This document shows, in pieces, positions 1 through 64,000 of a DNA stretch of 64,000 nucleotides (position 1 is the stretch's first letter; every line of letters begins with the position of its first letter). Under the pieces are notes generated by a model. That model did no database searches. It saw only the letters and a list, made by a program, of their open reading frames with translations, and had not been told where the DNA came from. Both the position numbers and the translations under genes were made by a program. This DNA is from Futiania mangrovi. GTDB lineage: Bacteria > Pseudomonadota > Alphaproteobacteria > Futianiales > Futianiaceae. Location of the stretch: NCBI RefSeq assembly GCF_024158125.1, contig NZ_JAMZFT010000001.1, positions 124,001 to 188,000 of the forward strand, in the 5' to 3' direction.

Positions 1-2
1 CC

Positions 3-758
<756 letters not shown>

Positions 759-794
759 GCCGCCCGGTACGGACGCACTCCCGCGACTTGATCC

Positions 795-830
795 CGCCCC
801 CGCCTGCCCTTGCGTGCAGGTCAGGGGGCG
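795..830 (+). other. serC-serA intergenic hairpin
   Basis: CGCCCCC (795-801) pairs with GGGGGCG (824-830), and inside it CCTGC (803-807) pairs with GCAGG (816-820), leaving a short loop and a small asymmetric internal loop. No T-tract follows, so it is not a classical terminator; it could be an attenuator, an mRNA-processing or stability structure, or nothing. It lies 36 nt before the serA start. Confidence 0.35.
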
Positions 831-866
831 GACAGACCTTCCTTATCTCAGAGGATACCCGGATCC

Positions 867-2459
867 ATGCCCAAGGTACTCGTTTCCGATGCGCTGTCCG
901 AGCGTGCTGTCGAAATCTTCCGCGAGCGCGGCATCGACGTCGATTTCCAGCCCGATCTCGGTAAGGACAAGGACAAGCTGGCCGAGGTGATCGGCCAGTA
1001 CGACGGCCTCGCCATCCGCTCCGCCACCAAGGTCACCGACAAGATCATCGCGGCGGCCGCCAACCTCAGGGTAATCGGCCGTGCCGGCATCGGCGTCGAC
1101 AATGTCGACATCCCCAAGGCCACCGCGCGCGGCATCGTGGTGATGAACACGCCGTTCGGCAACTCGACCACCACGGCCGAGCACGCGATCGCCATGATGC
1201 TCTCGCTCGCCCGCCAGATCCCGCAGGCGAACGCTTCCACCCACGCCGGCAAGTGGGAGAAGTCGCGCTTCATGGGGATCGAGCTGACCGGCAAGACGCT
1301 GGGCGTCATCGGCTGCGGCAACATCGGCTCCATCGTGGCCACGCGCGGCGTCGGGCTGAAGATGCGCGTCATCGCCTTCGACCCCTATCTCTCGCCGGAA
1401 CGGGCGCAGCAGCTTGGCGTCGAGAAGGTCGACCTCGACACGCTGCTCGCGCGCGCCGACATCATCACGCTGCACACGCCGCTGACCGACAAGACCCGCA
1501 ACATCCTGTCGCGGGAGGCGCTGGCCAAGACCCGCAAGGGCGTGCGCATCGTCAATTGCGCGCGCGGCGGCCTTATCGACGAGGAGGCGCTGAAGGACGC
1601 CATCGACGCCGGCCACGTGGCGGGCGCGGCGCTCGACGTCTTCGCGGTGGAGCCCGCCAAGGAGCATCCGCTCTTCGGCAACGAGAACGTGATCTGCACG
1701 CCGCACCTCGGCGCCTCCACCGAGGAAGCGCAGGAGACGGTCGCCCTGCAGGTTGCCGAGCAGATGGCCGACTACCTGCTGACCGGGGCCGTGACCAATG
1801 CGGTGAACATGCCCTCGATCTCGGCGGAGGAAGCCCCGCGCCTGAAGCCGTGGGTGCGGCTGGCGGAGATGCTGGGCTCGTTCGCCGGCCAGGTGACCGA
1901 GAGCGCGATCAAGGAGGTCGAGATCCTGTTCGAGGGCGTCGCCTCAGAGATGAACGTGAAGGCCATGACGTCCGCCGCGCTCGCGGGCCTGCTGCGCCCG
2001 CAGGTGGGCGACGTGAACATGGTCTCGGCACCGATCATGGCGAAGGAGCGGGGTATCGTCCTCTCCGAGGTCAAGCGCGACAAGATGGGCGTGTTCGACG
2101 GCTACATCCGCCTGACCATCCAGACCGAGAAGCAGCGCCGCTCGGTCGCAGGCACCGTCTTCTCCGACGGCAAGCCGCGCTTCATCCAGATCAAGGGCAT
2201 CAACCTGGACGCCGAACCCGCCGCCCATATGCTCTACACGACGAACGCCGACAAGCCGGGCTATATCGGCGCGCTCGGCACGACGCTGGGCGAGGCGGGC
2301 GTGAACATCGCCGCCTTCGCGCTCGGACGCGACAAGGAGGGCGGCGATGCCATCGCCCTTCTCACGGTCGACGATGTCGTCTCCGACGCGGTGCTGGAGA
2401 AGGTGCGCGATCTGCCGCACGTCCTCCAGGCCAAGCGGGTCGAGTTCGACGTGGAGTGA
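867..2459 (+). CDS. serA: D-3-phosphoglycerate dehydrogenase
   Basis: It oxidises 3-phosphoglycerate to 3-phosphohydroxypyruvate with NAD, the first step of serine synthesis. The 530-residue product has the long architecture: substrate- and NAD-binding domains with GVIGCGNIGS near residues 146-155, the catalytic Arg in CARGG (R233), Glu in VEPA (E262) and His in PHLGAST (H280), then an intervening allosteric-substrate-binding region and a C-terminal ACT domain (about 455-530, NADKPGYIGALG) that normally senses serine. The frame is open upstream to 810, but the ATG at 867 matches the conserved N-terminus MPKVLVSD and has GAGGA about 10 nt before it. It follows serC on the same strand. Confidence 0.97.
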   Translation: MPKVLVSDALSERAVEIFRERGIDVDFQPDLGKDKDKLAEVIGQYDGLAIRSATKVTDKIIAAAANLRVIGRAGIGVDNVDIPKATARGIVVMNTPFGNSTTTAEHAIAMMLSLARQIPQANASTHAGKWEKSRFMGIELTGKTLGVIGCGNIGSIVATRGVGLKMRVIAFDPYLSPERAQQLGVEKVDLDTLLARADIITLHTPLTDKTRNILSREALAKTRKGVRIVNCARGGLIDEEALKDAIDAGHVAGAALDVFAVEPAKEHPLFGNENVICTPHLGASTEEAQETVALQVAEQMADYLLTGAVTNAVNMPSISAEEAPRLKPWVRLAEMLGSFAGQVTESAIKEVEILFEGVASEMNVKAMTSAALAGLLRPQVGDVNMVSAPIMAKERGIVLSEVKRDKMGVFDGYIRLTIQTEKQRRSVAGTVFSDGKPRFIQIKGINLDAEPAAHMLYTTNADKPGYIGALGTTLGEAGVNIAAFALGRDKEGGDAIALLTVDDVVSDAVLEKVRDLPHVLQAKRVEFDVE

Positions 2460-2577
2460 CAACCGGGCCGCACTGCCCGAACAGGCTTTGATCGGACGGG
2501 GGCGGGGTGCTAAACCTCGCCCCCGTTCACGTGTGCGGGGATAGCCTCGCGCGCCGCAGGGATGAGGGACGGAACGC

Positions 2578-3870
2578 ATGACCAATGTCGCCGTGGTCGG
2601 CTCCCAGTGGGGGGACGAGGGCAAGGGCAAGATCGTCGACTGGCTGTCGGAGCGGGCGGACGTCGTCGTCCGCTTCCAGGGCGGGCACAATGCGGGCCAC
2701 ACGCTCGTCATCGGCGGCAAGGTCTACAAGCTGTCGCTGCTGCCGTCGGGCATCGTACGCCCGGGCAAGCTGTCGATCATCGGCAACGGGGTCGTGCTCG
2801 ACCCTTGGGCGCTGTTCGACGAGATCGCGCGCCTGACGGGCCAGGGCGTCGAGATCAGCCCGCAGAACCTGCGCATCGCCGAGAACGCGCCGCTGATCCT
2901 GCCGTTGCACCGGGAGCTCGACCAGATCCGCGAGAAGGCGGCGGGCCGTGCCGCGATCGGCACGACGGGCCGCGGCATCGGCCCGGCCTACGAGGACAAG
3001 GTCGGCCGCCGCGCCATCCGCGTCAGCGACCTCGCCGACGGGCCGACCCTCGACGACCGGATCGAGCGGCTGCTGGCCCATCACAACGCGCTGCGCCGCG
3101 GCCTCGGCGAGGCGGTGATCGACCCGACGCAGCTGAAATCGGACCTGGAGGAGATCGCCGACCGGATCCTGCCCTTCGCCGACGCGGTGTGGAGCACGCT
3201 CGACGCGCACCGCCGCGCGGGCGACCGGATCCTGTTCGAGGGCGCGCAGGGCACCATGCTCGACGTCGACCACGGCACCTATCCTTACGTCACCTCCTCC
3301 AACACGGTCGCGGCGGCCGCCAGCGTGGGCACCGGCATGGGGCCAGGCGCGGTCGGGTTCATCCTCGGCATCACCAAGGCCTACACGACGCGCGTCGGCT
3401 CCGGCCCCTTCCCGACGGAGCAGGACAACGCCGTCGGCAACCGGCTGGGCGAGCGCGGGCACGAGTTCGGCACGGTCACGGGGCGCAAGCGCCGCTGCGG
3501 CTGGTTCGACGCGGTGCTCGTGCGCCAAGCGGTGGTGCAGCAGGGCATCGACGGCATCGCGCTGACCAAGCTTGACGTGCTCGACGGCTTCGACGAGATC
3601 AAGGTCTGCGTGGGTTACGAGATCGACGGCGGCCGGGTGGAGCGTCTGCCCGCGGCGGCGGCGGTTCAGGGCCGCGTGACCCCGATCTACGAGACGCTGC
3701 CGGGCTGGTCGGAGTCGACCGCGGGCGCCCGGTCCTTCTCGGACCTGCCCGCGACCGCAATCAAGTACGTGATGCGCCTGCAGGAACTGATCGGCTGTCC
3801 GGTCTCGCTCGTTTCGACGAGCCCGGAGCGGGACGACACCATCCTGCTGCACGATCCTTTCGAGGATTGA
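2578..3870 (+). CDS. purA: adenylosuccinate synthetase
   Basis: It joins IMP and aspartate using GTP to give adenylosuccinate, the committed step to AMP. The 430-residue protein has the family landmarks: [13 protein letters not shown] at the N-terminus with the catalytic Asp, NAGHT with the catalytic His, [25 protein letters not shown], and the [12 protein letters not shown] segment. A GAGGGACGG stretch precedes the ATG. It lies 118 nt after serA, separated by a GC-rich hairpin. Unusually, the last codons and stop lie in an 18-bp tandem duplication (3856-3891), so the PFED-stop sequence is written twice in the same frame. A terminator follows at about 3915-3938. Confidence 0.98.
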
Positions 3871-3891
3871 GGGCCTTTCGAGGATTGAGGG
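3856..3891 (+). repeat. 18-bp perfect tandem duplication at the purA stop codon
   Basis: CCTTTCGAGGATTGAGGG occurs at 3856-3873 and again at 3874-3891 with no mismatch and no gap. The purA stop is in the first copy. Since 18 is a multiple of three, the second copy stays in frame and would encode the same residues and a second stop after read-through. It is probably a recent replication-slippage product. Confidence 0.95.
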
Positions 3892-3914
3892 CGGACCAGC
3901 GCGAAGCATGCGAG

Positions 3915-3938
3915 AAGGGGCGCGCTGGCGCCCTTTTT
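3915..3938 (+). terminator. Rho-independent terminator after purA
   Basis: The GGGCGC arm (3918-3923), GCTG loop and GCGCCC arm (3928-3933) are followed by five T residues (3934-3938); three weaker pairs extend the stem. It sits between the convergent purA and rpoH genes, in the right orientation for purA. The A-rich left side gives only weak activity for rpoH. Confidence 0.75.
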
Positions 3939-3952
3939 CATGTCTGGCGGTG

Positions 3953-4843
3953 TCAGTCGCCCGCGGGGATCAGATGCTGCGCGCGGGCGGCCTCGCGCAT
4001 GGCCTTCTGCAGCTTCTCGAAGGCGCGCACCTCGATCTGGCGCACCCGCTCCCGGCTGACGCCATAGACCTGCGCGAGATCCTCCAGCGTGGAGGGATCT
4101 TCCTTCAGCCGCCGCTCGATCAGGATGTGCTTCTCGCGCTCGTTGAGCACGCCCATCGCCTTGACCAGCAGGGCGCGGCGCTGTTCCAGTTCCTCGCGTT
4201 CGCCCAGAAGCGTTTCCTGGTCCTCGTCCTCGTTGACGAGGAAGTCCTGCCACTCGCCCTCCGAGTCGGCGCGCAGCGGCGAGTTGAGCGAGCTGTCGCT
4301 GCCCGACATGCGCCGGTTCATCGAGATGACCTCGTCCTCGGTCACCGAGAGCTTGGTCGCGATCGTCTTGACCTGGTCGGGGTGCAGGTCGCCTTCCTCG
4401 ATTGCCTGGATCTGGCCCTTCACCTTGCGCAGGTTGAAGAAGAGCTTCTTCTGCGCCGCCGTGGTGCCGATCTTCACCAGGCTCCAGGAACGCAGGATGT
4501 ATTCCTGGATCGCTGCGCGGATCCACCACATGGCGTAGGTGGCGAGCCGGAAGCCCTTTTCCGGGTCGAAGCGCTTGACCGCCTGCATCAGGCCGACATT
4601 GCCCTCCGAAATGATTTCCGAGATCGGCAGGCCGTAGCCGCGGTAGCCCATGGCGATCTTGGCAACGAGGCGCAGATGGCTGGTAACGAGCTGGTGTGCG
4701 GCGTCGGCGTCCTCATGCTCGACCCAGCGCTTGGCCAGCATGTACTCCTGCTGCGGCTCCAGCATGGGGAACTTGCGGATTTCCTGCAGATAGCGGCTGA
4801 GGCCGCCGTCAGGCGTCATGGTCGGAAGCGTGTTTCCTGCCAT
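3953..4843 (-). CDS. rpoH: RNA polymerase heat-shock sigma factor RpoH (sigma-32)
   Basis: It directs RNA polymerase to heat-shock promoters. The 296-residue protein has region 1.2/2 signatures (LVTSHLRLVAKIAMGYRGYG, EGNVGLMQAVKRFDPEKGFRLATYAMWWIRAAIQEYI) and the region 4 helix-turn-helix (LAQVYGVSRERVRQIEVRAFEKL). QKKLFFNLRK between regions 2 and 3 is the RpoH box that marks sigma-32 and binds DnaK/core polymerase. The frame extends upstream to 4903, but the ATG at 4843 matches the usual length and has GAGGGA 8-9 nt before it; the upstream extension would overlap the promoter -10. It lies downstream of rluD on the same strand with its own promoter. Confidence 0.96.
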   Translation of the reverse strand: MAGNTLPTMTPDGGLSRYLQEIRKFPMLEPQQEYMLAKRWVEHEDADAAHQLVTSHLRLVAKIAMGYRGYGLPISEIISEGNVGLMQAVKRFDPEKGFRLATYAMWWIRAAIQEYILRSWSLVKIGTTAAQKKLFFNLRKVKGQIQAIEEGDLHPDQVKTIATKLSVTEDEVISMNRRMSGSDSSLNSPLRADSEGEWQDFLVNEDEDQETLLGEREELEQRRALLVKAMGVLNEREKHILIERRLKEDPSTLEDLAQVYGVSRERVRQIEVRAFEKLQKAMREAARAQHLIPAGD

Positions 4844-4900
4844 TGCGTCGATCCCTCGCGCGACGTCCCGGTCCACCCAAATCACCCGCCGGGACAATCT

Positions 4901-4928
4901 CATATATCCACGCTTTGTGGCGGCTCAA
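4901..4928 (-). promoter_or_regulatory. candidate rpoH promoter
   Basis: On the minus strand TTGAGC (complement of 4923-4928) is followed after 16 nt by TATATG (complement of 4901-4906), a reasonable housekeeping-type -35/-10 pair. It would give a leader of about 50 nt before the rpoH ATG at 4843. The stretch is clearly more AT-rich than its surroundings. No sigma-32 autoregulatory box is obvious. Confidence 0.5.
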
Positions 4929-4986
4929 TGGCCTGCCGGCATATTTGGAGCCTGCAAGCGTGTTCCGGCAAAACGCGCGAGGAGCG

Positions 4987-6015
4987 TCAGGCGTTGCGCA
5001 GCGCGCCGAGCAGAAACGCCATGTCCTCGGGCAGGGGGGCGGAGAAGCGCATCTCCTCGCCCGTGCGCGGATGCCGGAAGCCCAGTGTCGCGGCGTGCAG
5101 TGCCTGGCGGGGAAACTCCTCGACCAGCGGGCGGATGCGCGGGGAAAGCGTGCGGGCGAGTGTCTTGTGTTTGCCGCCGTAGACGCTGTCGCCGATCAGC
5201 GGATGGCCGATGTGCGTCATATGCACGCGGATCTGGTGCGTCCGGCCCGTCTCCAGCCTGCACTCGACGAGGCTCGCCACCGGCGCGTCGGCAGGGCCAA
5301 AGCGTTCCAGCACGCGAAAGTGCGTGACCGCGGCCTTGCCGCCCGATTTCACCACCGCCATCTTCTTGCGGTTCGTCGGGCTGCGGCCGATCGCGCCCTC
5401 GATCCGTCCCCACGGGCCCTTGATCAGGCGGCGGCCGGTTGGACCCCAGTCCGCGACCGGGGGCTCTCCCCAGACGATGGCGCGATAGCTGCGCTCGGTC
5501 GTGTGGGCGGCGAACTGCTCCGAGAGGCCGAGGTGCGCGCCGTCGTGCTTGGCGACGACCATCAGGCCGCTCGTCTCCTTGTCGATCCGGTGCACGATCC
5601 CGGGCCGCTTCACCCCGCCGATGCCGGAGAGGCTGTTGCCGCAATGGGCGATCAGCGCGTTCACGAGCGTGCTCTCGGGGCTGCCGGGTGCTGGGTGCAC
5701 GACGAGGCCGGCGGGCTTGTTCACCACCAGCAGGTCGGCATCCTCGTGCACGATGTCGAGGGGGATGTCCTCGCCCGAGGGCAGCGGATCGTCGGGCGGG
5801 GGGACGACCACCTCCACCTCGTCGCCGGCGCCGACGCGCGTGCTCGCGTCGACGGCCGCGCGGCCCGAGACGCTGACGAAGCCCGTTTCGATCAGGCGCT
5901 GAACCCGGCTTCGCGATAGATGGGGCAGGGAGGCGGTGATATACCGGTCGAGCCGTTGACCTGCATCCGCGTTCCCGACCGTGAGGAGGTGTTCGTCCCC
6001 GATGTCCGACAGCAT
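4987..6015 (-). CDS. rluD: 23S rRNA pseudouridine synthase, RluD/RluA family
   Basis: It isomerises uridines in 23S rRNA (U1911/1915/1917 for RluD itself) to pseudouridine. The 342-residue protein has an N-terminal S4 RNA-binding domain (about 15-75, AGQRLDRYITASLPHLSRSRVQRLI) and a catalytic domain with the RluA-family motif HRIDKETSGLMVVAK, whose Asp is the nucleophile, plus the late LETGRTHQIRVH motif. Its ATG at 6013-6015 is in the palindrome GCATGC shared with a start codon of the divergent membrane-protein gene, so the two 5' ends touch or overlap. The exact RluA-subfamily member is inferred from the S4 domain and length. Confidence 0.92.
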   Translation of the reverse strand: MLSDIGDEHLLTVGNADAGQRLDRYITASLPHLSRSRVQRLIETGFVSVSGRAAVDASTRVGAGDEVEVVVPPPDDPLPSGEDIPLDIVHEDADLLVVNKPAGLVVHPAPGSPESTLVNALIAHCGNSLSGIGGVKRPGIVHRIDKETSGLMVVAKHDGAHLGLSEQFAAHTTERSYRAIVWGEPPVADWGPTGRRLIKGPWGRIEGAIGRSPTNRKKMAVVKSGGKAAVTHFRVLERFGPADAPVASLVECRLETGRTHQIRVHMTHIGHPLIGDSVYGGKHKTLARTLSPRIRPLVEEFPRQALHAATLGFRHPRTGEEMRFSAPLPEDMAFLLGALRNA

Positions 6016-6397
6016 GCCCGACCCCGCTCAGACCACGGATACGTCGCAGGACCCGCCGCAGGACGGCGCGAGCGACGACCGGACGTACCGCATCCTCAAA
6101 TGGGTCGTCATCGTCATGGGCGTCCTGCTCGTGGTCGGGTTCGTCGTCATCGTGGTCGGCATGATCTCCAAGATCCAGGGTTTTACCGGCGCGAACCGGA
6201 AGGCGGCGCCGCAGTCCGTGTCGGCGCCCTACGAGGCGGCCGTCACGCTGCCTCCGGGGGCAAGGATTGTCGAGACCGCGGTCGGCGACGGCCTCGTGGT
6301 GCTGCGCCTCGAGACGCCTCGAGGGCCGGCTCTCCTCCTAGTCGATCCGCGCACCGGGCGCACGCGCGGCACGGTGACGCTCACCCCCGCGGAATGA
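6002..6397 (+). CDS. small single-pass membrane protein (DUF6476-like)
   Basis: About 131 residues: a polar, acidic, proline-rich N-terminus (about 1-30), one transmembrane helix (WVVIVMGVLLVVGFVVIVVGMI) and a C-terminal domain with GARIVETAVGDGLVVLRLE and a hydrophobic, nucleotide-like PALLLVDPRTGR ending. I recall similar short proteins beside rluD in other alphaproteobacteria, but the function is unknown. GAGGAGG at 5983-5989 precedes the ATG at 6002; a second ATG at 6014 is possible, and a GTG at 5981 is less likely as it overlaps the ribosome-binding site. The stop overlaps the next ATG (ATGA), so it is co-translated with the JAMM peptidase. Confidence 0.75.
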   Translation: MSDSMPDPAQTTDTSQDPPQDGASDDRTYRILKWVVIVMGVLLVVGFVVIVVGMISKIQGFTGANRKAAPQSVSAPYEAAVTLPPGARIVETAVGDGLVVLRLETPRGPALLLVDPRTGRTRGTVTLTPAE

Positions 6398-6837
6398 CAC
6401 CGACGCTTGAGATAGGGCCTCGGCATCGCGGCGTCATCCGCGCTGCCGCGAAAAAAGCCTGGCCGGCGGAGGCATGCGGCCTGCTCGTCGGCACCGCGGA
6501 CCCTGTATGCATGATCTGGCGCGTTGCGCGCGTCGTCGGGAGCCCCAATCTCCTGGCCCCCGCCCGCGACGACAGGTTCGAGGTCGACCCCGCCCTGCTG
6601 CTGCGCACGCACCGGGAGGCGCGGGAGGCGGGCCTTGCGCTCGTCGGTCTCTATCATTCGCATCCGCGCGGCGTCGCCGTTCCGTCGGAGACCGACCGGC
6701 AGTCGGCCTGGCAGCCGGGTCTCGCCTGGCTGATCGTGGCGGGGCCGCCCGCGTGGGACGACCTCCGCGCCTTCCTCAACGACGGCACGGACACCGACGC
6801 GCACTTTGCGGCCATGCGGCTCTCGGGCGGGGGATAG
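6394..6837 (+). CDS. JAMM/MPN-domain metallopeptidase (Mov34/M67 family)
   Basis: A 147-residue stand-alone JAMM domain. The zinc-site pattern is present: Glu in EACGLLVG near the N-terminus, then HSHPRGVAVPSETD containing His-x-His and the downstream Asp. Bacterial JAMM enzymes of this size cleave isopeptide or C-terminal bonds to small ubiquitin-like sulfur carriers (the Mec+ type is one example), but no MoaD/ThiS-like or E1-like gene is next to it. It overlaps the preceding membrane-protein gene by 4 nt, suggesting the two act together. The convergent neighbour is cysQ, a sulfur-metabolism gene, which may or may not be meaningful. Confidence 0.85.
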   Translation: MTPTLEIGPRHRGVIRAAAKKAWPAEACGLLVGTADPVCMIWRVARVVGSPNLLAPARDDRFEVDPALLLRTHREAREAGLALVGLYHSHPRGVAVPSETDRQSAWQPGLAWLIVAGPPAWDDLRAFLNDGTDTDAHFAAMRLSGGG

Positions 6838-6849
6838 GGCGCGCGGCAC

Positions 6850-7638
6850 TCAGGCGACGCTCGGCGGGCGCACCCGTCCGAAGGCGAGGAAATAGCCGTT
6901 CCGCAAGCCCGGCTTGCGATAGGCGAAGGGCACACCCTCCGGCGTCACGACATGCCCGCCGGCGGCTTCCAGCACCGCCTGGCCTGCCGCCGTGTCCCAT
7001 TCCATCGTGGGTCCCATGCGCGGGTAGATGTCGGCTTCCCCGGCTGCGATCAGGCAGAACTTGAGCGAGGAGCCCGCCTGCTTCGTCTCCGCCACCGTCA
7101 GGCCCTCGAGCAGACGCGCATCCTCGCGCGAGGTGTGCGACCGGCTGCCGATCGCGGTCCAGCCCGCCGGGGGCGGCGTGCGCGCCGCGATCTCCCGCAC
7201 CTCGCCATTGTCGCTCGCGAACGCTCCGACGCCTGCCGCCCCCCAGAAGGCGCGGCCGAGCGCGGGAGCGAGAACGATCCCCGCCGTCGGGCGGCCGTCC
7301 TCCACCAGCGCGATATTGACCGTGAACTCGCCGTTGCGGCGAATGAATTCCCTGGTGCCATCCAGCGGATCGACCAGGAAGAAGGGCGCGTCTTCCGGCA
7401 CCGCGTCGCCTGCCTTGAACCGCTCCTCGGTGACGATGTGGATGTCGGGGGCGATCTCGCGCAGGCCTTTGTAGATCACGGCGTCCGCAGCATGGTCGGC
7501 CGCCGTGACGGGGGAACCGTCCGACTTGTCGTCCACGTCGAAATCGGTCGCGTAAACCTCCATGATAGCGGCACCCGCCGCCTCCGCGATGGGGCGCAGG
7601 CGGGCAAGCAGGTTCTGCCGGTCGATCGTGTCGGTCAT
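6850..7638 (-). CDS. cysQ: 3'(2'),5'-bisphosphate nucleotidase CysQ
   Basis: It hydrolyses 3'-phosphoadenosine 5'-phosphate (PAP) to AMP, clearing the by-product of PAPS use in sulfate assimilation. The 262-residue protein is of the inositol-monophosphatase fold: SDGSPVTAADHAAD, the metal-binding VTEER Glu, DPLDGTREFI (the two metal-binding Asp residues) and the C-terminal WDTAAGQAVLEAAGG motif with the last metal ligand. cysD and cysNC about 14 kb away make the APS/PAPS whose product CysQ recycles. No strong ribosome-binding site precedes the ATG. Confidence 0.93.
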   Translation of the reverse strand: MTDTIDRQNLLARLRPIAEAAGAAIMEVYATDFDVDDKSDGSPVTAADHAADAVIYKGLREIAPDIHIVTEERFKAGDAVPEDAPFFLVDPLDGTREFIRRNGEFTVNIALVEDGRPTAGIVLAPALGRAFWGAAGVGAFASDNGEVREIAARTPPPAGWTAIGSRSHTSREDARLLEGLTVAETKQAGSSLKFCLIAAGEADIYPRMGPTMEWDTAAGQAVLEAAGGHVVTPEGVPFAYRKPGLRNGYFLAFGRVRPPSVA

Positions 7639-7729
7639 GGGGGGCGCTCGCGGGCTGGTTGCGGGGACGGGCAGCGGACCCGTGCACTCTGATAGGCAGT
7701 GACCGCAACCCCGTCAACGCCGGGCGGGA

Positions 7730-7906
7730 TCAGCGCGCGGGGGCAACCAACTCCAGTTCGATCACCTCGGCGTTGATCAGCTGCTTGCCCGCGTGCTCGA
7801 AGTTTACCGTGACCCTGTACCCGACGACGCTCTGTACCTGCCCGATACCCCATTCGGGGGCTTGCGGGTTGCGCACGCGGGCTCCCGGCTCCAGAAAGAC
7901 GGTCAT
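7730..7906 (-). CDS. DUF3553 family small protein
   Basis: 58 residues beginning MTVFLEPGARVRNP, with PEWGIGQVQSVVGYRVTVNFEHAGKQLI. This matches the DUF3553 pattern, a short beta-rich SH3-like module also found on some helicases (CarD/UvrD-type tails); a free-standing version is common in alphaproteobacteria and of unknown role. AAGGGA lies 7 nt before the ATG at 7906, so I prefer it to the ATG two codons upstream at 7912. It stands alone between cysQ (same strand, 91 nt away) and the divergent chpT. Confidence 0.8.
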   Translation of the reverse strand: MTVFLEPGARVRNPQAPEWGIGQVQSVVGYRVTVNFEHAGKQLINAEVIELELVAPAR

Positions 7907-8043
7907 GGGCATGTCCCTTTGCGATGCGTGCAGTGGTGGCGTCCTGTTGGCGCGCCGGTCAGGCTTTGTTTACCATGGGGCACCAGAGTGGGGCCAGGGG
8001 ATCGGTTTGCCCGCGCTCTGCGCGGGAGGTGAGGGGGACTCGG

Positions 8044-8652
8044 ATGGACGATCTGGAACTGGCGGCGCTTTTGTGCTCGCGCCTGTGTCATGACCTTGTG
8101 TCGCCGGTAGGGGCGATCACCAACGGGCTCGAGATCCTCGAGGATGACGACGATCCGGAGATCCGTGCCCAGGCGATCAGCCACATCGGCCAGAGCGCCG
8201 GCGCGGCCTCGGCGCGGCTCCAATTCCTGCGGGTTGCGTTCGGCTCCGGCTCGTCCCTCGGCGAAACCGTGGACACGATCGAGCTTGAAGACCTGGCGGA
8301 GGCGCTGTTTGCGCGTACCCGCGTGCACACCGTCTGGTCGCTCGACCGGCCGAGCGTCCCGAAGGACAGCGCCCGGCTGCTTCTGAACCTTTTGCTGGTC
8401 GCTGCCGATACGCTGCCGCGGGGCGGCACGGTGACGATCGCGGAGCAGACAGACGCGCTGGTCATCAGCGCCGTGGGCGAGGGGGCCCGCATGCTGCCGG
8501 AGGTCGACGGTTTTCTTTCGGGTGAGGTCAACGGCACCCAGCCCGACCCGCGCTCCGTCGTAGCTTTCTATGCGGGGCGCCTGGCCGCGCGGGCAGGCCT
8601 GCCCTTCCGCTGGGCGCCCGCCGCGGGTCGCGTCGACTTCGTGATCGGGTGA
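8044..8652 (+). CDS. chpT: histidine phosphotransferase ChpT
   Basis: ChpT relays phosphate from the hybrid kinase CckA to CtrA (and CpdR), controlling the alphaproteobacterial cell cycle and motility. The 202-residue protein starts with LAALLCSRLCHDLVSPVGAI; His16 is the phosphorylated residue, and the helix resembles the DHp domain of a kinase. The C-terminal half is a degenerate ATPase-like fold without nucleotide-binding boxes. The frame is open upstream to 7924, but the ATG at 8044 follows a GAGGTGAGGGGG stretch. It is directly upstream of cheA on the same strand and 5 kb from its target gene, ctrA. Confidence 0.92.
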   Translation: MDDLELAALLCSRLCHDLVSPVGAITNGLEILEDDDDPEIRAQAISHIGQSAGAASARLQFLRVAFGSGSSLGETVDTIELEDLAEALFARTRVHTVWSLDRPSVPKDSARLLLNLLLVAADTLPRGGTVTIAEQTDALVISAVGEGARMLPEVDGFLSGEVNGTQPDPRSVVAFYAGRLAARAGLPFRWAPAAGRVDFVIG

Positions 8653-8653
8653 C

Positions 8654-8669
8654 TTAAAGACGCCTTAAC
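8654..8669 (+). promoter_or_regulatory. CtrA binding site, perfect TTAA-N7-TTAAC
   Basis: TTAA at 8654-8657, seven bases, then TTAAC at 8665-8669, an exact match to the full CtrA recognition sequence known from Caulobacter. It lies just after the chpT stop, 88 nt before the cheA start. It indicates that the che operon has its own CtrA-controlled promoter. Confidence 0.8.
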
Positions 8670-8756
8670 CCTTCGGATGCGAGGATTCCCGCGGCTTTCC
8701 GCGCGCAGGATGCGGCGCGCGCAAGGGGGCGCGGCACCCGGTCCCGAGGGAGAGGC

Positions 8757-10883
8757 ATGGACGACGATCTCGTACAGGAGTTCGTGGCCGAGACGGCGGA
8801 GGGGCTTGCCGAGGCCGACGGGCTTCTGCTGGCGCTGGAGCGCGATCCGTCTGATGCCGATGCGCTGGCCCGCATCTTTCGCATCGTCCACACCATCAAG
8901 GGCACCTGCGGCTTCTTCGGCTTCGAACGGCTGGAAACGCTGGCGCATGCGACGGAATCGCTGCTCGACCCCGTGCGGGCGGGCGAGCGGGCGCTGACGC
9001 CGGATGCCACTGATCTGCTCCTGGCTGCGCTCGACCGCCTACGTGCGATCGTGGCAGACCTGCGCGACAGCGGGCAGGAGGGCGAGGGGAGCGACGCGGA
9101 CCTCGTCGCGCGGCTCCTGTCGGGCATGCCGATGGCAGACGGCGGGCCGGAGGGGCCCGGTGCCGGTGAGGCGGCTGCAGCGGAACATGGCGACGCGGAC
9201 GGGGCAGGGGCTCTTGCCGGGCCTTCAGGGCGCAGCGAGGCGGGGCCGGCCAGCGTCCGGGTCCGGGTCGACGTGCTCGATAACCTGATGGCGACCGTTT
9301 CGGAACTGGTTCTGACGCGCAACCGGCTGCTGCAGATCGCGGGTGAGCGCGGGACAGATGCCGACGCCCTCGTCATGCCGCTTGCCCAGCTGTCCCAGGT
9401 CACGCGCGCCCTGCAGGGCGAAGTGATGCGTGCCCGCATGCTTGCCGTGGGGACCGTGCTCCAGCCCTTCACCCGCCTGGTGCGCGATCTTGGCCGCGAG
9501 CTTGGAAAGCCGCTCGTCCTCACGCTCGAAGGGGGCGACGTCGAACTCGACCGGCAGGTGCTGGAGCGGATCAAGGATCCGTTGACGCACCTCGTCCGCA
9601 ATGCTGCCGATCATGGGATCGAGGCCCCGGATCGCCGGGCCGCTTCGGACAAGCCCGCGAGCGGACAGATCGCCATCGCTGCCCGTGCCGAGGGAGGGCA
9701 CATCGCGATCGAGGTTTCCGACGACGGGGCGGGGCTCGACTTCGCTTCCATCCGCGACAAGGCGGTGGCCCGGGGGCTGCTGGACAAGGCTGCCGCCCGT
9801 GCTGCCGACGAGCGCCAGCTGTCCGACCTCATCTTTGCGCCTGGCTTCTCGACGGCAGCCGCGGTCACGAGCGTTTCCGGGCGCGGCGTCGGCATGGATG
9901 TCGTGCGCCGGAACATCGAGGAGATCGGCGGGTCCGTCGAGGCGGAGTCCGTGACGGGTCGCGGCACGCGCTTCCGCATGAAGATCCCCCTGACGCTCGC
10001 CATCGTTCCTGCCCTGATCGTCGAGGCAGGGGGGCAGAGGTTCGCCCTGCCGCAACTCAGCGTCCGCAAGCTGTTGCGCCCGGCGGGAACGCCCGGCGCG
10101 CATGTCGACGAGGTGCACGGTGCGCCATTGCTGAGCGTGGACGGCCGGACCGTTCCGCTTCTTTCGCTGGCACGCAGGCTCGCCCTGACTGAGTCGGGCC
10201 GGCCGTTCTCGACGGTGATCCTGCTCGAGATCGGCGCGGGCCTCTACGGCCTTGGCGTGGACCGCGTGCTGGGCAGCGAGGATATCGTGGTGAAACCCCT
10301 CTCGCGCCTGTTGCGGCATCTGCCACACGTCTCCGGCGCTACCCTGCTGGGCGACGGACGGGCCGCGATGATCCTGGATGCGGTCGGGTTGGCCGAGGGT
10401 CTCTCGTGTGCGCCGACGGCGATGGAGAAGCGGGGGACGGCGGATGCGGAAAGGCGCCGCCAATCCTTTCTCATCCTGCGCATCGGGCCGGGGCCCGCGC
10501 GCGCGCTGCCGCTGGGCGCGGTCCGGCGTATCGTGACGGTTGCCGCCGCCGCGCTCAGCCAGGGTGCATGGGGCGAGGTGGCGGACCTTGGCGACGCGCT
10601 CGTTCCGGTCGTCAGGCTCGCGGGGGACGCAGAGGGCAGCAGTGAGCCGGGTTCCCGGCCGATGGTCCTGCTGGGCGGGGCTGTGCCGGTGGCGCTTGCG
10701 GCCGATGCCGTGCTCGACATTGTGGAGACGGCCGAGGAGCCGCCTGCCGGAGACGGCCTTGCGCCGGTCGCCGCCGTCATGCGCCTCGGCGGAGAGGCGG
10801 TCGACGTGCTCGACATGACATGGATCGAGGCGCGTGCCGCGGCGCGCCGTCCCGCACTGTCGCGGACGGGGGCGGTGGCATGA
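8757..10883 (+). CDS. cheA: chemotaxis histidine kinase CheA with two CheW-like domains
   Basis: It autophosphorylates in response to chemoreceptors and passes phosphate to CheY and CheB. In the 708 residues: an N-terminal HPt domain (1-105; phospho-His45 in HTIKGTCGFFG), an acidic linker, a P3 dimerisation domain (VDVLDNLMATVSELVLTRNRLLQ, about 165-235), an ATPase domain with N-box LVRNAADHGIE, DDGAGLD and GRGVGMDVV, a CheW-like domain (about 405-545), then a second, more divergent CheW-like module (about 570-690). No P2 domain is recognisable. GGGAGAGG precedes the start. It is preceded by the CtrA site and overlaps cheW by 4 nt. Confidence 0.95.
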   Translation: MDDDLVQEFVAETAEGLAEADGLLLALERDPSDADALARIFRIVHTIKGTCGFFGFERLETLAHATESLLDPVRAGERALTPDATDLLLAALDRLRAIVADLRDSGQEGEGSDADLVARLLSGMPMADGGPEGPGAGEAAAAEHGDADGAGALAGPSGRSEAGPASVRVRVDVLDNLMATVSELVLTRNRLLQIAGERGTDADALVMPLAQLSQVTRALQGEVMRARMLAVGTVLQPFTRLVRDLGRELGKPLVLTLEGGDVELDRQVLERIKDPLTHLVRNAADHGIEAPDRRAASDKPASGQIAIAARAEGGHIAIEVSDDGAGLDFASIRDKAVARGLLDKAAARAADERQLSDLIFAPGFSTAAAVTSVSGRGVGMDVVRRNIEEIGGSVEAESVTGRGTRFRMKIPLTLAIVPALIVEAGGQRFALPQLSVRKLLRPAGTPGAHVDEVHGAPLLSVDGRTVPLLSLARRLALTESGRPFSTVILLEIGAGLYGLGVDRVLGSEDIVVKPLSRLLRHLPHVSGATLLGDGRAAMILDAVGLAEGLSCAPTAMEKRGTADAERRRQSFLILRIGPGPARALPLGAVRRIVTVAAAALSQGAWGEVADLGDALVPVVRLAGDAEGSSEPGSRPMVLLGGAVPVALAADAVLDIVETAEEPPAGDGLAPVAAVMRLGGEAVDVLDMTWIEARAAARRPALSRTGAVA

Positions 10884-11332
10884 CCGCGGCGGGTGAGGAC
10901 ATGCTGGCGCTGATCTTGATCGCGGACGGGCATCGCTTTGCGCTTCCTGTAGCGGCGGCGCGCGACCTGTTCCGGCCGGGCCCTGTTTCGCCCGTGCCGC
11001 TTGCGCCCCGCGGGATTGCCGGCGTCCTGAATCTCCGAGGCCGCATCGTGACCGCCATCTGCCTGCGTGCCTCGCTCGGCCTGCCCGTGATCCCGGCGGA
11101 GATCGCTGCAGTCCTCGAGAACGAGGGGGAGCGGTACGCCATTCTTGCCGACGCCGCCGGCGACGTCGTGCGCCTCCATTCCGGCGATGCGCAGTCCTTG
11201 CCGCCGGCCATGTCCGCACCTGTCGCCGCCGTGGCGTCCGGCCTTTACCGCGACGGTGAGGGGCTGGTTACCCTGCTCGACCCCGACCGGCTTCTGGCGG
11301 CAGCCAGCGGACAAGCGGATGCCGCCGCGTGA
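10880..11332 (+). CDS. cheW: chemotaxis coupling protein CheW
   Basis: It links chemoreceptors to CheA. The 150-residue product is a single SH3-like CheW domain: LALILIADGHRFALPVAAARDLF, then GIAGVLNLRGRIVTAICLRASLGL, the characteristic centre, and a C-terminal VTLLDPDRLL strand. The ATG overlaps the cheA stop (ATGA), fixing the start against the longer open frame from 10820. Its last bases overlap the GTG of cheB. Confidence 0.93.
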   Translation: MTAAGEDMLALILIADGHRFALPVAAARDLFRPGPVSPVPLAPRGIAGVLNLRGRIVTAICLRASLGLPVIPAEIAAVLENEGERYAILADAAGDVVRLHSGDAQSLPPAMSAPVAAVASGLYRDGEGLVTLLDPDRLLAAASGQADAAA

Positions 11333-12468
11333 CGGCTCCGCTCCATGCTGCCGGCGACCCGCCGATACGGGTGATGATCGTCGACGATTCCGCCATCGTG
11401 CGGGGCCTGATCAGCCGCTGGATCGACGCGGAGCCGGACATGACCGTCGCGGCACATGCGTGCAACGGTGCACAGGCGGTTCGCCGCGCCGCGGAAGGCG
11501 GCATCGACGTCATTCTCCTCGATATCGAGATGCCCGTGATGGACGGCCTGGCCGCGCTCTCGCACCTGGCGGAGGCGGGCGCGGGCGCACGTGTCATCAT
11601 GGCGTCGAGCCTGACCGAGCGTCATGCGCGCATCAGCTTCAGGGCTCTGGCCATGGGGGCGGCGGACATCGTGCCGAAACCCTCGTCGGTCCGGAAGGGC
11701 GATGCCGAGACGTTCCGTGCTGACCTGGTCGGCAAGGTTCGCGCGCATGGCCGGGCGTCCCGCAGTCCGGGATCGCCGCAGCCTGCGCAGCCGCACGCTG
11801 CGGCCGCCTGCGGCACCCGGCCGTCTGCCGCGCCGGCACCGGCCTGGCCAGAGGTGCTTGCGATCGGCGGCTCGACCGGAGGGCCCCAGGCCTTGTTCAC
11901 CCTCTTCGCGGACTTTCCGCTGGCGAGGCAGGTGCCGGTGGTGATTGCCCAGCACATGCCGCCGACCTTCACGGCCATGCTCGCTCGGCATCTGGGCGCC
12001 ATCTCCGGCCTGCCGTGCGCCGAGGGGGCAGAGGGGATCCCCCTCGTCCCGGGGCGCATCCATGTCGCGCCCGGAGGGCGTCACATGCGGGTCCGCCGCC
12101 AGGGCGGGCGTCTCGTGCTCGCCATCTCGGACGATCCGCCCGTCAACTTCTGCCGGCCGGCTGTCGATCCCCTGTTCGAGAGCGTGGCAACTGCAGCCGG
12201 GGCGCGTGGCTCAGCCATCGTGCTGACCGGCATGGGAACCGACGGACGGGCGGGGGCATGCGCGATCCGTGCAGCCGGCGGCGCGGTCGTGGTCCAGGAC
12301 CAGGCGACGAGCGTCATCTGGGGCATGCCCGGCGCAGTGGCTGCGGCGGGTGCGGCGGACGGCGTCTTTCCGATCTCCGAGCTGGGCCGTGGGCTTGCCG
12401 ATCTCCTTTCCGGCAGGGCGCGCGCTTCCGGTGCGGCGGACAGCAGCCGGCTCGAGCCGCTGCCATGA
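11329..12468 (+). CDS. cheB: chemotaxis protein-glutamate methylesterase/glutaminase CheB
   Basis: It demethylates and deamidates chemoreceptors when phosphorylated by CheA. The 379 residues comprise a receiver domain (VMIVDDSAIVRGLI; phospho-Asp65 in LLDIEMPVMDG), a proline/alanine-rich linker (about 145-175) and a methylesterase domain with the catalytic triad in IGGSTGGPQAL (Ser), IAQHMP (His) and LTGMGTDG (Asp). It begins with GTG overlapping the cheW stop (GTGA); no in-frame ATG fits better. It overlaps cheR by 4 nt. No cheY lies between cheW and cheB. Confidence 0.95.
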   Translation: MTAPLHAAGDPPIRVMIVDDSAIVRGLISRWIDAEPDMTVAAHACNGAQAVRRAAEGGIDVILLDIEMPVMDGLAALSHLAEAGAGARVIMASSLTERHARISFRALAMGAADIVPKPSSVRKGDAETFRADLVGKVRAHGRASRSPGSPQPAQPHAAAACGTRPSAAPAPAWPEVLAIGGSTGGPQALFTLFADFPLARQVPVVIAQHMPPTFTAMLARHLGAISGLPCAEGAEGIPLVPGRIHVAPGGRHMRVRRQGGRLVLAISDDPPVNFCRPAVDPLFESVATAAGARGSAIVLTGMGTDGRAGACAIRAAGGAVVVQDQATSVIWGMPGAVAAAGAADGVFPISELGRGLADLLSGRARASGAADSSRLEPLP

Positions 12469-13286
12469 CCGTCGATGCGTGCTCCATCGACTGGCTGGCC
12501 GGGCTGTTGCGGCGTGCCACGGGCTTCGAGCTCGCACCCGGAAAGGCCTATTTCGTCGAGGCCCGCCTCGGCCCGCTGGCGCACGCACGGGGGCTCCCCG
12601 ATGCAGCCGCGCTGCTCGCCGTCCTGCGGCGTACCGGTGACGCCGATCTGCGGTCCGCAGTCGTCGAGGCGATGGCGATCCGCGAGACGAGCTTCTTCCG
12701 CGATGGCACCCCGTTCAGCCTGCTGGCCGGCCGCTACCTGCCAGCAATGGCAGCTGCGCGTCCGCCGGATCGACCGGTCCGGATCTGGTGTGCCGCGGTG
12801 TCTACCGGACAGGAGGCGTACTCGGTGGCGATTGCCTGTCGCGAGGCGCCCCTCGGGCTGGCGGGACGGCGGGTGGAGATTCTCGCCACCGATGCGTCGG
12901 AGACGGCGGTCGCCCATGCGAGGCGCGGTCTCTACAGTTTGCGCGACGTGCGCCGCGGGTTGTCGCAGGAGCAGTTGCGCCGGCATTTCCGCCCCGCCGG
13001 CGAGGACTGGGAAGCCGATCCCGCGCTGCGTGCCATGGTCGATTTCCAGTGCGCGAACCTGCTCGACCGGCCGCCCGTGGGCGGGCCCTTCGACATCGTC
13101 CTGTGCCGCAATATCCTGATTTATGTCGCACCCGCAACGAAGACGGCGGTGCTCGACCGGATCGCGGCGTCGATGGTGCCGGGCGGCGTCCTGTTTCTCG
13201 GCGCCGCCGAAACGGCGGTCGGCGTGAGCGGTCGGTTCCGCGCCGATCCCCTGGCCCGGAGTGCCTTTCTCAGGCAGGCCGACTGA
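12465..13286 (+). CDS. cheR: chemotaxis protein methyltransferase CheR
   Basis: It methylates chemoreceptor glutamates with S-adenosylmethionine. The 273-residue protein has the N-terminal helical domain and, in the Rossmann domain, FFRDGTPF, IWCAAVSTGQEAYS (SAM site), ILATDASETAVAHARRGLY, FDIVLCRNILIYV and a GGVLFLGAAE strand. The ATG overlaps the cheB stop. It is the last gene of the che operon; about 100 nt later, ctrA ends on the opposite strand. Confidence 0.95.
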   Translation: MTVDACSIDWLAGLLRRATGFELAPGKAYFVEARLGPLAHARGLPDAAALLAVLRRTGDADLRSAVVEAMAIRETSFFRDGTPFSLLAGRYLPAMAAARPPDRPVRIWCAAVSTGQEAYSVAIACREAPLGLAGRRVEILATDASETAVAHARRGLYSLRDVRRGLSQEQLRRHFRPAGEDWEADPALRAMVDFQCANLLDRPPVGGPFDIVLCRNILIYVAPATKTAVLDRIAASMVPGGVLFLGAAETAVGVSGRFRADPLARSAFLRQAD

Positions 13287-13311
13287 ACCCGGAGCGAAGG
13301 TGCCTGAACGG

Positions 13312-13341
13312 AAAAGGGGCGGACCCCGGAAGGTCCGCCCC
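13312..13341 (-). terminator. Rho-independent terminator of ctrA
   Basis: GGGGCGGACC (13316-13325), a six-base loop and GGTCCGCCCC (13332-13341) form a perfect 10-bp stem. On the minus strand it is followed by TTTTCC (complement of 13310-13315), placing an intrinsic terminator about 50 nt past the ctrA stop. On the plus strand no T-tract follows, so cheR may use the hairpin only weakly. Confidence 0.75.
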
Positions 13342-13389
13342 TGGTCCCGTTCACTGTTGGAGGCTTGAGCGGGAGGAAGGAGAGAGGCG

Positions 13390-14091
13390 TCAGGCAGACA
13401 GGGCGTGCTGTGACGGATCGGGATCGCGCAGGACATAGCCGCGGCCCCACACCGTCTCGATGTAGTTGTCGCCACCGGTCGCAGCGGAGAGCTTCTTGCG
13501 CAGCTTGCAGATGAAGACGTCGATGATCTTGAGTTCCGGCTCGTCCATGCCGCCGTAGAGATGGTTCAGGAACATCTCCTTGGTCAGGGTCGTGCCCTTG
13601 CGCAGCGAGAGGAGTTCCAGCATCTGGTACTCCTTGCCGGTCAGGTGGACCCGCTGCCCCTCGACCTCGACGGTCTTGGTGTCGAGGTTGACGGTCAGCT
13701 TGCCGGTCGTGATGACGGACTGGGAATGGCCCTTGGACCGGCGCACCACCGCGTGGATGCGCGCCACCAGTTCGTCCTTGTGAAACGGCTTCGTCAGATA
13801 GTCGTCGGCGCCGAAGCCCAGCCCCTTGACCTTGTTGTCGATGCCGTTGAGGCCCGACAGGATCAGGATCGGCGTGTTGACCTTCGCCAGCCGCAGCTGC
13901 TTCAGCACATCGTAGCCGGTCATGTCCGGCAGGTTGATGTCCAGCAGGATCAGGTCGTAATCATAGAGCTTGCCGAGATCGACACCCTCTTCGCCCAGGT
14001 CCGTCGTATAGACGTTGAACCCCTCGGAGGAAAGCATCAGCTCGATGCTCTGTGCCGTCGCGCTGTCGTCCTCGATCAGGAGAATACGCAT
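13390..14091 (-). CDS. ctrA: cell-cycle master response regulator CtrA
   Basis: An OmpR-family regulator that controls flagellar, chemotaxis and division genes in alphaproteobacteria and, in Caulobacter, represses replication initiation. The 233 residues comprise a receiver domain ([17 protein letters not shown], phospho-Asp51 in [27 protein letters not shown]) and a winged-helix domain ([39 protein letters not shown]). The C-terminus ALSA is short and alanine-ended, like the ClpXP-recognised tail of Caulobacter CtrA (inference). The frame is open upstream to 14124, but MRILLIEDD is the conserved start. The upstream region carries CtrA half-sites and GANTC methylation sites. Confidence 0.97.
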
Positions 14092-14123
14092 GCGGAGTGT
14101 CCTCTGCCCTGCCCCGTCCATCA

Positions 14124-14259
14124 ATGGTTAAGGATACTAGGGGATGAAACGTTAACAAACGGTGAGCGAATCAACGTCCACAAGCTTTTCTCAACCTTGA
14201 CGGATGTTTAAAGCGTTTTCTTCCGCCAGAATCTGACCCGTTAACCATGTGTGGCGGAA
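14124..14259 (-). promoter_or_regulatory. ctrA upstream control region: CtrA half-sites, GANTC sites, inverted repeat
   Basis: ATGGTTAA (14124-14131) is the reverse complement of the CtrA octamer TTAACCAT, which also occurs directly at 14241-14248. GTTAAC is at 14151-14156. Two GAATC sites (14168-14172, 14229-14233) fit the CcrM target GANTC. An 8-bp perfect inverted repeat, TTCCGCCA (14221-14228) and TGGCGGAA (14252-14259), encloses one GAATC and one octamer. The layout suggests autoregulation and methylation-sensitive transcription as in Caulobacter; that is inference. Confidence 0.6.
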
Positions 14260-14270
14260 AGGACACGCTT

Positions 14271-15038
14271 TCAGGCGGCTGCTGCCGGGTCTCCTGCCGC
14301 GCACCGTTCGGCCAATGCCACCAGGTCCTGTGCGGCTGCGCAGCCGGGAGCGACGGACAGAAGGGGGGCCTGTGCCCGGATGGCCTTGCGTACCGCCTCG
14401 TCGCGCCTGACCGTGCCGAGCAGCGGCGGAGAAATGCCGAGATAGCTCGTGCATACCGTGGCAAGCGCTGCATGCGTACGCGCGCCGTGCGCCGCGCTGT
14501 CGGCCATGTTCACGGCGACGGACACACGGTCCGCGAGGTTGCAGGCGTTGAGCACCTTGATGAGCGCGTAGGCGTCGGTCAGGGACGTCGGGTCCGGCGT
14601 CAGGACGACGAGGATGCGGCCGGCTGCGGCGCACAGCCGTACGACTGTCCGGTTCACGCCTGCGCCCAGGTCGATCAGGACCGGATGGCGCGTCCTGGCG
14701 AGCGCTGCCGCGGCAGACGCCACCCGGTCGAGGTCGGAAGGGCTCACCGCGGCCAGCGCGGCGGAGCCGGAGGCGCCGGAGGCCACGTCGAAATGTCCGG
14801 CATCGCTCAGGACATCCTCAATGCGCGCGCCGTCCTCTATCAGTGCCGTCAGCGTCCTGCGGGGCGCGAGGCCCAACTGCACGTCGACGTTGGCAAGGCC
14901 GAGGTCGCCGTCGATCAGCACGGGACGCGGTGCGTTCTGCTGTCTGCCCAGCGCGTCCGCCAGCGTCACCGCGAGCCAGGTCTTGCCGACGCCGCCCTTG
15001 CCGGACGCGATCGCGATCAGGTCGTTGCGCGTGCTCAT
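14271..15038 (-). CDS. flhG: FlhG/MinD-like flagellar number ATPase
   Basis: FlhG (FleN/YlxH) is a MinD-family ATPase that limits flagellar number and works with FlhF. The 255-residue protein has a deviant Walker A IASGKGGVGKTWLAVTLA, the LIDGDLGLANVDVQLGL motif typical of FlhG/MinD, and LIDLGAGVNRTVVRL. No clear amphipathic membrane-targeting helix is visible at the C-terminus, which is short and alanine-rich. The ATG overlaps the flhF stop by one base (TGATG), fixing the start against a longer frame from 15185. Confidence 0.88.
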   Translation of the reverse strand: MSTRNDLIAIASGKGGVGKTWLAVTLADALGRQQNAPRPVLIDGDLGLANVDVQLGLAPRRTLTALIEDGARIEDVLSDAGHFDVASGASGSAALAAVSPSDLDRVASAAAALARTRHPVLIDLGAGVNRTVVRLCAAAGRILVVLTPDPTSLTDAYALIKVLNACNLADRVSVAVNMADSAAHGARTHAALATVCTSYLGISPPLLGTVRRDEAVRKAIRAQAPLLSVAPGCAAAQDLVALAERCAAGDPAAAA

Positions 15039-15985
15039 CAGGCGGCCCTCGGCTTGGCGGAAACGGCAGGTGCTGGCGCGCCGTCGGCGGCGGGGTCCAG
15101 CGTACCGGCGATCAGGGCGTCGAGCGTCTCCCCGTCCGCATCCAGGCAGCCTGGCGTCGGCCGCGCCGAGATGCCGAAGGCACACAAGGCGAGGTCGGCA
15201 CCCGATATGGCCTCGGCTACGCCAGCGATGCGGCGGCTGAGGTCGCAGCGGGTGAGGATCGCGCTGTCGGCGCCCCAGATGCGCAGGTCACGGGCAGCGT
15301 CCGCGGCCTCCTCCGGATCGGTCCCGGCGGCGAGGACGGCAACGATCCGGTCGGCGGGATGCAGGGCTTCGGCAAGGTCCGTCATGGCTTGGCGCCGGCA
15401 GGGCGTGAAAGGACCCGCGTCGATGAGAACGAGACGGCCCGCGACGGCTGCATCTCCGGCGTGGGATACTGCGTCGGCCGGTGTGCGGGCGAGGACGACC
15501 TGGCCCACGAGCGGGCCGTATGCGCCGACCGGTGCGCCGGCCCCCAATCCCTCGGGATCGAAGGCAATGAGTGTGACCGCACGGCCTTGCGCCGCACCGC
15601 GCGCCGCAAGCCGCACCGTGCTCAGCGAAACGCCGGCACCTGGCATCCCGGTGAGGAGCACGAGGTCGTCGTCCGTGCCGACCGGCCGGAAGCGGTGTTC
15701 GGGACAGGCTGGCCGGATGTGGAGATGGGGCCGGGCAGGGCGGTCTGCAGGATCCTCCGCCTCCTCCTGTGCGCGAAAACCGGCGGCCCAGGCCGCAATC
15801 CGGCTTTCGAACTGCCCTGTCAGCGGCGTGCTGCCGCCCGCCGGATCGGTGGCCGCCAGGATCTCGACGCAGCCGCGGGCACGGTCGTTGCGGCGCGCGA
15901 CAAGGAGGGCATCCGGGCCGAGCGTGCGCCGGGCCATGGCCAGCGCCTCGTCCATGGTCGGTGCCGTGAAACTCTTCAGTCGCAA
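15038..15985 (-). CDS. flhF: FlhF-like SRP-type GTPase homologue with degenerate P-loop
   Basis: FlhF marks the site of flagellar assembly. The 315-residue protein begins MRLKSFTAPTMDEALAMARR...LGPDALLVA, the conserved FlhF N-terminus (B domain), followed by an SRP-GTPase-like domain. The P-loop reads GMPGAGVS (113-120), so Val119 replaces the Walker A lysine; the G3 motif reads IDAGPF rather than DTAGR and the G4 motif TRCD rather than TKxD. GTP hydrolysis is therefore doubtful, although neighbouring FlhG keeps an intact Walker A. It lies between fliN (32 nt away) and flhG on the same strand. Confidence 0.8.
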   Translation of the reverse strand: MRLKSFTAPTMDEALAMARRTLGPDALLVARRNDRARGCVEILAATDPAGGSTPLTGQFESRIAAWAAGFRAQEEAEDPADRPARPHLHIRPACPEHRFRPVGTDDDLVLLTGMPGAGVSLSTVRLAARGAAQGRAVTLIAFDPEGLGAGAPVGAYGPLVGQVVLARTPADAVSHAGDAAVAGRLVLIDAGPFTPCRRQAMTDLAEALHPADRIVAVLAAGTDPEEAADAARDLRIWGADSAILTRCDLSRRIAGVAEAISGADLALCAFGISARPTPGCLDADGETLDALIAGTLDPAADGAPAPAVSAKPRAA

Positions 15986-16017
15986 GACCGCTCTCCGCCC
16001 ATCCGTGCGCCGCTAGG

Positions 16018-16302
16018 TCAGCCGGCGTTCTGCTTCACGATCTCGGTCATGGTGACGCCAAGGCGATCCTCGACGAGAACAACCTCGCCGCGGGCCACCA
16101 GGCGGTTGTTGACGACGATGTCCACCGGTTCGCCCACCTTGCGGTCCAGTTCGACCACGCTGCCCTTGCCGAGGTTCACCAGGTCGCCGACCTCCATCCG
16201 GGCGCGTCCGAGGACGGCAGAGACGCGCACCGGCACGTCATGCACCTGGGCGAGGTCGGTAGCCTTGCGTGCGATCTGCGGGGAGGCGGTCTCGGTCGTC
16301 AT
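16018..16302 (-). CDS. fliN: flagellar motor switch protein FliN
   Basis: FliN forms the lower C-ring of the flagellar switch. The 94-residue product is a single SpoA/SpoC domain: VHDVPVRVSAVLGRARMEVGDLVNLGKGSVVELDRKVGEPVDIVVNNRLVARGEVVLVEDRLGVTMTEI, shown here only to locate it between residues about 20 and 88. AAGGAG lies 6 nt before the ATG at 16302, which I choose over the ATG six codons upstream. It directly follows fliG with 34 nt between and precedes flhF; fliH, often found in this position, is absent. Confidence 0.93.
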   Translation of the reverse strand: MTTETASPQIARKATDLAQVHDVPVRVSAVLGRARMEVGDLVNLGKGSVVELDRKVGEPVDIVVNNRLVARGEVVLVEDRLGVTMTEIVKQNAG

Positions 16303-16336
16303 CGGGGTCTCCTTCTGCATGGGCGGGCAGCCGCGC

Positions 16337-17347
16337 TCAGGCGATCAGGTCTTCGTGGGGTTGATCCGCGCCAAGCGCCATCTCCCCGCGGGCGGCAAGC
16401 TCCTTGGCAAGGGCCACGATACGGGCTTGCGCATCGTCCACGTCGCGGATGCGCACGGGGCCCATGGTCTCCATGTCGTCGCGCAGCAGTCGGGCGGCGC
16501 GTTCGGGCATATTGCGCCAGAAGGTTTCCTGAACCGTCGAGGACGCGCCCTTGAGCGCCAGCGCCAGGACGCCCCGGTCTGTGCCCTGCAGCAGGGTCTG
16601 GACGCTGCGGTCGCTCAGCGTGGCCAGGTCCTCGAAGGTGAACATCAGCGCGCGGATGCGGTCCGCCGCCGTTCGGTCGCGGCCCTGCAGCGCGCCCATG
16701 AGCCGCTGTTCGGTCGCCCGGTCGAAGCTGTTGAAGATTTCGGCCATCTGCTGGAAGGCGTCGCCCTGGTTCGCGCGTCCCAGCGTTGCCAGGAACTCGC
16801 TGTCGAGCACCGCCTCGACCTCCTCCAGGATGTCCTCCTGCACCGGATCGAGGCTCAGCATCCGCGTGATGGAGTCGAGCGCGACGCCGTCGGGCAGCGC
16901 GGCCATCACGCGCGCGGCCGTCTGCGCATTCAGCCGCGAGAGCACCAGCGCGACGGTTTGCGGGTACTCGTTGCGAAGGTAGCGGGCCAGCGCCTGCGGG
17001 TTCACGGCGCCGAGGCGGTCCCACGTCGTGCCCCCGCGGGTGCTGCGGATCTCCGCGGCGACATCGCTTGCGGCCTCGCTGCCGCGATGAACGGTGATCA
17101 GACGCTCCACGGTCTCGGGCGTTCCGGCGACCGCGCCGTCGGCGCCGAGCCGGGTGCGCGCATCCGCCAGCACCTGCGAGACGGCTGCCGGCGGTACGGG
17201 TCCCAGGTCCGCCATCAGCCGGCCCAGTGCGCGCACCTCTTCGGCATCGAGGCGCGCCCAGACGTCGGCGCCCCGCTCTTCCCCGAGCGCGAGGAGAAGA
17301 AGGGCGGCCCGCTGCGGTCCGGTCAGCGCGTCGGGTGCGGCCGTCAT
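16337..17347 (-). CDS. fliG: flagellar motor switch protein FliG
   Basis: FliG couples the stator to the rotor and joins FliF to the C-ring. The 336 residues show the N-terminal FliF-binding domain, the middle-domain EYPQTVALVLSRLNAQTAARVMAALPD stretch, the EHPQ-like RNEYPQ motif, and the C-terminal torque domain with FTFEDLATLSDRSVQTLLQ and ALKGASSTVQETFWRNMPERAARLLRDDMETMGP, which holds the charged stator-facing helix. The ATG overlaps the fliF stop (ATGA), so the two are translationally coupled. Confidence 0.95.
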   Translation of the reverse strand: MTAAPDALTGPQRAALLLLALGEERGADVWARLDAEEVRALGRLMADLGPVPPAAVSQVLADARTRLGADGAVAGTPETVERLITVHRGSEAASDVAAEIRSTRGGTTWDRLGAVNPQALARYLRNEYPQTVALVLSRLNAQTAARVMAALPDGVALDSITRMLSLDPVQEDILEEVEAVLDSEFLATLGRANQGDAFQQMAEIFNSFDRATEQRLMGALQGRDRTAADRIRALMFTFEDLATLSDRSVQTLLQGTDRGVLALALKGASSTVQETFWRNMPERAARLLRDDMETMGPVRIRDVDDAQARIVALAKELAARGEMALGADQPHEDLIA

Positions 17348-18789
17348 GTCTTGTCCCGCCCGTGCAGCCAGTTACGGACGAGGGCGACAGCGCGGTCCGG
17401 ATGCTCCTGGACGAGACGTCCGACGTCATGGCCAAGTTCGGCCGCATTGCCCTGCTCATAGGCGAGGTGGCGCGGGCCTTCGGCAGGGGAGGGCGCCTCG
17501 GGGGCGGGTGCCACGGGGCGCTGCGGCACCAGGCCCGCTGCCGGGGCACCGCGGCCCGGCGCGGCGGCGAGACGGACGGCCCGGAAGGCCAGCCCGATGG
17601 CGGCCAGGATGACGATGGCGAGGCCTGCGATCTCCGCGATGCGAATCCAGTCGACCGCCCGCGCAGGGGTGAGCGAGACGTCCCCGATCGGCTGGGCTGG
17701 CGCGGCGAAGGGCAGGCTCTCCACGGTGATCCGGTCGCCGCGGGCCGTGTCGAGCGCGATGCCGTCGCTGACCAGCCCCTCGATACGCGAGAGCAGGGCA
17801 GCAGCGTCGGGGGTGTCCTGGAGGGCCGCCGCGTTCACGAGGACCGCGACGCTCATCCGCTCCACCCTGCCTTCGTCCACATGCTCGGTCTCGGTCGTGC
17901 GGGTCACCTCGTAGGTCGCACGCTCGCCCGTGATCTCGCCCTGCGGCGTGGCCGTCGTCTCGTTCGCGGTAAGCACCTGGCCCGAGGGGTCGAGGCGGTT
18001 CTGGGTCACGGTGCGGCTGGCGAAGCGGATATCGGCGGTTACCTCCACGCGGACGTTCTCGTCTCCCACCACGCGGGCGACGAGCGTGCGCGCGCGCTCC
18101 GCGAGTTCCGCCTCGAAGGCCTTGCGCCGCAGGTCTGCGGGGACAAGCCCGTCGGTCTCGGCCAGTGCGTGTGCGCGGCCCGCCGGGTCGACGACACGCA
18201 CGGCCTCGGGCGCCAGGCCTGCCAGGGCTCCGGCGACCAGGCTGCGCACGGTCGCCAGCATGTCCGCTGGCGGTGCGGCGCCCAGCATGTCGAGAACCAC
18301 CGTGGCCCCCGGCGCGCCGCCTTCTGCGGCGAAGTGCACACTGGCAGCGTGAACGCCGCTCAGGTTTGCGAGCGTGCGCGACAGGTCGGCCTCCAGCGCG
18401 GCGCGCCCGGACTGCCCGCCGGCTGAAACCCGGAAGCTCGCGGCATCGCGCGTGGCGTAGCCGGCGCCGGCCGGATTGGGTATGGCGTCGGCCGCAAGGG
18501 CAAGGCGCACGCTGTCCACGCGGTCGCGGGCAACCAGCACGGTTCCGGTGTCGGCGTTCACCTCGTGCGCGACGCCGAGTGCGCCGAGGCGCTGCGTGAC
18601 CTGCAGCAGGTCGCGGGGGGCCAGGTTCGAAAAGAGCACGTCCCGGGCCGGCATCATCACCCACCACGCAACGGCCACGGCGATGAGCGCGCCGAGCAGT
18701 CCGGAAAGCGCGATCGCGCCAGCCCTGAGAGCTGGCGGGATGGACGCGGGGGCCGTCGTCCCGGGGGTCGTCACTGGCGCATCCGACAT
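17344..18789 (-). CDS. fliF: flagellar MS-ring protein FliF
   Basis: FliF builds the inner-membrane MS ring on which the flagellum assembles. About 481 residues: an N-terminal transmembrane helix (ALSGLLGALIAVAVAWWVMM), the FliF/YscJ ring-building domains (VLFSNLAPRDLLQVTQRLGA, NPAGAGYATRD), a second helix near residue 410 (IAGLAIVILAAIGLAFRAV) and a short cytoplasmic tail that normally binds FliG. It is somewhat shorter than the usual 530-560 residues, mainly in the linker. The start could instead be GTG at 18822; neither start has a strong ribosome-binding site. First gene of fliF-fliG-fliN-flhF-flhG. Confidence 0.93.
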   Translation of the reverse strand: MSDAPVTTPGTTAPASIPPALRAGAIALSGLLGALIAVAVAWWVMMPARDVLFSNLAPRDLLQVTQRLGALGVAHEVNADTGTVLVARDRVDSVRLALAADAIPNPAGAGYATRDAASFRVSAGGQSGRAALEADLSRTLANLSGVHAASVHFAAEGGAPGATVVLDMLGAAPPADMLATVRSLVAGALAGLAPEAVRVVDPAGRAHALAETDGLVPADLRRKAFEAELAERARTLVARVVGDENVRVEVTADIRFASRTVTQNRLDPSGQVLTANETTATPQGEITGERATYEVTRTTETEHVDEGRVERMSVAVLVNAAALQDTPDAAALLSRIEGLVSDGIALDTARGDRITVESLPFAAPAQPIGDVSLTPARAVDWIRIAEIAGLAIVILAAIGLAFRAVRLAAAPGRGAPAAGLVPQRPVAPAPEAPSPAEGPRHLAYEQGNAAELGHDVGRLVQEHPDRAVALVRNWLHGRDKT

Positions 18790-18879
18790 GGCTTTGCGTT
18801 CCGGGCTGTCCGTTCTAGTCACGCCCGACGGGTGGGCGGAATTGGCGCGTGTCTGCCTGATGTTTTAGCTAAGGAAGCG

Positions 18880-18895
18880 TAAATGCGGCTTTAAC
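18880..18895 (+). promoter_or_regulatory. near-consensus CtrA site upstream of fliF
   Basis: TAAA at 18880-18883, seven bases, then TTAAC at 18891-18895: one mismatch to TTAA-N7-TTAAC. It is 91 nt upstream of the fliF ATG (which reads on the minus strand) in the 228-nt gap between fliF and the sciP stop. CtrA control of fliF is known in Caulobacter, so a functional site is plausible. Confidence 0.55.
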
Positions 18896-19017
18896 GCTGC
18901 GGGCGCAGGCGGCCTCCTGGCTGGCCAGACGGCACGACGCCGCCCGCGGCAGGGCCGGGGCGGCGTCAGTCCGGTGGAGACCGTCATGATCGGTTGACGC
19001 TCCGGCCACGGAGCGGC

Positions 19018-19299
19018 TCAGTTGGGTCGGCGGTACCGTTGCAGGCGCGTCGTGCGCAACCCGGCCAGCCCATGCCGGTCGATGGCGCGTTGCCATGCCT
19101 CGAATTCCTCGACCGACAGCGTGTAGCGGTCGCATGCCTCCTCGAGGGTCAGAAGTCCGCCTCGTACGGCAGCCACGACTTCGGCCTTGCGACGGATCAC
19201 CCAGCGCTTCGTATCGCGCGGCGGAAGGTCCGCGCGCGTGAGCCGTCGCCCGTCGGGTCCGATCACGCTCTGCGGTGTCGAATTCAACTGACTCGTCAT
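19018..19299 (-). CDS. sciP: CtrA inhibitory protein SciP (DUF1153)
   Basis: SciP binds CtrA and blocks its recruitment of RNA polymerase, setting the timing of CtrA activation. The 93-residue protein matches the DUF1153 family along its length: SVIGPDGRRLTRADLPP, TKRWVIRRKAEVVAAVRGGL, LEEACDRYTLSVEEFEAWQRAIDRHGLAGLR. The central part is a helix-turn-helix. It lies alone between fliF and the divergent mnmA. Confidence 0.95.
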   Translation of the reverse strand: MTSQLNSTPQSVIGPDGRRLTRADLPPRDTKRWVIRRKAEVVAAVRGGLLTLEEACDRYTLSVEEFEAWQRAIDRHGLAGLRTTRLQRYRRPN

Positions 19300-19358
19300 T
19301 TCTTCCCAAAAGCTCCGTGGCCGTTGTTGGGGTGAGCTTATGGGGCTGCCTTTAAAAA

Positions 19359-19418
19359 ATGGCTAAGCGATTGATCCAATTGTTCTGATTTACTATGATT
19401 AATGCTTGTAAAGGTTAA
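19359..19418 (-). promoter_or_regulatory. candidate CtrA half-sites upstream of sciP
   Basis: On the minus strand TTAGCCAT (complement of 19359-19366) and TTAACCTT (complement of 19411-19418) each differ by one base from the CtrA octamer TTAACCAT. The region is AT-rich relative to its surroundings and lies 60-120 nt before the sciP start. sciP is CtrA-activated in Caulobacter; that these are real sites is inference. Confidence 0.35.
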
Positions 19419-19541
19419 AGTTTTCGTGAAATTTATCTCCGATCAACTTAAAGTGGAGTGGGGTGAGCGGGCTCGCCCCTGCAAGGTGGCAATCGGATGG
19501 CGGCGACGATATATACGCGCTCAGGAACGAAGGGAGCGTGC

Positions 19542-20687
19542 ATGGGCGATCGGCTCAACAGCCTTGGTTTGCCGGGACGGCCGGAAGAGACGCGCGTTGT
19601 CGTCGCGATGTCGGGCGGCGTCGATTCCTCTGTTGTTGCGGGGGTTCTCGCGCGCGAGGGGTATGATGTCGTTGGCATCACGCTTCAGCTTTACGACCAT
19701 GGTGCCGCGCTGGCGAAGGCGGGGGCCTGCTGCGCCGGGCAGGATATCCACGATGCGCGCGCGGTCGCGGACAGGCTGGGAATTCCCCACTATGTGCTCG
19801 ACTACGAGAACCGCTTCCGGGAAGAGGTGATCGAGGATTTTGCCGACACTTACCTGGCCGGCGGTACGCCCATTCCATGTATTCGCTGTAATGAGCGCGT
19901 GAAATTCCGGGATCTTCTGGCAACGGCGCGTGACCTGGGTGCGGCGTGTCTTGCCACCGGCCATTATATCCGGCGCGAAGAGGGGGCGAACGGGCCGGAA
20001 CTGCATCGCGCCGCCGATGCGTCGCGGGATCAGAGTTACTTCCTGTTTTCCACCACGCGCGAGCAGCTCGGGATGTTGCGCTTTCCGCTCGGCGCCCTGC
20101 CGAAGGCGGAGGTGCGCCGACTGGCGGAAGGCATGGGACTTGCGGTGGCCGACAAGCCGGACAGCCAGGACATCTGCTTCGTTCCGCAAGGTCATTACAC
20201 GAAGGTGATCGAGAAGGTCCGGCCCGGGGCCTCGGAGCCGGGGGAGATCGTGCATCTCGACGGCCGGGTTCTGGGGCGTCACGACGGCATTATCCATTAC
20301 ACGGTCGGGCAGCGGCGCGGCCTGGGTGTCGCGACGGGCGAGCCGCTCTATGTGGTCCGGCTCGATGCGGAGCGCCGCCAGGTGGTTGTCGGTCCGCACG
20401 AGGCCCTGCTCGTCCACGACATCGCGCTGTCGGACGTGAACTGGCTTGGCGATGCGCCGATCCCGGCTGCGGGCCTGCCGGTTGCCGTGCGGGTGCGGTC
20501 GACCCGGCCGCCCGTGGCGGGACGCCTTCATGCCGATGGGGACGGGCGCGCGCGGGTCCGGCTCGATGCCGGCGAGGCTGGTGTGGCGCCGGGACAGGCC
20601 TGTGTCTTCTACGAGGCAGGGGAGGGGACGCGCGTCCTCGGGGGCGGCTGGATCGTCTCTGCCGATCGCGTCCAGCAGGCGGCTTGA
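19542..20687 (+). CDS. mnmA: tRNA-specific 2-thiouridylase MnmA
   Basis: MnmA thiolates U34 of Lys, Glu and Gln tRNAs using ATP and a relayed sulfur. The 381-residue product has the PP-loop [14 protein letters not shown], the catalytic CxxC-type Cys in [25 protein letters not shown] and the second catalytic Cys in SQDICFV, then the C-terminal barrel ([20 protein letters not shown]). The frame opens at 19497, but the ATG at 19542 has AAGGGAG about 8 nt before it. A tRNA gene follows 38 nt downstream. Confidence 0.95.
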
Positions 20688-20725
20688 CAGGGCGCGCCGG
20701 CGCCCCCTATATCCCTCGCGCCTGT

Positions 20726-20802
20726 GGCGGGGTAGCTCAGTTGGTGAGAGCGCAGGATTCATAACCCTGAGGTCGGCGGTTCAAGCCCGCCCCCCGCTAC
20801 CA
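20726..20802 (+). tRNA. tRNA-Met (anticodon CAT), elongator type
   Basis: A 77-nt cloverleaf: acceptor GGCGGGG (with a G1-U72 wobble) pairing with CCCCGCT; D arm TAGCTCAGTTGGTGAGAG; anticodon loop with CAT; variable region AGGTC; T arm containing GTTCAAG; encoded CCA at 20800-20802. The CAT anticodon could also be Ile2 (lysidine) or initiator, but the sequence closely matches alphaproteobacterial elongator tRNA-Met. No integrase or repeated 3' end is nearby. Confidence 0.92.
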
Positions 20803-20934
20803 CTTCTTCTTCAAACTTTTTCTGGTACGAAAAGCAGCCCCTCGTGGCACGCAGTTTGCGTGGCTAGCGAGGAGCGGTACGCTTTTGTGCCGGTGTGTTG
20901 CATGTTCAACAGTTGTGTTTTGTGGTTATATTTT

Positions 20935-20992
20935 CACCACTTTTCGGTGGTGGAAAAATTTGACGCCGCGCGCTTCGCGCTGTAAGCGGCGT
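20935..20992 (+). promoter_or_regulatory. cysD leader hairpins
   Basis: Two inverted repeats lie in the AT-rich 246-nt gap between the tRNA and cysD. CACCAC (20935-20940) and GTGGTG (20947-20952) enclose TTTTCG, with T and A flanks that extend the stem around a bulged G. ACGCCGC (20963-20969) pairs with GCGGCGT (20986-20992) around a small inner stem. They could be a regulator site, an RNA leader or tRNA-transcript termination. I see no match to a known riboswitch. Confidence 0.35.
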
Positions 20993-21048
20993 GCCTTGGA
21001 CGATGTCTGCGCCCATGCCGGCGCTGTCAGATACGGGAACTGGGGAAT

Positions 21049-21843
21049 ATGGACCGGCTTTCGGCCCTCGAGGCCCAATCGATCTTCATCCTGCGCGAGG
21101 CGTTCAACCGCATCGACAAGCTTGCCCTGCTGTGGTCGCTCGGCAAGGACTCCAACGTCATGGTCTGGCTGGCGCGCAAGGCGTTCTTCGGCCATGTGCC
21201 CTTCCCCGTGATGCACGTCGACACGGAGAAGAAGTTCCCGGAGATGTACGCCTTCCGGGACCGCTATGCGAAGGAATGGAACCTCACCTTCCTGCGCGAG
21301 CTGTGCCCGCCGGTCGAGGAGATGGACGAGACGCTGCCGCCCGCGGCCCGCTCCGCTGCGCGCAAGACGGCCGGCCTCAAGGCCGCGATCGCCAAGCACG
21401 GCTTCAACGGGCTGATCGCCGGCATCCGCCGCGACGAGGAAGCAACGCGCGCCAAGGAGCGCGTGTTCAGCCCGCGCGGCGACCAGGGCAACTGGGACTT
21501 CCGCGACCAGCCGCCGGAGTTCTTCGACCAGTACAAGACCGAGTTTCCGCCCGGAACCCATGTGCGCGTGCATCCGCTGCTGCACTGGACCGAGGTCGAC
21601 ATCTGGCTCTACACGAAGCGCGAGAACATCCCCGTGATCCCGCTCTATTTCGCGAAGGACGGGAAGCGGTATCGCTCGCTCGGCGACCAGGACATCACCA
21701 ATCCCGTTCCCTCGACCGCCGTGACGATCGACGAGATCATCGAGGAACTGCGCACCACCCGCGTTGCCGAGCGGTCTGGACGCGCCATGGACCACGAGGC
21801 CGAGGACAGCTTCGAGCGCCTGCGCGCCGAAGGCTATCTGTGA
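21049..21843 (+). CDS. cysD: sulfate adenylyltransferase subunit 2
   Basis: With CysN it makes APS from ATP and sulfate, the first step of sulfate assimilation. The 264-residue protein is a PP-loop enzyme: [59 protein letters not shown], and the C-terminal [14 protein letters not shown] region. A GGGG stretch precedes the ATG. cysNC follows after 14 nt, so the pair forms one operon. No cysH or siroheme genes are in the window. Confidence 0.96.
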
Positions 21844-21857
21844 GCGGAGGCACCGAC

Positions 21858-23783
21858 ATGACCAACGCACCCAAGACCACTGCCCTTCGCCTGGTGGAAA
21901 GCGCCGCGCCGGAGCGCGACCAGCTCAAGATCGTGATCGTGGGCCACGTCGACCACGGCAAGTCGACGCTCGTCGGCCGCCTGTTCCACGAGACGGGCTC
22001 GCTGCCAGACGGCAAGTTCGAGGCGATCAAGGCCATGTGCGAGCGGCGCGGCATGCCGTTCGAATGGGCGTTCCTGATGGACGCCTTCCAGGCCGAGCGC
22101 GACCAGGGCATCACGATCGACACCTCGCAGATCTGGTTCAAGACAGAGGCGCGCGACTACGTCATCATCGACGCGCCCGGCCACAAGGAATTCCTGAAGA
22201 ACATGATCACCGGGGCTGCGCAGGCGGAAGCCGCGCTGCTGGTGATCGACGCCGACGAGGGCGTGCGCGAGCAGTCGCGCCGGCACGGCTATCTCCTGTC
22301 GCTGCTCGGCATCACGCAAGTTGCCGTCGCGATCAACAAGATGGACCTCGTCGGCTATTCGGAGGAGCGGTTCCGCGCGGTCGAGGCCGAATACCGCGCC
22401 TATCTGGAAAGCATCGGCGTCAAGCCGCGCGTCATCGTGCCGGTGTCGGCGCGCGAGGGCGACCTGATCAGCGGACCGTCGGCGAACATGCCCTGGTACA
22501 CCGGTCCCAGCATCGTCGGCGCGCTCGATTCCTTCGAGAAGGCGGCGCCCATGGTGGAGCGGCCGCTGCGCATGTTCGTGCAGGACATCTACAAGTTCGA
22601 CCAGCGCCGGATCATCGCCGGGCGCCTGTCGAGCGGGCGCATCCGCGTGGGCGACGAGGTGATCTTCTCGCCCTCCAACAAGACGGTGCGCGTGAAGTCG
22701 ATCGAGTCCTGGTCATCGGACCCCGCCGCGCCTGCTCGCACGGTCGCGGAAGCGGGCGAATCCGTTGGCATCACGCTCGACGAGCAGATCTTCGTGGAGC
22801 GCGGCGACCTCATCAGTCATGTGCCGGACGAGGATCGCGCCGCGCCGATGGAGACGGACGTGTTCCGGGCGCGGCTGTTCTGGCTGGGGCGCGAGTCGCT
22901 GAGCGAGGGCAAGCGCCTGAAGTTGAAGCTCGGCACGCTCGAAGCGCAGGTGACGGTGGAGCGGATCGAGCACGTGGTCGACACGGGCGATCTCGCAACC
23001 GGGGCCGCCACGCATGTGGAGCGCAACGCGGTCGCCGAGGTGGTGATCCGCGCGAACCGGCTTCTGGCGCTCGATCCTTACGAGGATAATCCCTATTCGG
23101 GCCGCTTCGTGCTGGTCGACCGTTACGACGTGGTGGGCGGCGGCATCGTCTCGATGGAGGGCTACGCCGACCAGCGCGAACTGGTGACGCGGCGCGCCAC
23201 CAACATCACGCGGGTCGAGCACCGGATCACCGAGGACATGCGGGTGGCACGCAACGGCCACAAGGGCGCTGTGATCTGGCTGACGGGCCTGTCGGGCGCG
23301 GGCAAGTCCACGCTCGCCGTCGCACTGGAGCAGGCGCTGTTCGAGAAGGGCTACCAGGCCTATGTGCTCGACGGCGACAACATCCGCGACGGTCTCAACG
23401 CCAATCTCGGCTTCAGCCCGGAGGACCGGGCGGAGAACATCCGCCGGGTGGGCGAGGTGGCCTCGCTCTTCGCGTCGGCCGGCATGATCGCGATCACCGC
23501 GTTCATCTCGCCTTACCGCTCCGACCGGGAGCGGGCGCGCAAGGCGGCGCCTGGCCGCTTCCACGAGGTGCATGTGAAGGCGTCGGTGGAAGCGTGCGAG
23601 GCGCGCGACCCCAAAGGCCTCTACAAGCGGGCGCGCACCGGCGAGATCAAGGAGTTCACGGGCATTTCCGCGCCCTACGAGGCGCCGGACGCGCCCGATC
23701 TCGTGGTCGACACGGAAGCACAGTCCATCGACTCCTGCCTCGACACGCTGGTCGCCTACGTGGCGAACGCCTGCCGAAGCTGA
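21858..23783 (+). CDS. cysNC: bifunctional sulfate adenylyltransferase subunit 1 / APS kinase
   Basis: The 641-residue fusion supplies the GTPase subunit of ATP sulfurylase and the kinase that turns APS into PAPS. The N-terminal EF-Tu-like GTPase has [15 protein letters not shown], the DQGITID segment, [14 protein letters not shown] and NKMDL, then two beta-barrels. The C-terminal APS kinase (about 465-641) has [12 protein letters not shown]-like [39 protein letters not shown] and the [13 protein letters not shown] loop. Unlike the usual NKMDLV context nothing is missing in either half, so both activities should be present. The ATG at 21858 is preceded by GGAGG. CysQ, encoded elsewhere in the window, removes the PAP by-product. 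Confidence 0.95.
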
Positions 23784-23816
23784 CAAGAAACGCGGAAGGG
23801 GCGGCCGGCGGGGTGC

Positions 23817-25391
23817 CTACTGCGCCGGCTGCGCCTGTCGCAGGCGGTAGCGCTGCACCTTGCCGGTGACCGTGCGCGGTATGGTCTGCACGAACTCGAC
23901 CCAGCGCGGGTACTTGTAGGGCGCAAGCCGTTGTCGGGCGAGCGCCTGCAGGGCCTCCGCAAGCGCCGGGCCCGCCGTGGCGGGGTCGCGGGGCACGATG
24001 AAGGCCTTCGGTTTCTCCAGTCCGTCGGCGTCGCGCCAGCCTGCGACCGCCACCTCCGCGACGCCCGGGTGGGTGGCGAGCACGGCCTCGACCTCGAGCG
24101 GCGAGACATAGATGCCGCCGACCTTCATCATGTCGTCGATGCGGCCGCAATGGACGTAATAGCCGTCCGCATCGCGCCGGTAGGCGTCGCCCGTGCGCGT
24201 CCAGGGGGGACGGAATGTCGCCCGCGTGCGCGCCTCGTCGCCCCAGTAGCCGACGGCACTGGACGGCCCCGCCACCTCGAGCATGCCGATGCGCCCCGCC
24301 TCCCCGATGGGCTGTCCCAGCTCGTCCAGGAGACGCAGCCTGTAGCCCGCGACCGGCTTGCCGCTGGTTCCCGGCCGGACGTCCCCCGGCCGGTTGGAGA
24401 GGAAGGTCTGCAACATCTCCGTCGAACCGAGCCCGTCGAGAACCTCCACGCCCAGACGGTCCCGGACCCTTTCATGCAGCGCCACCGGCAGCGCCTCGCC
24501 CGCGGAGATGCAGAAACGCAGCGCATGCTGCCCCTTTTCCGGCAGCGCGCCGTGCGCCAGCATCATTGCGTAGAGCGTGGGCACCGCGAAGAATACCGTC
24601 GGGCGCTTCTGCGCCATAAGGCTTCCGATACGGGCAGGATCGGGTTTCTCCGGGTCGAGCAGCGCCGTTGCCCCCGTTGCGAGCGGAAAGGTCAGGCTGT
24701 TGCCGAGGCCATAGGCGAAAAACATCTTGGGCGCGGAAAACAGAACGTCGTCCGGACCGATCCCCAGAGTTGCGACGGCGAAACGGTCCGCCGTGCGGAT
24801 CAGGCTGGCGTGCCGGTGCATGACGCCCTTCGGCCGCCCGGTCGTTCCCGATGTGTAGAGCCAGAAGCCGACGTCGCTGCCCTGCGTTGCCGCCGATGGC
24901 GCGTCCGGATCGCCGCTTGCCAGGAGATCGCCGAGCGTCAGCGTGCCCGGCCCCGGGGCGGCCGCACCTGCAAGGATCCTGTGCGCCAATACGGGCGAGG
25001 CAGCGGCGCCAGGTCCGGCCGCGGGCCAGAGGGTGGCGTCGCAGATCAGCGCCCGCGCCCCGGAATCGCTCAGCATGTAGGCGATGTCGTCCGGCGTCGC
25101 GCGCACGTTCACCGGCACCGGGACGAAGCCGCCGCGCAGCGCCCCCAGGAAACAGACCGGAAAGTCCACCGTATCGTGCTGCAGCAGCAGGATGCGGTCG
25201 CCGCGCTGCAGGCCAAGCCCGGCAAGTGCGCAGGCGAGGCGGCGCGTGTCCCGATCGAGGTCCGAGAAGCTCAAGACCCTGCGTCCGTCGTCGAACGCTG
25301 CCTTGCCTGCGCGGCCCGCGGCGATGTTGCGGCCGATCAGGTCGTCGGCGGCATTGTAGACGGGGCCGGACGTGCTGTCGGTGGATGCCAT
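23817..25391 (-). CDS. benzoate-CoA ligase family AMP-forming acyl-CoA synthetase
   Basis: A 524-residue ANL-superfamily ligase that activates a carboxylic acid to its CoA thioester via an adenylate. The start YNAADDLIGRNIAAGRAGKAAF is typical of the benzoate/hydroxybenzoate-CoA ligase family. Motifs include WLYTSGTTGRPKGVMHRH (P-loop), GLGSTEMLQTF, TGDAYRRDADGYYV, GRIDDMMKVGG (hinge) and the catalytic Lys in RTVTGKVQRYRL. The exact aromatic substrate is not readable. AAGGA lies before the ATG at 25391; a TTG two codons upstream is possible. It is divergent from an enoyl-CoA hydratase gene with 193 nt between, so both may serve one pathway. Confidence 0.85.
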   Translation of the reverse strand: MASTDSTSGPVYNAADDLIGRNIAAGRAGKAAFDDGRRVLSFSDLDRDTRRLACALAGLGLQRGDRILLLQHDTVDFPVCFLGALRGGFVPVPVNVRATPDDIAYMLSDSGARALICDATLWPAAGPGAAASPVLAHRILAGAAAPGPGTLTLGDLLASGDPDAPSAATQGSDVGFWLYTSGTTGRPKGVMHRHASLIRTADRFAVATLGIGPDDVLFSAPKMFFAYGLGNSLTFPLATGATALLDPEKPDPARIGSLMAQKRPTVFFAVPTLYAMMLAHGALPEKGQHALRFCISAGEALPVALHERVRDRLGVEVLDGLGSTEMLQTFLSNRPGDVRPGTSGKPVAGYRLRLLDELGQPIGEAGRIGMLEVAGPSSAVGYWGDEARTRATFRPPWTRTGDAYRRDADGYYVHCGRIDDMMKVGGIYVSPLEVEAVLATHPGVAEVAVAGWRDADGLEKPKAFIVPRDPATAGPALAEALQALARQRLAPYKYPRWVEFVQTIPRTVTGKVQRYRLRQAQPAQ

Positions 25392-25584
25392 CTCCAATCC
25401 TTATGCCGACAGGCAGGCCGCCGCGTTGCCGGCGGGAGAGCCCTTGGTCGATTCCAGCGTAGCGTGTGAGAAAAAGTCATGCCTCAATCTTTCGTTGCAG
25501 GCAATCTGTTCGGCATGGGCTTTGCGGGCAGGGGCCAGCAAGCGGGGCTGCCGGGCGCCTGCGCGCGGATGAAGGGAAGGTCTG

Positions 25585-26379
25585 ATGGACAGGACACGGA
25601 GCATCGGGCAGGAGCGCGATGGCGCGGTCGCGACGGTGCTGCTCAACCGTCCCGAGGCCGGAAACGCACTGACCGCAGACCTTCTGGAACGGCTGCTGCG
25701 GACGCTCGACATGCTCGAGAAGGACGAGAGCGTGCGTGTGGTCGTGCTGGCGGCGGCGGGTGCGGATTTCTGCATCGGGATCGACCCGTCAGCCCGCAGG
25801 CCGGACCGGCGCTCGCCCGCCCAGGACTTCGGCCGGATCCTGTCGGACGCGCTCGCGCCGGTGATCCTGCGGCTGCGGGATATGCGCCGGCCGGTGATCG
25901 CGGCCGCCCAGGGCCGCGCGACGGGCGCGGGCCTTGGCCTGCTTGCGGCAGCCGACATCGTGCTTGCCGAGCGAGGGGCTCTCTTCGCGCTGGACGGCGT
26001 GGAGAGCGGGCTTGCGCCGGAGGGGGCGGCAAGCTGGTTCCTGCCGCGGCTGATCGGGCTTTCCCGCGCGCGTGCGCTCGCCATGACGGGGGCCGCGTTC
26101 GGCGCGGAGGAGGCGCGGGAGTTCGGGCTCGTCTGGCGCGTGGTCGAGGAAGGGGCGTCGCGCCCCGCGGCTGCCGCCCTCGCCCAGCATCTTGCGGGCC
26201 GCGCGCCTGAGACGCTCGCCCTGATGAAACGGATGTTCGAGGCGACGACGGTCGCCAGCCTCGAAGAGCAATTGCAGGTCGAGGCGAACGTGCAACGCCG
26301 CCTCGGCCGCACCGAGGACCACCGGGAGGCGGTCGCCGCCCTCGCCGAGGGCCGCACGCCCGTCTTCCGGGGAAAGTAA
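25585..26379 (+). CDS. enoyl-CoA hydratase/isomerase family protein
   Basis: A 264-residue crotonase-fold enzyme. It has VLLNRPEAGNALT, the oxyanion-hole stretch AAAGADFCIGIDPSA (in place of the usual GxxFxAGxD) and PVIAAAQGRATGAGLGLLAAADIV, then GLAPEGAASWFLPRLIG with a Glu where PaaG-type isomerases have Asp, and the RTEDHREAVAALAEGRTPVFRGK tail. It resembles PaaG/PaaB-like hydratase-isomerases more than fatty-acid hydratases. The ATG has AAGGGAAGG just upstream. Its position head-to-head with an aryl-CoA ligase suggests breakdown of a CoA-activated acid. Confidence 0.85.
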   Translation: MDRTRSIGQERDGAVATVLLNRPEAGNALTADLLERLLRTLDMLEKDESVRVVVLAAAGADFCIGIDPSARRPDRRSPAQDFGRILSDALAPVILRLRDMRRPVIAAAQGRATGAGLGLLAAADIVLAERGALFALDGVESGLAPEGAASWFLPRLIGLSRARALAMTGAAFGAEEAREFGLVWRVVEEGASRPAAAALAQHLAGRAPETLALMKRMFEATTVASLEEQLQVEANVQRRLGRTEDHREAVAALAEGRTPVFRGK

Positions 26380-26386
26380 ACGCGCC

Positions 26387-27187
26387 TCAGGCAAGGGGCA
26401 GGGTGTAGAGCCGCCCGAACGCAGGCAGCGTGTCCCCGATCCCCGCAAGCCGCAGCGCGTGCCAGATCATCGCATGGTTGGACGAGGTGACAGGCTTGCC
26501 GATACGCTCCTCGATCGCCGCCGCCGCCCGGCCGAGGCGAAGGCTGGTGCACGAGACGAACACGCCATCCACGTCGGCGGCGTCCACGATCCGGGCGATG
26601 GCGCCCTCGATCGAGGCAACGGTGATGCTGGCGACGGTCGGATCGTTCTCCTCGTTGAAGCTGCCGAACACGGGGACCTCGAACCCGCGCGCCTCGATAT
26701 AGCGCTGGAGACCTGCGTTCACGTCGGCGCGGTAGGGTGTCAGAACGCCGATCCGTTGCGCCCCGAAGGCGCGAAAGGCCGCAAACGCTGCCGTGATCGG
26801 CGTGGTCGGCTTCGCTTCGGGGCGGACGCTGCGGATCTTCTCGAACACCGTCTCCTCGCCGATCACCATGGCGCCCGACGTGCAGCCGAACATCACCACG
26901 TCGAGGGTGTCGCCCGGAAGGATCAGGTCGGCGGTGGGCGCGATCCGCTCCTTCATGTCGGCAAGGGTTTCCGGCGTGATCGTGGGCGAGTTGAGGATGC
27001 GCGCATTGTAGGCCGCGACGCCCGGCACCTCGGCCAGCACCTCGCGCATCTCGTGCTCGAGCGTGTAGTCGGTGGCGAGCACCACCGCGCCCAGCCGGGC
27101 GCGTGCAGCCACACCCTTGTCCGTCTCGTAGGGCAGATGCTCCAGCATCAGCGTTGCGCCCTTCGGCGTCTGTTCGGCCACGCCCAT
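26387..27187 (-). CDS. Asp/Glu racemase superfamily protein (arylmalonate decarboxylase / maleate isomerase / EutA-like)
   Basis: 266 residues. The two cysteine motifs of this superfamily are present: VMFGCTSGAMVIG (first half) and VFVSCTSLRLGRAAAAIE (second half), with TPITAAFAAFRAFGAQRIGVLTPY between them. This two-Cys pattern fits maleate cis-trans isomerases, arylmalonate decarboxylases and the EutA protein of ectoine catabolism. The genes around it (a D-amino-acid dehydrogenase on the same strand 20 nt upstream, then an agmatinase homologue) suggest amino-acid or amine catabolism, but no ectoine gene is visible, so the substrate is open. Confidence 0.72.
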   Translation of the reverse strand: MGVAEQTPKGATLMLEHLPYETDKGVAARARLGAVVLATDYTLEHEMREVLAEVPGVAAYNARILNSPTITPETLADMKERIAPTADLILPGDTLDVVMFGCTSGAMVIGEETVFEKIRSVRPEAKPTTPITAAFAAFRAFGAQRIGVLTPYRADVNAGLQRYIEARGFEVPVFGSFNEENDPTVASITVASIEGAIARIVDAADVDGVFVSCTSLRLGRAAAAIEERIGKPVTSSNHAMIWHALRLAGIGDTLPAFGRLYTLPLA

Positions 27188-27207
27188 TCCCGTCGTCTCC
27201 CGTCCGT

Positions 27208-28455
27208 TCAGTTGGGAAGCATCATGCCTGCGGTGTCGACCTCGGGCGCCCGGCCCGCGATCAGGTCGGCGGCGATGCGCGCGCTGCCCGCGCCCATCGT
27301 CCAGCCCATGTGCCCCTGGCCCGTGTTCATCCAGAGGTTCTGCACGCGCCCGCGTCCGAAGATCGGCAGGCCGGTCGGCGTCATTGGGCGCAGGCCCGCC
27401 CAGAACTCCGTCCTCTGCCAGTCGGCCGCATCCGGGAACATGGAGCGGATCGTGGCATACATGTGGCGGAAGTCCTTTTCCGTGTAGCTCGTGTCATAGC
27501 CCGCGAACTCCGCCGTGGCCGTTACACGGATGCGGTCGTCGTAGCGGGCATAGGCGATGAGGTTGGCCTCGTCGATGCCGCCAATGCGCGGCGCATTGTT
27601 GCGGCCCGCGACGGGCGCGGTCAGCGAGTATCCCTTGATCGGGTAGATCGGCAGGTCGAGCCCCGCGTTCTTAACGAGGAACGGGCTCATCACCCCCAGC
27701 GAGACCATGTAGGCGTCGGCCACAACGTCGCCCTTGTCCGTCACGGCGCGGATTACCCGGTCGCCGGAGATGTCGAGCGCCTGGACCGTCGTCCCGAAGC
27801 GAACGTCGCCGCCGGCCTCCGCCACCTTTGCGGCCAGTGCGCGCACGAAGGTGCGGCAGTCGCCCGACTGGTCGCCGGGGGCATAGAGCGCGCCCGCGAA
27901 CTGGTTGGTGATGGGGGCGAGCGCGGGGTCGATGGCCACGGCCTCCGCCATGGTGACGGTGCGCACCTCGACACCCTGGCGTCGCAGCACCTCGGCCTTC
28001 TTCGATGCGGCGACGAGGGCCGCCTGCGACCGGTGCAGGAACAGGCAGCCGTCGGTCACGTGGCTGAAGGCGATGCCGGTTTCCTCCGCGATCAGGTTCA
28101 ACCGGTCGCGGGAATAGGTGCAGAGCCCGACCTTGGCCGCTGTGTTGCGCGCCGCTGCAGCCTCCGTGCACTGGCCGAGGAACTTGAGCGTCCACGACCA
28201 CAGCCGCGCGTCGAGCGACGGCTTGAAGCGCAGCGCCTGGTCGTTGCGCCACAGCGAGCGCACGAGCATGCCCGGCGCGGCGGGGCTTGCCCAGGCATAG
28301 GCATGGCCGGGCGAGATCAGCCCGGCGTTGCCGGCGCTGGTGAAGCTCGCCGCCTCCGCCTCCCGGTCGACCAGAACGACCTCGTGCCCGTCGCGCAGCA
28401 GCTCCCACGCCGCCGTCACGCCGATCACGCCAGCCCCAAGCACCGCGATCCGCAT
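27208..28455 (-). CDS. dadA: D-amino-acid dehydrogenase (DadA-like flavoprotein)
   Basis: It oxidises D-amino acids to 2-oxo acids and ammonia, passing electrons to the respiratory chain. The 415-residue protein opens with the FAD dinucleotide-binding motif MRIAVLGAGVIGVTAAWELLRDGHEVVLVDRE, then ASFTSAGNAGLISPGHA, AIDPALAPI, YPIKGYSLT and the C-terminal GLRPMTPTGLPIFGRG...NTGQGHMGWTMGAGSARIAADLIAG, all typical of DadA. GAGGGG precedes the start. It lies 20 nt upstream of the racemase-fold gene, likely in one operon; one product could act on the other's substrate. Confidence 0.87.
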   Translation of the reverse strand: MRIAVLGAGVIGVTAAWELLRDGHEVVLVDREAEAASFTSAGNAGLISPGHAYAWASPAAPGMLVRSLWRNDQALRFKPSLDARLWSWTLKFLGQCTEAAAARNTAAKVGLCTYSRDRLNLIAEETGIAFSHVTDGCLFLHRSQAALVAASKKAEVLRRQGVEVRTVTMAEAVAIDPALAPITNQFAGALYAPGDQSGDCRTFVRALAAKVAEAGGDVRFGTTVQALDISGDRVIRAVTDKGDVVADAYMVSLGVMSPFLVKNAGLDLPIYPIKGYSLTAPVAGRNNAPRIGGIDEANLIAYARYDDRIRVTATAEFAGYDTSYTEKDFRHMYATIRSMFPDAADWQRTEFWAGLRPMTPTGLPIFGRGRVQNLWMNTGQGHMGWTMGAGSARIAADLIAGRAPEVDTAGMMLPN

Positions 28456-28547
28456 GTCGCCCCTCGCGCAAGATACCGCATCCGGGGTGCATCAAACCCG
28501 GTTCGCGCGGGCTTGCCAAGGGCTGCGCGGGCACGCGCGCCATGCAC

Positions 28548-29492
28548 TCAGCGGCGGGCGTCGGCCATCAGGCAGAGGTATTCCAGCGCGATTTGCGCGC
28601 CCGCGAGCGCCGTCATCTCCGCATGGTCGTAGGGCGGTGCGACCTCGACAAGGTCGAAGCCCGTGTAGGTGAGCTTCGTGAGGCCGCGCACGATGCCCAG
28701 CGCCTGCGCGCTCGACAGTCCGCCCGGCACCGGCGTGCCCGTGCCCGGCGCGAATGCCGGGTCGAGGCAGTCGATGTCGAAGGTGATGTAGACGGGCCGG
28801 CTTCCGACGCGCGCGCGGATCTCCGACACCGCCGCCTCGATCCCGTACTCGTGGATCCAGGGGGCGGTCAGGATGTTGTAGCCGTGCGTCTCGTCGTTCC
28901 AGGTGCGCAGGCCGACCTGCACCGAATGTGCCGGGTCGACGAGACCTTCCTTCGCCGCCCAGTAGAACATCGTGCCGTGGTCGAGGCGCTTGTCCTCCTC
29001 CGCCCAGGTGTCCGAATGGGCGTCGAAGTGGATGAGGCTGAGGGGGCCGTGCTTCTCCGCCACCGCCTTCAGCACCGGATAGGTGACGAAGTGGTCGCCG
29101 CCGAGCGTCAGTGGCACCACGCCCGCCCGAACGATGGTGCGGGCGTGCGCCTCGATCGCGTCGGCGAACGCGCCCGGGTGGCCCATGTCGAAGAAGCAGT
29201 CGCCATAGTCGATGGCGGCAATCGTCTCGAACGGGTCGAAGCCCCAGGGGAAGGGCTTGCCCCACGCGATGTTGGCGGACGCCGCGCGCAAGCCCCGCGG
29301 ACCGAAGCGCGCGCCCGGCCGCCCCGTCGTCGCGAGGTCGAGCGGCACGCCCGTGATCGCCACGTCGGCACCGGCGAGGTCCTTGGTGTACTTGCGGCGC
29401 ATGAAGGACGTGACGCCGGAATAGCTGGGTTCGTTCGGGCCGCCATAGGGCGTCGCCGCGGTGATCGCCTGGTCCATCGTGGGCGCGGGCAT
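28548..29492 (-). CDS. speB: agmatinase/ureohydrolase family protein
   Basis: A 314-residue arginase-fold enzyme that hydrolyses a guanidino compound to urea and an amine. The binuclear Mn site is intact: GGDHFVTYP, DAHSDTW and DIDCLDPAFAPGTGTPVPGG. These and the length fit agmatinase, but guanidinobutyrase and guanidinopropionase share them, so the gene symbol is provisional. It lies 92 nt upstream of dadA on the same strand and is divergent, at 167 nt, from the dimethylglycine-dehydrogenase-like gene. Confidence 0.83.
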   Translation of the reverse strand: MPAPTMDQAITAATPYGGPNEPSYSGVTSFMRRKYTKDLAGADVAITGVPLDLATTGRPGARFGPRGLRAASANIAWGKPFPWGFDPFETIAAIDYGDCFFDMGHPGAFADAIEAHARTIVRAGVVPLTLGGDHFVTYPVLKAVAEKHGPLSLIHFDAHSDTWAEEDKRLDHGTMFYWAAKEGLVDPAHSVQVGLRTWNDETHGYNILTAPWIHEYGIEAAVSEIRARVGSRPVYITFDIDCLDPAFAPGTGTPVPGGLSSAQALGIVRGLTKLTYTGFDLVEVAPPYDHAEMTALAGAQIALEYLCLMADARR

Positions 29493-29659
29493 CGCTCTCT
29501 CATCCTTCCGGGTCGGGGCAAGGGGTTTCGGCCCGCTATGTAGCCCCGATCATGTCGGAAACCTAGGGGGCGATGTCGGAAACAGGGAACGCGCGCCGGC
29601 TCTGCCGGGTAAGCTGGGAGTGAGTGCGCACGGACGAATGGCAGGGAAGGGGAACGCGG

Positions 29660-32164
29660 ATGGCGGACATGGTCACGCATGCACGCGCGGTCGTGGTCGG
29701 CGGCGGTGCGGTGGGCTGCTCGATCGCCTATCACCTCTGCAAGGCGGGCTGGACGGACACGGTCCTGCTGGAACGCGACGAGCTGACCGCGGGCTCCACC
29801 TGGCATGCCGCGGGGCTGCTGCCGCTCTTCAACATGTCTTACGCGACGAGCCACATCCACGACTACTCGGTGAAGTTCTACCAGGACCTGGCCGGCGAGA
29901 CCGGCATGGACACGGGCTTTTTCCGCGTCGGCAACCTGCGCATGGCGCAGACCGAGGCGCGCATGGACGAATACCGCCTCTATGCCTCGACCGCCGAGAC
30001 GGTCGGCATCCCTTACGAGTGGCTCACGCCGAAAGAGATCGCCGAGCGCTGGCCGCTGGTGCGGACCGAGGACTTGAAGGGCGCGATCTTCCACCCGACC
30101 GACGGCTACATCAATCCGGCCGACGTGACGCAGGCGATGGCGGCCGGCGCGCGGGCGCGCGGCGCGAGGATCTACCGCAAGACGCAGGTGGATGCGTTCG
30201 AACGCACGGCGAGCGGCGAATGGATCGTGCGCGGCCACATCGTCGCGGACAAGGGCGGCATCCTTCAGGCGAAGCAGCCGTTCGAGATCCGCTGCGACGT
30301 GGTCGTCACGGCGACCGGCAACCATGCCCAGCGCACTGCGGCGATGGTCGGCTGCTACATCCCTGCGATCCCGGTCGAGCACCAGTACATCGTGACCGAG
30401 CCCGACCCCGCGCTGGTCGAGTGGCGCGCGTCGAACCCGCAGCATCCGGTCCTGCGCGACGCGGACGCCAAATGGTACGTGCGGGAGGAGCGCGGCGGCT
30501 GGATCCTCGGCCCCTATGAGCGCAACGCCCCCGCCTGGGCCGTCTTCGGCGTGCCGGAGACGTTCCGGGCCGATCTCCTGCAACTCGACCTCGACCGGAT
30601 CGAGGCCGAGTACCTGTCGATGATCCACCGCATCCCGTCCACCGAGAACGTGGGCCTGAAGGACGACTTCAACGGGCCCATCTGCTACACGCCCGACGGC
30701 AATCCGCTGGTCGGGCCCGCGCCGGGCGTGGACAATTTCTACTTCGCGGAGGGGTTCTCCTTCGGCATCACGGCTGCGGGCGGCACCGGCTACTACCTCG
30801 CCCAGATGATCACGCAAGGCGAGGCCGAGATCGACATGTGGTCGCTCGACCCGCGCCGCTACGGGCCGTGGATCAACCGCAACTATGCCGCGCGCAAGAA
30901 CGAGGAGTGCTACGAGCACGTCTTCATCCTGCACCACCCGGACGAGGAGCGGGAGGCCTGCCGCCCCCTAAAGACCGCACCCTGCTACGACCGGGTGAAG
31001 GCGCGGGGCGCGCAATTCGGCCAGGTGAACGGGTGGGAGAGGCCGACCTATTACGCCGATACGCCCGATTTCGACGATCACGCCGCCCGGTCGTTCCGCC
31101 GCGGCGGCTGGTGGCGCTTTGCGGAAGCCGAGGCCCGCGCGGTGCGCGAGGGCGTGGGCCTCTTCGACGTCACGCCCTTCGCCAAGCACCGGATAATGGG
31201 TCCGGGCGCGACGGACTTCCTCGACCGGCTGACCTGCAACCGGCTGCCGAAAGTGGGGCGCATCAATCTGACCTATGCGCTGACCGAAGCGGCCGGCACC
31301 GTGCGGTCCGAGTTCACCATCGTGCGGCATGGCGAGAACGACTATTACGTCGTCTCGGCGGGCGCGGCGGAGGCCTATGACGGCGATTACCTGCGCAAGA
31401 TGGCGCCCGCGGACGGCAGCGTCGTCATCCAGAACGTCACCACGCAATACGGCGTCTTCGCCATCGCCGGACCGAAGGCGCGCGAGGTGATGGAGGCGGT
31501 CACATTCGCGCAAGACCCGGCGGCGGTCTATACCAACAAGGCGTTCCCCTGGCTCTCGGCGCGCGAGGTCGACCTCGGCATGTGCCGGACGCTGGCGATC
31601 CGCGTGGCCTATGCGGGCGAGCTGGGGTGGGAGCTGCATCACCCGATGGAGATGCAGAACTATCTCTTCGACCGCATCGTGGCTGCGGGGCAGGGGCTCA
31701 GGCTCTGCGGGACGCGCGCAATGAACTGGCTGCGGCAGGAGAAGTCCTATCGCGCCTTCGGCTCGGACCTCGGGCGGGATGCGACGCCGTTCGAATCCGG
31801 GCTCGACCGCTTCGTGGACATGTCGAAGGATTTCGTCGGCAAGACGGCGCTGGAGACGGCGGGGATCAGGGCGCGCTGCGTGACGCTGCTGATCGACGGG
31901 CCGGCGGACGCCGATCCGTGGGGGCGCGAGGCGCTCTACGAGAGCGACGGGACGACCCGCGTCGGCCGGCTTACGTCGGGCGGGTGGTCGGTCGTGTTCG
32001 GCAGGCAGATCGGCCTCGGCTATGTCGACCCCGCCCATGCCGCGCCCGGCACGCGGCTCAAGGTGCGAATCATGGGCGCACTGTGGGACGCGGAGGTTGT
32101 CGAGGACAGCCCCCACGATCCGCAGAACCTGCGCATCCGCGCCGACAGCCCGGCGCGCCGCTAG
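29660..32164 (+). CDS. dimethylglycine/sarcosine dehydrogenase-like FAD-dependent oxidoreductase with GcvT domain
   Basis: An 834-residue fusion. The N-terminal DAO-type domain has VVVGGGAVGCSIAYHL (FAD binding) and GSTWHAAGLLP; the His (residue 49) corresponds to the covalent flavin attachment site of dimethylglycine and sarcosine dehydrogenases. The C-terminal half (about 440-830) is an aminomethyltransferase (GcvT/YgfZ) fold that in this family transfers the released one-carbon unit to tetrahydrofolate (YAGELGWELHHPMEM, GCVxL-like region near the end). AAGGGGA precedes the ATG at 29660, which I choose over GTG at 29624. An N-methyl-amine substrate is likely, but which one is open. Confidence 0.85.
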   Translation: MADMVTHARAVVVGGGAVGCSIAYHLCKAGWTDTVLLERDELTAGSTWHAAGLLPLFNMSYATSHIHDYSVKFYQDLAGETGMDTGFFRVGNLRMAQTEARMDEYRLYASTAETVGIPYEWLTPKEIAERWPLVRTEDLKGAIFHPTDGYINPADVTQAMAAGARARGARIYRKTQVDAFERTASGEWIVRGHIVADKGGILQAKQPFEIRCDVVVTATGNHAQRTAAMVGCYIPAIPVEHQYIVTEPDPALVEWRASNPQHPVLRDADAKWYVREERGGWILGPYERNAPAWAVFGVPETFRADLLQLDLDRIEAEYLSMIHRIPSTENVGLKDDFNGPICYTPDGNPLVGPAPGVDNFYFAEGFSFGITAAGGTGYYLAQMITQGEAEIDMWSLDPRRYGPWINRNYAARKNEECYEHVFILHHPDEEREACRPLKTAPCYDRVKARGAQFGQVNGWERPTYYADTPDFDDHAARSFRRGGWWRFAEAEARAVREGVGLFDVTPFAKHRIMGPGATDFLDRLTCNRLPKVGRINLTYALTEAAGTVRSEFTIVRHGENDYYVVSAGAAEAYDGDYLRKMAPADGSVVIQNVTTQYGVFAIAGPKAREVMEAVTFAQDPAAVYTNKAFPWLSAREVDLGMCRTLAIRVAYAGELGWELHHPMEMQNYLFDRIVAAGQGLRLCGTRAMNWLRQEKSYRAFGSDLGRDATPFESGLDRFVDMSKDFVGKTALETAGIRARCVTLLIDGPADADPWGREALYESDGTTRVGRLTSGGWSVVFGRQIGLGYVDPAHAAPGTRLKVRIMGALWDAEVVEDSPHDPQNLRIRADSPARR

Positions 32165-32170
32165 GCCGCG

Positions 32171-33400
32171 TCAGGCTGCGGCGCCGGCCTTCTGCCGCTC
32201 GATCGAGCGGTCGTCGATGGGCCAGTGGACGAACGCCGCGAGCACGCCCAGGATCACGCCGCCCCACCACACCGGCTCGTAGGTGCCGAAGGCGTCGTAG
32301 AGCGCGCCGCCTGCCCACACGCCGATGAAGGAGCCGACCTGGTGGCTGACGAAGGTGATGCCCGACAGCATCGCCATGTAGCCAGGGCCGAACACCTGGC
32401 CCACGATCCCGTAGGTCAGCGGTACGGTCGACAGCCACAGGAAGCCCATGGCGATCGCGAAGGCATAGGTCGACATCTCGGTCAGCGGCATCAGCAGATA
32501 GGCCGCCGTCACGATGGAGCGCGCGACATAGATGAAGACGAGGCCGTATTTCTTGGAATAGCGCCCGCCGGCCCACCCAGACGCAAAGCTGCCCGCGATG
32601 TTGCAGAGGCCAACCAGCATCAGCGCGGTGGCGCCGACCGTGGGGCCGAGCCCGTTGTCGCCGAGGTAGGCCGGCAGGTGGACGGTGATGAAGGCGACCT
32701 GGAAGCCGCACACGAAGAAGCCGATGGTCAGGAGGATATAGCCGCGGTGGGCGAATGCCTCAGTCAGCGCGTCGCGGAAGCTCTGGTCGGGCGGCAGGAT
32801 GCGGCCCGCGCTTCCGCCCGCGAAGACGCTTGCGAGTGGAATGATCAGCGCCGCCACCAGCGACAGCCAGAACAGTGCCTCCACCCAGCCGAAGTTCGTC
32901 AGCAGCGCCGCGCCGAGCGGCACGACGACGACCTGGCCCATGGAGCCTGCCGCGGTGCCGAGGCCCATGACGAGGGACCGCTTCTCGGGCGCGACCATCT
33001 TGGCCAGCGCGGCGATGACGATGGTGAAGGACGAAAACGCGATGCCCATGCCGACGAGAAGTCCGGCGGAGATGTTCAGCAGAACCGGATCGGTCGTGAC
33101 CGACATGAGCCAGACGCCGACCGCGTAGAGCACGCCGCCCACCGTGAGCACCCGCACCGGCCCGTAACGGTCCGCCAGTCCGCCCGCGATGGGCTGGGCA
33201 AGGCCCCAGACGAGGTTCTGCACGGCAAGCGCGAGGCCGAACACCTCCCGCCCCCAGCCGAGATCTGCGGACATCGGCGCCAGGAAGAGACCGAAGCTCG
33301 ACCGCACACCAAGCGAGATGAGTGCAATGAGTGCACCCGCAGCCATGATGATGGCGGGTGTCCGCCAGGAGGCGCCGTGAAGCGACATGAGCGATAACAT
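32171..33400 (-). CDS. MFS transporter, 12 TM
   Basis: 409 residues with about twelve hydrophobic helices and the MFS loop 2-3 motif GGLADRYGPVRVLTVGG, repeated in weaker form as SGWAGGRYSKKYG after helix 8. It resembles monocarboxylate/oxalate-type MFS transporters (ALIALISLGVRSSFGLFLAPMSADLGW). AAGGA lies 5 nt before the ATG at 33400. It is convergent with the dehydrogenase-like gene (6 nt between their stops) and may import a substrate for the neighbouring enzymes; the substrate is unknown. Confidence 0.85.
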   Translation of the reverse strand: MLSLMSLHGASWRTPAIIMAAGALIALISLGVRSSFGLFLAPMSADLGWGREVFGLALAVQNLVWGLAQPIAGGLADRYGPVRVLTVGGVLYAVGVWLMSVTTDPVLLNISAGLLVGMGIAFSSFTIVIAALAKMVAPEKRSLVMGLGTAAGSMGQVVVVPLGAALLTNFGWVEALFWLSLVAALIIPLASVFAGGSAGRILPPDQSFRDALTEAFAHRGYILLTIGFFVCGFQVAFITVHLPAYLGDNGLGPTVGATALMLVGLCNIAGSFASGWAGGRYSKKYGLVFIYVARSIVTAAYLLMPLTEMSTYAFAIAMGFLWLSTVPLTYGIVGQVFGPGYMAMLSGITFVSHQVGSFIGVWAGGALYDAFGTYEPVWWGGVILGVLAAFVHWPIDDRSIERQKAGAAA

Positions 33401-33658
33401 CCATTTCCTTCGATGGGGCGCAGTTTGACGCAGCAGGGCTGCAGCGCAAGCACCGCGAAGTTCCAGGCTGCGAAAAACAGAGTTGCACGGATCGCGTGCC
33501 CTCTCGCGGCGCGTTCCACAGTTTACGTGCCATTAAGGTGGTGAAGCCTAGGATTCAGGAGAATATTCGGCTCGTCACGCAGCAGCGCCGGCGTCGGTGG
33601 CACTTGTTGGGGTGCGGGCGGTTGGGTCCGGTTTCGAGTTGCGACAGGGGACGTTTTC

Positions 33659-34612
33659 ATGCCTTCAGCCATGCGCGTGATTGTGGTCGCGTCTCAGAAG
33701 GGCGGTGCTGGGAAGACCACGCTGGCGGGACATCTGGCGGTCGAGGGGGAGCTTGCGGGCAACGGACCCGTGGCGCTGATCGATACCGATCCGCAGGGCT
33801 CGCTTGCGACGTGGTGGAACGCGCGCAATTCGGCGGCGCCGGCCTTCGTGCGGACCGACTTCTCGACGCTTTTCCACGACGTCGAACAGCTGCGCGAGGC
33901 CGGTTTCCGGGTCGTGGTGATCGATACCCCGCCCGCCGTGACCCGCGCGATCGCGGAGGTCGTGAGCTTCGCCGACCTCGTGGTGCTGCCGACCCGGCCC
34001 AGCCCGCACGACCTGCGCGCCGTCGGTGCGACCGTCGACATCATCGAGGCCAAGCGCAAGCAGATGATCTTCGTTGTCAACGGTGCCACGCCGCGGGCCC
34101 GGATCACGTCCGAGGCTGCCGTCGCGCTGTCGCAGCACGGCACGGTTGCGCCTGTGACCATCCATCACCGCGTCGACTTCGCTGCCAGCATGATCGACGG
34201 CCGCACCGTGATGGAGACCGATCCCGAGGGGTCTTCGTCGAAGGAAGTCAAGGCGCTGTGGGAGTATATCGCGACCCGCCTCGAAAAGGTCGCGCGGGAA
34301 ACCGCAGTCCAGGCGCCAGCCGTCGGGGCCCGTCCGCCAGGTGTGCTTTCGCCCGCGATCCCGCCATCCGAGCGTCCGGGTTTCGGGCAGAGACACGCCG
34401 CCGCAGCCGGCACCGCCGCGCCGCAGCCGGGCGTGGCGCGCGACACGGCGTCTGCCGTCGAGCGGCCCGCGTCCCCTGCCGAGGCCGCTCCGCAGGACGG
34501 CGCGGCGCATGCGGCCCCTGCGCAGGCGCCTGCTGCCGGCGCTGCCCGGCGCTTTGGCGGTGCCACGCTCGGCAGGCCCGGCACCACCTTCGGCCGCCGT
34601 GCCCACACTTGA
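33659..34612 (+). CDS. ParA-family ATPase with extended Ala/Pro-rich tail
   Basis: 317 residues. The first 215 form a compact ParA/MinD ATPase: deviant Walker A ASQKGGAGKTTLAGH (14-21 KGGAGKTT), LIDTDPQGSLATWW, Walker B VVVIDTPPAVTRAIAE and VLPTRPSPHDLRA. It lacks the N-terminal HTH of type Ia ParA and is closest to type Ib (ParF-like) and orphan cargo-positioning ParAs. A roughly 100-residue low-complexity tail follows, ending basic (RRFGGATLGRPGTTFGRRAHT). AGGGGA is 7 nt before the ATG. The next gene, 27 nt downstream, has features of a ParA partner. No parS, parB, repA or minCE is visible. Confidence 0.85.
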   Translation: MPSAMRVIVVASQKGGAGKTTLAGHLAVEGELAGNGPVALIDTDPQGSLATWWNARNSAAPAFVRTDFSTLFHDVEQLREAGFRVVVIDTPPAVTRAIAEVVSFADLVVLPTRPSPHDLRAVGATVDIIEAKRKQMIFVVNGATPRARITSEAAVALSQHGTVAPVTIHHRVDFAASMIDGRTVMETDPEGSSSKEVKALWEYIATRLEKVARETAVQAPAVGARPPGVLSPAIPPSERPGFGQRHAAAAGTAAPQPGVARDTASAVERPASPAEAAPQDGAAHAAPAQAPAAGAARRFGGATLGRPGTTFGRRAHT

Positions 34613-34639
34613 ACTTCCAGCCGGATCAGGATGCACGCC

Positions 34640-35182
34640 ATGGCCCGTAACAAGTTTGCCACGCTCCACTCCGGTCTCCTCGTACGGAAAGGGGAAGCCG
34701 AGCCCGCTCCACCGCCTGCGTTGAGCGCACTCGACATGCCGGCGCAGGAACTGGGAGCGGAGAACATGCGGGGACGCAAAGGGATCGCCCAGCCGCACGG
34801 CGGCGCGCTGTCGCCGGGGCTGAGCCGTTTGCTGGGCAGTGCAGACGCCGCGGCGCACGCGGCCGGTCCCGACGACATCGATGCCTTCTATGGGGACGAG
34901 GAGGCCGATGCGTTCGACGAGGGCGCTGACAGGGACGAGGAGGCAACCGCGCAGGTACACTCGATCCGGGACATCCTGGCCCGGCAGCGCAGGATCACGC
35001 CCGTCTCGATCAACGAGAGCGTGCAGCGCCGCCGTGACGGAACGCTGCTGGTGACGGTCCCGCTGAGCGCGGACGAACTCGAAAAGCTGCGCGCGGTTTC
35101 CCGTGTGCGCGACGAACGCATGTCGGACGTGCTGCGTCAGGCGGTCGTGGCCTTCCTCGTCGCCGAGGATCCGGACGCCTGA
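34640..35182 (+). CDS. putative ParA partner with basic N-terminus and ribbon-helix-helix-like C-terminus
   Basis: A 180-residue protein I do not recognise as a named family. The N-terminus MARNKFATLHSGLLVRKGEA is basic and Gly-Leu containing, like the ATPase-activating peptides of ParB/Spo0J and ParG proteins. A disordered middle follows, acidic at about 80-110 (DDIDAFYGDEEADAFDE). The last 50 residues (GTLLVTVPLSADELEKL...RMSDVLRQAVVAFLV) read as beta strand, helix, helix, the ribbon-helix-helix pattern. AGGA is 9 nt before the ATG at 34640; another ATG is at 34631. Its link to the upstream ParA suggests a two-gene partition or positioning module (inference). Confidence 0.7.
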   Translation: MARNKFATLHSGLLVRKGEAEPAPPPALSALDMPAQELGAENMRGRKGIAQPHGGALSPGLSRLLGSADAAAHAAGPDDIDAFYGDEEADAFDEGADRDEEATAQVHSIRDILARQRRITPVSINESVQRRRDGTLLVTVPLSADELEKLRAVSRVRDERMSDVLRQAVVAFLVAEDPDA

Positions 35183-35491
35183 GCGCCAGGGCCGCACCCG
35201 CGCGGCCGAGCCCGGAGGGTGCGCGAATCGCCAGGCGATAGGATGGCGCTGCCGGCGCGGCAGGCGATATGCCATGCCTTGGCATGCATTCACTCCACCA
35301 TCGATTGAATCGCGCCAATCTGCAACGCCACACGCGCGACTCTCATCTCGAAGATATTCCGGTTCGGTGAAAATATTTTCTATTTTCCCGGGATTGATAC
35401 TTCCTTTCGCTGTTTTCTGCGTGTATCTCTCAAGCGCACACAAAAAGAGCACTGCGCGGGGTGAACTCGCGCCACGAAGGAGCTTGAAGGG
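35183..35491 (+). promoter_or_regulatory. mucR upstream region with palindromes
   Basis: This 309-nt stretch has no gene. CATGCC-TT-GGCATG (35271-35284) and GAAAATATTTTC (35369-35380) are perfect palindromes, and 35340-35450 is far more AT-rich than the window average. Ros/MucR proteins bind AT-rich upstream DNA including their own promoters, so autoregulation is likely (inference). Confidence 0.45.
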
Positions 35492-35914
35492 ATGCAGTCG
35501 AGAGATGAGATCATCGACATGACGGCCGATATCGTGTCGGCCTATGTCGGTAACAACAGCGTACCGGCCAGTGAACTGCCTGCATTGATTTCCAGCATTC
35601 ACGGAGCACTTCTCGCGGCCTCCGGTGGGAAGCCGGTCGAGGCAGAAGAGCAGATGCGCCCGGCAGTGCCGGTGAAGAAGTCCGTTCAGGACGAGCAGAT
35701 TTCCTGCCTGATCTGCGGCGGGTCGTTCAAGTCGCTGCGCCGCCACCTCGGTACGCAGCACAATCTGACGCCTGAGCAGTATCGCGCGATGTGGGGACTG
35801 GCCCCCGATTACCCGATGGTCGCGCCGTCCTATGCCAAGGCCCGCTCGGACCTTGCAAAGGAGATGGGCCTCGGCAAGCGGCCGGCGTCGGGAAAGGCCA
35901 GCGGCAAGCGCTGA
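35492..35914 (+). CDS. mucR: MucR/Ros family zinc-finger transcriptional regulator
   Basis: 140 residues. The prokaryotic Cys2His2 finger is intact: Cys72, Cys75, His85 and His90 in [20 protein letters not shown], with the nine- and four-residue spacings of Ros. The N-terminal [31 protein letters not shown] helix region and [38 protein letters not shown] tail are typical of MucR, which acts as an H-NS-like silencer and affects motility and cell-cycle genes in several alphaproteobacteria. It is followed by a strong hairpin. Confidence 0.94.
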
Positions 35915-35965
35915 CCGGTCCGGCCACAAGACAGCGCCGGGCCCCGTGCGGGTCCGGCCGTTGGC

Positions 35966-35997
35966 AAGGGGGTCCGTGCGTGTTGCACGGACCCCTT
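35966..35997 (+). terminator. strong hairpin after mucR
   Basis: GGGGTCCGTGC (35969-35979) and GCACGGACCCC (35985-35995) form an 11-bp perfect stem with a five-base loop, extended by two weaker pairs. It is 55 nt past the mucR stop. No good T-tract follows (TTGTGCAT), so termination may be incomplete, or the hairpin may act on the mRNA of the next gene, whose start is 167 nt further on. Confidence 0.5.
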
Positions 35998-36163
35998 GTG
36001 CATCGTGGGGTGCACTTGCGTGTCTGCCCCTTGCACTGCGTCCGGCCGTTCACATCTGAAGAACATCCCACGCCGCGCTGCCGCGATTGCACGGCGCGCG
36101 CGCGCCCGCTACAACGCGGGGCGCACATCCATCCCGGTTTCACCTGTAGCGGAGCAGTCACGC

Positions 36164-37816
36164 ATGGCACGCGAGTTCATCTATCACATGCACCGTGTCA
36201 CCAAGGCCTATGGGGCCAAGAAGGTGCTGGATGGCGTCTCGCTGAGCTTCTATCCGGATGCCAAGATCGGCGTGATCGGTGTCAACGGCGCCGGCAAGTC
36301 GACGCTGCTGCGCGTCATGGCCGGCATCGACACGGAATACACTGGCGAGGCCTGGGCGGCGGAAGGTGCGCGCATCGGCTACTTGCCGCAGGAGCCGCAG
36401 CTCAACGGCGACAAGGATGTGCTCGGCAACGTCATGGAGGGCGTGGCGGAGAAGAAGGCGCTGCTCGACCGCTATAACGAGCTGGCCATGAATTATTCCG
36501 ACGAGACGGCCGAGGAGATGGCGCAACTCCAGGACCAGATCGACAGCCAGAACCTCTGGGATCTCGATGCACAGGTCGAGCAGGCAATGGACGCGCTGCG
36601 TTGCCCGCCGGGCGACTGGGCGGTCGACAAGCTGTCGGGCGGCGAGAAGCGCCGCGTCGCTCTCTGCAAGCTGTTGCTGGCCAAGCCCGACCTTCTGCTG
36701 CTTGACGAGCCGACGAACCACCTTGACGCGGAAACGGTCGCGTGGCTGGAGCGCTTCCTGCGCGAGTACGAGGGCGCGGTGCTGCTCATTACTCACGACC
36801 GCTACTTCCTCGACAATGTCACGGGCTGGATCCTCGAGTTGGACCGCGGCCGGGGCATCCCCTACGAGGGCAACTACTCGTCCTGGCTGGAACAGAAGCA
36901 GAAGCGGATGGAGACCGAGGGCAAGACCGAGGAGGCCCGCCAGCGCACCCTGTCGCGCGAACTGGAATGGGTCCGGTCCAGCCCGAAGGCACGCCAGGCC
37001 AAGTCCAAGGCCCGCATCAAGGCCTACGAGGAACTGCTGAACAAGGCGGCCGATGCACAGTCGGGCCGCGCGCAGATCATCATCCCGCACGGCACGCGCC
37101 TCGGCGACAAGGTGATCGAGGCGGACGGCCTCGCCAAGGCCTATGGCGACAAGCTGCTGTTCGAGGACCTGTCCTTCCGACTGCCGCCGGGCGGCATCGT
37201 CGGCGTGATTGGCCCGAACGGCGCGGGCAAGACGACGCTGTTCCGGCTCATCACTGGGCAGGATGCGCCGGACGACGGTTCCATCACGCTGGGCGACACG
37301 GTGCGGCTCGGCTACGTCGATCAGAGCCGCGACGCGCTCGACCCCAAGAAAACCGTGTGGGAGGAAATCTCCGACGGGCTCGACGTGCTGAAGCTCGGCG
37401 ACCGGGAAATGAACTCGCGCGCCTATGTGGGCGCCTTCAACTTCAAGGGCGGCGACCAGCAGAAGAAGGTGGGCGACCTGTCGGGCGGCGAGCGCAACCG
37501 GGTCCACCTCGCGAAGATGCTGAAGGGCGGCTACAACGTGCTGCTGCTCGACGAGCCGACCAACGACCTCGACGTCGAGACCCTGCAGGCGCTCGAGGCT
37601 GCGCTCGAGGACTTCGCGGGCTGCGCTGTCATCATCAGCCACGACCGCTGGTTCCTCGACCGCATCGCGACCCACATGCTCGCCTTCGAGGGCGACAGCC
37701 ACGTGGAGTGGTTCGAGGGCAATTTCGAAGACTACGAGGCCGACAAGAAGCGCCGCCTCGGCGACGCGGCGGTCGAGCCGCACCGCATCAAGTTCAAGCG
37801 GTTCGAGCGCGCCTGA
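36164..37816 (+). CDS. ettA: energy-dependent translational throttle protein EttA (ABC-F)
   Basis: EttA binds the ribosomal E site and gates the first elongation steps according to the ATP/ADP ratio. The 550-residue protein has two ABC domains: Walker [10 protein letters not shown] and GPNGAGKTT, signatures LSGGEKRRV and LSGGERNRV, Walker [13 protein letters not shown] and [12 protein letters not shown]. The arm insertion in domain 1 and the Lys/Arg-rich linker ([20 protein letters not shown]) are as in EttA, and the N-terminus [14 protein letters not shown] fits. The ATG at 36164 gives the usual length, although the frame is open from 35996. Confidence 0.95.
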
Positions 37817-37838
37817 GCGGGCACTGCGCGCTGATGCG

Positions 37839-37868
37839 AAAAGGGCGCTCCCGTGGGAGCGCCCTTTT
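37839..37868 (+). terminator. bidirectional Rho-independent terminator between ettA and mlaC
   Basis: AAAAGGGCGCTCCC (37839-37852), GT, GGGAGCGCCCTTTT (37855-37868) form a perfect 14-bp inverted repeat. Each strand ends its stem in four T residues, so it can terminate both the convergent ettA and mlaC transcripts. It lies 23 nt after the ettA stop and 30 nt from the mlaC stop. Confidence 0.85.
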
Positions 37869-37897
37869 GCGTTCGCGTTCTTGCGTGGGGAGGAGGT

Positions 37898-38500
37898 TCA
37901 GAGGCCCGCGACGCGCGGCTTCAGTTCCTCGACCAGTGCCGGAAGCTTGCCCCCGTTGCGGGCGAGGATCGACGTGAACTCCGACTGCTGGGTCTGGGCC
38001 ATCGACACCTGCTCGACGATCAGGTCGATGACCTTGAAACCGCCATCGGTCGCACGCAGGCGCCAGTCCACCTGCACCGGCGGCCCCTCCGCGCGCACGA
38101 TGCGCGACTTCACGATCAGGCCCTTGGCGCCCGCGTCGATCACCCGCTCGACCTCCAGCTTCTCGCCGGCATAGGCATCGATGCGCGTTGCGTACATGAA
38201 GGAGACATAGTCGGCGAAGAAGTCGAGATAGGCCCGCTTCTCCTCCTCGCTCGCCGCGCGCCAGTACCGCCCCGTCGCGAACTTCCCGATCGCCTCGACG
38301 TCGGCGTTGCGGGCGAAGATGTCGCGGAATTCCGCCTGGCGGGCCGCGGTATCGTTGCCGTTCTTCTCCAGCACCTGGATCACGCGGTCGGCAAGGCCCT
38401 GCACGAAGGCCTTCGCCGTGTCCTCGGTCGCTGCGGCCGCAGCCGTCACCATCATCGCGAGGGCGACCAGGGGCCCCGTAATCATCATGAGCGGACGCAT
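37898..38500 (-). CDS. mlaC: phospholipid-binding protein MlaC (Ttg2D family)
   Basis: MlaC shuttles phospholipids across the periplasm between outer-membrane MlaA and the inner-membrane MlaFEDB complex. The 200-residue protein has a signal peptide (about 1-24, MRPLMMITGPLVALAMMVTA) and the family pattern: AEFRDIFARNADVEAIGKFATGRYW, YLDFFADYVSFMYATRI, and the C-terminal GGFKVIDLIVEQVSMAQTQQSEFTSIL. GGGAGTGA precedes the ATG. It lies 55 nt downstream of mlaA on the same strand. mlaDEF are not in the window. Confidence 0.92.
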   Translation of the reverse strand: MRPLMMITGPLVALAMMVTAAAAATEDTAKAFVQGLADRVIQVLEKNGNDTAARQAEFRDIFARNADVEAIGKFATGRYWRAASEEEKRAYLDFFADYVSFMYATRIDAYAGEKLEVERVIDAGAKGLIVKSRIVRAEGPPVQVDWRLRATDGGFKVIDLIVEQVSMAQTQQSEFTSILARNGGKLPALVEELKPRVAGL

Positions 38501-38555
38501 CTGACTTCACTCCCGGTGATGCTGTGGACCATGGTGTAACGCGCCAGCATCCGCG

Positions 38556-39323
38556 CTAGTTCGTTCCTGCCCTCGGGGTGTCCGAGACGGCGCTGATGTC
38601 CGGCAGGGATTCGGTATCCAATTCGCCATTGAGGATGGCGGCATTGCGGCGCTGGCGATAGGCCGAGCGGATCGCAGCGTAGAAATCGGGCGAGGTCCGG
38701 TAAAGCTCGTCGAGCGCTTCCATGTTCTCTGCCCGGAACTCCAGCACCTCCACCGAGCGTTTGCTCACCGACGCGACAGTGCCGTTCTCCAGGTACATCA
38801 ACGGATTGAAGGCATGATCGACGATCCGGCCCACCAGGTCGCGCGGCGGCACGGGGCCGAGCAGCGGAAGGAAGAGGTAAGGCCCTTCCTCGATCCCGGC
38901 AACGGCCAGCGTCTGGCCGAAGTCTTCCTCGCGTAGCGGCAGGCCGAGGTCGGTCGCGGGGTCGAGGAGGCCGAGACCGCCCAGCGTCGTGTTCACGAAC
39001 AGGCGCCAGAAGGTGGTCTGGGCGTGGTCCCAGTCGCCCTGCAGAACCGCGTTGGCGAGCGTGATCGGCAGGCCGATATGGCTCGTCACGTTGCGCAGGA
39101 CATGGCGCACGGTCGTCGGCGTCACCGCGTCGTAGGCGACCGCCGCAGGCCGGATGACCACCGTGTCGATTCCCTGGTTCACCGCGAACATGGCGCGGTT
39201 GAACGGCTCGAACGGATCGTTCGGCTCATCCAGCGCAGAAAGCGTCGGGCCTTGTGTGGACGCGCAGCCGCCGAGCGCGGCGCACAGCAGACCGATCCGG
39301 AGAAACCGCCAGAAAGACGTCAT
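38556..39323 (-). CDS. mlaA: outer-membrane lipoprotein MlaA (VacJ)
   Basis: It removes mislocalised phospholipids from the outer leaflet of the outer membrane. The 255-residue precursor has a lipoprotein signal with lipobox LGGC (Cys20), followed by the VacJ signature DPFEPFNRAMFAVNQGIDTVVIRPAA, FVNTTLGGLGLLDPATDLGLP, REEDFGQTLAVAGIEEGPYLFLPLLGPVPPRD and a C-terminal polar tail. Directly upstream of mlaC, so the outer-membrane and periplasmic parts of the Mla pathway are co-expressed. Confidence 0.94.
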   Translation of the reverse strand: MTSFWRFLRIGLLCAALGGCASTQGPTLSALDEPNDPFEPFNRAMFAVNQGIDTVVIRPAAVAYDAVTPTTVRHVLRNVTSHIGLPITLANAVLQGDWDHAQTTFWRLFVNTTLGGLGLLDPATDLGLPLREEDFGQTLAVAGIEEGPYLFLPLLGPVPPRDLVGRIVDHAFNPLMYLENGTVASVSKRSVEVLEFRAENMEALDELYRTSPDFYAAIRSAYRQRRNAAILNGELDTESLPDISAVSDTPRAGTN

Positions 39324-39510
39324 TGCAGATAGGGGCCTCGTAAACTTCGTGGACTTCTCGGGATGGCACGCCGGCAGACGTGCTGCCGGACCCTACACAA
39401 CGGCCCCGGAGTAAACGGCAGGAAAGTTAATGAAGCCGACCCGGAATGGCGAGTCGTTGCCCGCCATCCTGAAAAAAACCTGTCCTGTGTTGCACCTGAG
39501 AAACGGTGCC

Positions 39511-39585
39511 TCAGATCAAACCGAAGACGACCGCGCACAGAAACAGGAAGATGGCACCGGTCGTCAGCTGAAATATCGCTGTCAT
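39511..39585 (-). CDS. candidate 24-residue membrane microprotein
   Basis: The frame encodes 24 residues, beginning MTAIFQLTTGAIFLFL and ending VVFGLI; apart from the first seven, nearly all are hydrophobic, so the whole protein would be one membrane helix. GGAGG is 5 nt before the ATG, an unusually good ribosome-binding site in this window. It lies in the 397-nt gap between mlaA and the 41-codon gene below; the rest of that gap holds nothing recognisable. I know no family for it; expression is unproven. Confidence 0.4.
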   Translation of the reverse strand: MTAIFQLTTGAIFLFLCAVVFGLI

Positions 39586-39720
39586 GACTCCCTCCATCCG
39601 TATCGCGGAAAGTCTGCCCCGATCCCCCGGCCCGGGCAAGCCGAGTTCGTCGACGCACTGCAACATGGGTGTGCAATGCAGCACGCCCCCGCCTCCGATC
39701 AGGGAGGCGAGGGCGCGTCC

Positions 39721-39846
39721 TTAGTCCGTGGAGGCTGGCGCGGATGCCGCGGGCGGCGGCTCTTCCGTCTGGGCCCGCTTCCAGTCCGTCGCCAGCTTCA
39801 TGGCGAGCAGGAGCAGGGCGATTCCGAGAATCGCCAGCCCCCGCAT
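39721..39846 (-). CDS. candidate 41-residue single-TM protein downstream of 5-oxoprolinase gene
   Basis: 41 residues: MRGLAILGIALLLLAMKLAT forms one membrane helix, followed by a short polar tail (DWKRAQTEEPPPAASAP). The ATG is 11 nt after the stop of the large hydantoinase-type gene on the same strand, so it could be its last cistron. The ribosome-binding site is weak. The proline/alanine tail resembles other tiny accessory membrane proteins, but no function can be assigned. Confidence 0.45.
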   Translation of the reverse strand: MRGLAILGIALLLLAMKLATDWKRAQTEEPPPAASAPASTD

Positions 39847-39857
39847 GGCGCCGCGGC

Positions 39858-43514
<3,657 letters not shown>

Positions 43515-43582
43515 TCAAACCTCCATACTCCCTGCCTCCACGCGACCTGGCGCGGGCGGTTTTTGCATGTTGCGTGACAAAA

Positions 43583-43612
43583 CGTTGACAAAAAATCGGC
43601 AAATTGTCAACG
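43583..43612. promoter_or_regulatory. palindromic operator between the 5-oxoprolinase and MarR-family genes
   Basis: CGTTGACAA (43583-43591) and TTGTCAACG (43604-43612) form a perfect 9-bp inverted repeat with a 12-nt spacer in the AT-rich intergenic region. TTGACA within each arm could also serve as a -35 element. The position between two divergent genes, one encoding a MarR-type regulator, suggests an operator for that regulator. Confidence 0.6.
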
Positions 43613-43690
43613 TAACGGATAAGGGGATGCGTCTGGCGTCAAATACCGTTTTGGTTGTAGCGGCTTGCGCGCGAGAAAGGGAAAAGCGAC

Positions 43691-44242
43691 ATGCCGAGGG
43701 ATCCGAACGCTACGCCGAAAGGTGCCGCACGCCGCCCGGGCGTAGGCCCGGTGGTTTCGGCAGCTCACCTCGCCGCCGGCGGAATGCCGGAGCTTTCGGA
43801 GGTCGAGTTCGCGCTTGCCATGGCGACCAACGCCTTCAACCGCTGGATGACACGGTGCATGACGGCGGCGGGGGAGGAGGGGCTGAGCCCGCTGGAGGTA
43901 TTCCTGCTGCACACGGTCAATCATCGCGGGCGGCAGAAGACGCTGGCGGACATCTGCCTCGTGCTGAACATCGAGGACACGCACACCGTCACCTACGCGC
44001 TGAAGAAGCTGGAGGCGCGCGGCCTCGTCGAAAGCGGCCGGCGCGGCAAGGAGAAAACCGTGGGCATCACGCGCGCGGGTGAAGCGGCCTGCAACCGCTA
44101 TCAGGAGATCCGCGAGGCCGTGCTGGTCGGCGCCATGCGGCACCTGAGCCTGGACCCGGACGACGTTTCCAACATCGCCGCGCTGCTGCGCGTCCTGTCT
44201 GGCCACTACGACCAGGCGGCGCGGGCGGCAGCATCGCTCTGA
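43691..44242 (+). CDS. MarR-family winged-helix regulator, LdtR type
   Basis: 183 residues with a MarR fold: ELSEVEFALAMATNAFNRWMTRCM dimerisation helix, LFLLHTVNHRGRQKTLADICLVLNIEDTHTVTYALKKLEARGLVESGRRGKEKTVGIT, which is the winged helix-turn-helix. NHRGRQKTLADIC and NIEDTHTVTYALKKL match the LdtR-type regulator of rhizobia and Liberibacter. AAGGGA lies 8 nt before the ATG. It probably binds the palindrome 79 nt upstream and regulates itself and the divergent hydrolase (inference). Confidence 0.87.
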   Translation: MPRDPNATPKGAARRPGVGPVVSAAHLAAGGMPELSEVEFALAMATNAFNRWMTRCMTAAGEEGLSPLEVFLLHTVNHRGRQKTLADICLVLNIEDTHTVTYALKKLEARGLVESGRRGKEKTVGITRAGEAACNRYQEIREAVLVGAMRHLSLDPDDVSNIAALLRVLSGHYDQAARAAASL

Positions 44243-44329
44243 CGACACCCGCGACCAGGCGACGCGGACTGCGCGAGGCAGGGTCAATTCGGATTTCAAA
44301 CCTTCTCGGCACGGGATAGTCTGCGCCCG

Positions 44330-45049
44330 ATGTCCATGTGGAGCAAATTGGCGGGGGCGGCCGACAGCATCGGGCTTCCGGGCCCGCTGGGGGACCTGCT
44401 GCGGTCCTTCGATTCCGGCCGCGGGGTTTCCGCGCCGCACGGGGCACATGCGCCGGAACGCTCGGTCGCTTTCTCCATCGCCTTGATTGCGCTGTCGGCC
44501 AAGCTTGCCAAGGCGGACGGTTCCGTCTCCCAGGACGAGATCGCGGCCTTCGGCGATGTGCTGCACGTGCCGCAGGGCGAGGCTGGGAACGTCGCCCGGG
44601 TCTTCAACCTGGCCGGGCAGGCAACCGCGGGGTTCGAGGGCTACGCCCGCCAGGTCGCGCGCATGTTCCGCGACAATCCCGCCGTGCTCGAGGACGTGCT
44701 CGATGCGCTGTTCCACATCGCCAAGGCCGACGGCGTCATGCACCCGTCGGAGTGCGCCTACCTGGAGGAGGTGGCGGAAATCTTCGGCTTTTCCGAGGCC
44801 GAGTGGCGCCGCCTCAAGATCACGCATCTGGGACGCGCGGAGGACGACCCGTATGTCGTGCTCGGCATCGACCCGGATGCATCCGATCAGGATGTGCGCA
44901 CGGCCTATCGGAGGCTCGCGCGCGACAACCATCCCGACCGGATGATGGCGCGGGGCGTGCCGTCGGAACTGATCGGCATGGCGAACGAGAAGCTTGCGGC
45001 AATCAATGCCGCCCATGCCCGCATCCGGGCGGAGCGCGGGTTGAAATGA
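44330..45049 (+). CDS. TerB-DnaJ co-chaperone (DjlA-like)
   Basis: 239 residues: a TerB-like all-helical domain (about 45-160; AFSIALIALSAKLAKADGSVSQDEIAAF and ALFHIAKADGVMHPSECAYLEEV, with the paired acidic motifs of TerB) and a C-terminal J domain (about 175-239; DPYVVLGIDPDASDQDVRTAYRRLARDNHPDRMMARGVP), whose HPD motif activates DnaK. Unlike E. coli DjlA it has no N-terminal membrane helix. The stop overlaps the amidase start (ATGA). Confidence 0.87.
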   Translation: MSMWSKLAGAADSIGLPGPLGDLLRSFDSGRGVSAPHGAHAPERSVAFSIALIALSAKLAKADGSVSQDEIAAFGDVLHVPQGEAGNVARVFNLAGQATAGFEGYARQVARMFRDNPAVLEDVLDALFHIAKADGVMHPSECAYLEEVAEIFGFSEAEWRRLKITHLGRAEDDPYVVLGIDPDASDQDVRTAYRRLARDNHPDRMMARGVPSELIGMANEKLAAINAAHARIRAERGLK

Positions 45050-45786
45050 TCCCGGCCGTGAGGGTGCGTCCGTCGCCCAACCACGGCGACCGCAAGGGGC
45101 GGGAGATCGGCTGGGTGGTCCTGCACTACACCGGCATGCGCAGCGCGGAAGAGAGCATTGCCCGGCTGTGCGACCCGGCCGCGGAGGTCTCGGCGCACTA
45201 TTTCATCGAGGAGGACGGCTCGGTCACGCAGCTCGTGCCGGAAGACCGGCGCGCCTGGCATGCAGGCGCGGGCTGCTGGCGCGGCGAGCGGGACATGAAC
45301 TCGGTCTCTATCGGGATCGAGCTTCAGAACCCCGGGCACGAGTTCGGCTATCGTGCGTTCCCCGACGCGCAGGTCGGCGCGCTGTGCGGGCTGCTGTCGG
45401 ACCTGCTCCGGCGGCACGCGCTGACACCGGACCGGGTGATCGGACATTCCGACCTCGCGCCCGCGCGCAAGACCGATCCGGGAGAGCTTTTTCCGTGGGA
45501 GGACCTGGCGCGCCGCGGGCTTGCGCTCCCCCTGCCGCGACAGCCGCGCCATGCGCCGCCGATGGGGGCCGCGGGCGTGCGCGCCTGCCTGTCGCTGATC
45601 GGCTACGAGGTTGGACAGGGGCCGGGCTGGGACCGGCAGACGCGGGCCGCACTTGCCGCCTTCCAGCGCCGCTGGCGGCCTGAACGCGTCACCGGGGCAG
45701 CCGATGCGGCGACGACCGCGCGCCTCGTCGCCGTCGCCGCGCGCGCAGCCGCCCTTGACGGCGACCCCCGTCTCGCCGACATCTGA
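45046..45786 (+). CDS. N-acetylmuramoyl-L-alanine amidase with peptidoglycan-binding domain
   Basis: It cuts the amide bond between MurNAc and the stem peptide. The 246-residue protein has an Amidase_2 domain: VVLHYTGM (zinc His), SAHYFIEEDGSVTQLV, RAWHAG, NSVSIGIELQNPG and GHSDLAPARKTDPGELFPW (second zinc His and catalytic region), then a C-terminal PG-binding helix bundle (about 175-225). No clear signal peptide is present, so it may act in the cytoplasm like AmpD in cell-wall recycling. It is translationally coupled to the TerB-DnaJ gene and ends 4 nt before rnpB. Confidence 0.9.
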   Translation: MIPAVRVRPSPNHGDRKGREIGWVVLHYTGMRSAEESIARLCDPAAEVSAHYFIEEDGSVTQLVPEDRRAWHAGAGCWRGERDMNSVSIGIELQNPGHEFGYRAFPDAQVGALCGLLSDLLRRHALTPDRVIGHSDLAPARKTDPGELFPWEDLARRGLALPLPRQPRHAPPMGAAGVRACLSLIGYEVGQGPGWDRQTRAALAAFQRRWRPERVTGAADAATTARLVAVAARAAALDGDPRLADI

Positions 45787-45790
45787 GAAC

Positions 45791-46196
<406 letters not shown>

Positions 46197-46240
46197 CATT
46201 CATTTCCATGCCCCGTCCCGCAGCATTCCATGGAACGCCG

Positions 46241-46280
46241 TGGGGTCATGCGGCCGTCCGGCCCCGATATTCTTTTTTTG
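46241..46280 (+). terminator. possible rnpB terminator
   Basis: GGGG (46242-46245) can pair with CCCC (46262-46265) around an inner GGCC stem, and a run of T residues follows (46273-46279). The arms are imperfect. It lies about 45 nt after the 3' end of rnpB and would insulate it from the division cluster. Confidence 0.4.
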
Positions 46281-46329
46281 TTCTTGTTTGAGCTTGTCGA
46301 AAGGACTGCAAAACCCGAAGGTTTCAGGC

Positions 46330-46370
46330 AAGTTCCATATAGACTCCATTAAGTTCCATGACATACCATG
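46330..46370 (-). promoter_or_regulatory. candidate MraZ box ladder upstream of mraZ
   Basis: CCAT recurs at 46335, 46346, 46356 and 46366, i.e. at 11, 10 and 10 nt spacing; AAGTTCCAT occurs twice, exactly 21 nt apart. On the minus strand this reads as ATGG units separated by about one helical turn. Known MraZ boxes in E. coli are TGGG-type direct repeats with the same 10-nt period. The array ends about 130 nt before the mraZ start. The rest of the 302-nt rnpB-mraZ gap holds only the terminator candidate. Confidence 0.5.
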
Positions 46371-46498
46371 CCGTGTCAGCCTGATCCGGTGGCGTGAGTC
46401 GCGTGCGTGGTCCTTCGCGTTGCGTGGTCTCGCCGCCGTTGCCCGCGGAATGGGGTCCGTGGCCGGGGTCAGGAACCGATGGTGGGGTTTGCAGGACG

Positions 46499-47008
46499 AT
46501 GAGCGAGCCGTTGTTCCTCGGCACATACCGCGTCCGCTGTGACGGCAAGGGCCGCGTGTCCGTGCCGGCGCAGCTGCGCGCGGAGCTGCGGGGGACGATG
46601 GGCATGGGCTTCTTCGCCTATCCCTCGCTCGCGGGCGAGCCCGCGCTGGAGTGTTGCGAGCCCGCGCACCTGCGCCGCCTCACCTCCGTGCTCGACCGGA
46701 TGAGCCCGCTCTCCAAGACCCGCCGCAAGCTGGAGCGGCGCCTGCAGGCGCAGGCGACCCAGCTGCAGATCGACGGCGACGGCCGCACCGTCCTCAACGC
46801 CGACCTGCGCGCGCGCCTCGGCCTCGGCGAGAAGGGGGGCGAGCTTGTCTTTGCCGGTCGCGGGCGCGTGTTCGAGATCTGGTCGGCGGACGTGTTCGAC
46901 GCCCAGCTCGACGACGCCCTGGGCGAGGACGAGGAGGAGATGTTCGCCGCCGCATGGTCGCAAGCCGTCGAGGCGGGCACGGCGCAGGCCGGGGAGGGCG
47001 CGGAATGA
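46499..47008 (+). CDS. mraZ: transcriptional regulator MraZ
   Basis: MraZ is an AbrB-fold, DNA-binding repressor of the division and cell-wall cluster. The 169-residue product has the two tandem SpoVT/AbrB repeats: [24 protein letters not shown] and [23 protein letters not shown], plus a central Arg-rich stretch ([15 protein letters not shown]). The frame is open from 46394; the ATG at 46499 follows AGGA and gives the [10 protein letters not shown] start expected for the family. First gene of the cluster; its stop overlaps rsmH by 4 nt. Confidence 0.93.
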
Positions 47009-48003
47009 GTGCGCGGCCCCATGTTCCGGTGCTGCTGAACGAGGTTCTGGAGGTGCTGGCGCCTGCTGCGGGCGAGGTGCATGTCGACGGCACGTTCGGG
47101 GCGGGCGGCTACACCCGCGCGATCCTGCAGGCCGCGCCCTGCGTGGTCTGGGGCGTCGACCGCGACCCCCGCGCTGCGCGCGAGGCCGAAGTGCTGGCCG
47201 GCGAGGCTCGGGAGCGTTTCCGTTTCGTCGCTGGCCGATTCGGAGAGATGGACGGCCTGCTGCGCGCGGAGGGTGTCGAGGCGGTCGACGGTGTCGTGCT
47301 CGACATTGGCGTCTCCTCCATGCAGATCGACGAGGCCGAACGCGGCTTCTCCTTCATGAAGGACGGTCCCCTCGACATGCGCATGTCGGGCGAGGGGGAG
47401 AGCGCGGCGGATGTCGTGAATACCTATCCGGAGGGCAGTCTCGCCCGCATCATCGCGGTCTACGGCGAGGAGCGCGCGGCGCGCCGCGTCGCCCGGGCCA
47501 TTGCGCGCGCCCGGGAGCGTCAGCCGCTTGCCACGACGGGCGCGCTGGCCGACGTCGTGGCGGCGGCGCTGGGCGGAGTGCGCGGCGACAGGATCCATCC
47601 CGCGACGCGGACCTTCCAGGCCCTGCGCATCCATGTGAACGACGAGCTGGGCGAGCTGGTACGCGGGCTGTTCGCGGCGGAATCCCTGCTGGCGCCCGGC
47701 GGGCGGCTGGTCGTTGTCACCTTCCATTCGCTCGAGGACCGGATCGTGAAGCGTTTCTTCCAGGAGCGCGGCGGCCTGACTGGCGGCGGCTCCCGCCACA
47801 TGCCGGAAGTGCAGGGCGCGCAGCCGACGTTTCGCGTCTTGTCGCGCAAGGCCGTCGAGGCAGACGAGGCCGAGGTCGCCGCCAACCCGCGGGCGCGGTC
47901 GGCGAAGCTGCGCGCGGGCGTGCGCCTCGACGTCCCGGTTCCGGCGAATGACGGCCTTCGCGGACGGTTCCTTGAAAGCTTCACGCTGGAGGCCGCGGCA
48001 TGA
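47005..48003 (+). CDS. rsmH: 16S rRNA m4C1402 methyltransferase RsmH (MraW)
   Basis: It adds the N4-methyl group to C1402 of 16S rRNA. The 332-residue protein has [15 protein letters not shown], the SAM-binding [49 protein letters not shown] and [18 protein letters not shown] followed by [13 protein letters not shown]. The ATG overlaps the mraZ stop, excluding the longer frame from 46651, and the stop overlaps ftsL. Confidence 0.97.
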
Positions 48004-48377
48004 TGCGTTTTGTGAACGTGCTGCTGTTTCTCCTGATCGCGGCGACGTCCGTCGGCGTCTACCGCGTGAAATATGCGGTCATGGATCTCGAGAAGGAGGC
48101 GACGCAGCTCTCCGCCCGGTTGCTGGAGGAGCGTGACTCCATCCGCACCTACCAGGCCGAGTGGACCTATCTGAACGAGCCGCGCCGGCTCGAGGGGCTG
48201 GCCCAGCGTCACCTGACACTTCAACCGGTCAATGCCCGCCAGATCATGGCGCCGGCGCAACTGCCGCTGCGTCCGCCGCCGGGGGATGCGGAAATCTTCG
48301 CCGAGCTGCCGGACGGCACCATCATCCGCCTGCCCCAATACAAGCCCTGGGTTCCTGCTTGGGAAACGCGCCAATGA
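48000..48377 (+). CDS. ftsL: cell division protein FtsL
   Basis: FtsL forms the FtsQLB complex that activates septal synthesis. The 125-residue protein has the expected bitopic plan: [24 protein letters not shown] is one transmembrane helix at the very N-terminus, followed by a coiled coil ([23 protein letters not shown]) and the [19 protein letters not shown] motif. The extended C-terminal tail is rich in Pro. ATG at 48000 overlaps the rsmH stop; a second ATG at 48003 is adjacent. The stop overlaps ftsI. Confidence 0.9.
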
Positions 48378-50089
48378 CCGACGTGACCTACGCCAAGCCC
48401 CGGCCGCACGCTCCCGCCCGTACGCGGCGGGTTCTGCGTTTGGACGGGGAGCAGCGGGCCGCGATGGAGACGGGCCGCAACCGCATGGCGCTCGCCGCTG
48501 TCGTGTTTGCCGCGGCGTTCGGCGTCCTGGGCATGCGCCTCGTCGACCTGGGCGTGCTGCGCGATGCCGGTGAGCCCGTGGCCGCCGCCATGACCTCGCA
48601 GCTTTCGGCGGGGCGCGCCGACATCGTGGACCGCAACGGCGTCCTTCTCGCGACGGAGCTTCCGACGGCCTCGCTCTTTGCCGACGCGCGCCGTGTGCTC
48701 GATCCCGCCGATGCCGCCCGCCGCCTGGTCCGGGTTCTGCCGGAACTTGACGAGGCGCAGGTGCTGGGCCGTCTCGACTCGCGCAAGGCCTTCGTCTGGA
48801 TCGCCCGCGCGCTTACCCCGCGCCAGCAGGAAGCGGTCCTCAACCTCGGCATCCCCGGTCTCGATTTCGTCCGGGAGGAACGCCGCGTCTACCCGCAGGG
48901 CCGCGCCGCGCCGCATATCGTCGGCTTCGTGGACGTGGACAACCGCGGCATCGCGGGCATGGAGAAGGCGTTCGAGCAGGCGCTGACCGACCCGGAGCGT
49001 GCGGGCAAGCCGCTTGCCCTGTCCATCGATCTGCGCGTCCAGCACATCCTGCGCGACGCGCTGGCGGCACAGATGTCCAAGCACCAGGCGATCGGCGCAA
49101 CCGGCCTCGTCATGGACGTACGGACGGGCGAACTGCTGGCCATGGTCTCGCTGCCCGATTTCGATCCGAACCAGCCGGCGCAGTTCGAGCCCGAGCGCCT
49201 GTTCAACCGGGCGACGCTCGGCGTCTACGAGATGGGTTCCACCTTCAAGATCTTCAACACGGCGATGGCGCTCGACTCCGGCGCGGTGCGGGTAAACGAC
49301 AGCTTCGACGCCAGCAAGCCCATCAAGATCGGACGCTTCACCATCAACGACTATCACGGCAAGCACCGGTGGCTGTCGGTGCCGGAGGTGTTCAAGTATT
49401 CCTCCAACATCGGTTCGGCGCGAATGGCGCTGGCGGTGGGCGCGGAGACGCAGCGTGCCTATCTGCGCGACCTGGGCCTGCTGGAAGCTGCCGTGCTCGA
49501 GGTGCCGGAAGTCGGCAAGCCGCTCGTGCCTTCGCCCTGGCGGGAGGTGAACACGCTGACCGTTTCCTATGGGCACGGCCTCGCGGTCACTCCCGTTCAG
49601 CTTGCAGGCGCGGTGGCCGCCGTGGTCAACGGCGGCCGCAAGGTCGTGCCGACCCTCCTGCGGCAGGACCACGCCACTCCGGGCGAACAGGTGATCTCCG
49701 CTCGGACCAGCGCTCTCATGCGCGACCTCATGCGCCTTGCCGTGCTCGACGGCACGGGGCGGAATGCCGACGTACCGGGCTATCCCGTCATCGGCAAGAC
49801 CGGGACGGCAGAGAAGGCGAACGCCGGCGGCTATGCACGCAAGGCGCTCCTCTCCTCGTTCGTCGGCGCGTTTCCGGCGCACGATCCCCGGTTTCTCGTG
49901 CTGGCCGTCATCGACGAGCCGAAGCCGACACCCGACACGCACGGCTATGCGACCGGCGGATGGGTTGCCGCGCCTGCCGTGCGCGAGGTCGTCGCCCGCC
50001 TCGGGCCGCTCTACGGACTTCGGCCGAGCCTGCCTCAAGAAGGCCCGAATCCGGACGTGAGGGTGGCCTCTTTCACCGTGAACGACTGA
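48374..50089 (+). CDS. ftsI: septal peptidoglycan transpeptidase FtsI (PBP3)
   Basis: It crosslinks septal peptidoglycan. The 571-residue protein has a basic cytoplasmic start, one transmembrane helix (about 38-55), a PBP dimer/pedestal domain (RADIVDRNGVLLATELPT, GIAGMEKAFEQAL) and a transpeptidase domain with the three penicillin-binding motifs: GSTFKIFN (active-site Ser), SSN (YSSNIGSARM) and GKTGTAEKANAGGY (KTG). GHGLAVTPVQLAGAV is also typical. Overlaps ftsL by 4 nt; murE starts 6 nt after it. Confidence 0.96.
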   Translation: MTDVTYAKPRPHAPARTRRVLRLDGEQRAAMETGRNRMALAAVVFAAAFGVLGMRLVDLGVLRDAGEPVAAAMTSQLSAGRADIVDRNGVLLATELPTASLFADARRVLDPADAARRLVRVLPELDEAQVLGRLDSRKAFVWIARALTPRQQEAVLNLGIPGLDFVREERRVYPQGRAAPHIVGFVDVDNRGIAGMEKAFEQALTDPERAGKPLALSIDLRVQHILRDALAAQMSKHQAIGATGLVMDVRTGELLAMVSLPDFDPNQPAQFEPERLFNRATLGVYEMGSTFKIFNTAMALDSGAVRVNDSFDASKPIKIGRFTINDYHGKHRWLSVPEVFKYSSNIGSARMALAVGAETQRAYLRDLGLLEAAVLEVPEVGKPLVPSPWREVNTLTVSYGHGLAVTPVQLAGAVAAVVNGGRKVVPTLLRQDHATPGEQVISARTSALMRDLMRLAVLDGTGRNADVPGYPVIGKTGTAEKANAGGYARKALLSSFVGAFPAHDPRFLVLAVIDEPKPTPDTHGYATGGWVAAPAVREVVARLGPLYGLRPSLPQEGPNPDVRVASFTVND

Positions 50090-50095
50090 GGGGCT

Positions 50096-51586
50096 ATGAA
50101 GCTGGATGCGCTCATCACTGCCGATCTTCCGCCAGCCCGCGGGACGGACGCGACTGCGTCCGCGCGGGACGTGGAGATCTGCGGGCTGACCGCGGACAGC
50201 CGCGAGGTCCGGCCCGGCTATCTCTTCGCGGCCCTGCCCGGAACGCGCACCGACGGCGCCCGTTTCGCGCAGGAGGCGGTGGCGCGGGGCGCCATTGCGA
50301 TTCTCGCGCCGGAAGAGACGGCTGCGGCGATGCGGTTCGAGGGCGTGCACGTGATCGGCGCGAAGAACCCGCGCCGCGCCTTCGCAAGGATGGCCGCCGC
50401 CTGGCACGGGCGCCAGCCGGATATCGCGGTCGCGGTCACGGGTACCAACGGCAAGTCCTCCGTGGTGGAGTTCACCCGCCAGGTCTGGGCCGCACTGGGG
50501 CGCGAGGCCGCAGCGCTGGGCACGCTGGGCGTCGTGACAGGCAGGGGCGTCGAGGCGACGACCCACACGACACCGGACCCGGTCGCGCTGCATGCCCTTC
50601 TGGCGGACCTGAAGGACCGCGGCATCGAGCGCGTGGCGTTCGAGGCGTCGAGCCACGGCCTCTCTCAATATCGCACCGACGGCGTGCGGCTGACGGCGGC
50701 TGCCTTCACCAACCTAACGCGCGATCACCAGGACTATCACCCGACGCACGAGGATTACCTGCTCGCCAAGCTGCGCCTGTTCGGCGAGGTGCTGGGCCCC
50801 GGCGGCACCGCGGTGCTCAACGCCGACGACGCCCACTTCACGGACTTCGAGGACGTGTGCTGGGCGCGGGGGCTCAAGGTCCTGACCTATGGCGCGGGCG
50901 GCCGCGATCTCGTGCTCGAGGACGCCGATCCGCACGGGGAAGGCCAGGCCGTCACCGTGCGCGCGTTCGGGGTGCGACGTCATCTCGACCTCGCATTGAG
51001 CGGGCGCTTCCAGGCGATGAACGCGCTCGCCGCTGCGGGCCTCGCCATCGCCAGCGGCGAGGATGCCGACGCGGTATTCGCCGTGTTGCCGGCGCTGAAG
51101 CCCGTTCCGGGGCGGATGGAGCGCGTGGGCACGACACCGTCGGGCGCGGCCGTCTATGTGGACTATGCGCACACGCCTGACGCGCTCGAGACCGTGCTCA
51201 CGGCGCTGCGCCCGCACGCGCACGGAGCCTTGCATGTCGTTTTCGGTTGCGGCGGCGACCGGGACCGCGGCAAGCGCCCGCTCATGGGAGAGGTGGCCGC
51301 GCGCCTTGCCGACCGAGCGGTCGTGACCGACGACAATCCGCGCAGCGAGGATCCGGCGGCGATCCGGGCGGAGATCCTTGCCGCCGCGCCGGGCGCGATC
51401 GACGGTGGGGAGCGGCGGGCGGCGATCTGTGAAGCAGTGGCGGCGCTCGGTCCTGGCGACCTGCTGCTGATCGCGGGCAAGGGGCACGAGACGGGCCAGA
51501 CGATCGGCGCGCAGGTCATTGCCTTCGACGACCGGGATGTCGCGCGCGAGGCGATCGCCGCCCAGGGCGGAAAGGGGGCGGCATGA
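50096..51586 (+). CDS. murE: UDP-MurNAc-L-Ala-D-Glu:meso-diaminopimelate ligase MurE
   Basis: It adds the third residue to the peptidoglycan stem peptide. The 496 residues show the three Mur-ligase domains: ADSREVRPGYLFAALPG, the ATP site VAVTGTNGKSSVVEF, the central NLTRDHQDYHPTHEDY and the DNPRSEDP motif, whose Asn and Arg select meso-diaminopimelate over lysine. The Gram-negative wall chemistry is therefore readable from the sequence. The stop overlaps murF by 4 nt. Confidence 0.96.
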   Translation: MKLDALITADLPPARGTDATASARDVEICGLTADSREVRPGYLFAALPGTRTDGARFAQEAVARGAIAILAPEETAAAMRFEGVHVIGAKNPRRAFARMAAAWHGRQPDIAVAVTGTNGKSSVVEFTRQVWAALGREAAALGTLGVVTGRGVEATTHTTPDPVALHALLADLKDRGIERVAFEASSHGLSQYRTDGVRLTAAAFTNLTRDHQDYHPTHEDYLLAKLRLFGEVLGPGGTAVLNADDAHFTDFEDVCWARGLKVLTYGAGGRDLVLEDADPHGEGQAVTVRAFGVRRHLDLALSGRFQAMNALAAAGLAIASGEDADAVFAVLPALKPVPGRMERVGTTPSGAAVYVDYAHTPDALETVLTALRPHAHGALHVVFGCGGDRDRGKRPLMGEVAARLADRAVVTDDNPRSEDPAAIRAEILAAAPGAIDGGERRAAICEAVAALGPGDLLLIAGKGHETGQTIGAQVIAFDDRDVAREAIAAQGGKGAA

Positions 51587-53004
51587 CCGCGCCTCAGCCG
51601 CTCTGGACCTCCGCTGAGATGATGGCCGCGACCGGCGGGCGCATCGGTGCCGATGTGACAGTCACGGGCGTCTCCATCGACACGCGGACGCTGGCTCCGG
51701 GCGACCTGTTCGTGGCGCTTGAGGGGGAGAACCGCGACGGCCATACGTTCGTCGCGGACGCACTGGCGCGCGGCGCCGCGGCGGCAATAGTCGTGCGCGT
51801 GCCGGACGGCGTGGCTCCCGACGCCCCGCTGCTCATTGTCGAGGATACGCTCGAGGGCTTGCGCGCGTTGGGCCGCGCGGCGCGTGCGCGCATCGACGGC
51901 ACGGTGATCGGCGTCACGGGGAGCGTCGGCAAGACCAGCACGAAGGAGGCCCTGGCCGCCGCCTTCGGGGCCCAGGGGGCGACGCACGCGGCGCAGGCGT
52001 CCTACAACAATCATTGGGGCGTGCCGCTGACGCTCGCCCGCATGCCGCGCGAAACGCGCTTCGCCGTGATCGAGATGGGCATGAACCACGCGGGCGAGAT
52101 CGCACCGCTCTCGCGCCTCGCGCGTCCGCATGTCGCCATCATCACGACGGTTGCGCCGGTGCACCTGGAAAACTTCGCCGACGTGTCGGGTATCGCCGAC
52201 GCCAAGGCGGAAATCATCGACGGGCTGGAGCCGGGGGGCACGCTGCTGCTCAACGCCGACAACGCCTGGACGCCGCGTATTCGAGACAGGGCACAGGCTG
52301 CGGGCGTGCGCCATGTCCTGACCTTCGGCGAGGCGGCAGACGCCGACATCCGGGCCGAGCGGATCGCGCTGAAGCCCGAGACCTCCTGCATCGCGGCGAC
52401 CGTGTGCGGAACGCCGGTCACCTACAAGCTGGGCGCGCCCGGCCGGCATCTTGCCCTCAATTCGCTCGCGGTGCTGGGCGCGGTGCACGCGGCCGGCGGC
52501 GACCTTGCAAGGGCGGCGCTGGCGCTGGCCGGGGTCCGGCCCGCCTCCGGGCGGGGCGAGCGGATCGAGATCGGGCTTCCCGGCGGCGCGGCACTCCTGA
52601 TCGACGAGAGCTACAACGCCAACCCCACCTCGGTGGGGGCGGCGCTCGACCTGCTGGCGCAGGCGCCGGTGGGCGACCGGGGACGGCGGATCGCGATCCT
52701 GGGCGACATGCTGGAACTCGGACCGGAAGCGGAGGCCCTGCACGCCGGGCTCGCGGAGGCGGTCGCACGGGCTGGCATCGACCGCGTGCATTGCGCCGGG
52801 CCGCTGATGCGCGCGCTCCACGATGCGCTGCCGGCGCGTGTGCGCGGCGTGTGGGCGCAGTCGAGCGCAGACCTGGCCGACCGTGCCGCCGCAGACCTGC
52901 GGCCCGGAGATGCGGTGATGGTGAAGGGGTCACTGGGAAGCCGGATGGCCCGCGTTGTCGAGGCGTTGCGTGCACGCGATGTACGCGGACGCCGGGCGGG
53001 TTAG
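51583..53004 (+). CDS. murF: UDP-MurNAc-tripeptide:D-Ala-D-Ala ligase MurF
   Basis: It adds the D-Ala-D-Ala dipeptide, finishing the UDP-MurNAc-pentapeptide. The 473-residue protein has [21 protein letters not shown], the ATP site [18 protein letters not shown] (one of the Mur-type GxxGKT/S loops), [22 protein letters not shown] and [11 protein letters not shown]. The ATG overlaps the murE stop. Confidence 0.95.
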
Positions 53005-53012
53005 GGGGTGCC

Positions 53013-54101
53013 ATGCTCGAACTGCTGCTGCTGAACCTGTCTCCCCAGTTTCCGGGCGTGAACGTCTTCCGGTACCTGACGTTCCGGACGGGCGGGGCGA
53101 TCATGACCTCGCTGGTGGTCGCCTTCCTGCTGGGGCCGGCGATCATCCGCTGGCTGAAGAGCCTGCAGAAGAAGGGCCAGCCGATCCGCGACGACGGACC
53201 GCAGAGCCACATCGTCTCGAAGGCAGGCACCCCGACGATGGGCGGCGTGCTGATCCTCGTGTCGGCGCTGGCGTCCACGCTGCTGTGGACCGACCTCGCC
53301 AACCCCTACGTCTGGATCGCGATCCTGGTGACGGTCGGTTTCGGCCTGATCGGGTTTGCCGACGACTACCTGAAAGTGACAAAGGCGAACGTGCGCGGCG
53401 TGCCGGGCAAGGTGCGCCTCGCGGCGGGGGCAGCGATCTCGGCCTGTGCCGCGATCGCCGTGCACCAGCTTTCGCCGGAGCCGCTGGCCGGTACGCTGGC
53501 CGTGCCATTCTTCAAGGACGCCCTGATCACGCTCGGATGGTTCTTCGTACCCTTCGCGATCTTCGTGATCGTCGGCGCGGCGAACGCGGTCAACCTCACC
53601 GACGGGCTCGACGGGCTGGCCATCGTGCCCGTGATGATCGCGGCGGCTAGCTTCGGGCTCATCTCCTATCTCGTCGGCAACGCGGTCTTCTCGGACTATC
53701 TTCAGATCCACTACGTCCCCGGCACGGGCGAGCTTGCGGTCCTGTGCGGCGCGCTGATCGGTGCGGGGCTGGGATTCCTGTGGTTCAACGCACCGCCCGC
53801 GATGGTGTTCATGGGGGACACCGGGTCGCTCGCGCTTGGCGGGGCACTGGGCGCGATCGGCGTCATCACCAAGCACGAGATCGTGCTCGCCGTGATCGGC
53901 GGGCTGTTCGTGCTGGAGACCGTGTCGGTCATCGTCCAGGTGGTGAGCTTCAAGCTGACCGGCCGGCGGGTCTTCAAGATGGCGCCGATCCACCATCATT
54001 TCGAGCAACTGGGCTGGCAGGAGCCGACCATCGTGATCCGCTTCTGGATCATCGCGGTCGTGCTGGCGCTGATCGGTCTGTCGACGCTGAAACTGAGGTA
54101 G
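53013..54101 (+). CDS. mraY: phospho-MurNAc-pentapeptide translocase MraY
   Basis: It transfers phospho-MurNAc-pentapeptide to undecaprenyl phosphate, making lipid I. The 362-residue integral membrane protein has about ten helices and the family motifs: [15 protein letters not shown] (two catalytic Asp), [21 protein letters not shown] and MAPIHHHFE near the C-terminus. AGGGGG precedes the start at 53013, which lies 8 nt after murF. Confidence 0.97.
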
Positions 54102-54105
54102 GGCG

Positions 54106-55506
54106 ATGCTGGCGCGCGGTTTCCAGGGACGCAATGTTGTGGTGTTCGGTCTCTCGCGGACCGGCCTCGCGGTGGCGCGTGCGCTCGCGCTGGGCGGCGC
54201 GAGGGTGGTGGCGTGGGACGACCAGCTCGCGGCGCGCGAGAAGGCAGCGGCCCTGGGCATCCCGCTCGACGATCCGTCCCGCGTCGTATGGGGAGAGGTG
54301 AGCGCGCTCGTCCTCTCGCCCGGCGTGCCGCTGACCCATCCGCAGCCGCACTGGGTCGTGGACCTGGCCCGTGCAGCGGGCACGCCCGTCATTGGGGACA
54401 TCGAGGTGCTGGGCCGCACGCTGAGCCTGGGGCACGCCCCCCGCCATGTCGTCGGCGTCACCGGCACGAACGGCAAGTCCACCACGACGGCGCTGATCGG
54501 GCATCTGCTTGCCGGAGCCTACGGTCTCGACCACGTGGCGGTTGCCGGGAACATCGGGCGGGCGGTCTTCGACCTCGATCACGTCCCGGACGAGGCACTG
54601 GTGCTGGAGCTGTCCTCATACCAGCTCGATCTCGTGAAGAGCTTCCGCCCGACGATCGGTGCCTGGCTGAACATCACGCCCGACCACATCGACCGGCACG
54701 GCGACATCGACGGCTATGTCCGCGCCAAGAAGCGCATGTTCGCCGCCATGACCGACAAGGACATGGCGGTCGTCGGCGTCGACGACACGACGAGCGCCGG
54801 GGTCGCGACCGAACTGGAAAAGCGGAAAGGCGGGCCGAAGGTCGTCCGCGTGACCGTCGGCACGCGGGCGCGCAAGGGTATCTCCTGCGTCGACGGGCTC
54901 ATTCACGAGAACGGCAAGGCGGCCGCCGACGTGCGCGACGTGCCCTCCCTGCGCGGGGCGCACAATTGGCAGAACGCCGCCGTGGCATTCGCGGTGGCGC
55001 GCGCTGCGGGCGTCTCCGCCACGGACATCGCGGCACGGATCGGCAGCTTTCCGGGCCTCGCGCACCGGATGGAGGAAATCGCGGTCGTCGACGGCGTGCG
55101 CTTCGTCAACGACAGCAAGGCCACCAACGCCGACGCCGCGGCGAAGTCGCTGGCGGCCTTCAAGCGGATCTACTGGATCGCCGGAGGGCGCGCCAAGGAG
55201 GGTGGGATTGCGCCGCTCAAGCCGCTTTTCCCGAATGTTGCGCGTGCCTACCTGATCGGCGAGGCCGCGCCGCAGTTCGCCCAGACGCTGGGCAGCGAGG
55301 TGCCCCATACGCTCGCCGGAACGCTGGAGCGAGCGGTCGCCCGCGCCTATGCCGACGCCCGCGCGGACGGCAGCGGGGACGCCACGATCCTGCTCGCACC
55401 CGCGTGCGCATCTTTCGACCAATTCTCGGACTACGAGGCGCGGGGGGCGGCCTTCCGCGCGCTTGCCCTCGGCATTGCCCACGAGAAGAACGGAGCCGCC
55501 GCATGA
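54106..55506 (+). CDS. murD: UDP-MurNAc-L-Ala:D-Glu ligase MurD
   Basis: It adds D-glutamate to UDP-MurNAc-L-Ala. The 466 residues include the N-terminal Rossmann start VVVFGLSRTGLAVARAL, the ATP site VGVTGTNGKSTTTALIGH, LELSSYQLDLV, NITPDHIDRHG and the C-terminal FVNDSKATNADAA and ASFDQFSDYEARG motifs. It starts 4 nt after mraY; its stop overlaps ftsW. Confidence 0.96.
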   Translation: MLARGFQGRNVVVFGLSRTGLAVARALALGGARVVAWDDQLAAREKAAALGIPLDDPSRVVWGEVSALVLSPGVPLTHPQPHWVVDLARAAGTPVIGDIEVLGRTLSLGHAPRHVVGVTGTNGKSTTTALIGHLLAGAYGLDHVAVAGNIGRAVFDLDHVPDEALVLELSSYQLDLVKSFRPTIGAWLNITPDHIDRHGDIDGYVRAKKRMFAAMTDKDMAVVGVDDTTSAGVATELEKRKGGPKVVRVTVGTRARKGISCVDGLIHENGKAAADVRDVPSLRGAHNWQNAAVAFAVARAAGVSATDIAARIGSFPGLAHRMEEIAVVDGVRFVNDSKATNADAAAKSLAAFKRIYWIAGGRAKEGGIAPLKPLFPNVARAYLIGEAAPQFAQTLGSEVPHTLAGTLERAVARAYADARADGSGDATILLAPACASFDQFSDYEARGAAFRALALGIAHEKNGAAA

Positions 55507-56645
55507 CGACCTTCGCCCGCGCCGACACGCGCCCCCTGGCGCAATGGTGGTGGACCGTCGACCGGTGGTGCCTCGGCGCCCTGTTTGCGCTGGCCTGTCT
55601 CGGCCTTCTGCTTGTGCTGGCGGCGAGCCCCGCGGTCGCCAACCGCATCGACATCGCGGAGTTTCATTTCGTGATCCGGCAGGCGGTGTTCGTCTCGATC
55701 GCACTTGCGGCAATGGTGGGTGTTTCGATGCTGGGCCCGCTTGCGGTGCGGCGCACGGGTGTGCTGCTGTTCCTGGGCGCGTTGGTCGGCCTTCTGCTGA
55801 CCCTGACGATAGCGCCCGAGGTCAACGGTGCGCACCGCTGGCTGTGGCTCGGGCCCCTGACCATCCAGCCGTCGGAGTTCGCCAAGCCCGGCTTCATCGT
55901 CTTCTGTGCCTGGATGTTCGCCGAGGGCCGCAAGCCCGACGGCTTGCCGGGCGGCTGGATCAGCTTTGTCGCGCTGTGCCTGCTGCTGGCGATCTTCGCC
56001 GCCCAGCCCGATTTCGGGCAGGCCGCACTCGTGACGCTGGTCTGGGTGGGCATGGCATTTGTCGCGGGCGCGCCGATCCTGCCGATCGTCGGTGTCGTTT
56101 CGGCGGGTGCGGGCGGACTCTTCCTCGCCTATCTCTTCGTGCCGCACGTGACGAGCCGGATCGACCGCTTCCTCGACCCGTCCTCCGGCGATACCTACCA
56201 GATGGACACCGCAATCAGCGCCATCACCTCGGGCGGGCTGTTCGGGCGCGGGCCGGGCGAGGGCGTGCTGAAGCGGGTGCTGCCGGATGCGCACACCGAC
56301 TATATCTTCGCCGTCGCGGCGGAGGAGTTCGGCGTGCTCGCCTGCATGGCTCTGGTCGGCATTTTCGCCTTCATCGTGCTGCGTGCCTTCCAGCGCGTGA
56401 TGGGGGAGCGCGACGCCTTCGTGCAACTGGCTGCGGCTGGCCTGATCGGCCTTTTCGGGCTGCAGGCCTTCATCAACATGGGCGTGAACCTCGGCCTGCT
56501 GCCGTCCAAGGGCATGACGCTGCCCTTCATCTCCTATGGCGGTTCCTCGAGCCTCGCCATCGGCATTTCCATGGGCTTCGTGCTGGCGCTGACGCGGCGG
56601 CGGGCGCACGGGCGCAGCGTGTTGAGGAGCGCACAGGGAGCATGA
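55503..56645 (+). CDS. ftsW: septal SEDS glycosyltransferase FtsW
   Basis: With FtsI it polymerises septal glycan from lipid II. The 380-residue SEDS protein has about ten transmembrane helices and the conserved [30 protein letters not shown], the periplasmic loop [44 protein letters not shown] and the final [20 protein letters not shown]. Both ends overlap its neighbours by 4 nt (murD and murG). Confidence 0.96.
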
Positions 56646-57778
56646 CGGAGAAGCGCGCGATTGCACTGGCTGCCGGCGGCACGGGAGGGCACCTCTTCCC
56701 AGCCGAGGCGCTGGCGCGCGCGCTCGTCGACCGCGGCCATCGCATCGTGCTGGTGACGGACCGGCGCGGGCTTGCGTGGGCCGACCGGATTCCCGCCGGG
56801 ACGGTGGTGGAGGTCCCGGCGGCGACCCTGTCGGGCGGTCCGGCGGCGAAGCTCGGCGCGGGTCTCACGATCCTCAAGGGTGTGTTCCAGGCGCGCCGCG
56901 CGCTGAAGGCCGCGGGTGCCTGCGCGGTCGTCGGGTTCGGCGGGTATCCGTCCTTTCCAGCTTGTGCGGCGGCGGCCTTGCTGCGGCTCCCCCTCGTCCT
57001 GCACGAGCAGAACGCCATCCTCGGCCGGACGAACCGTGCGCTCTGCCGGCTGGCGCACATCCTTGCCGTGAGCCATGCCGAGACCGCGGGCGTCCCGCCG
57101 CGGCTGCGTGCCCGGGTGCGCCATGTCGGCAACCCCGTGCGCCCCGAGATCGCGCAGGCTGCGACGGCCTATGCCGCGCCGGAGCCCGGTGCGCCCATCC
57201 ATCTGCTCGTGATCGGTGGCAGCCAGGGTGCCCAGGCGCTGACCGAGGCGGTGCCGGAGGCGCTCGCACATCTCGCCGCGGACGTGCGCGCGCGGCTGCG
57301 GGTGGCCATGCAGGCGCGCGCAGAAGGTCTCGAGCTGGCGCGCGCAACACTCGCCGACGCGGGGATCGAGGGCGAGGTCGCCCCCTTCTTCGACCGGATG
57401 GGAGAGCGGCTGGCATCCGCGCATCTCGTGATTGCACGGGCCGGCGCGTCCACCGTCGCCGAGCTTGCCGTTGCGGGCCGCCCGTCGATCCTCGTCCCGC
57501 TGCCGTCCGCGATGGACGATCAGCAGACGCTCAATGCCGCCGCGCTGGAGCAGGCGGGTGGCGGGGCGCTTCTCCCGCAGGGCCGGCTCGATACGCTGGG
57601 CGCGATGCTGGCCGAGCTTCTGTCGTCGCCGAACCGGCTCCAGGCGATGGCCACCGCGGCCTCGGCGCAGGGCGCGCCGCAGGCGGCGGACGCGCTGGCA
57701 GACCTTGTCGAGACACTGGCGGACGGCGCGACGCCCGCGCCCGCAGCCGCCCCCATTCCCAGGGAGGGACGTGCATGA
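56642..57778 (+). CDS. murG: lipid II synthase MurG
   Basis: It transfers GlcNAc to lipid I to make lipid II at the inner membrane. The 378-residue GT-B enzyme has [17 protein letters not shown] (membrane/lipid side), [45 protein letters not shown] and the UDP-GlcNAc site [23 protein letters not shown]. It overlaps ftsW and murC by 4 nt each. Confidence 0.96.
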
Positions 57779-59202
57779 GCAAGCTTCCCCTCGATATCGG
57801 CCTCATCCATTTCGTCGGCATCGGCGGTATCGGCATGAGCGGCATCGCAGAGGTCATGCGCAACCTCGGCCACAAGGTGCAGGGCTCCGACGTGGCGGAA
57901 AGCGCAAACGTGCGCCGCCTGCGCGCCATGGGCATCCCCGTGGAGATCGGCCATCGCGCGGAGAACCTGGGCGAGGCGCGCGTGATCGTGGTGTCCTCCG
58001 CCATCCGCCGCGACAACCCGGAACTGGTCGAGGCGCGCGCGCGCCATCTCCCCGTCGTGCGGCGGGCGGAGATGCTCGCGGAACTGATGCGCCTGAAGAA
58101 CGCGATCGCGGTCGGGGGCACCCACGGCAAGACGACGACGACATCGATGGTCGCCGCCCTGCTCGACGCCGCCGACATTGACCCCACCGTGATCAATGGC
58201 GGGATCATCAATGCCTATGGCACCAACGCCCGGCTCGGCGCGGGCGAGTGGATGGTGGTGGAGGCGGACGAGTCCGACGGTACCTTCGTCAAGCTGCCCG
58301 CGACCATCACGATCGTGACCAACATGGATCCGGAGCATCTGGATCACTACGGCTCCTACGATGCGATGAAGGCCGCCTATCGCGCCTTCGTGGAGAACGT
58401 GCCCTTCTATGGCGTGTCCTTCATGTGCATCGACCACCCGGAAGTACAGGCGCTGGTCGGACGGATCGAGGACCGCCGCGTCGTCACATACGGCATGAAC
58501 CCGCAGGCCGACGTGCGCGCGGTCAACCTGCGTCCGGGCGGCGGAGGAACCAGCTTCGACGTCATCGTGACCAACCGGCGCACGAACGAGACGCGCACGC
58601 TGAAGGACATGCACCTGCCCATGCCGGGCGCCCACAACGTCCAGAATGCGCTCTCCGCGATTGCCGTCGCGCTGGAACTTGGCATCAAGGCACCGGTCAT
58701 TCATGGCGCGCTGGCGCAATTCGGCGGCGTGAAGCGCAGATTTACCGAAGTCGGCGTCTGGAACGGGGTGCGAATCATCGACGATTACGGGCACCATCCG
58801 GTCGAGATCTCCGCCGTCCTCAAGGCCGCGCGCGAGGCGTGCCAGGGGCGCGTCGTCGCCGTGGTGCAACCGCACCGGTTCACGCGGCTGCAATCGCTGT
58901 TCGAGGACTTCTGCCGCTGCTTCAACGATGCCGATACCGTGATCGTGACCGACGTTTACCCCGCAGGCGAGTCCCCCATCGAAGGCGTCGACCGCGACGC
59001 GCTGGTGGCGGGCGTGCGCGCGCACGGGCACCGCGACGTGCTTCCGCTGGAGACGCCGGACGACCTCGCCTCCACGATCGCACGCCGCGTGTCGCCCGGC
59101 GACATGGTCGTCTGTCTCGGCGCGGGCAACATCACGCAATGGGCCAATGCGCTGCCCGACGCGCTGGCCGATTTGAAGCGCCTGAAGGAGGCGTGCAGGT
59201 GA
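57775..59202 (+). CDS. murC: UDP-MurNAc:L-alanine ligase MurC
   Basis: It attaches L-Ala to UDP-MurNAc, the first stem-peptide residue. The 475 residues have [17 protein letters not shown], the ATP site [55 protein letters not shown] and QPHRFTRL. The ATG overlaps the murG stop; AAGGAGG near its 3' end serves murB. Confidence 0.97.
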
Positions 59203-60137
59203 CTGTCATGGCGCTCGACCGGCTGCACCTGATCGACCGGCTGCCGCCCGTGCGCGGCCGGATCGTGCCGGACGTGGCGCTCGGCCCGATGACCTGGTTC
59301 CGGACCGGCGGGCCGGCGGAGGTCCTGTTCTCTCCGGCGGATGCGGCAGACCTTGCGGACTTCCTGCGCTCGAAGCCGGCGGACGTGGCCGTCACCGTGA
59401 TCGGCGTCGGTTCCAACCTGCTGGTGCGCGACGGTGGGGTTCCGGGCGTGGTGATCCGCCTTGGCCGCGGCTTTGGCGGCATCGCGGCCGAGGGCGCGCG
59501 CATCCGTGCCGGTGCGGCGGTGCCCGATGCCCGCGTGGCGGAGGCGGCGGCCGAGGCCGGCATCGCTGGCCTCAGCTTCTTCCGCGGCATTCCCGGAACA
59601 GTCGGCGGCGCGGTGGCGATGAACGCGGGCTGCTACGGCGTCGAGACGAAGGACGTGCTGGTCGAGGTCGAGGCCGTGACCGTCGACGGCCAGATGGCGG
59701 TCTTCGCGGCACATGACCTGCCGATGACCTACCGTTCCGGCGGACTGCCTGCAGGCGCCATCGTCACGGCAGCCACGTTCGCAGGGCGTCCCGGCGATGC
59801 GGAGGCGATCCGCGCCGAGATGGCCGGGATCACGGCCCAGCGCGAAGCGTCCCAGCCCGTGCGCACCCGCACCGGCGGCTCCACCTTCCGCAATCCGCCA
59901 GAGGGCAAGGCCTGGGAACTGATCGACCGGGCGGGCTGCCGTGGCCTGCGGGTCGGCGGCGCGCAGGTCTCCGAGAAGCATTGCAACTTCCTCATCAACA
60001 CGGGCGAGGCGACCGCGGCGGACCTCGAGACGCTGGGGGAGACGGTGCGCGCCCGCGTGCTCGAGGCGACGGGGGTCGAACTGCACTGGGAAATCCGCCG
60101 CATCGGCGTGCCCGCAGCAGGCGGGGAGGGCGCATGA
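59199..60137 (+). CDS. murB: UDP-N-acetylenolpyruvoylglucosamine reductase MurB
   Basis: It reduces UDP-GlcNAc-enolpyruvate to UDP-MurNAc with FAD and NADPH. The 312-residue protein is of type II length: [85 protein letters not shown] and [10 protein letters not shown]. The start GTG at 59199 overlaps the murC stop (GTGA) and has AAGGAGG 7 nt upstream (59185-59191); an ATG at 59208 is worse placed. Confidence 0.95.
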
Positions 60138-61063
60138 CCCGGCGCTTCGACCATGTGGCGGTGCTGATGGGCGGCTGGTCGGCCGAGCGCGAGGTGAGCC
60201 TCGTCTCGGGCGCCGGATGCGCTGCGGCACTGCGCGAGGCGGGCTATCGCGTGACCGATATCGATGTGGGTCGGGACGTCGCGGCGCGGCTGGCGGAGGT
60301 GCGTCCCGATGCCTGCTTCAATGCTCTGCACGGACGCTGGGGCGAGGATGGCTGCGTGCAGGGCCTGCTCGAGGTGATGGGCATTCCCTATACCCATTCG
60401 GGCGTGCTGGCCTCCGCACTTGCCATGGACAAGGCGCGTGCCCGCGACGCCTTCAGTGCCTGCGGCCTCACGGTGGCCGAAGGGCTGGTCGCGACCGCGC
60501 GGGAGGCTGCTGCGGGGCACCTTATGGCCGCGCCCTACGTGGTGAAACCGGTCAACGAGGGCTCCAGCGTCGGGGTGCACATCGTCCGCGACGGCGCGAA
60601 CCGTCCGCCGCAGGAGATCCTCGGCGAGGATCCGGACCGGCACGTCCTGGTCGAGGCTTTCGTGCCGGGCCGCGAACTGACGGTCAGCGTCATGGACGGG
60701 CGCGCGCTCGCCGTGACCGACATCCTGCCCGCGACGGAATTCTACGACTACAAGGCCAAGTACGCCGCCGGCGGCTCCCGCCACGTCGTGCCCGCCGACA
60801 TTCCGGAGGACGTCTACGATGCCGCCATGCGCGCCTCCGAAGCGGCGCACAGTGCGCTCGGCTGCCGGGGCGTGAGCCGGGCCGACTTCCGCTGGAACGA
60901 GGGCGGCACGGGCGATCCCGCGCACGATCTGGTGCTGCTGGAGGTCAACACCCAGCCCGGCATGACGCCGACCTCGCTCGTGCCGGAGCAGGCCGCCCAT
61001 GTCGGGCTCAGCTACCGCGACCTGGTGGTCTGGATGATGGAGGATGCCTCGTGCCCACGGTGA
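60134..61063 (+). CDS. ddl: D-alanine:D-alanine ligase
   Basis: It makes the D-Ala-D-Ala dipeptide used by MurF. The 309-residue ATP-grasp enzyme has [68 protein letters not shown], the [13 protein letters not shown] loop and [21 protein letters not shown]. The ATG overlaps murB. The ftsQ start lies inside its last codons. Confidence 0.96.
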
Positions 61064-61935
61064 AGCGCCGCAGCAGTCCGCGCGTGCAGGCCGCGCCGCG
61101 TCCTCCCCTGCTGAGCCGCCTGTTCGGCCGCCGGATGGAGCGGGCGTTGCGCCGGCGCTGGGTTCGCCGCTCGCTCGGCCTGGGGATGGGTGCCGTTTGT
61201 GCGATGGGGCTGCTCTCTCTCCTCGGCGGCGTGGACCGGATCGCACACGATGCGCGCAATCTCTGGCGCGGGCAAATGGAGCAGGCAGCAAGCGTCCTGG
61301 ACCTGCGGCTTGCGCGCGTGCTCGTCAGCGGGCGCGAGGAGACCGACCCCGAACTTCTGCGCCTTCAGGTGGGCGTAGAGATCGGCGCGCCGCTGACCGC
61401 GGTCGACGTGCGCGCCGTCCGCAGCCGGGTGGAGCAGATCTCCTGGGTCGAAAGTGCATCTGTCCGCCTCGTCCTGCCCGACACGCTGCTGATCGACCTG
61501 CAGGAGCGCACACCCTATGCGATCTGGCAGGTCGACCGGGACTTTCACGTGATCGACCGGGAGGGGGTGCGTCTCACCTCCGTCGAGTGGACGCGGCACA
61601 AGGGGCTGCCGCTCGTCGTGGGCGCGGGGGCGAACCTCCGCGTCGAGGAGATCACGCGGCTGGTCGCCGCGCACCCTGAGATCGAGCGGCAGGTACAGGC
61701 GGCGGTGCGTGTGCGCGACCGGCGCTGGACGCTGCACCTGTGGAACGGGGTCGACCTGCTGCTGCCGGAGGAGGGCGCGGCCCAGGCGCTTGCCGGGTTC
61801 GCCGGGGATCCGGAGGCGGGGCGCCTGCTGTCTGCAGACGTGGAGCGCATCGACCTGCGTCAGAAGGACCGCTGGTACGTCCGCCTGACGCCGGAGACTG
61901 CCAAGCAGATCCGGGAGCCGGGGCGGGAGACATGA
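61051..61935 (+). CDS. ftsQ: cell division protein FtsQ
   Basis: FtsQ recruits FtsL/FtsB and later division proteins. The 294-residue bitopic protein has a basic cytoplasmic stretch ([19 protein letters not shown]), one transmembrane helix ([18 protein letters not shown]), a POTRA domain (about 90-160; [52 protein letters not shown] region) and the beta domain. The start is GTG at 61051, 13 nt inside ddl, with GGAGGA 6 nt upstream; no ATG fits. Confidence 0.92.
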
Positions 61936-62015
61936 CGAGAAGAGGGCGCGCGCGCGCCGGCCGCGCGCGAGGTGGGGACCGCATGAAACGCTTGAAGGGA
62001 ATGGACCGGGCATGA
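61932..62015 (+). CDS. 27-codon bridging frame between ftsQ and ftsA
   Basis: The ATG overlaps the ftsQ stop (ATGA) and the stop overlaps the ftsA start (ATGA), so the frame exactly fills the gap. The peptide is very basic, starting [17 protein letters not shown] and ending KGMDRA. It may serve only to couple FtsA translation to FtsQ translation. A chance frame in GC-rich DNA is possible, but two 4-nt overlaps at exactly the right places argue mildly for function. Confidence 0.35.
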
Positions 62016-63295
62016 CGACGCTTGCACGGCAAGGATATGTCGCCGCTCTCGACGTCGGCACGACGAAGATCTGCTGCCTCATCGCCAAGGTGGACGGCTC
62101 CAAGAACATCGCGCGGGGCGAGCCGCTTCCGCTCGGCGCGGTTCGTGTCGTGGGCATCGGCCACCAGTTGAGCCAGGGCTTGCGCCAGGGGGCGGTCGTG
62201 GACATGGGCGCGGCAGAGGCGGCGATCCGCCATGCCGTCGACGCGGCAGAGCGCATGGCGGGCGAGACGATCGACCGCGTCGTCGTGAACGTCTCCTCGG
62301 GGTTTCCGCGCAGCCAGGCGCTCGAAGCGGACATCGCGCTGGGCGGTCATGCGATCACGGACCGCGATATCCGCCGGATCGTGGACCATGGGCGCGCCGA
62401 ATTCGATCCGACCGACCGGGAACTGATCCACGCGATTCCGACGGCCTTCTCCGTGGACGGCAACGGAGGCATCCGCGACCCGCGCGGCATGCACGGCGAC
62501 CGGCTGGGTGTCGCCATGCACTTCGTTACGGCCTCCGTCGGTCCCTTGCGCAACCTCGCGATCTGCGTGGAACGCTGCCACCTGGAACTCGGCGGTCGCG
62601 TGCTCTCCCCCTATGCCAGCGCGCTGTCGACGCTGGTCGAGGACGAGCGCGACCTCGGCGCGGTCTGCATCGACATGGGCGGGGGCACGACCTCGCTCGC
62701 CGTCTTCCACGGCGGGGAGTTCGTCTATTCCGACGTGATCCGCGTCGGCGGGCATCACATCACGAAGGACATTGCGCAGGGGCTTTCGACCTCGCTCGCC
62801 CACGCGGAACGGCTGAAGACGCTTTATGGCTCGGCGCTGCCATCCTCCTCCGACGAGCGCGAGATGATCACGGTGCCGCACCTCGGCGACGACCTCGATG
62901 CGCCCTCGGCTCAGATGCCCCGCTCGCTGCTGACCGGCATCATCCGCCCGCGGATCGAGGAGACGTTCGACCTGGTGCGCGATTCGCTGCGCCGGTCGGG
63001 CATGGACCGGCTCACCTCGCGCCGCGTGGTGCTCACGGGCGGGGGGAGCCAGCTGAACGGCGTGCGCGAACTGGCCGCCCGCATCCTCGACAAGCAGGTC
63101 CGGCCGGGCCGGCCGATCCGCCTGACCGGTCTCTCCGACGGGGTAAGCGGCCCCGCCTTCGCGACGGCCGCGGGCCTCGTCGCGCACGCGGTCGGGGGCA
63201 CGGAGGAGCCACTTCTCGCCGCGCCCGACCTGCGCCGGGGACGCGCGGCGGGAACGCTCGGCCGCATCGGGCAATGGCTGAAGGAAAACTTCTGA
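62012..63295 (+). CDS. ftsA: cell division protein FtsA
   Basis: FtsA is the actin-like membrane anchor of FtsZ. The 427-residue protein has the actin-family phosphate motifs [34 protein letters not shown] and [13 protein letters not shown], the 1C domain between about 90 and 165 ([16 protein letters not shown]), and a C-terminal amphipathic, membrane-targeting helix ([11 protein letters not shown]). AAGGGA precedes the ATG, which overlaps the bridging frame. 92 nt separate it from ftsZ. Confidence 0.97.
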
Positions 63296-63345
63296 GAAAA
63301 GGCCCGGAAAGCACAAGATCGTCCGCACGAAGGCTCTTCAAACGC

Positions 63346-63376
63346 CACAAGTTGTGCGAAACTCAGGTAACGAATC
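63346..63376 (+). promoter_or_regulatory. ftsA-ftsZ intergenic elements: palindrome and GANTC site
   Basis: CACAA-G-TTGTG (63346-63356) is a small perfect palindrome. GAATC (63372-63376), a CcrM methylation target, abuts the ftsZ ribosome-binding site GGAGG (63377-63381). In Caulobacter a GANTC site in the ftsZ promoter makes transcription methylation-dependent; here the site is closer to the start codon, so a similar role is inference. Confidence 0.4.
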
Positions 63377-63387
63377 GGAGGCGCGGC

Positions 63388-64000
63388 ATGACACTCAATC
63401 TCAAGGTTCCGGAACCCACCGAACTCAAGCCCAAGATCACCGTCATCGGTGTCGGCGGCGCCGGCGGGAACGCGGTCAACAACATGATCCGTTCCGAGCT
63501 GGAGGGGGTCGACTTCGCGGTGGCGAACACGGACGCGCAGGCGCTCGCGCTGTCGCTGACCAACAACCGGATCCAGGTTGGCCGCAACATCACGCAAGGT
63601 CTCGGCGCCGGTGCCAAGCCGGAGATCGGGCGCGCGGCGGCGGAGGAGTCGCTCGACGAGATCGTCGAGCACATCTCGGGCAGCCATATGTGCTTCATCA
63701 CCGCCGGCATGGGCGGCGGTACGGGCACGGGCGCCGCGCCCGTCGTCGCCCGGATCGCGAAGGAGCACGGCATCCTCACGGTCGGCGTGGTCACCAAGCC
63801 CTTCCAGTTCGAAGGCGCGCACCGCATGCGCCTCGCGGAGAGCGGGATCGAGGATCTGCAGCAATACGTCGATACGCTGATCATCATCCCGAACCAGAAC
63901 CTGTTCCGCATCGCCAACGAGCGCACGACATTCGCCGAGGCCTTCACGATGGCCGACGAGGTGCTGCACTCCGGCGTGCGCGGCATCACCGACCTGATGG
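63388..64000 (+). CDS. ftsZ: cell division GTPase FtsZ, N-terminal part (3' end outside window)
   Basis: FtsZ forms the cytokinetic ring. The first 204 residues are visible and show the GTPase core: [30 protein letters not shown], the tubulin signature [23 protein letters not shown] and the T5-T6 region ([10 protein letters not shown]). The ATG at 63388 has GGAGG 6 nt upstream. The polymerisation T7 loop and the C-terminal tail lie outside the window. It follows ftsA, as in most alphaproteobacteria. Confidence 0.98.

Follow-up and report, generated by a model that had tools for sequence, protein, structure and literature searches.

A conserved N-terminal tag in the partners of a subfamily of alphaproteobacterial ParA ATPases

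The window analysed here, a stretch of 64,000 nucleotides from Futiania mangrovi (contig NZ_JAMZFT010000001.1), carries a ParA-type ATPase gene followed by the gene of a partner protein with a ribbon-helix-helix (RHH) C-terminus. This pair is probably a chromosomal ParA system of the type Ib kind, in which a conserved tag at the N-terminus of the partner would dock on and activate the ATPase while the RHH domain would carry a DNA cargo. In related loci the same tag stands before other C-terminal modules, and we lean, by a modest degree, towards the view that one ParA subfamily uses a single conserved docking peptide as a portable address tag, put on RHH proteins, FtsN-like SPOR proteins, HTH proteins and an extra DivK-like copy, so that positioning would be redirected from DNA towards the septal wall or polarity signalling. 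As judged from conservation, this goes beyond an earlier sequence-only reading of the same DNA in two respects: the basic N-terminus of the partner is a conserved tag, and the RHH domain is one of several modules paired with this ParA.

Results

The parA gene and its partner

The features of the locus, all on the forward strand and in window coordinates, are as follows.

33659..34612, +, parA, 317 aa, type Ib-like ParA ATPase without an N-terminal HTH domain (NF041546 and ParF matches)
33671..34285, +, ParA core domain (aligned with ParF and nine relatives, 58-72% identity)
33698..33721, +, deviant Walker A box KGGAGKTT (sequence reading; invariant in an alignment of 10 relatives bar A/S at one position)
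34286..34609, +, Ala/Pro-rich C-terminal tail of ParA (sequence; tail length differs among relatives)
34589..34600, +, FGRR motif close to the end of the ParA tail (common to most RHH-paired relatives)
34640..35182, +, partner gene, 180 aa (ORF and partner family alignment; alternative start at 34631)
34655..34708, +, N-terminal tag FATLHSGLLVRKGEAEPA, proposed ParA-docking and ATPase-activating peptide (conservation across loci)
34865..34954, +, acidic linker, probably disordered (13 D/E in 30 residues; pLDDT about 50-60)
35045..35170, +, ribbon-helix-helix domain, residues 136-177 (profile, model, Foldseek, shuffles)
35492..35914, +, mucR, a conserved neighbour in the clade of the window's ParA and only a putative member of the module (ROS_MUCR in Pfam, 3.7e-49)

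Reading of the open reading frame confirmed what had been claimed for the first gene, a ParA-fold ATPase with the deviant Walker A box KGGAGKTT and a long Ala/Pro tail. Its description as short holds for the core of about 210 aa, but not for the whole protein of 317 aa, to which the Ala/Pro-rich tail contributes about 105 aa. The Walker A box lies at residue 14, so that this is a small ParA from which the N-terminal HTH of type Ia is absent, and both lysines of the box, including the signature lysine, are invariant in the alignment of relatives. The nearest solved structures are ParF of TP228 (4dzz, 8.9e-17) and the ParA of 5u1g. The match to NF041546, 'ParA family partition ATPase' (1.3e-51, 175 bits), falls below the curated cut-off of 180, as does, slightly, that of a sister ParA subgroup. 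Near the end of the tail, the relaxed motif FG[RQA][RQ] was present in 31 of 47 RHH-paired and in none of 11 SPOR-paired ParAs, counts that are not corrected for relatedness, and the strict form FG[RQ]R occurred in 0.3% of shuffled ParA tails. FGRR is possibly a further short motif connected with the DNA-bound form.

The partner begins with MARNK... at 34640; with the in-frame ATG at 34631 as its start it would have 183 aa. Its spacing of 27 nt from the parA stop and its 180 residues are as previously described, and the basic N-terminus, acidic middle and strand-helix-helix C-terminus attributed to it were all seen, in composition counts (4 K/R and 2 D/E in residues 1-30; 13 D/E and 1 K/R in residues 76-105) and in the structure model. 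The window's partner sequence had no match in Pfam, NCBIfam or the PDB.

Conservation of the gene pair

A subfamily profile was built from ten relatives of the window's ParA, with a mean column identity of 73%. Among members of the class its matches score at least about 286 bits, with almost none thereafter until below 225, and by this measure the window's ParA belongs to a discrete alphaproteobacterial subfamily. Of 387 alphaproteobacterial genomes sampled, about 52, belonging to many families, have the high-scoring form, at times in two or three copies; in one family exactly one copy is found in 76 of 100 genomes. In a sample of the phylum (397 genomes), every ParA match at E 1e-75 falls in the same class. 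The window's genome has one copy of the subfamily, together with another ParA, from the broader NF041546 group (C4:88125), which lacks a tag downstream.

In 64 of the 66 subfamily loci that were fetched the partner gene lies directly downstream of parA, and the gap is at most 60 nt in 61 of them (median 8 nt); one locus, L124, has no recognisable partner. A search of 57 relatives with the window's partner alone found nothing because its linker and RHH domain are too diverged, and it was the search via ParA that worked. In the ParA tree the window's clade (98% support) has RHH partners wherever these are readable. The order parA-partner-mucR is repeated in Parvibaculum indicum (L001) and the pair itself across the class, so that the pair proposed from one sequence is real and is conserved in relatives.

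The partner carries a divergent ribbon-helix-helix domain

When a profile of 23 partner C-termini was run against PDB sequences, ParG came first (5.7e-5), followed by CopG-like proteins, PutA and, weakly, omega. A Pfam scan of 31 partners gave 12 matches to Antitox_RHH, the others matching RHH_10, HicB, RHH_1 and ParG with E values of up to 1. A default search with a profile omitting the window's partner misses the C-terminus of that partner; with filters off, the same leave-out profile scores the window's RHH at 11.2 bits in the correct register and above 4000 of 4000 shuffles. The window's RHH is thus divergent and fits the profile of its own family weakly.

In the AlphaFold2 model of the window's partner, residues 144-157 and 161-176 form helices, with a pLDDT of 93-98 over the block; this model is not fully independent, because the RHH regions were already lined up in the input alignment. 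Foldseek on the model ranked ParG at the top (E 0.43, probability 0.82, a match that alone is not significant), with many RHH proteins below it, and a single-sequence model of the C-terminus gave again a strand-helix-helix, at low confidence. The RHH fold suggested earlier is thus upheld by the family profile, the AlphaFold2 model, the Foldseek rank and the shuffle test, the window's sequence alone being weak. With fold and gene pairing both found, the outcomes that would have refuted the earlier reading, a model lacking the RHH fold or a rarely conserved pair, did not occur, and the pair is supported as the chromosomal relative of type Ib pairs, a small ParA with an RHH protein, that it had been taken for.

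As a side observation, many chromosomal RHH partners (e.g. L085, L099, L101, L135) have a CxC motif (ECPCI, NCACL) after the RHH domain, which neither the window's partner nor the plasmid partners have and which is possibly a metal site or a redox switch.

A conserved tag at the partner N-terminus

Partner proteins of the subfamily start with a tag of the consensus (S/T)L-x3-LL-x-R-K-G-x-A-x-P-A. On a tag score, 55 of the 66 true loci lie above the highest value (43.0) among 2791 random windows from the same contigs, while 22 loci of other ParA groups reach 32.5 at most, with 0 of 22 above the random maximum; as the score derives from the consensus of these same partners, the controls carry the weight and not the absolute figure. 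The weak loci include L001, L125 and L126, which have lost the KGxAxPA half but retain the first, namely SL or TL, x3, a pair of hydrophobic residues, x and Arg; L048, L131 and L133 retain the KGxAxPA half in altered form. The erosion of the second half in L001, from Parvibaculum indicum, the closest named relative (FATLNAGMMTRR), shows that this form of the tag is no strict requirement.

Of 22 genomes carrying this ParA, 20 matched a DNA pattern for the tag, mostly at the partner, and the 6 genomes lacking the ParA had no match; the control, a similar pattern read backwards, gave scattered background matches. With a stricter pattern the partner is the only match in the window's genome; a looser one gave 2 other matches there against 1 in the reversed control, which lends no support to a second tagged protein in this genome. 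Within a given genome the tag is nearly confined to these partner-type proteins. A literature search, with subscription papers outside its scope, found no published description of the ParA-tag-RHH pair or of its tag.

Known partners of ParA/MinD proteins activate the ATPase by short basic N-terminal peptides (PMC10241942, PMC12204374, PMC13170346). Binding to the dimer interface is by hydrophobic residues of these peptides, and hydrolysis is set off by a basic one (PMC13170346, PMC12204374, PMC10241942). The tag has Leu-Leu and Arg-Lys, both elements of the published peptides, and for this reason we propose it as a ParA-docking and ATPase-activating peptide, with the C-terminus as a putative cargo adaptor. 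Its basic, hydrophobic and conserved character is consistent with stimulation of the ATPase by the partner N-terminus.

At ten loci (L037, L039, L089, L090, L091, L094, L097, L117, L118, L122) a related unannotated protein is encoded downstream of the partner. It has no Pfam match, is PAS-like by eye and often starts with SLxxVxxR; the likeness of this start to the tag was considered and is faint, too little for a claim.

Exchange of C-terminal modules behind the tag

Behind the tag we found the RHH domain in most loci, the window included, and also SPOR, HTH and an unknown helical domain. In the SPOR type (11 loci) the tagged partner has one transmembrane helix and a C-terminal SPOR domain, and basic residues are commoner on the tag side of the helix; the predicted layout is that of FtsN, with the tag cytoplasmic. 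The L093 partner has a helix-turn-helix (HTH_17, 1.8e-4, below the cut-off) and that of L115 looks alike, while the L096 partner has the unknown helical domain. On the ParA tree the SPOR label requires 1-2 changes and the HTH label one, so the modules have been switched a few times, in a direction that the tree does not establish. Genomes with two copies often have one RHH and one SPOR pair (L047/L048, L102/L105, L107/L108, L127/L130). A separate gene for a TPR and SPOR lipoprotein was also noted after the RHH partner, about 500 nt downstream of parA, in L040, L084, L086, L087 and L088.

In two species of one genus (G271 and G398) a response regulator gene follows the SPOR partner gene, and in G271 its TTG start overlaps the SPOR gene end.

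L121, 7296-7937 region (G271:C51:12799-13434), and L202 (G398:C89:335-982): tagged DivK-like receiver, after the SPOR partner

The response regulator has an N-terminal extension, SLFARKGAASAEGFAP, and the corresponding SPOR partner reads SLIVRKGAASARGFAE; common to both is KGAASAxGFA, a likeness that exceeds the family consensus. The receiver looks DivK-like by eye, NCBIfam giving general response-regulator matches only. Both genomes also have an ordinary untagged DivK-like homologue elsewhere, and nine other genomes of the same family have only matches without the tagged extension. A SPOR partner and a tagged receiver in one operon are the best single hint that two proteins may dock on one ParA.

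Genomic setting

The pair is flanked by a divergent MFS transporter gene upstream and, after mucR, by an ABC-F ATPase gene. No evident cargo was recognised among these three neighbours, and comparison with related loci gave no conserved cargo gene beside the pair apart from mucR. In the window and in L001, L048, L131 and L133 mucR comes next after the partner, and in L100 and L102 farther downstream; the adjacency is old synteny in the clade of the window's ParA. Compared with chromosomal ParABS, the partner is not ParB, and the genome's best PF13614 match is another ParA (C2:403607). No rep gene was found among the neighbours that were checked, and the setting is chromosome-like, in agreement with the earlier statement that neither ParB nor Rep genes adjoin the pair.

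Upstream of parA, no parS-like repeats rose above shuffles (300 nt in the window; about 65 relatives), a distant or unusual site being possible, and alignments of close groups showed no shared RHH operator. Two observations concern the upstream regions of other loci. An element TTAA-N7-TTA(G/T), GTTAACCnaaaaTTAG-like, which recalls the CtrA box and is absent from the window, is kept upstream of parA in one family (L084, L086, L087, L180-L194), and a DUF2336 protein (PF10098, 7e-46) is encoded 2-6 kb upstream of parA in 15 loci from several lineages (e.g. L094, L102, L106).

Plasmid relatives and known systems

ParAs of 55-63% identity are found on plasmids of other proteobacteria, among them Xanthomonas, Comamonas, Deefgea, Pseudomonas and E. 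coli (e.g. pAG1, pZM22-2), with the partner directly downstream, e.g. MSKTASLTSGLVAKKGQAAPA...RHH, and several of these pairs lie beside rep genes. Several plasmid pairs also have short repeats by the parA promoter, unlike the window and the chromosomal relatives. The plasmid copies sampled for the ParA tree branch inside the chromosomal family, close to G004 and G132, a topology that fits either order, plasmid first or chromosome first. A phage origin was also considered and rejected, with a single distant phage match at 39% identity.

The unnamed plasmid ParA-tag-RHH pairs resemble the window's pair in having a ParA of the same family and a tagged RHH partner next downstream, but their partners are of about 80-115 aa, mostly with short linkers, with rep genes beside and with promoter repeats. 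With ParF/ParG of TP228 the pair shares a small ParA without HTH and an RHH partner just downstream with a flexible basic N-terminus; it differs in being chromosomal, no rep gene or parS cluster having been found beside it, in a ParA tail of about 105 aa with FGRR at its end, and in a partner of 180 aa with an acidic linker. We know of no similarity between the tag and the ParG N-terminus, none being evident by eye. Delta/omega of pSM19035 also combines a ParA with an RHH partner, omega being weakly reached by the partner profile, but belongs to another ParA branch, has another N-terminal peptide and requires plasmid iterons.

PpfA/TlpT of chemoreceptor clusters and McdA/McdB of carboxysomes are, like this pair, chromosomal ParA-type ATPases with partners other than the ParB of oriC; McdB acts via a basic 20-residue N-terminus (PMC12204374). 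They belong, however, to other ParA branches and operons, and the window's pair adjoins no chemotaxis or carboxysome gene. The term 'luggage tag' has been put forward for ParA/MinD partner peptides as an engineering tool and for unrelated systems (PMC10241942), whereas here one conserved tag is naturally joined to several unrelated modules that accompany one ParA subfamily. The pair resembles type Ib in its parts and probably in the way it works, but with no detectable parS and no plasmid setting it is not filed as a type Ib partition system.

Discussion

The comparisons show the pairing of the genes, the conservation of the tag, the RHH fold and the exchange of modules behind the tag; for the window's genome we infer from this docking, ATPase activation, nucleoid binding and a DNA cargo, in the following manner. 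ATP-bound ParA dimers would coat the nucleoid, and the partner would dimerise via its C-terminal RHH and bind DNA specifically, most probably at one site or a few on the chromosome, its own promoter included. The disordered acidic linker would hold the tag out, so that its Leu-Leu could dock on the ParA dimer and its Arg-Lys trigger ATP hydrolysis; ParA would then leave the DNA locally, and the partner-bound cargo would track the ParA gradient. As the window's adaptor is an RHH domain, DNA to which this domain binds is the most likely cargo.

One alternative is that a plasmid partition pair was retained or domesticated and is now no more than an autoregulated transcription unit that positions nothing. 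In its favour are the common role of RHH proteins as repressors, the same tag and RHH partner beside plasmid ParAs up to 63% identical and the lack of a parS cluster upstream of the chromosomal parA genes. We consider this alternative unlikely, since the ParA core is 73% conserved across many families and a single copy is kept in 76 of 100 genomes of one family, since the tag, needless for a pure repressor, persists when SPOR or another module replaces the RHH domain, and since the nesting of the sampled plasmid copies inside the chromosomal family means that a plasmid origin is not shown. That the pair positions a non-DNA cargo, with the RHH domain serving only dimerisation or autoregulation, is in our view rather improbable. 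Homologous ParAs have SPOR/membrane proteins as partners and, in two species, also a DivK-like receiver, from which it follows that the lineage handles non-DNA cargo, and the missing parS fits this too; but all readable partners in the window's own clade are RHH proteins, and apart from mucR no conserved cargo gene was found beside the pair.

A further idea is that MucR, a nucleoid protein of the H-NS-like kind, works together with the pair, e.g. in the positioning or remodelling of MucR-bound DNA. The five loci in which mucR directly follows the partner and the two in which it is farther downstream speak for it, but these 7 of 66 loci all belong to one clade, in which several related loci are without mucR, and we regard the idea as very improbable. 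Both chemoreceptors and MucR-bound DNA had been named as possible cargos in the sequence-only reading, and we found no support for them beyond the mucR adjacency. A chromosomal system of the type Ib kind with a DNA cargo is the reading that we hold most probable for the window's pair.

How ParA-type ATPases gain new cargos is an open question, and their partner proteins have been described as extremely diverse, sharing little but positive charge. The most interesting point is here the exchange of modules behind one tag, for which the evidence lies outside the coordinates of the window's pair: when a peptide is conserved while the cargo module changes, a specificity code becomes readable by comparison, and with the tag as a search signature partners can be looked for where a ParA is otherwise an orphan. 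In addition, a chromosomal ParA family is linked to SPOR proteins and to a DivK-like regulator in alphaproteobacteria that are under cell-cycle control. The sharing of this tag by quite different proteins suggests a natural address tag for the positioning of different cargos.
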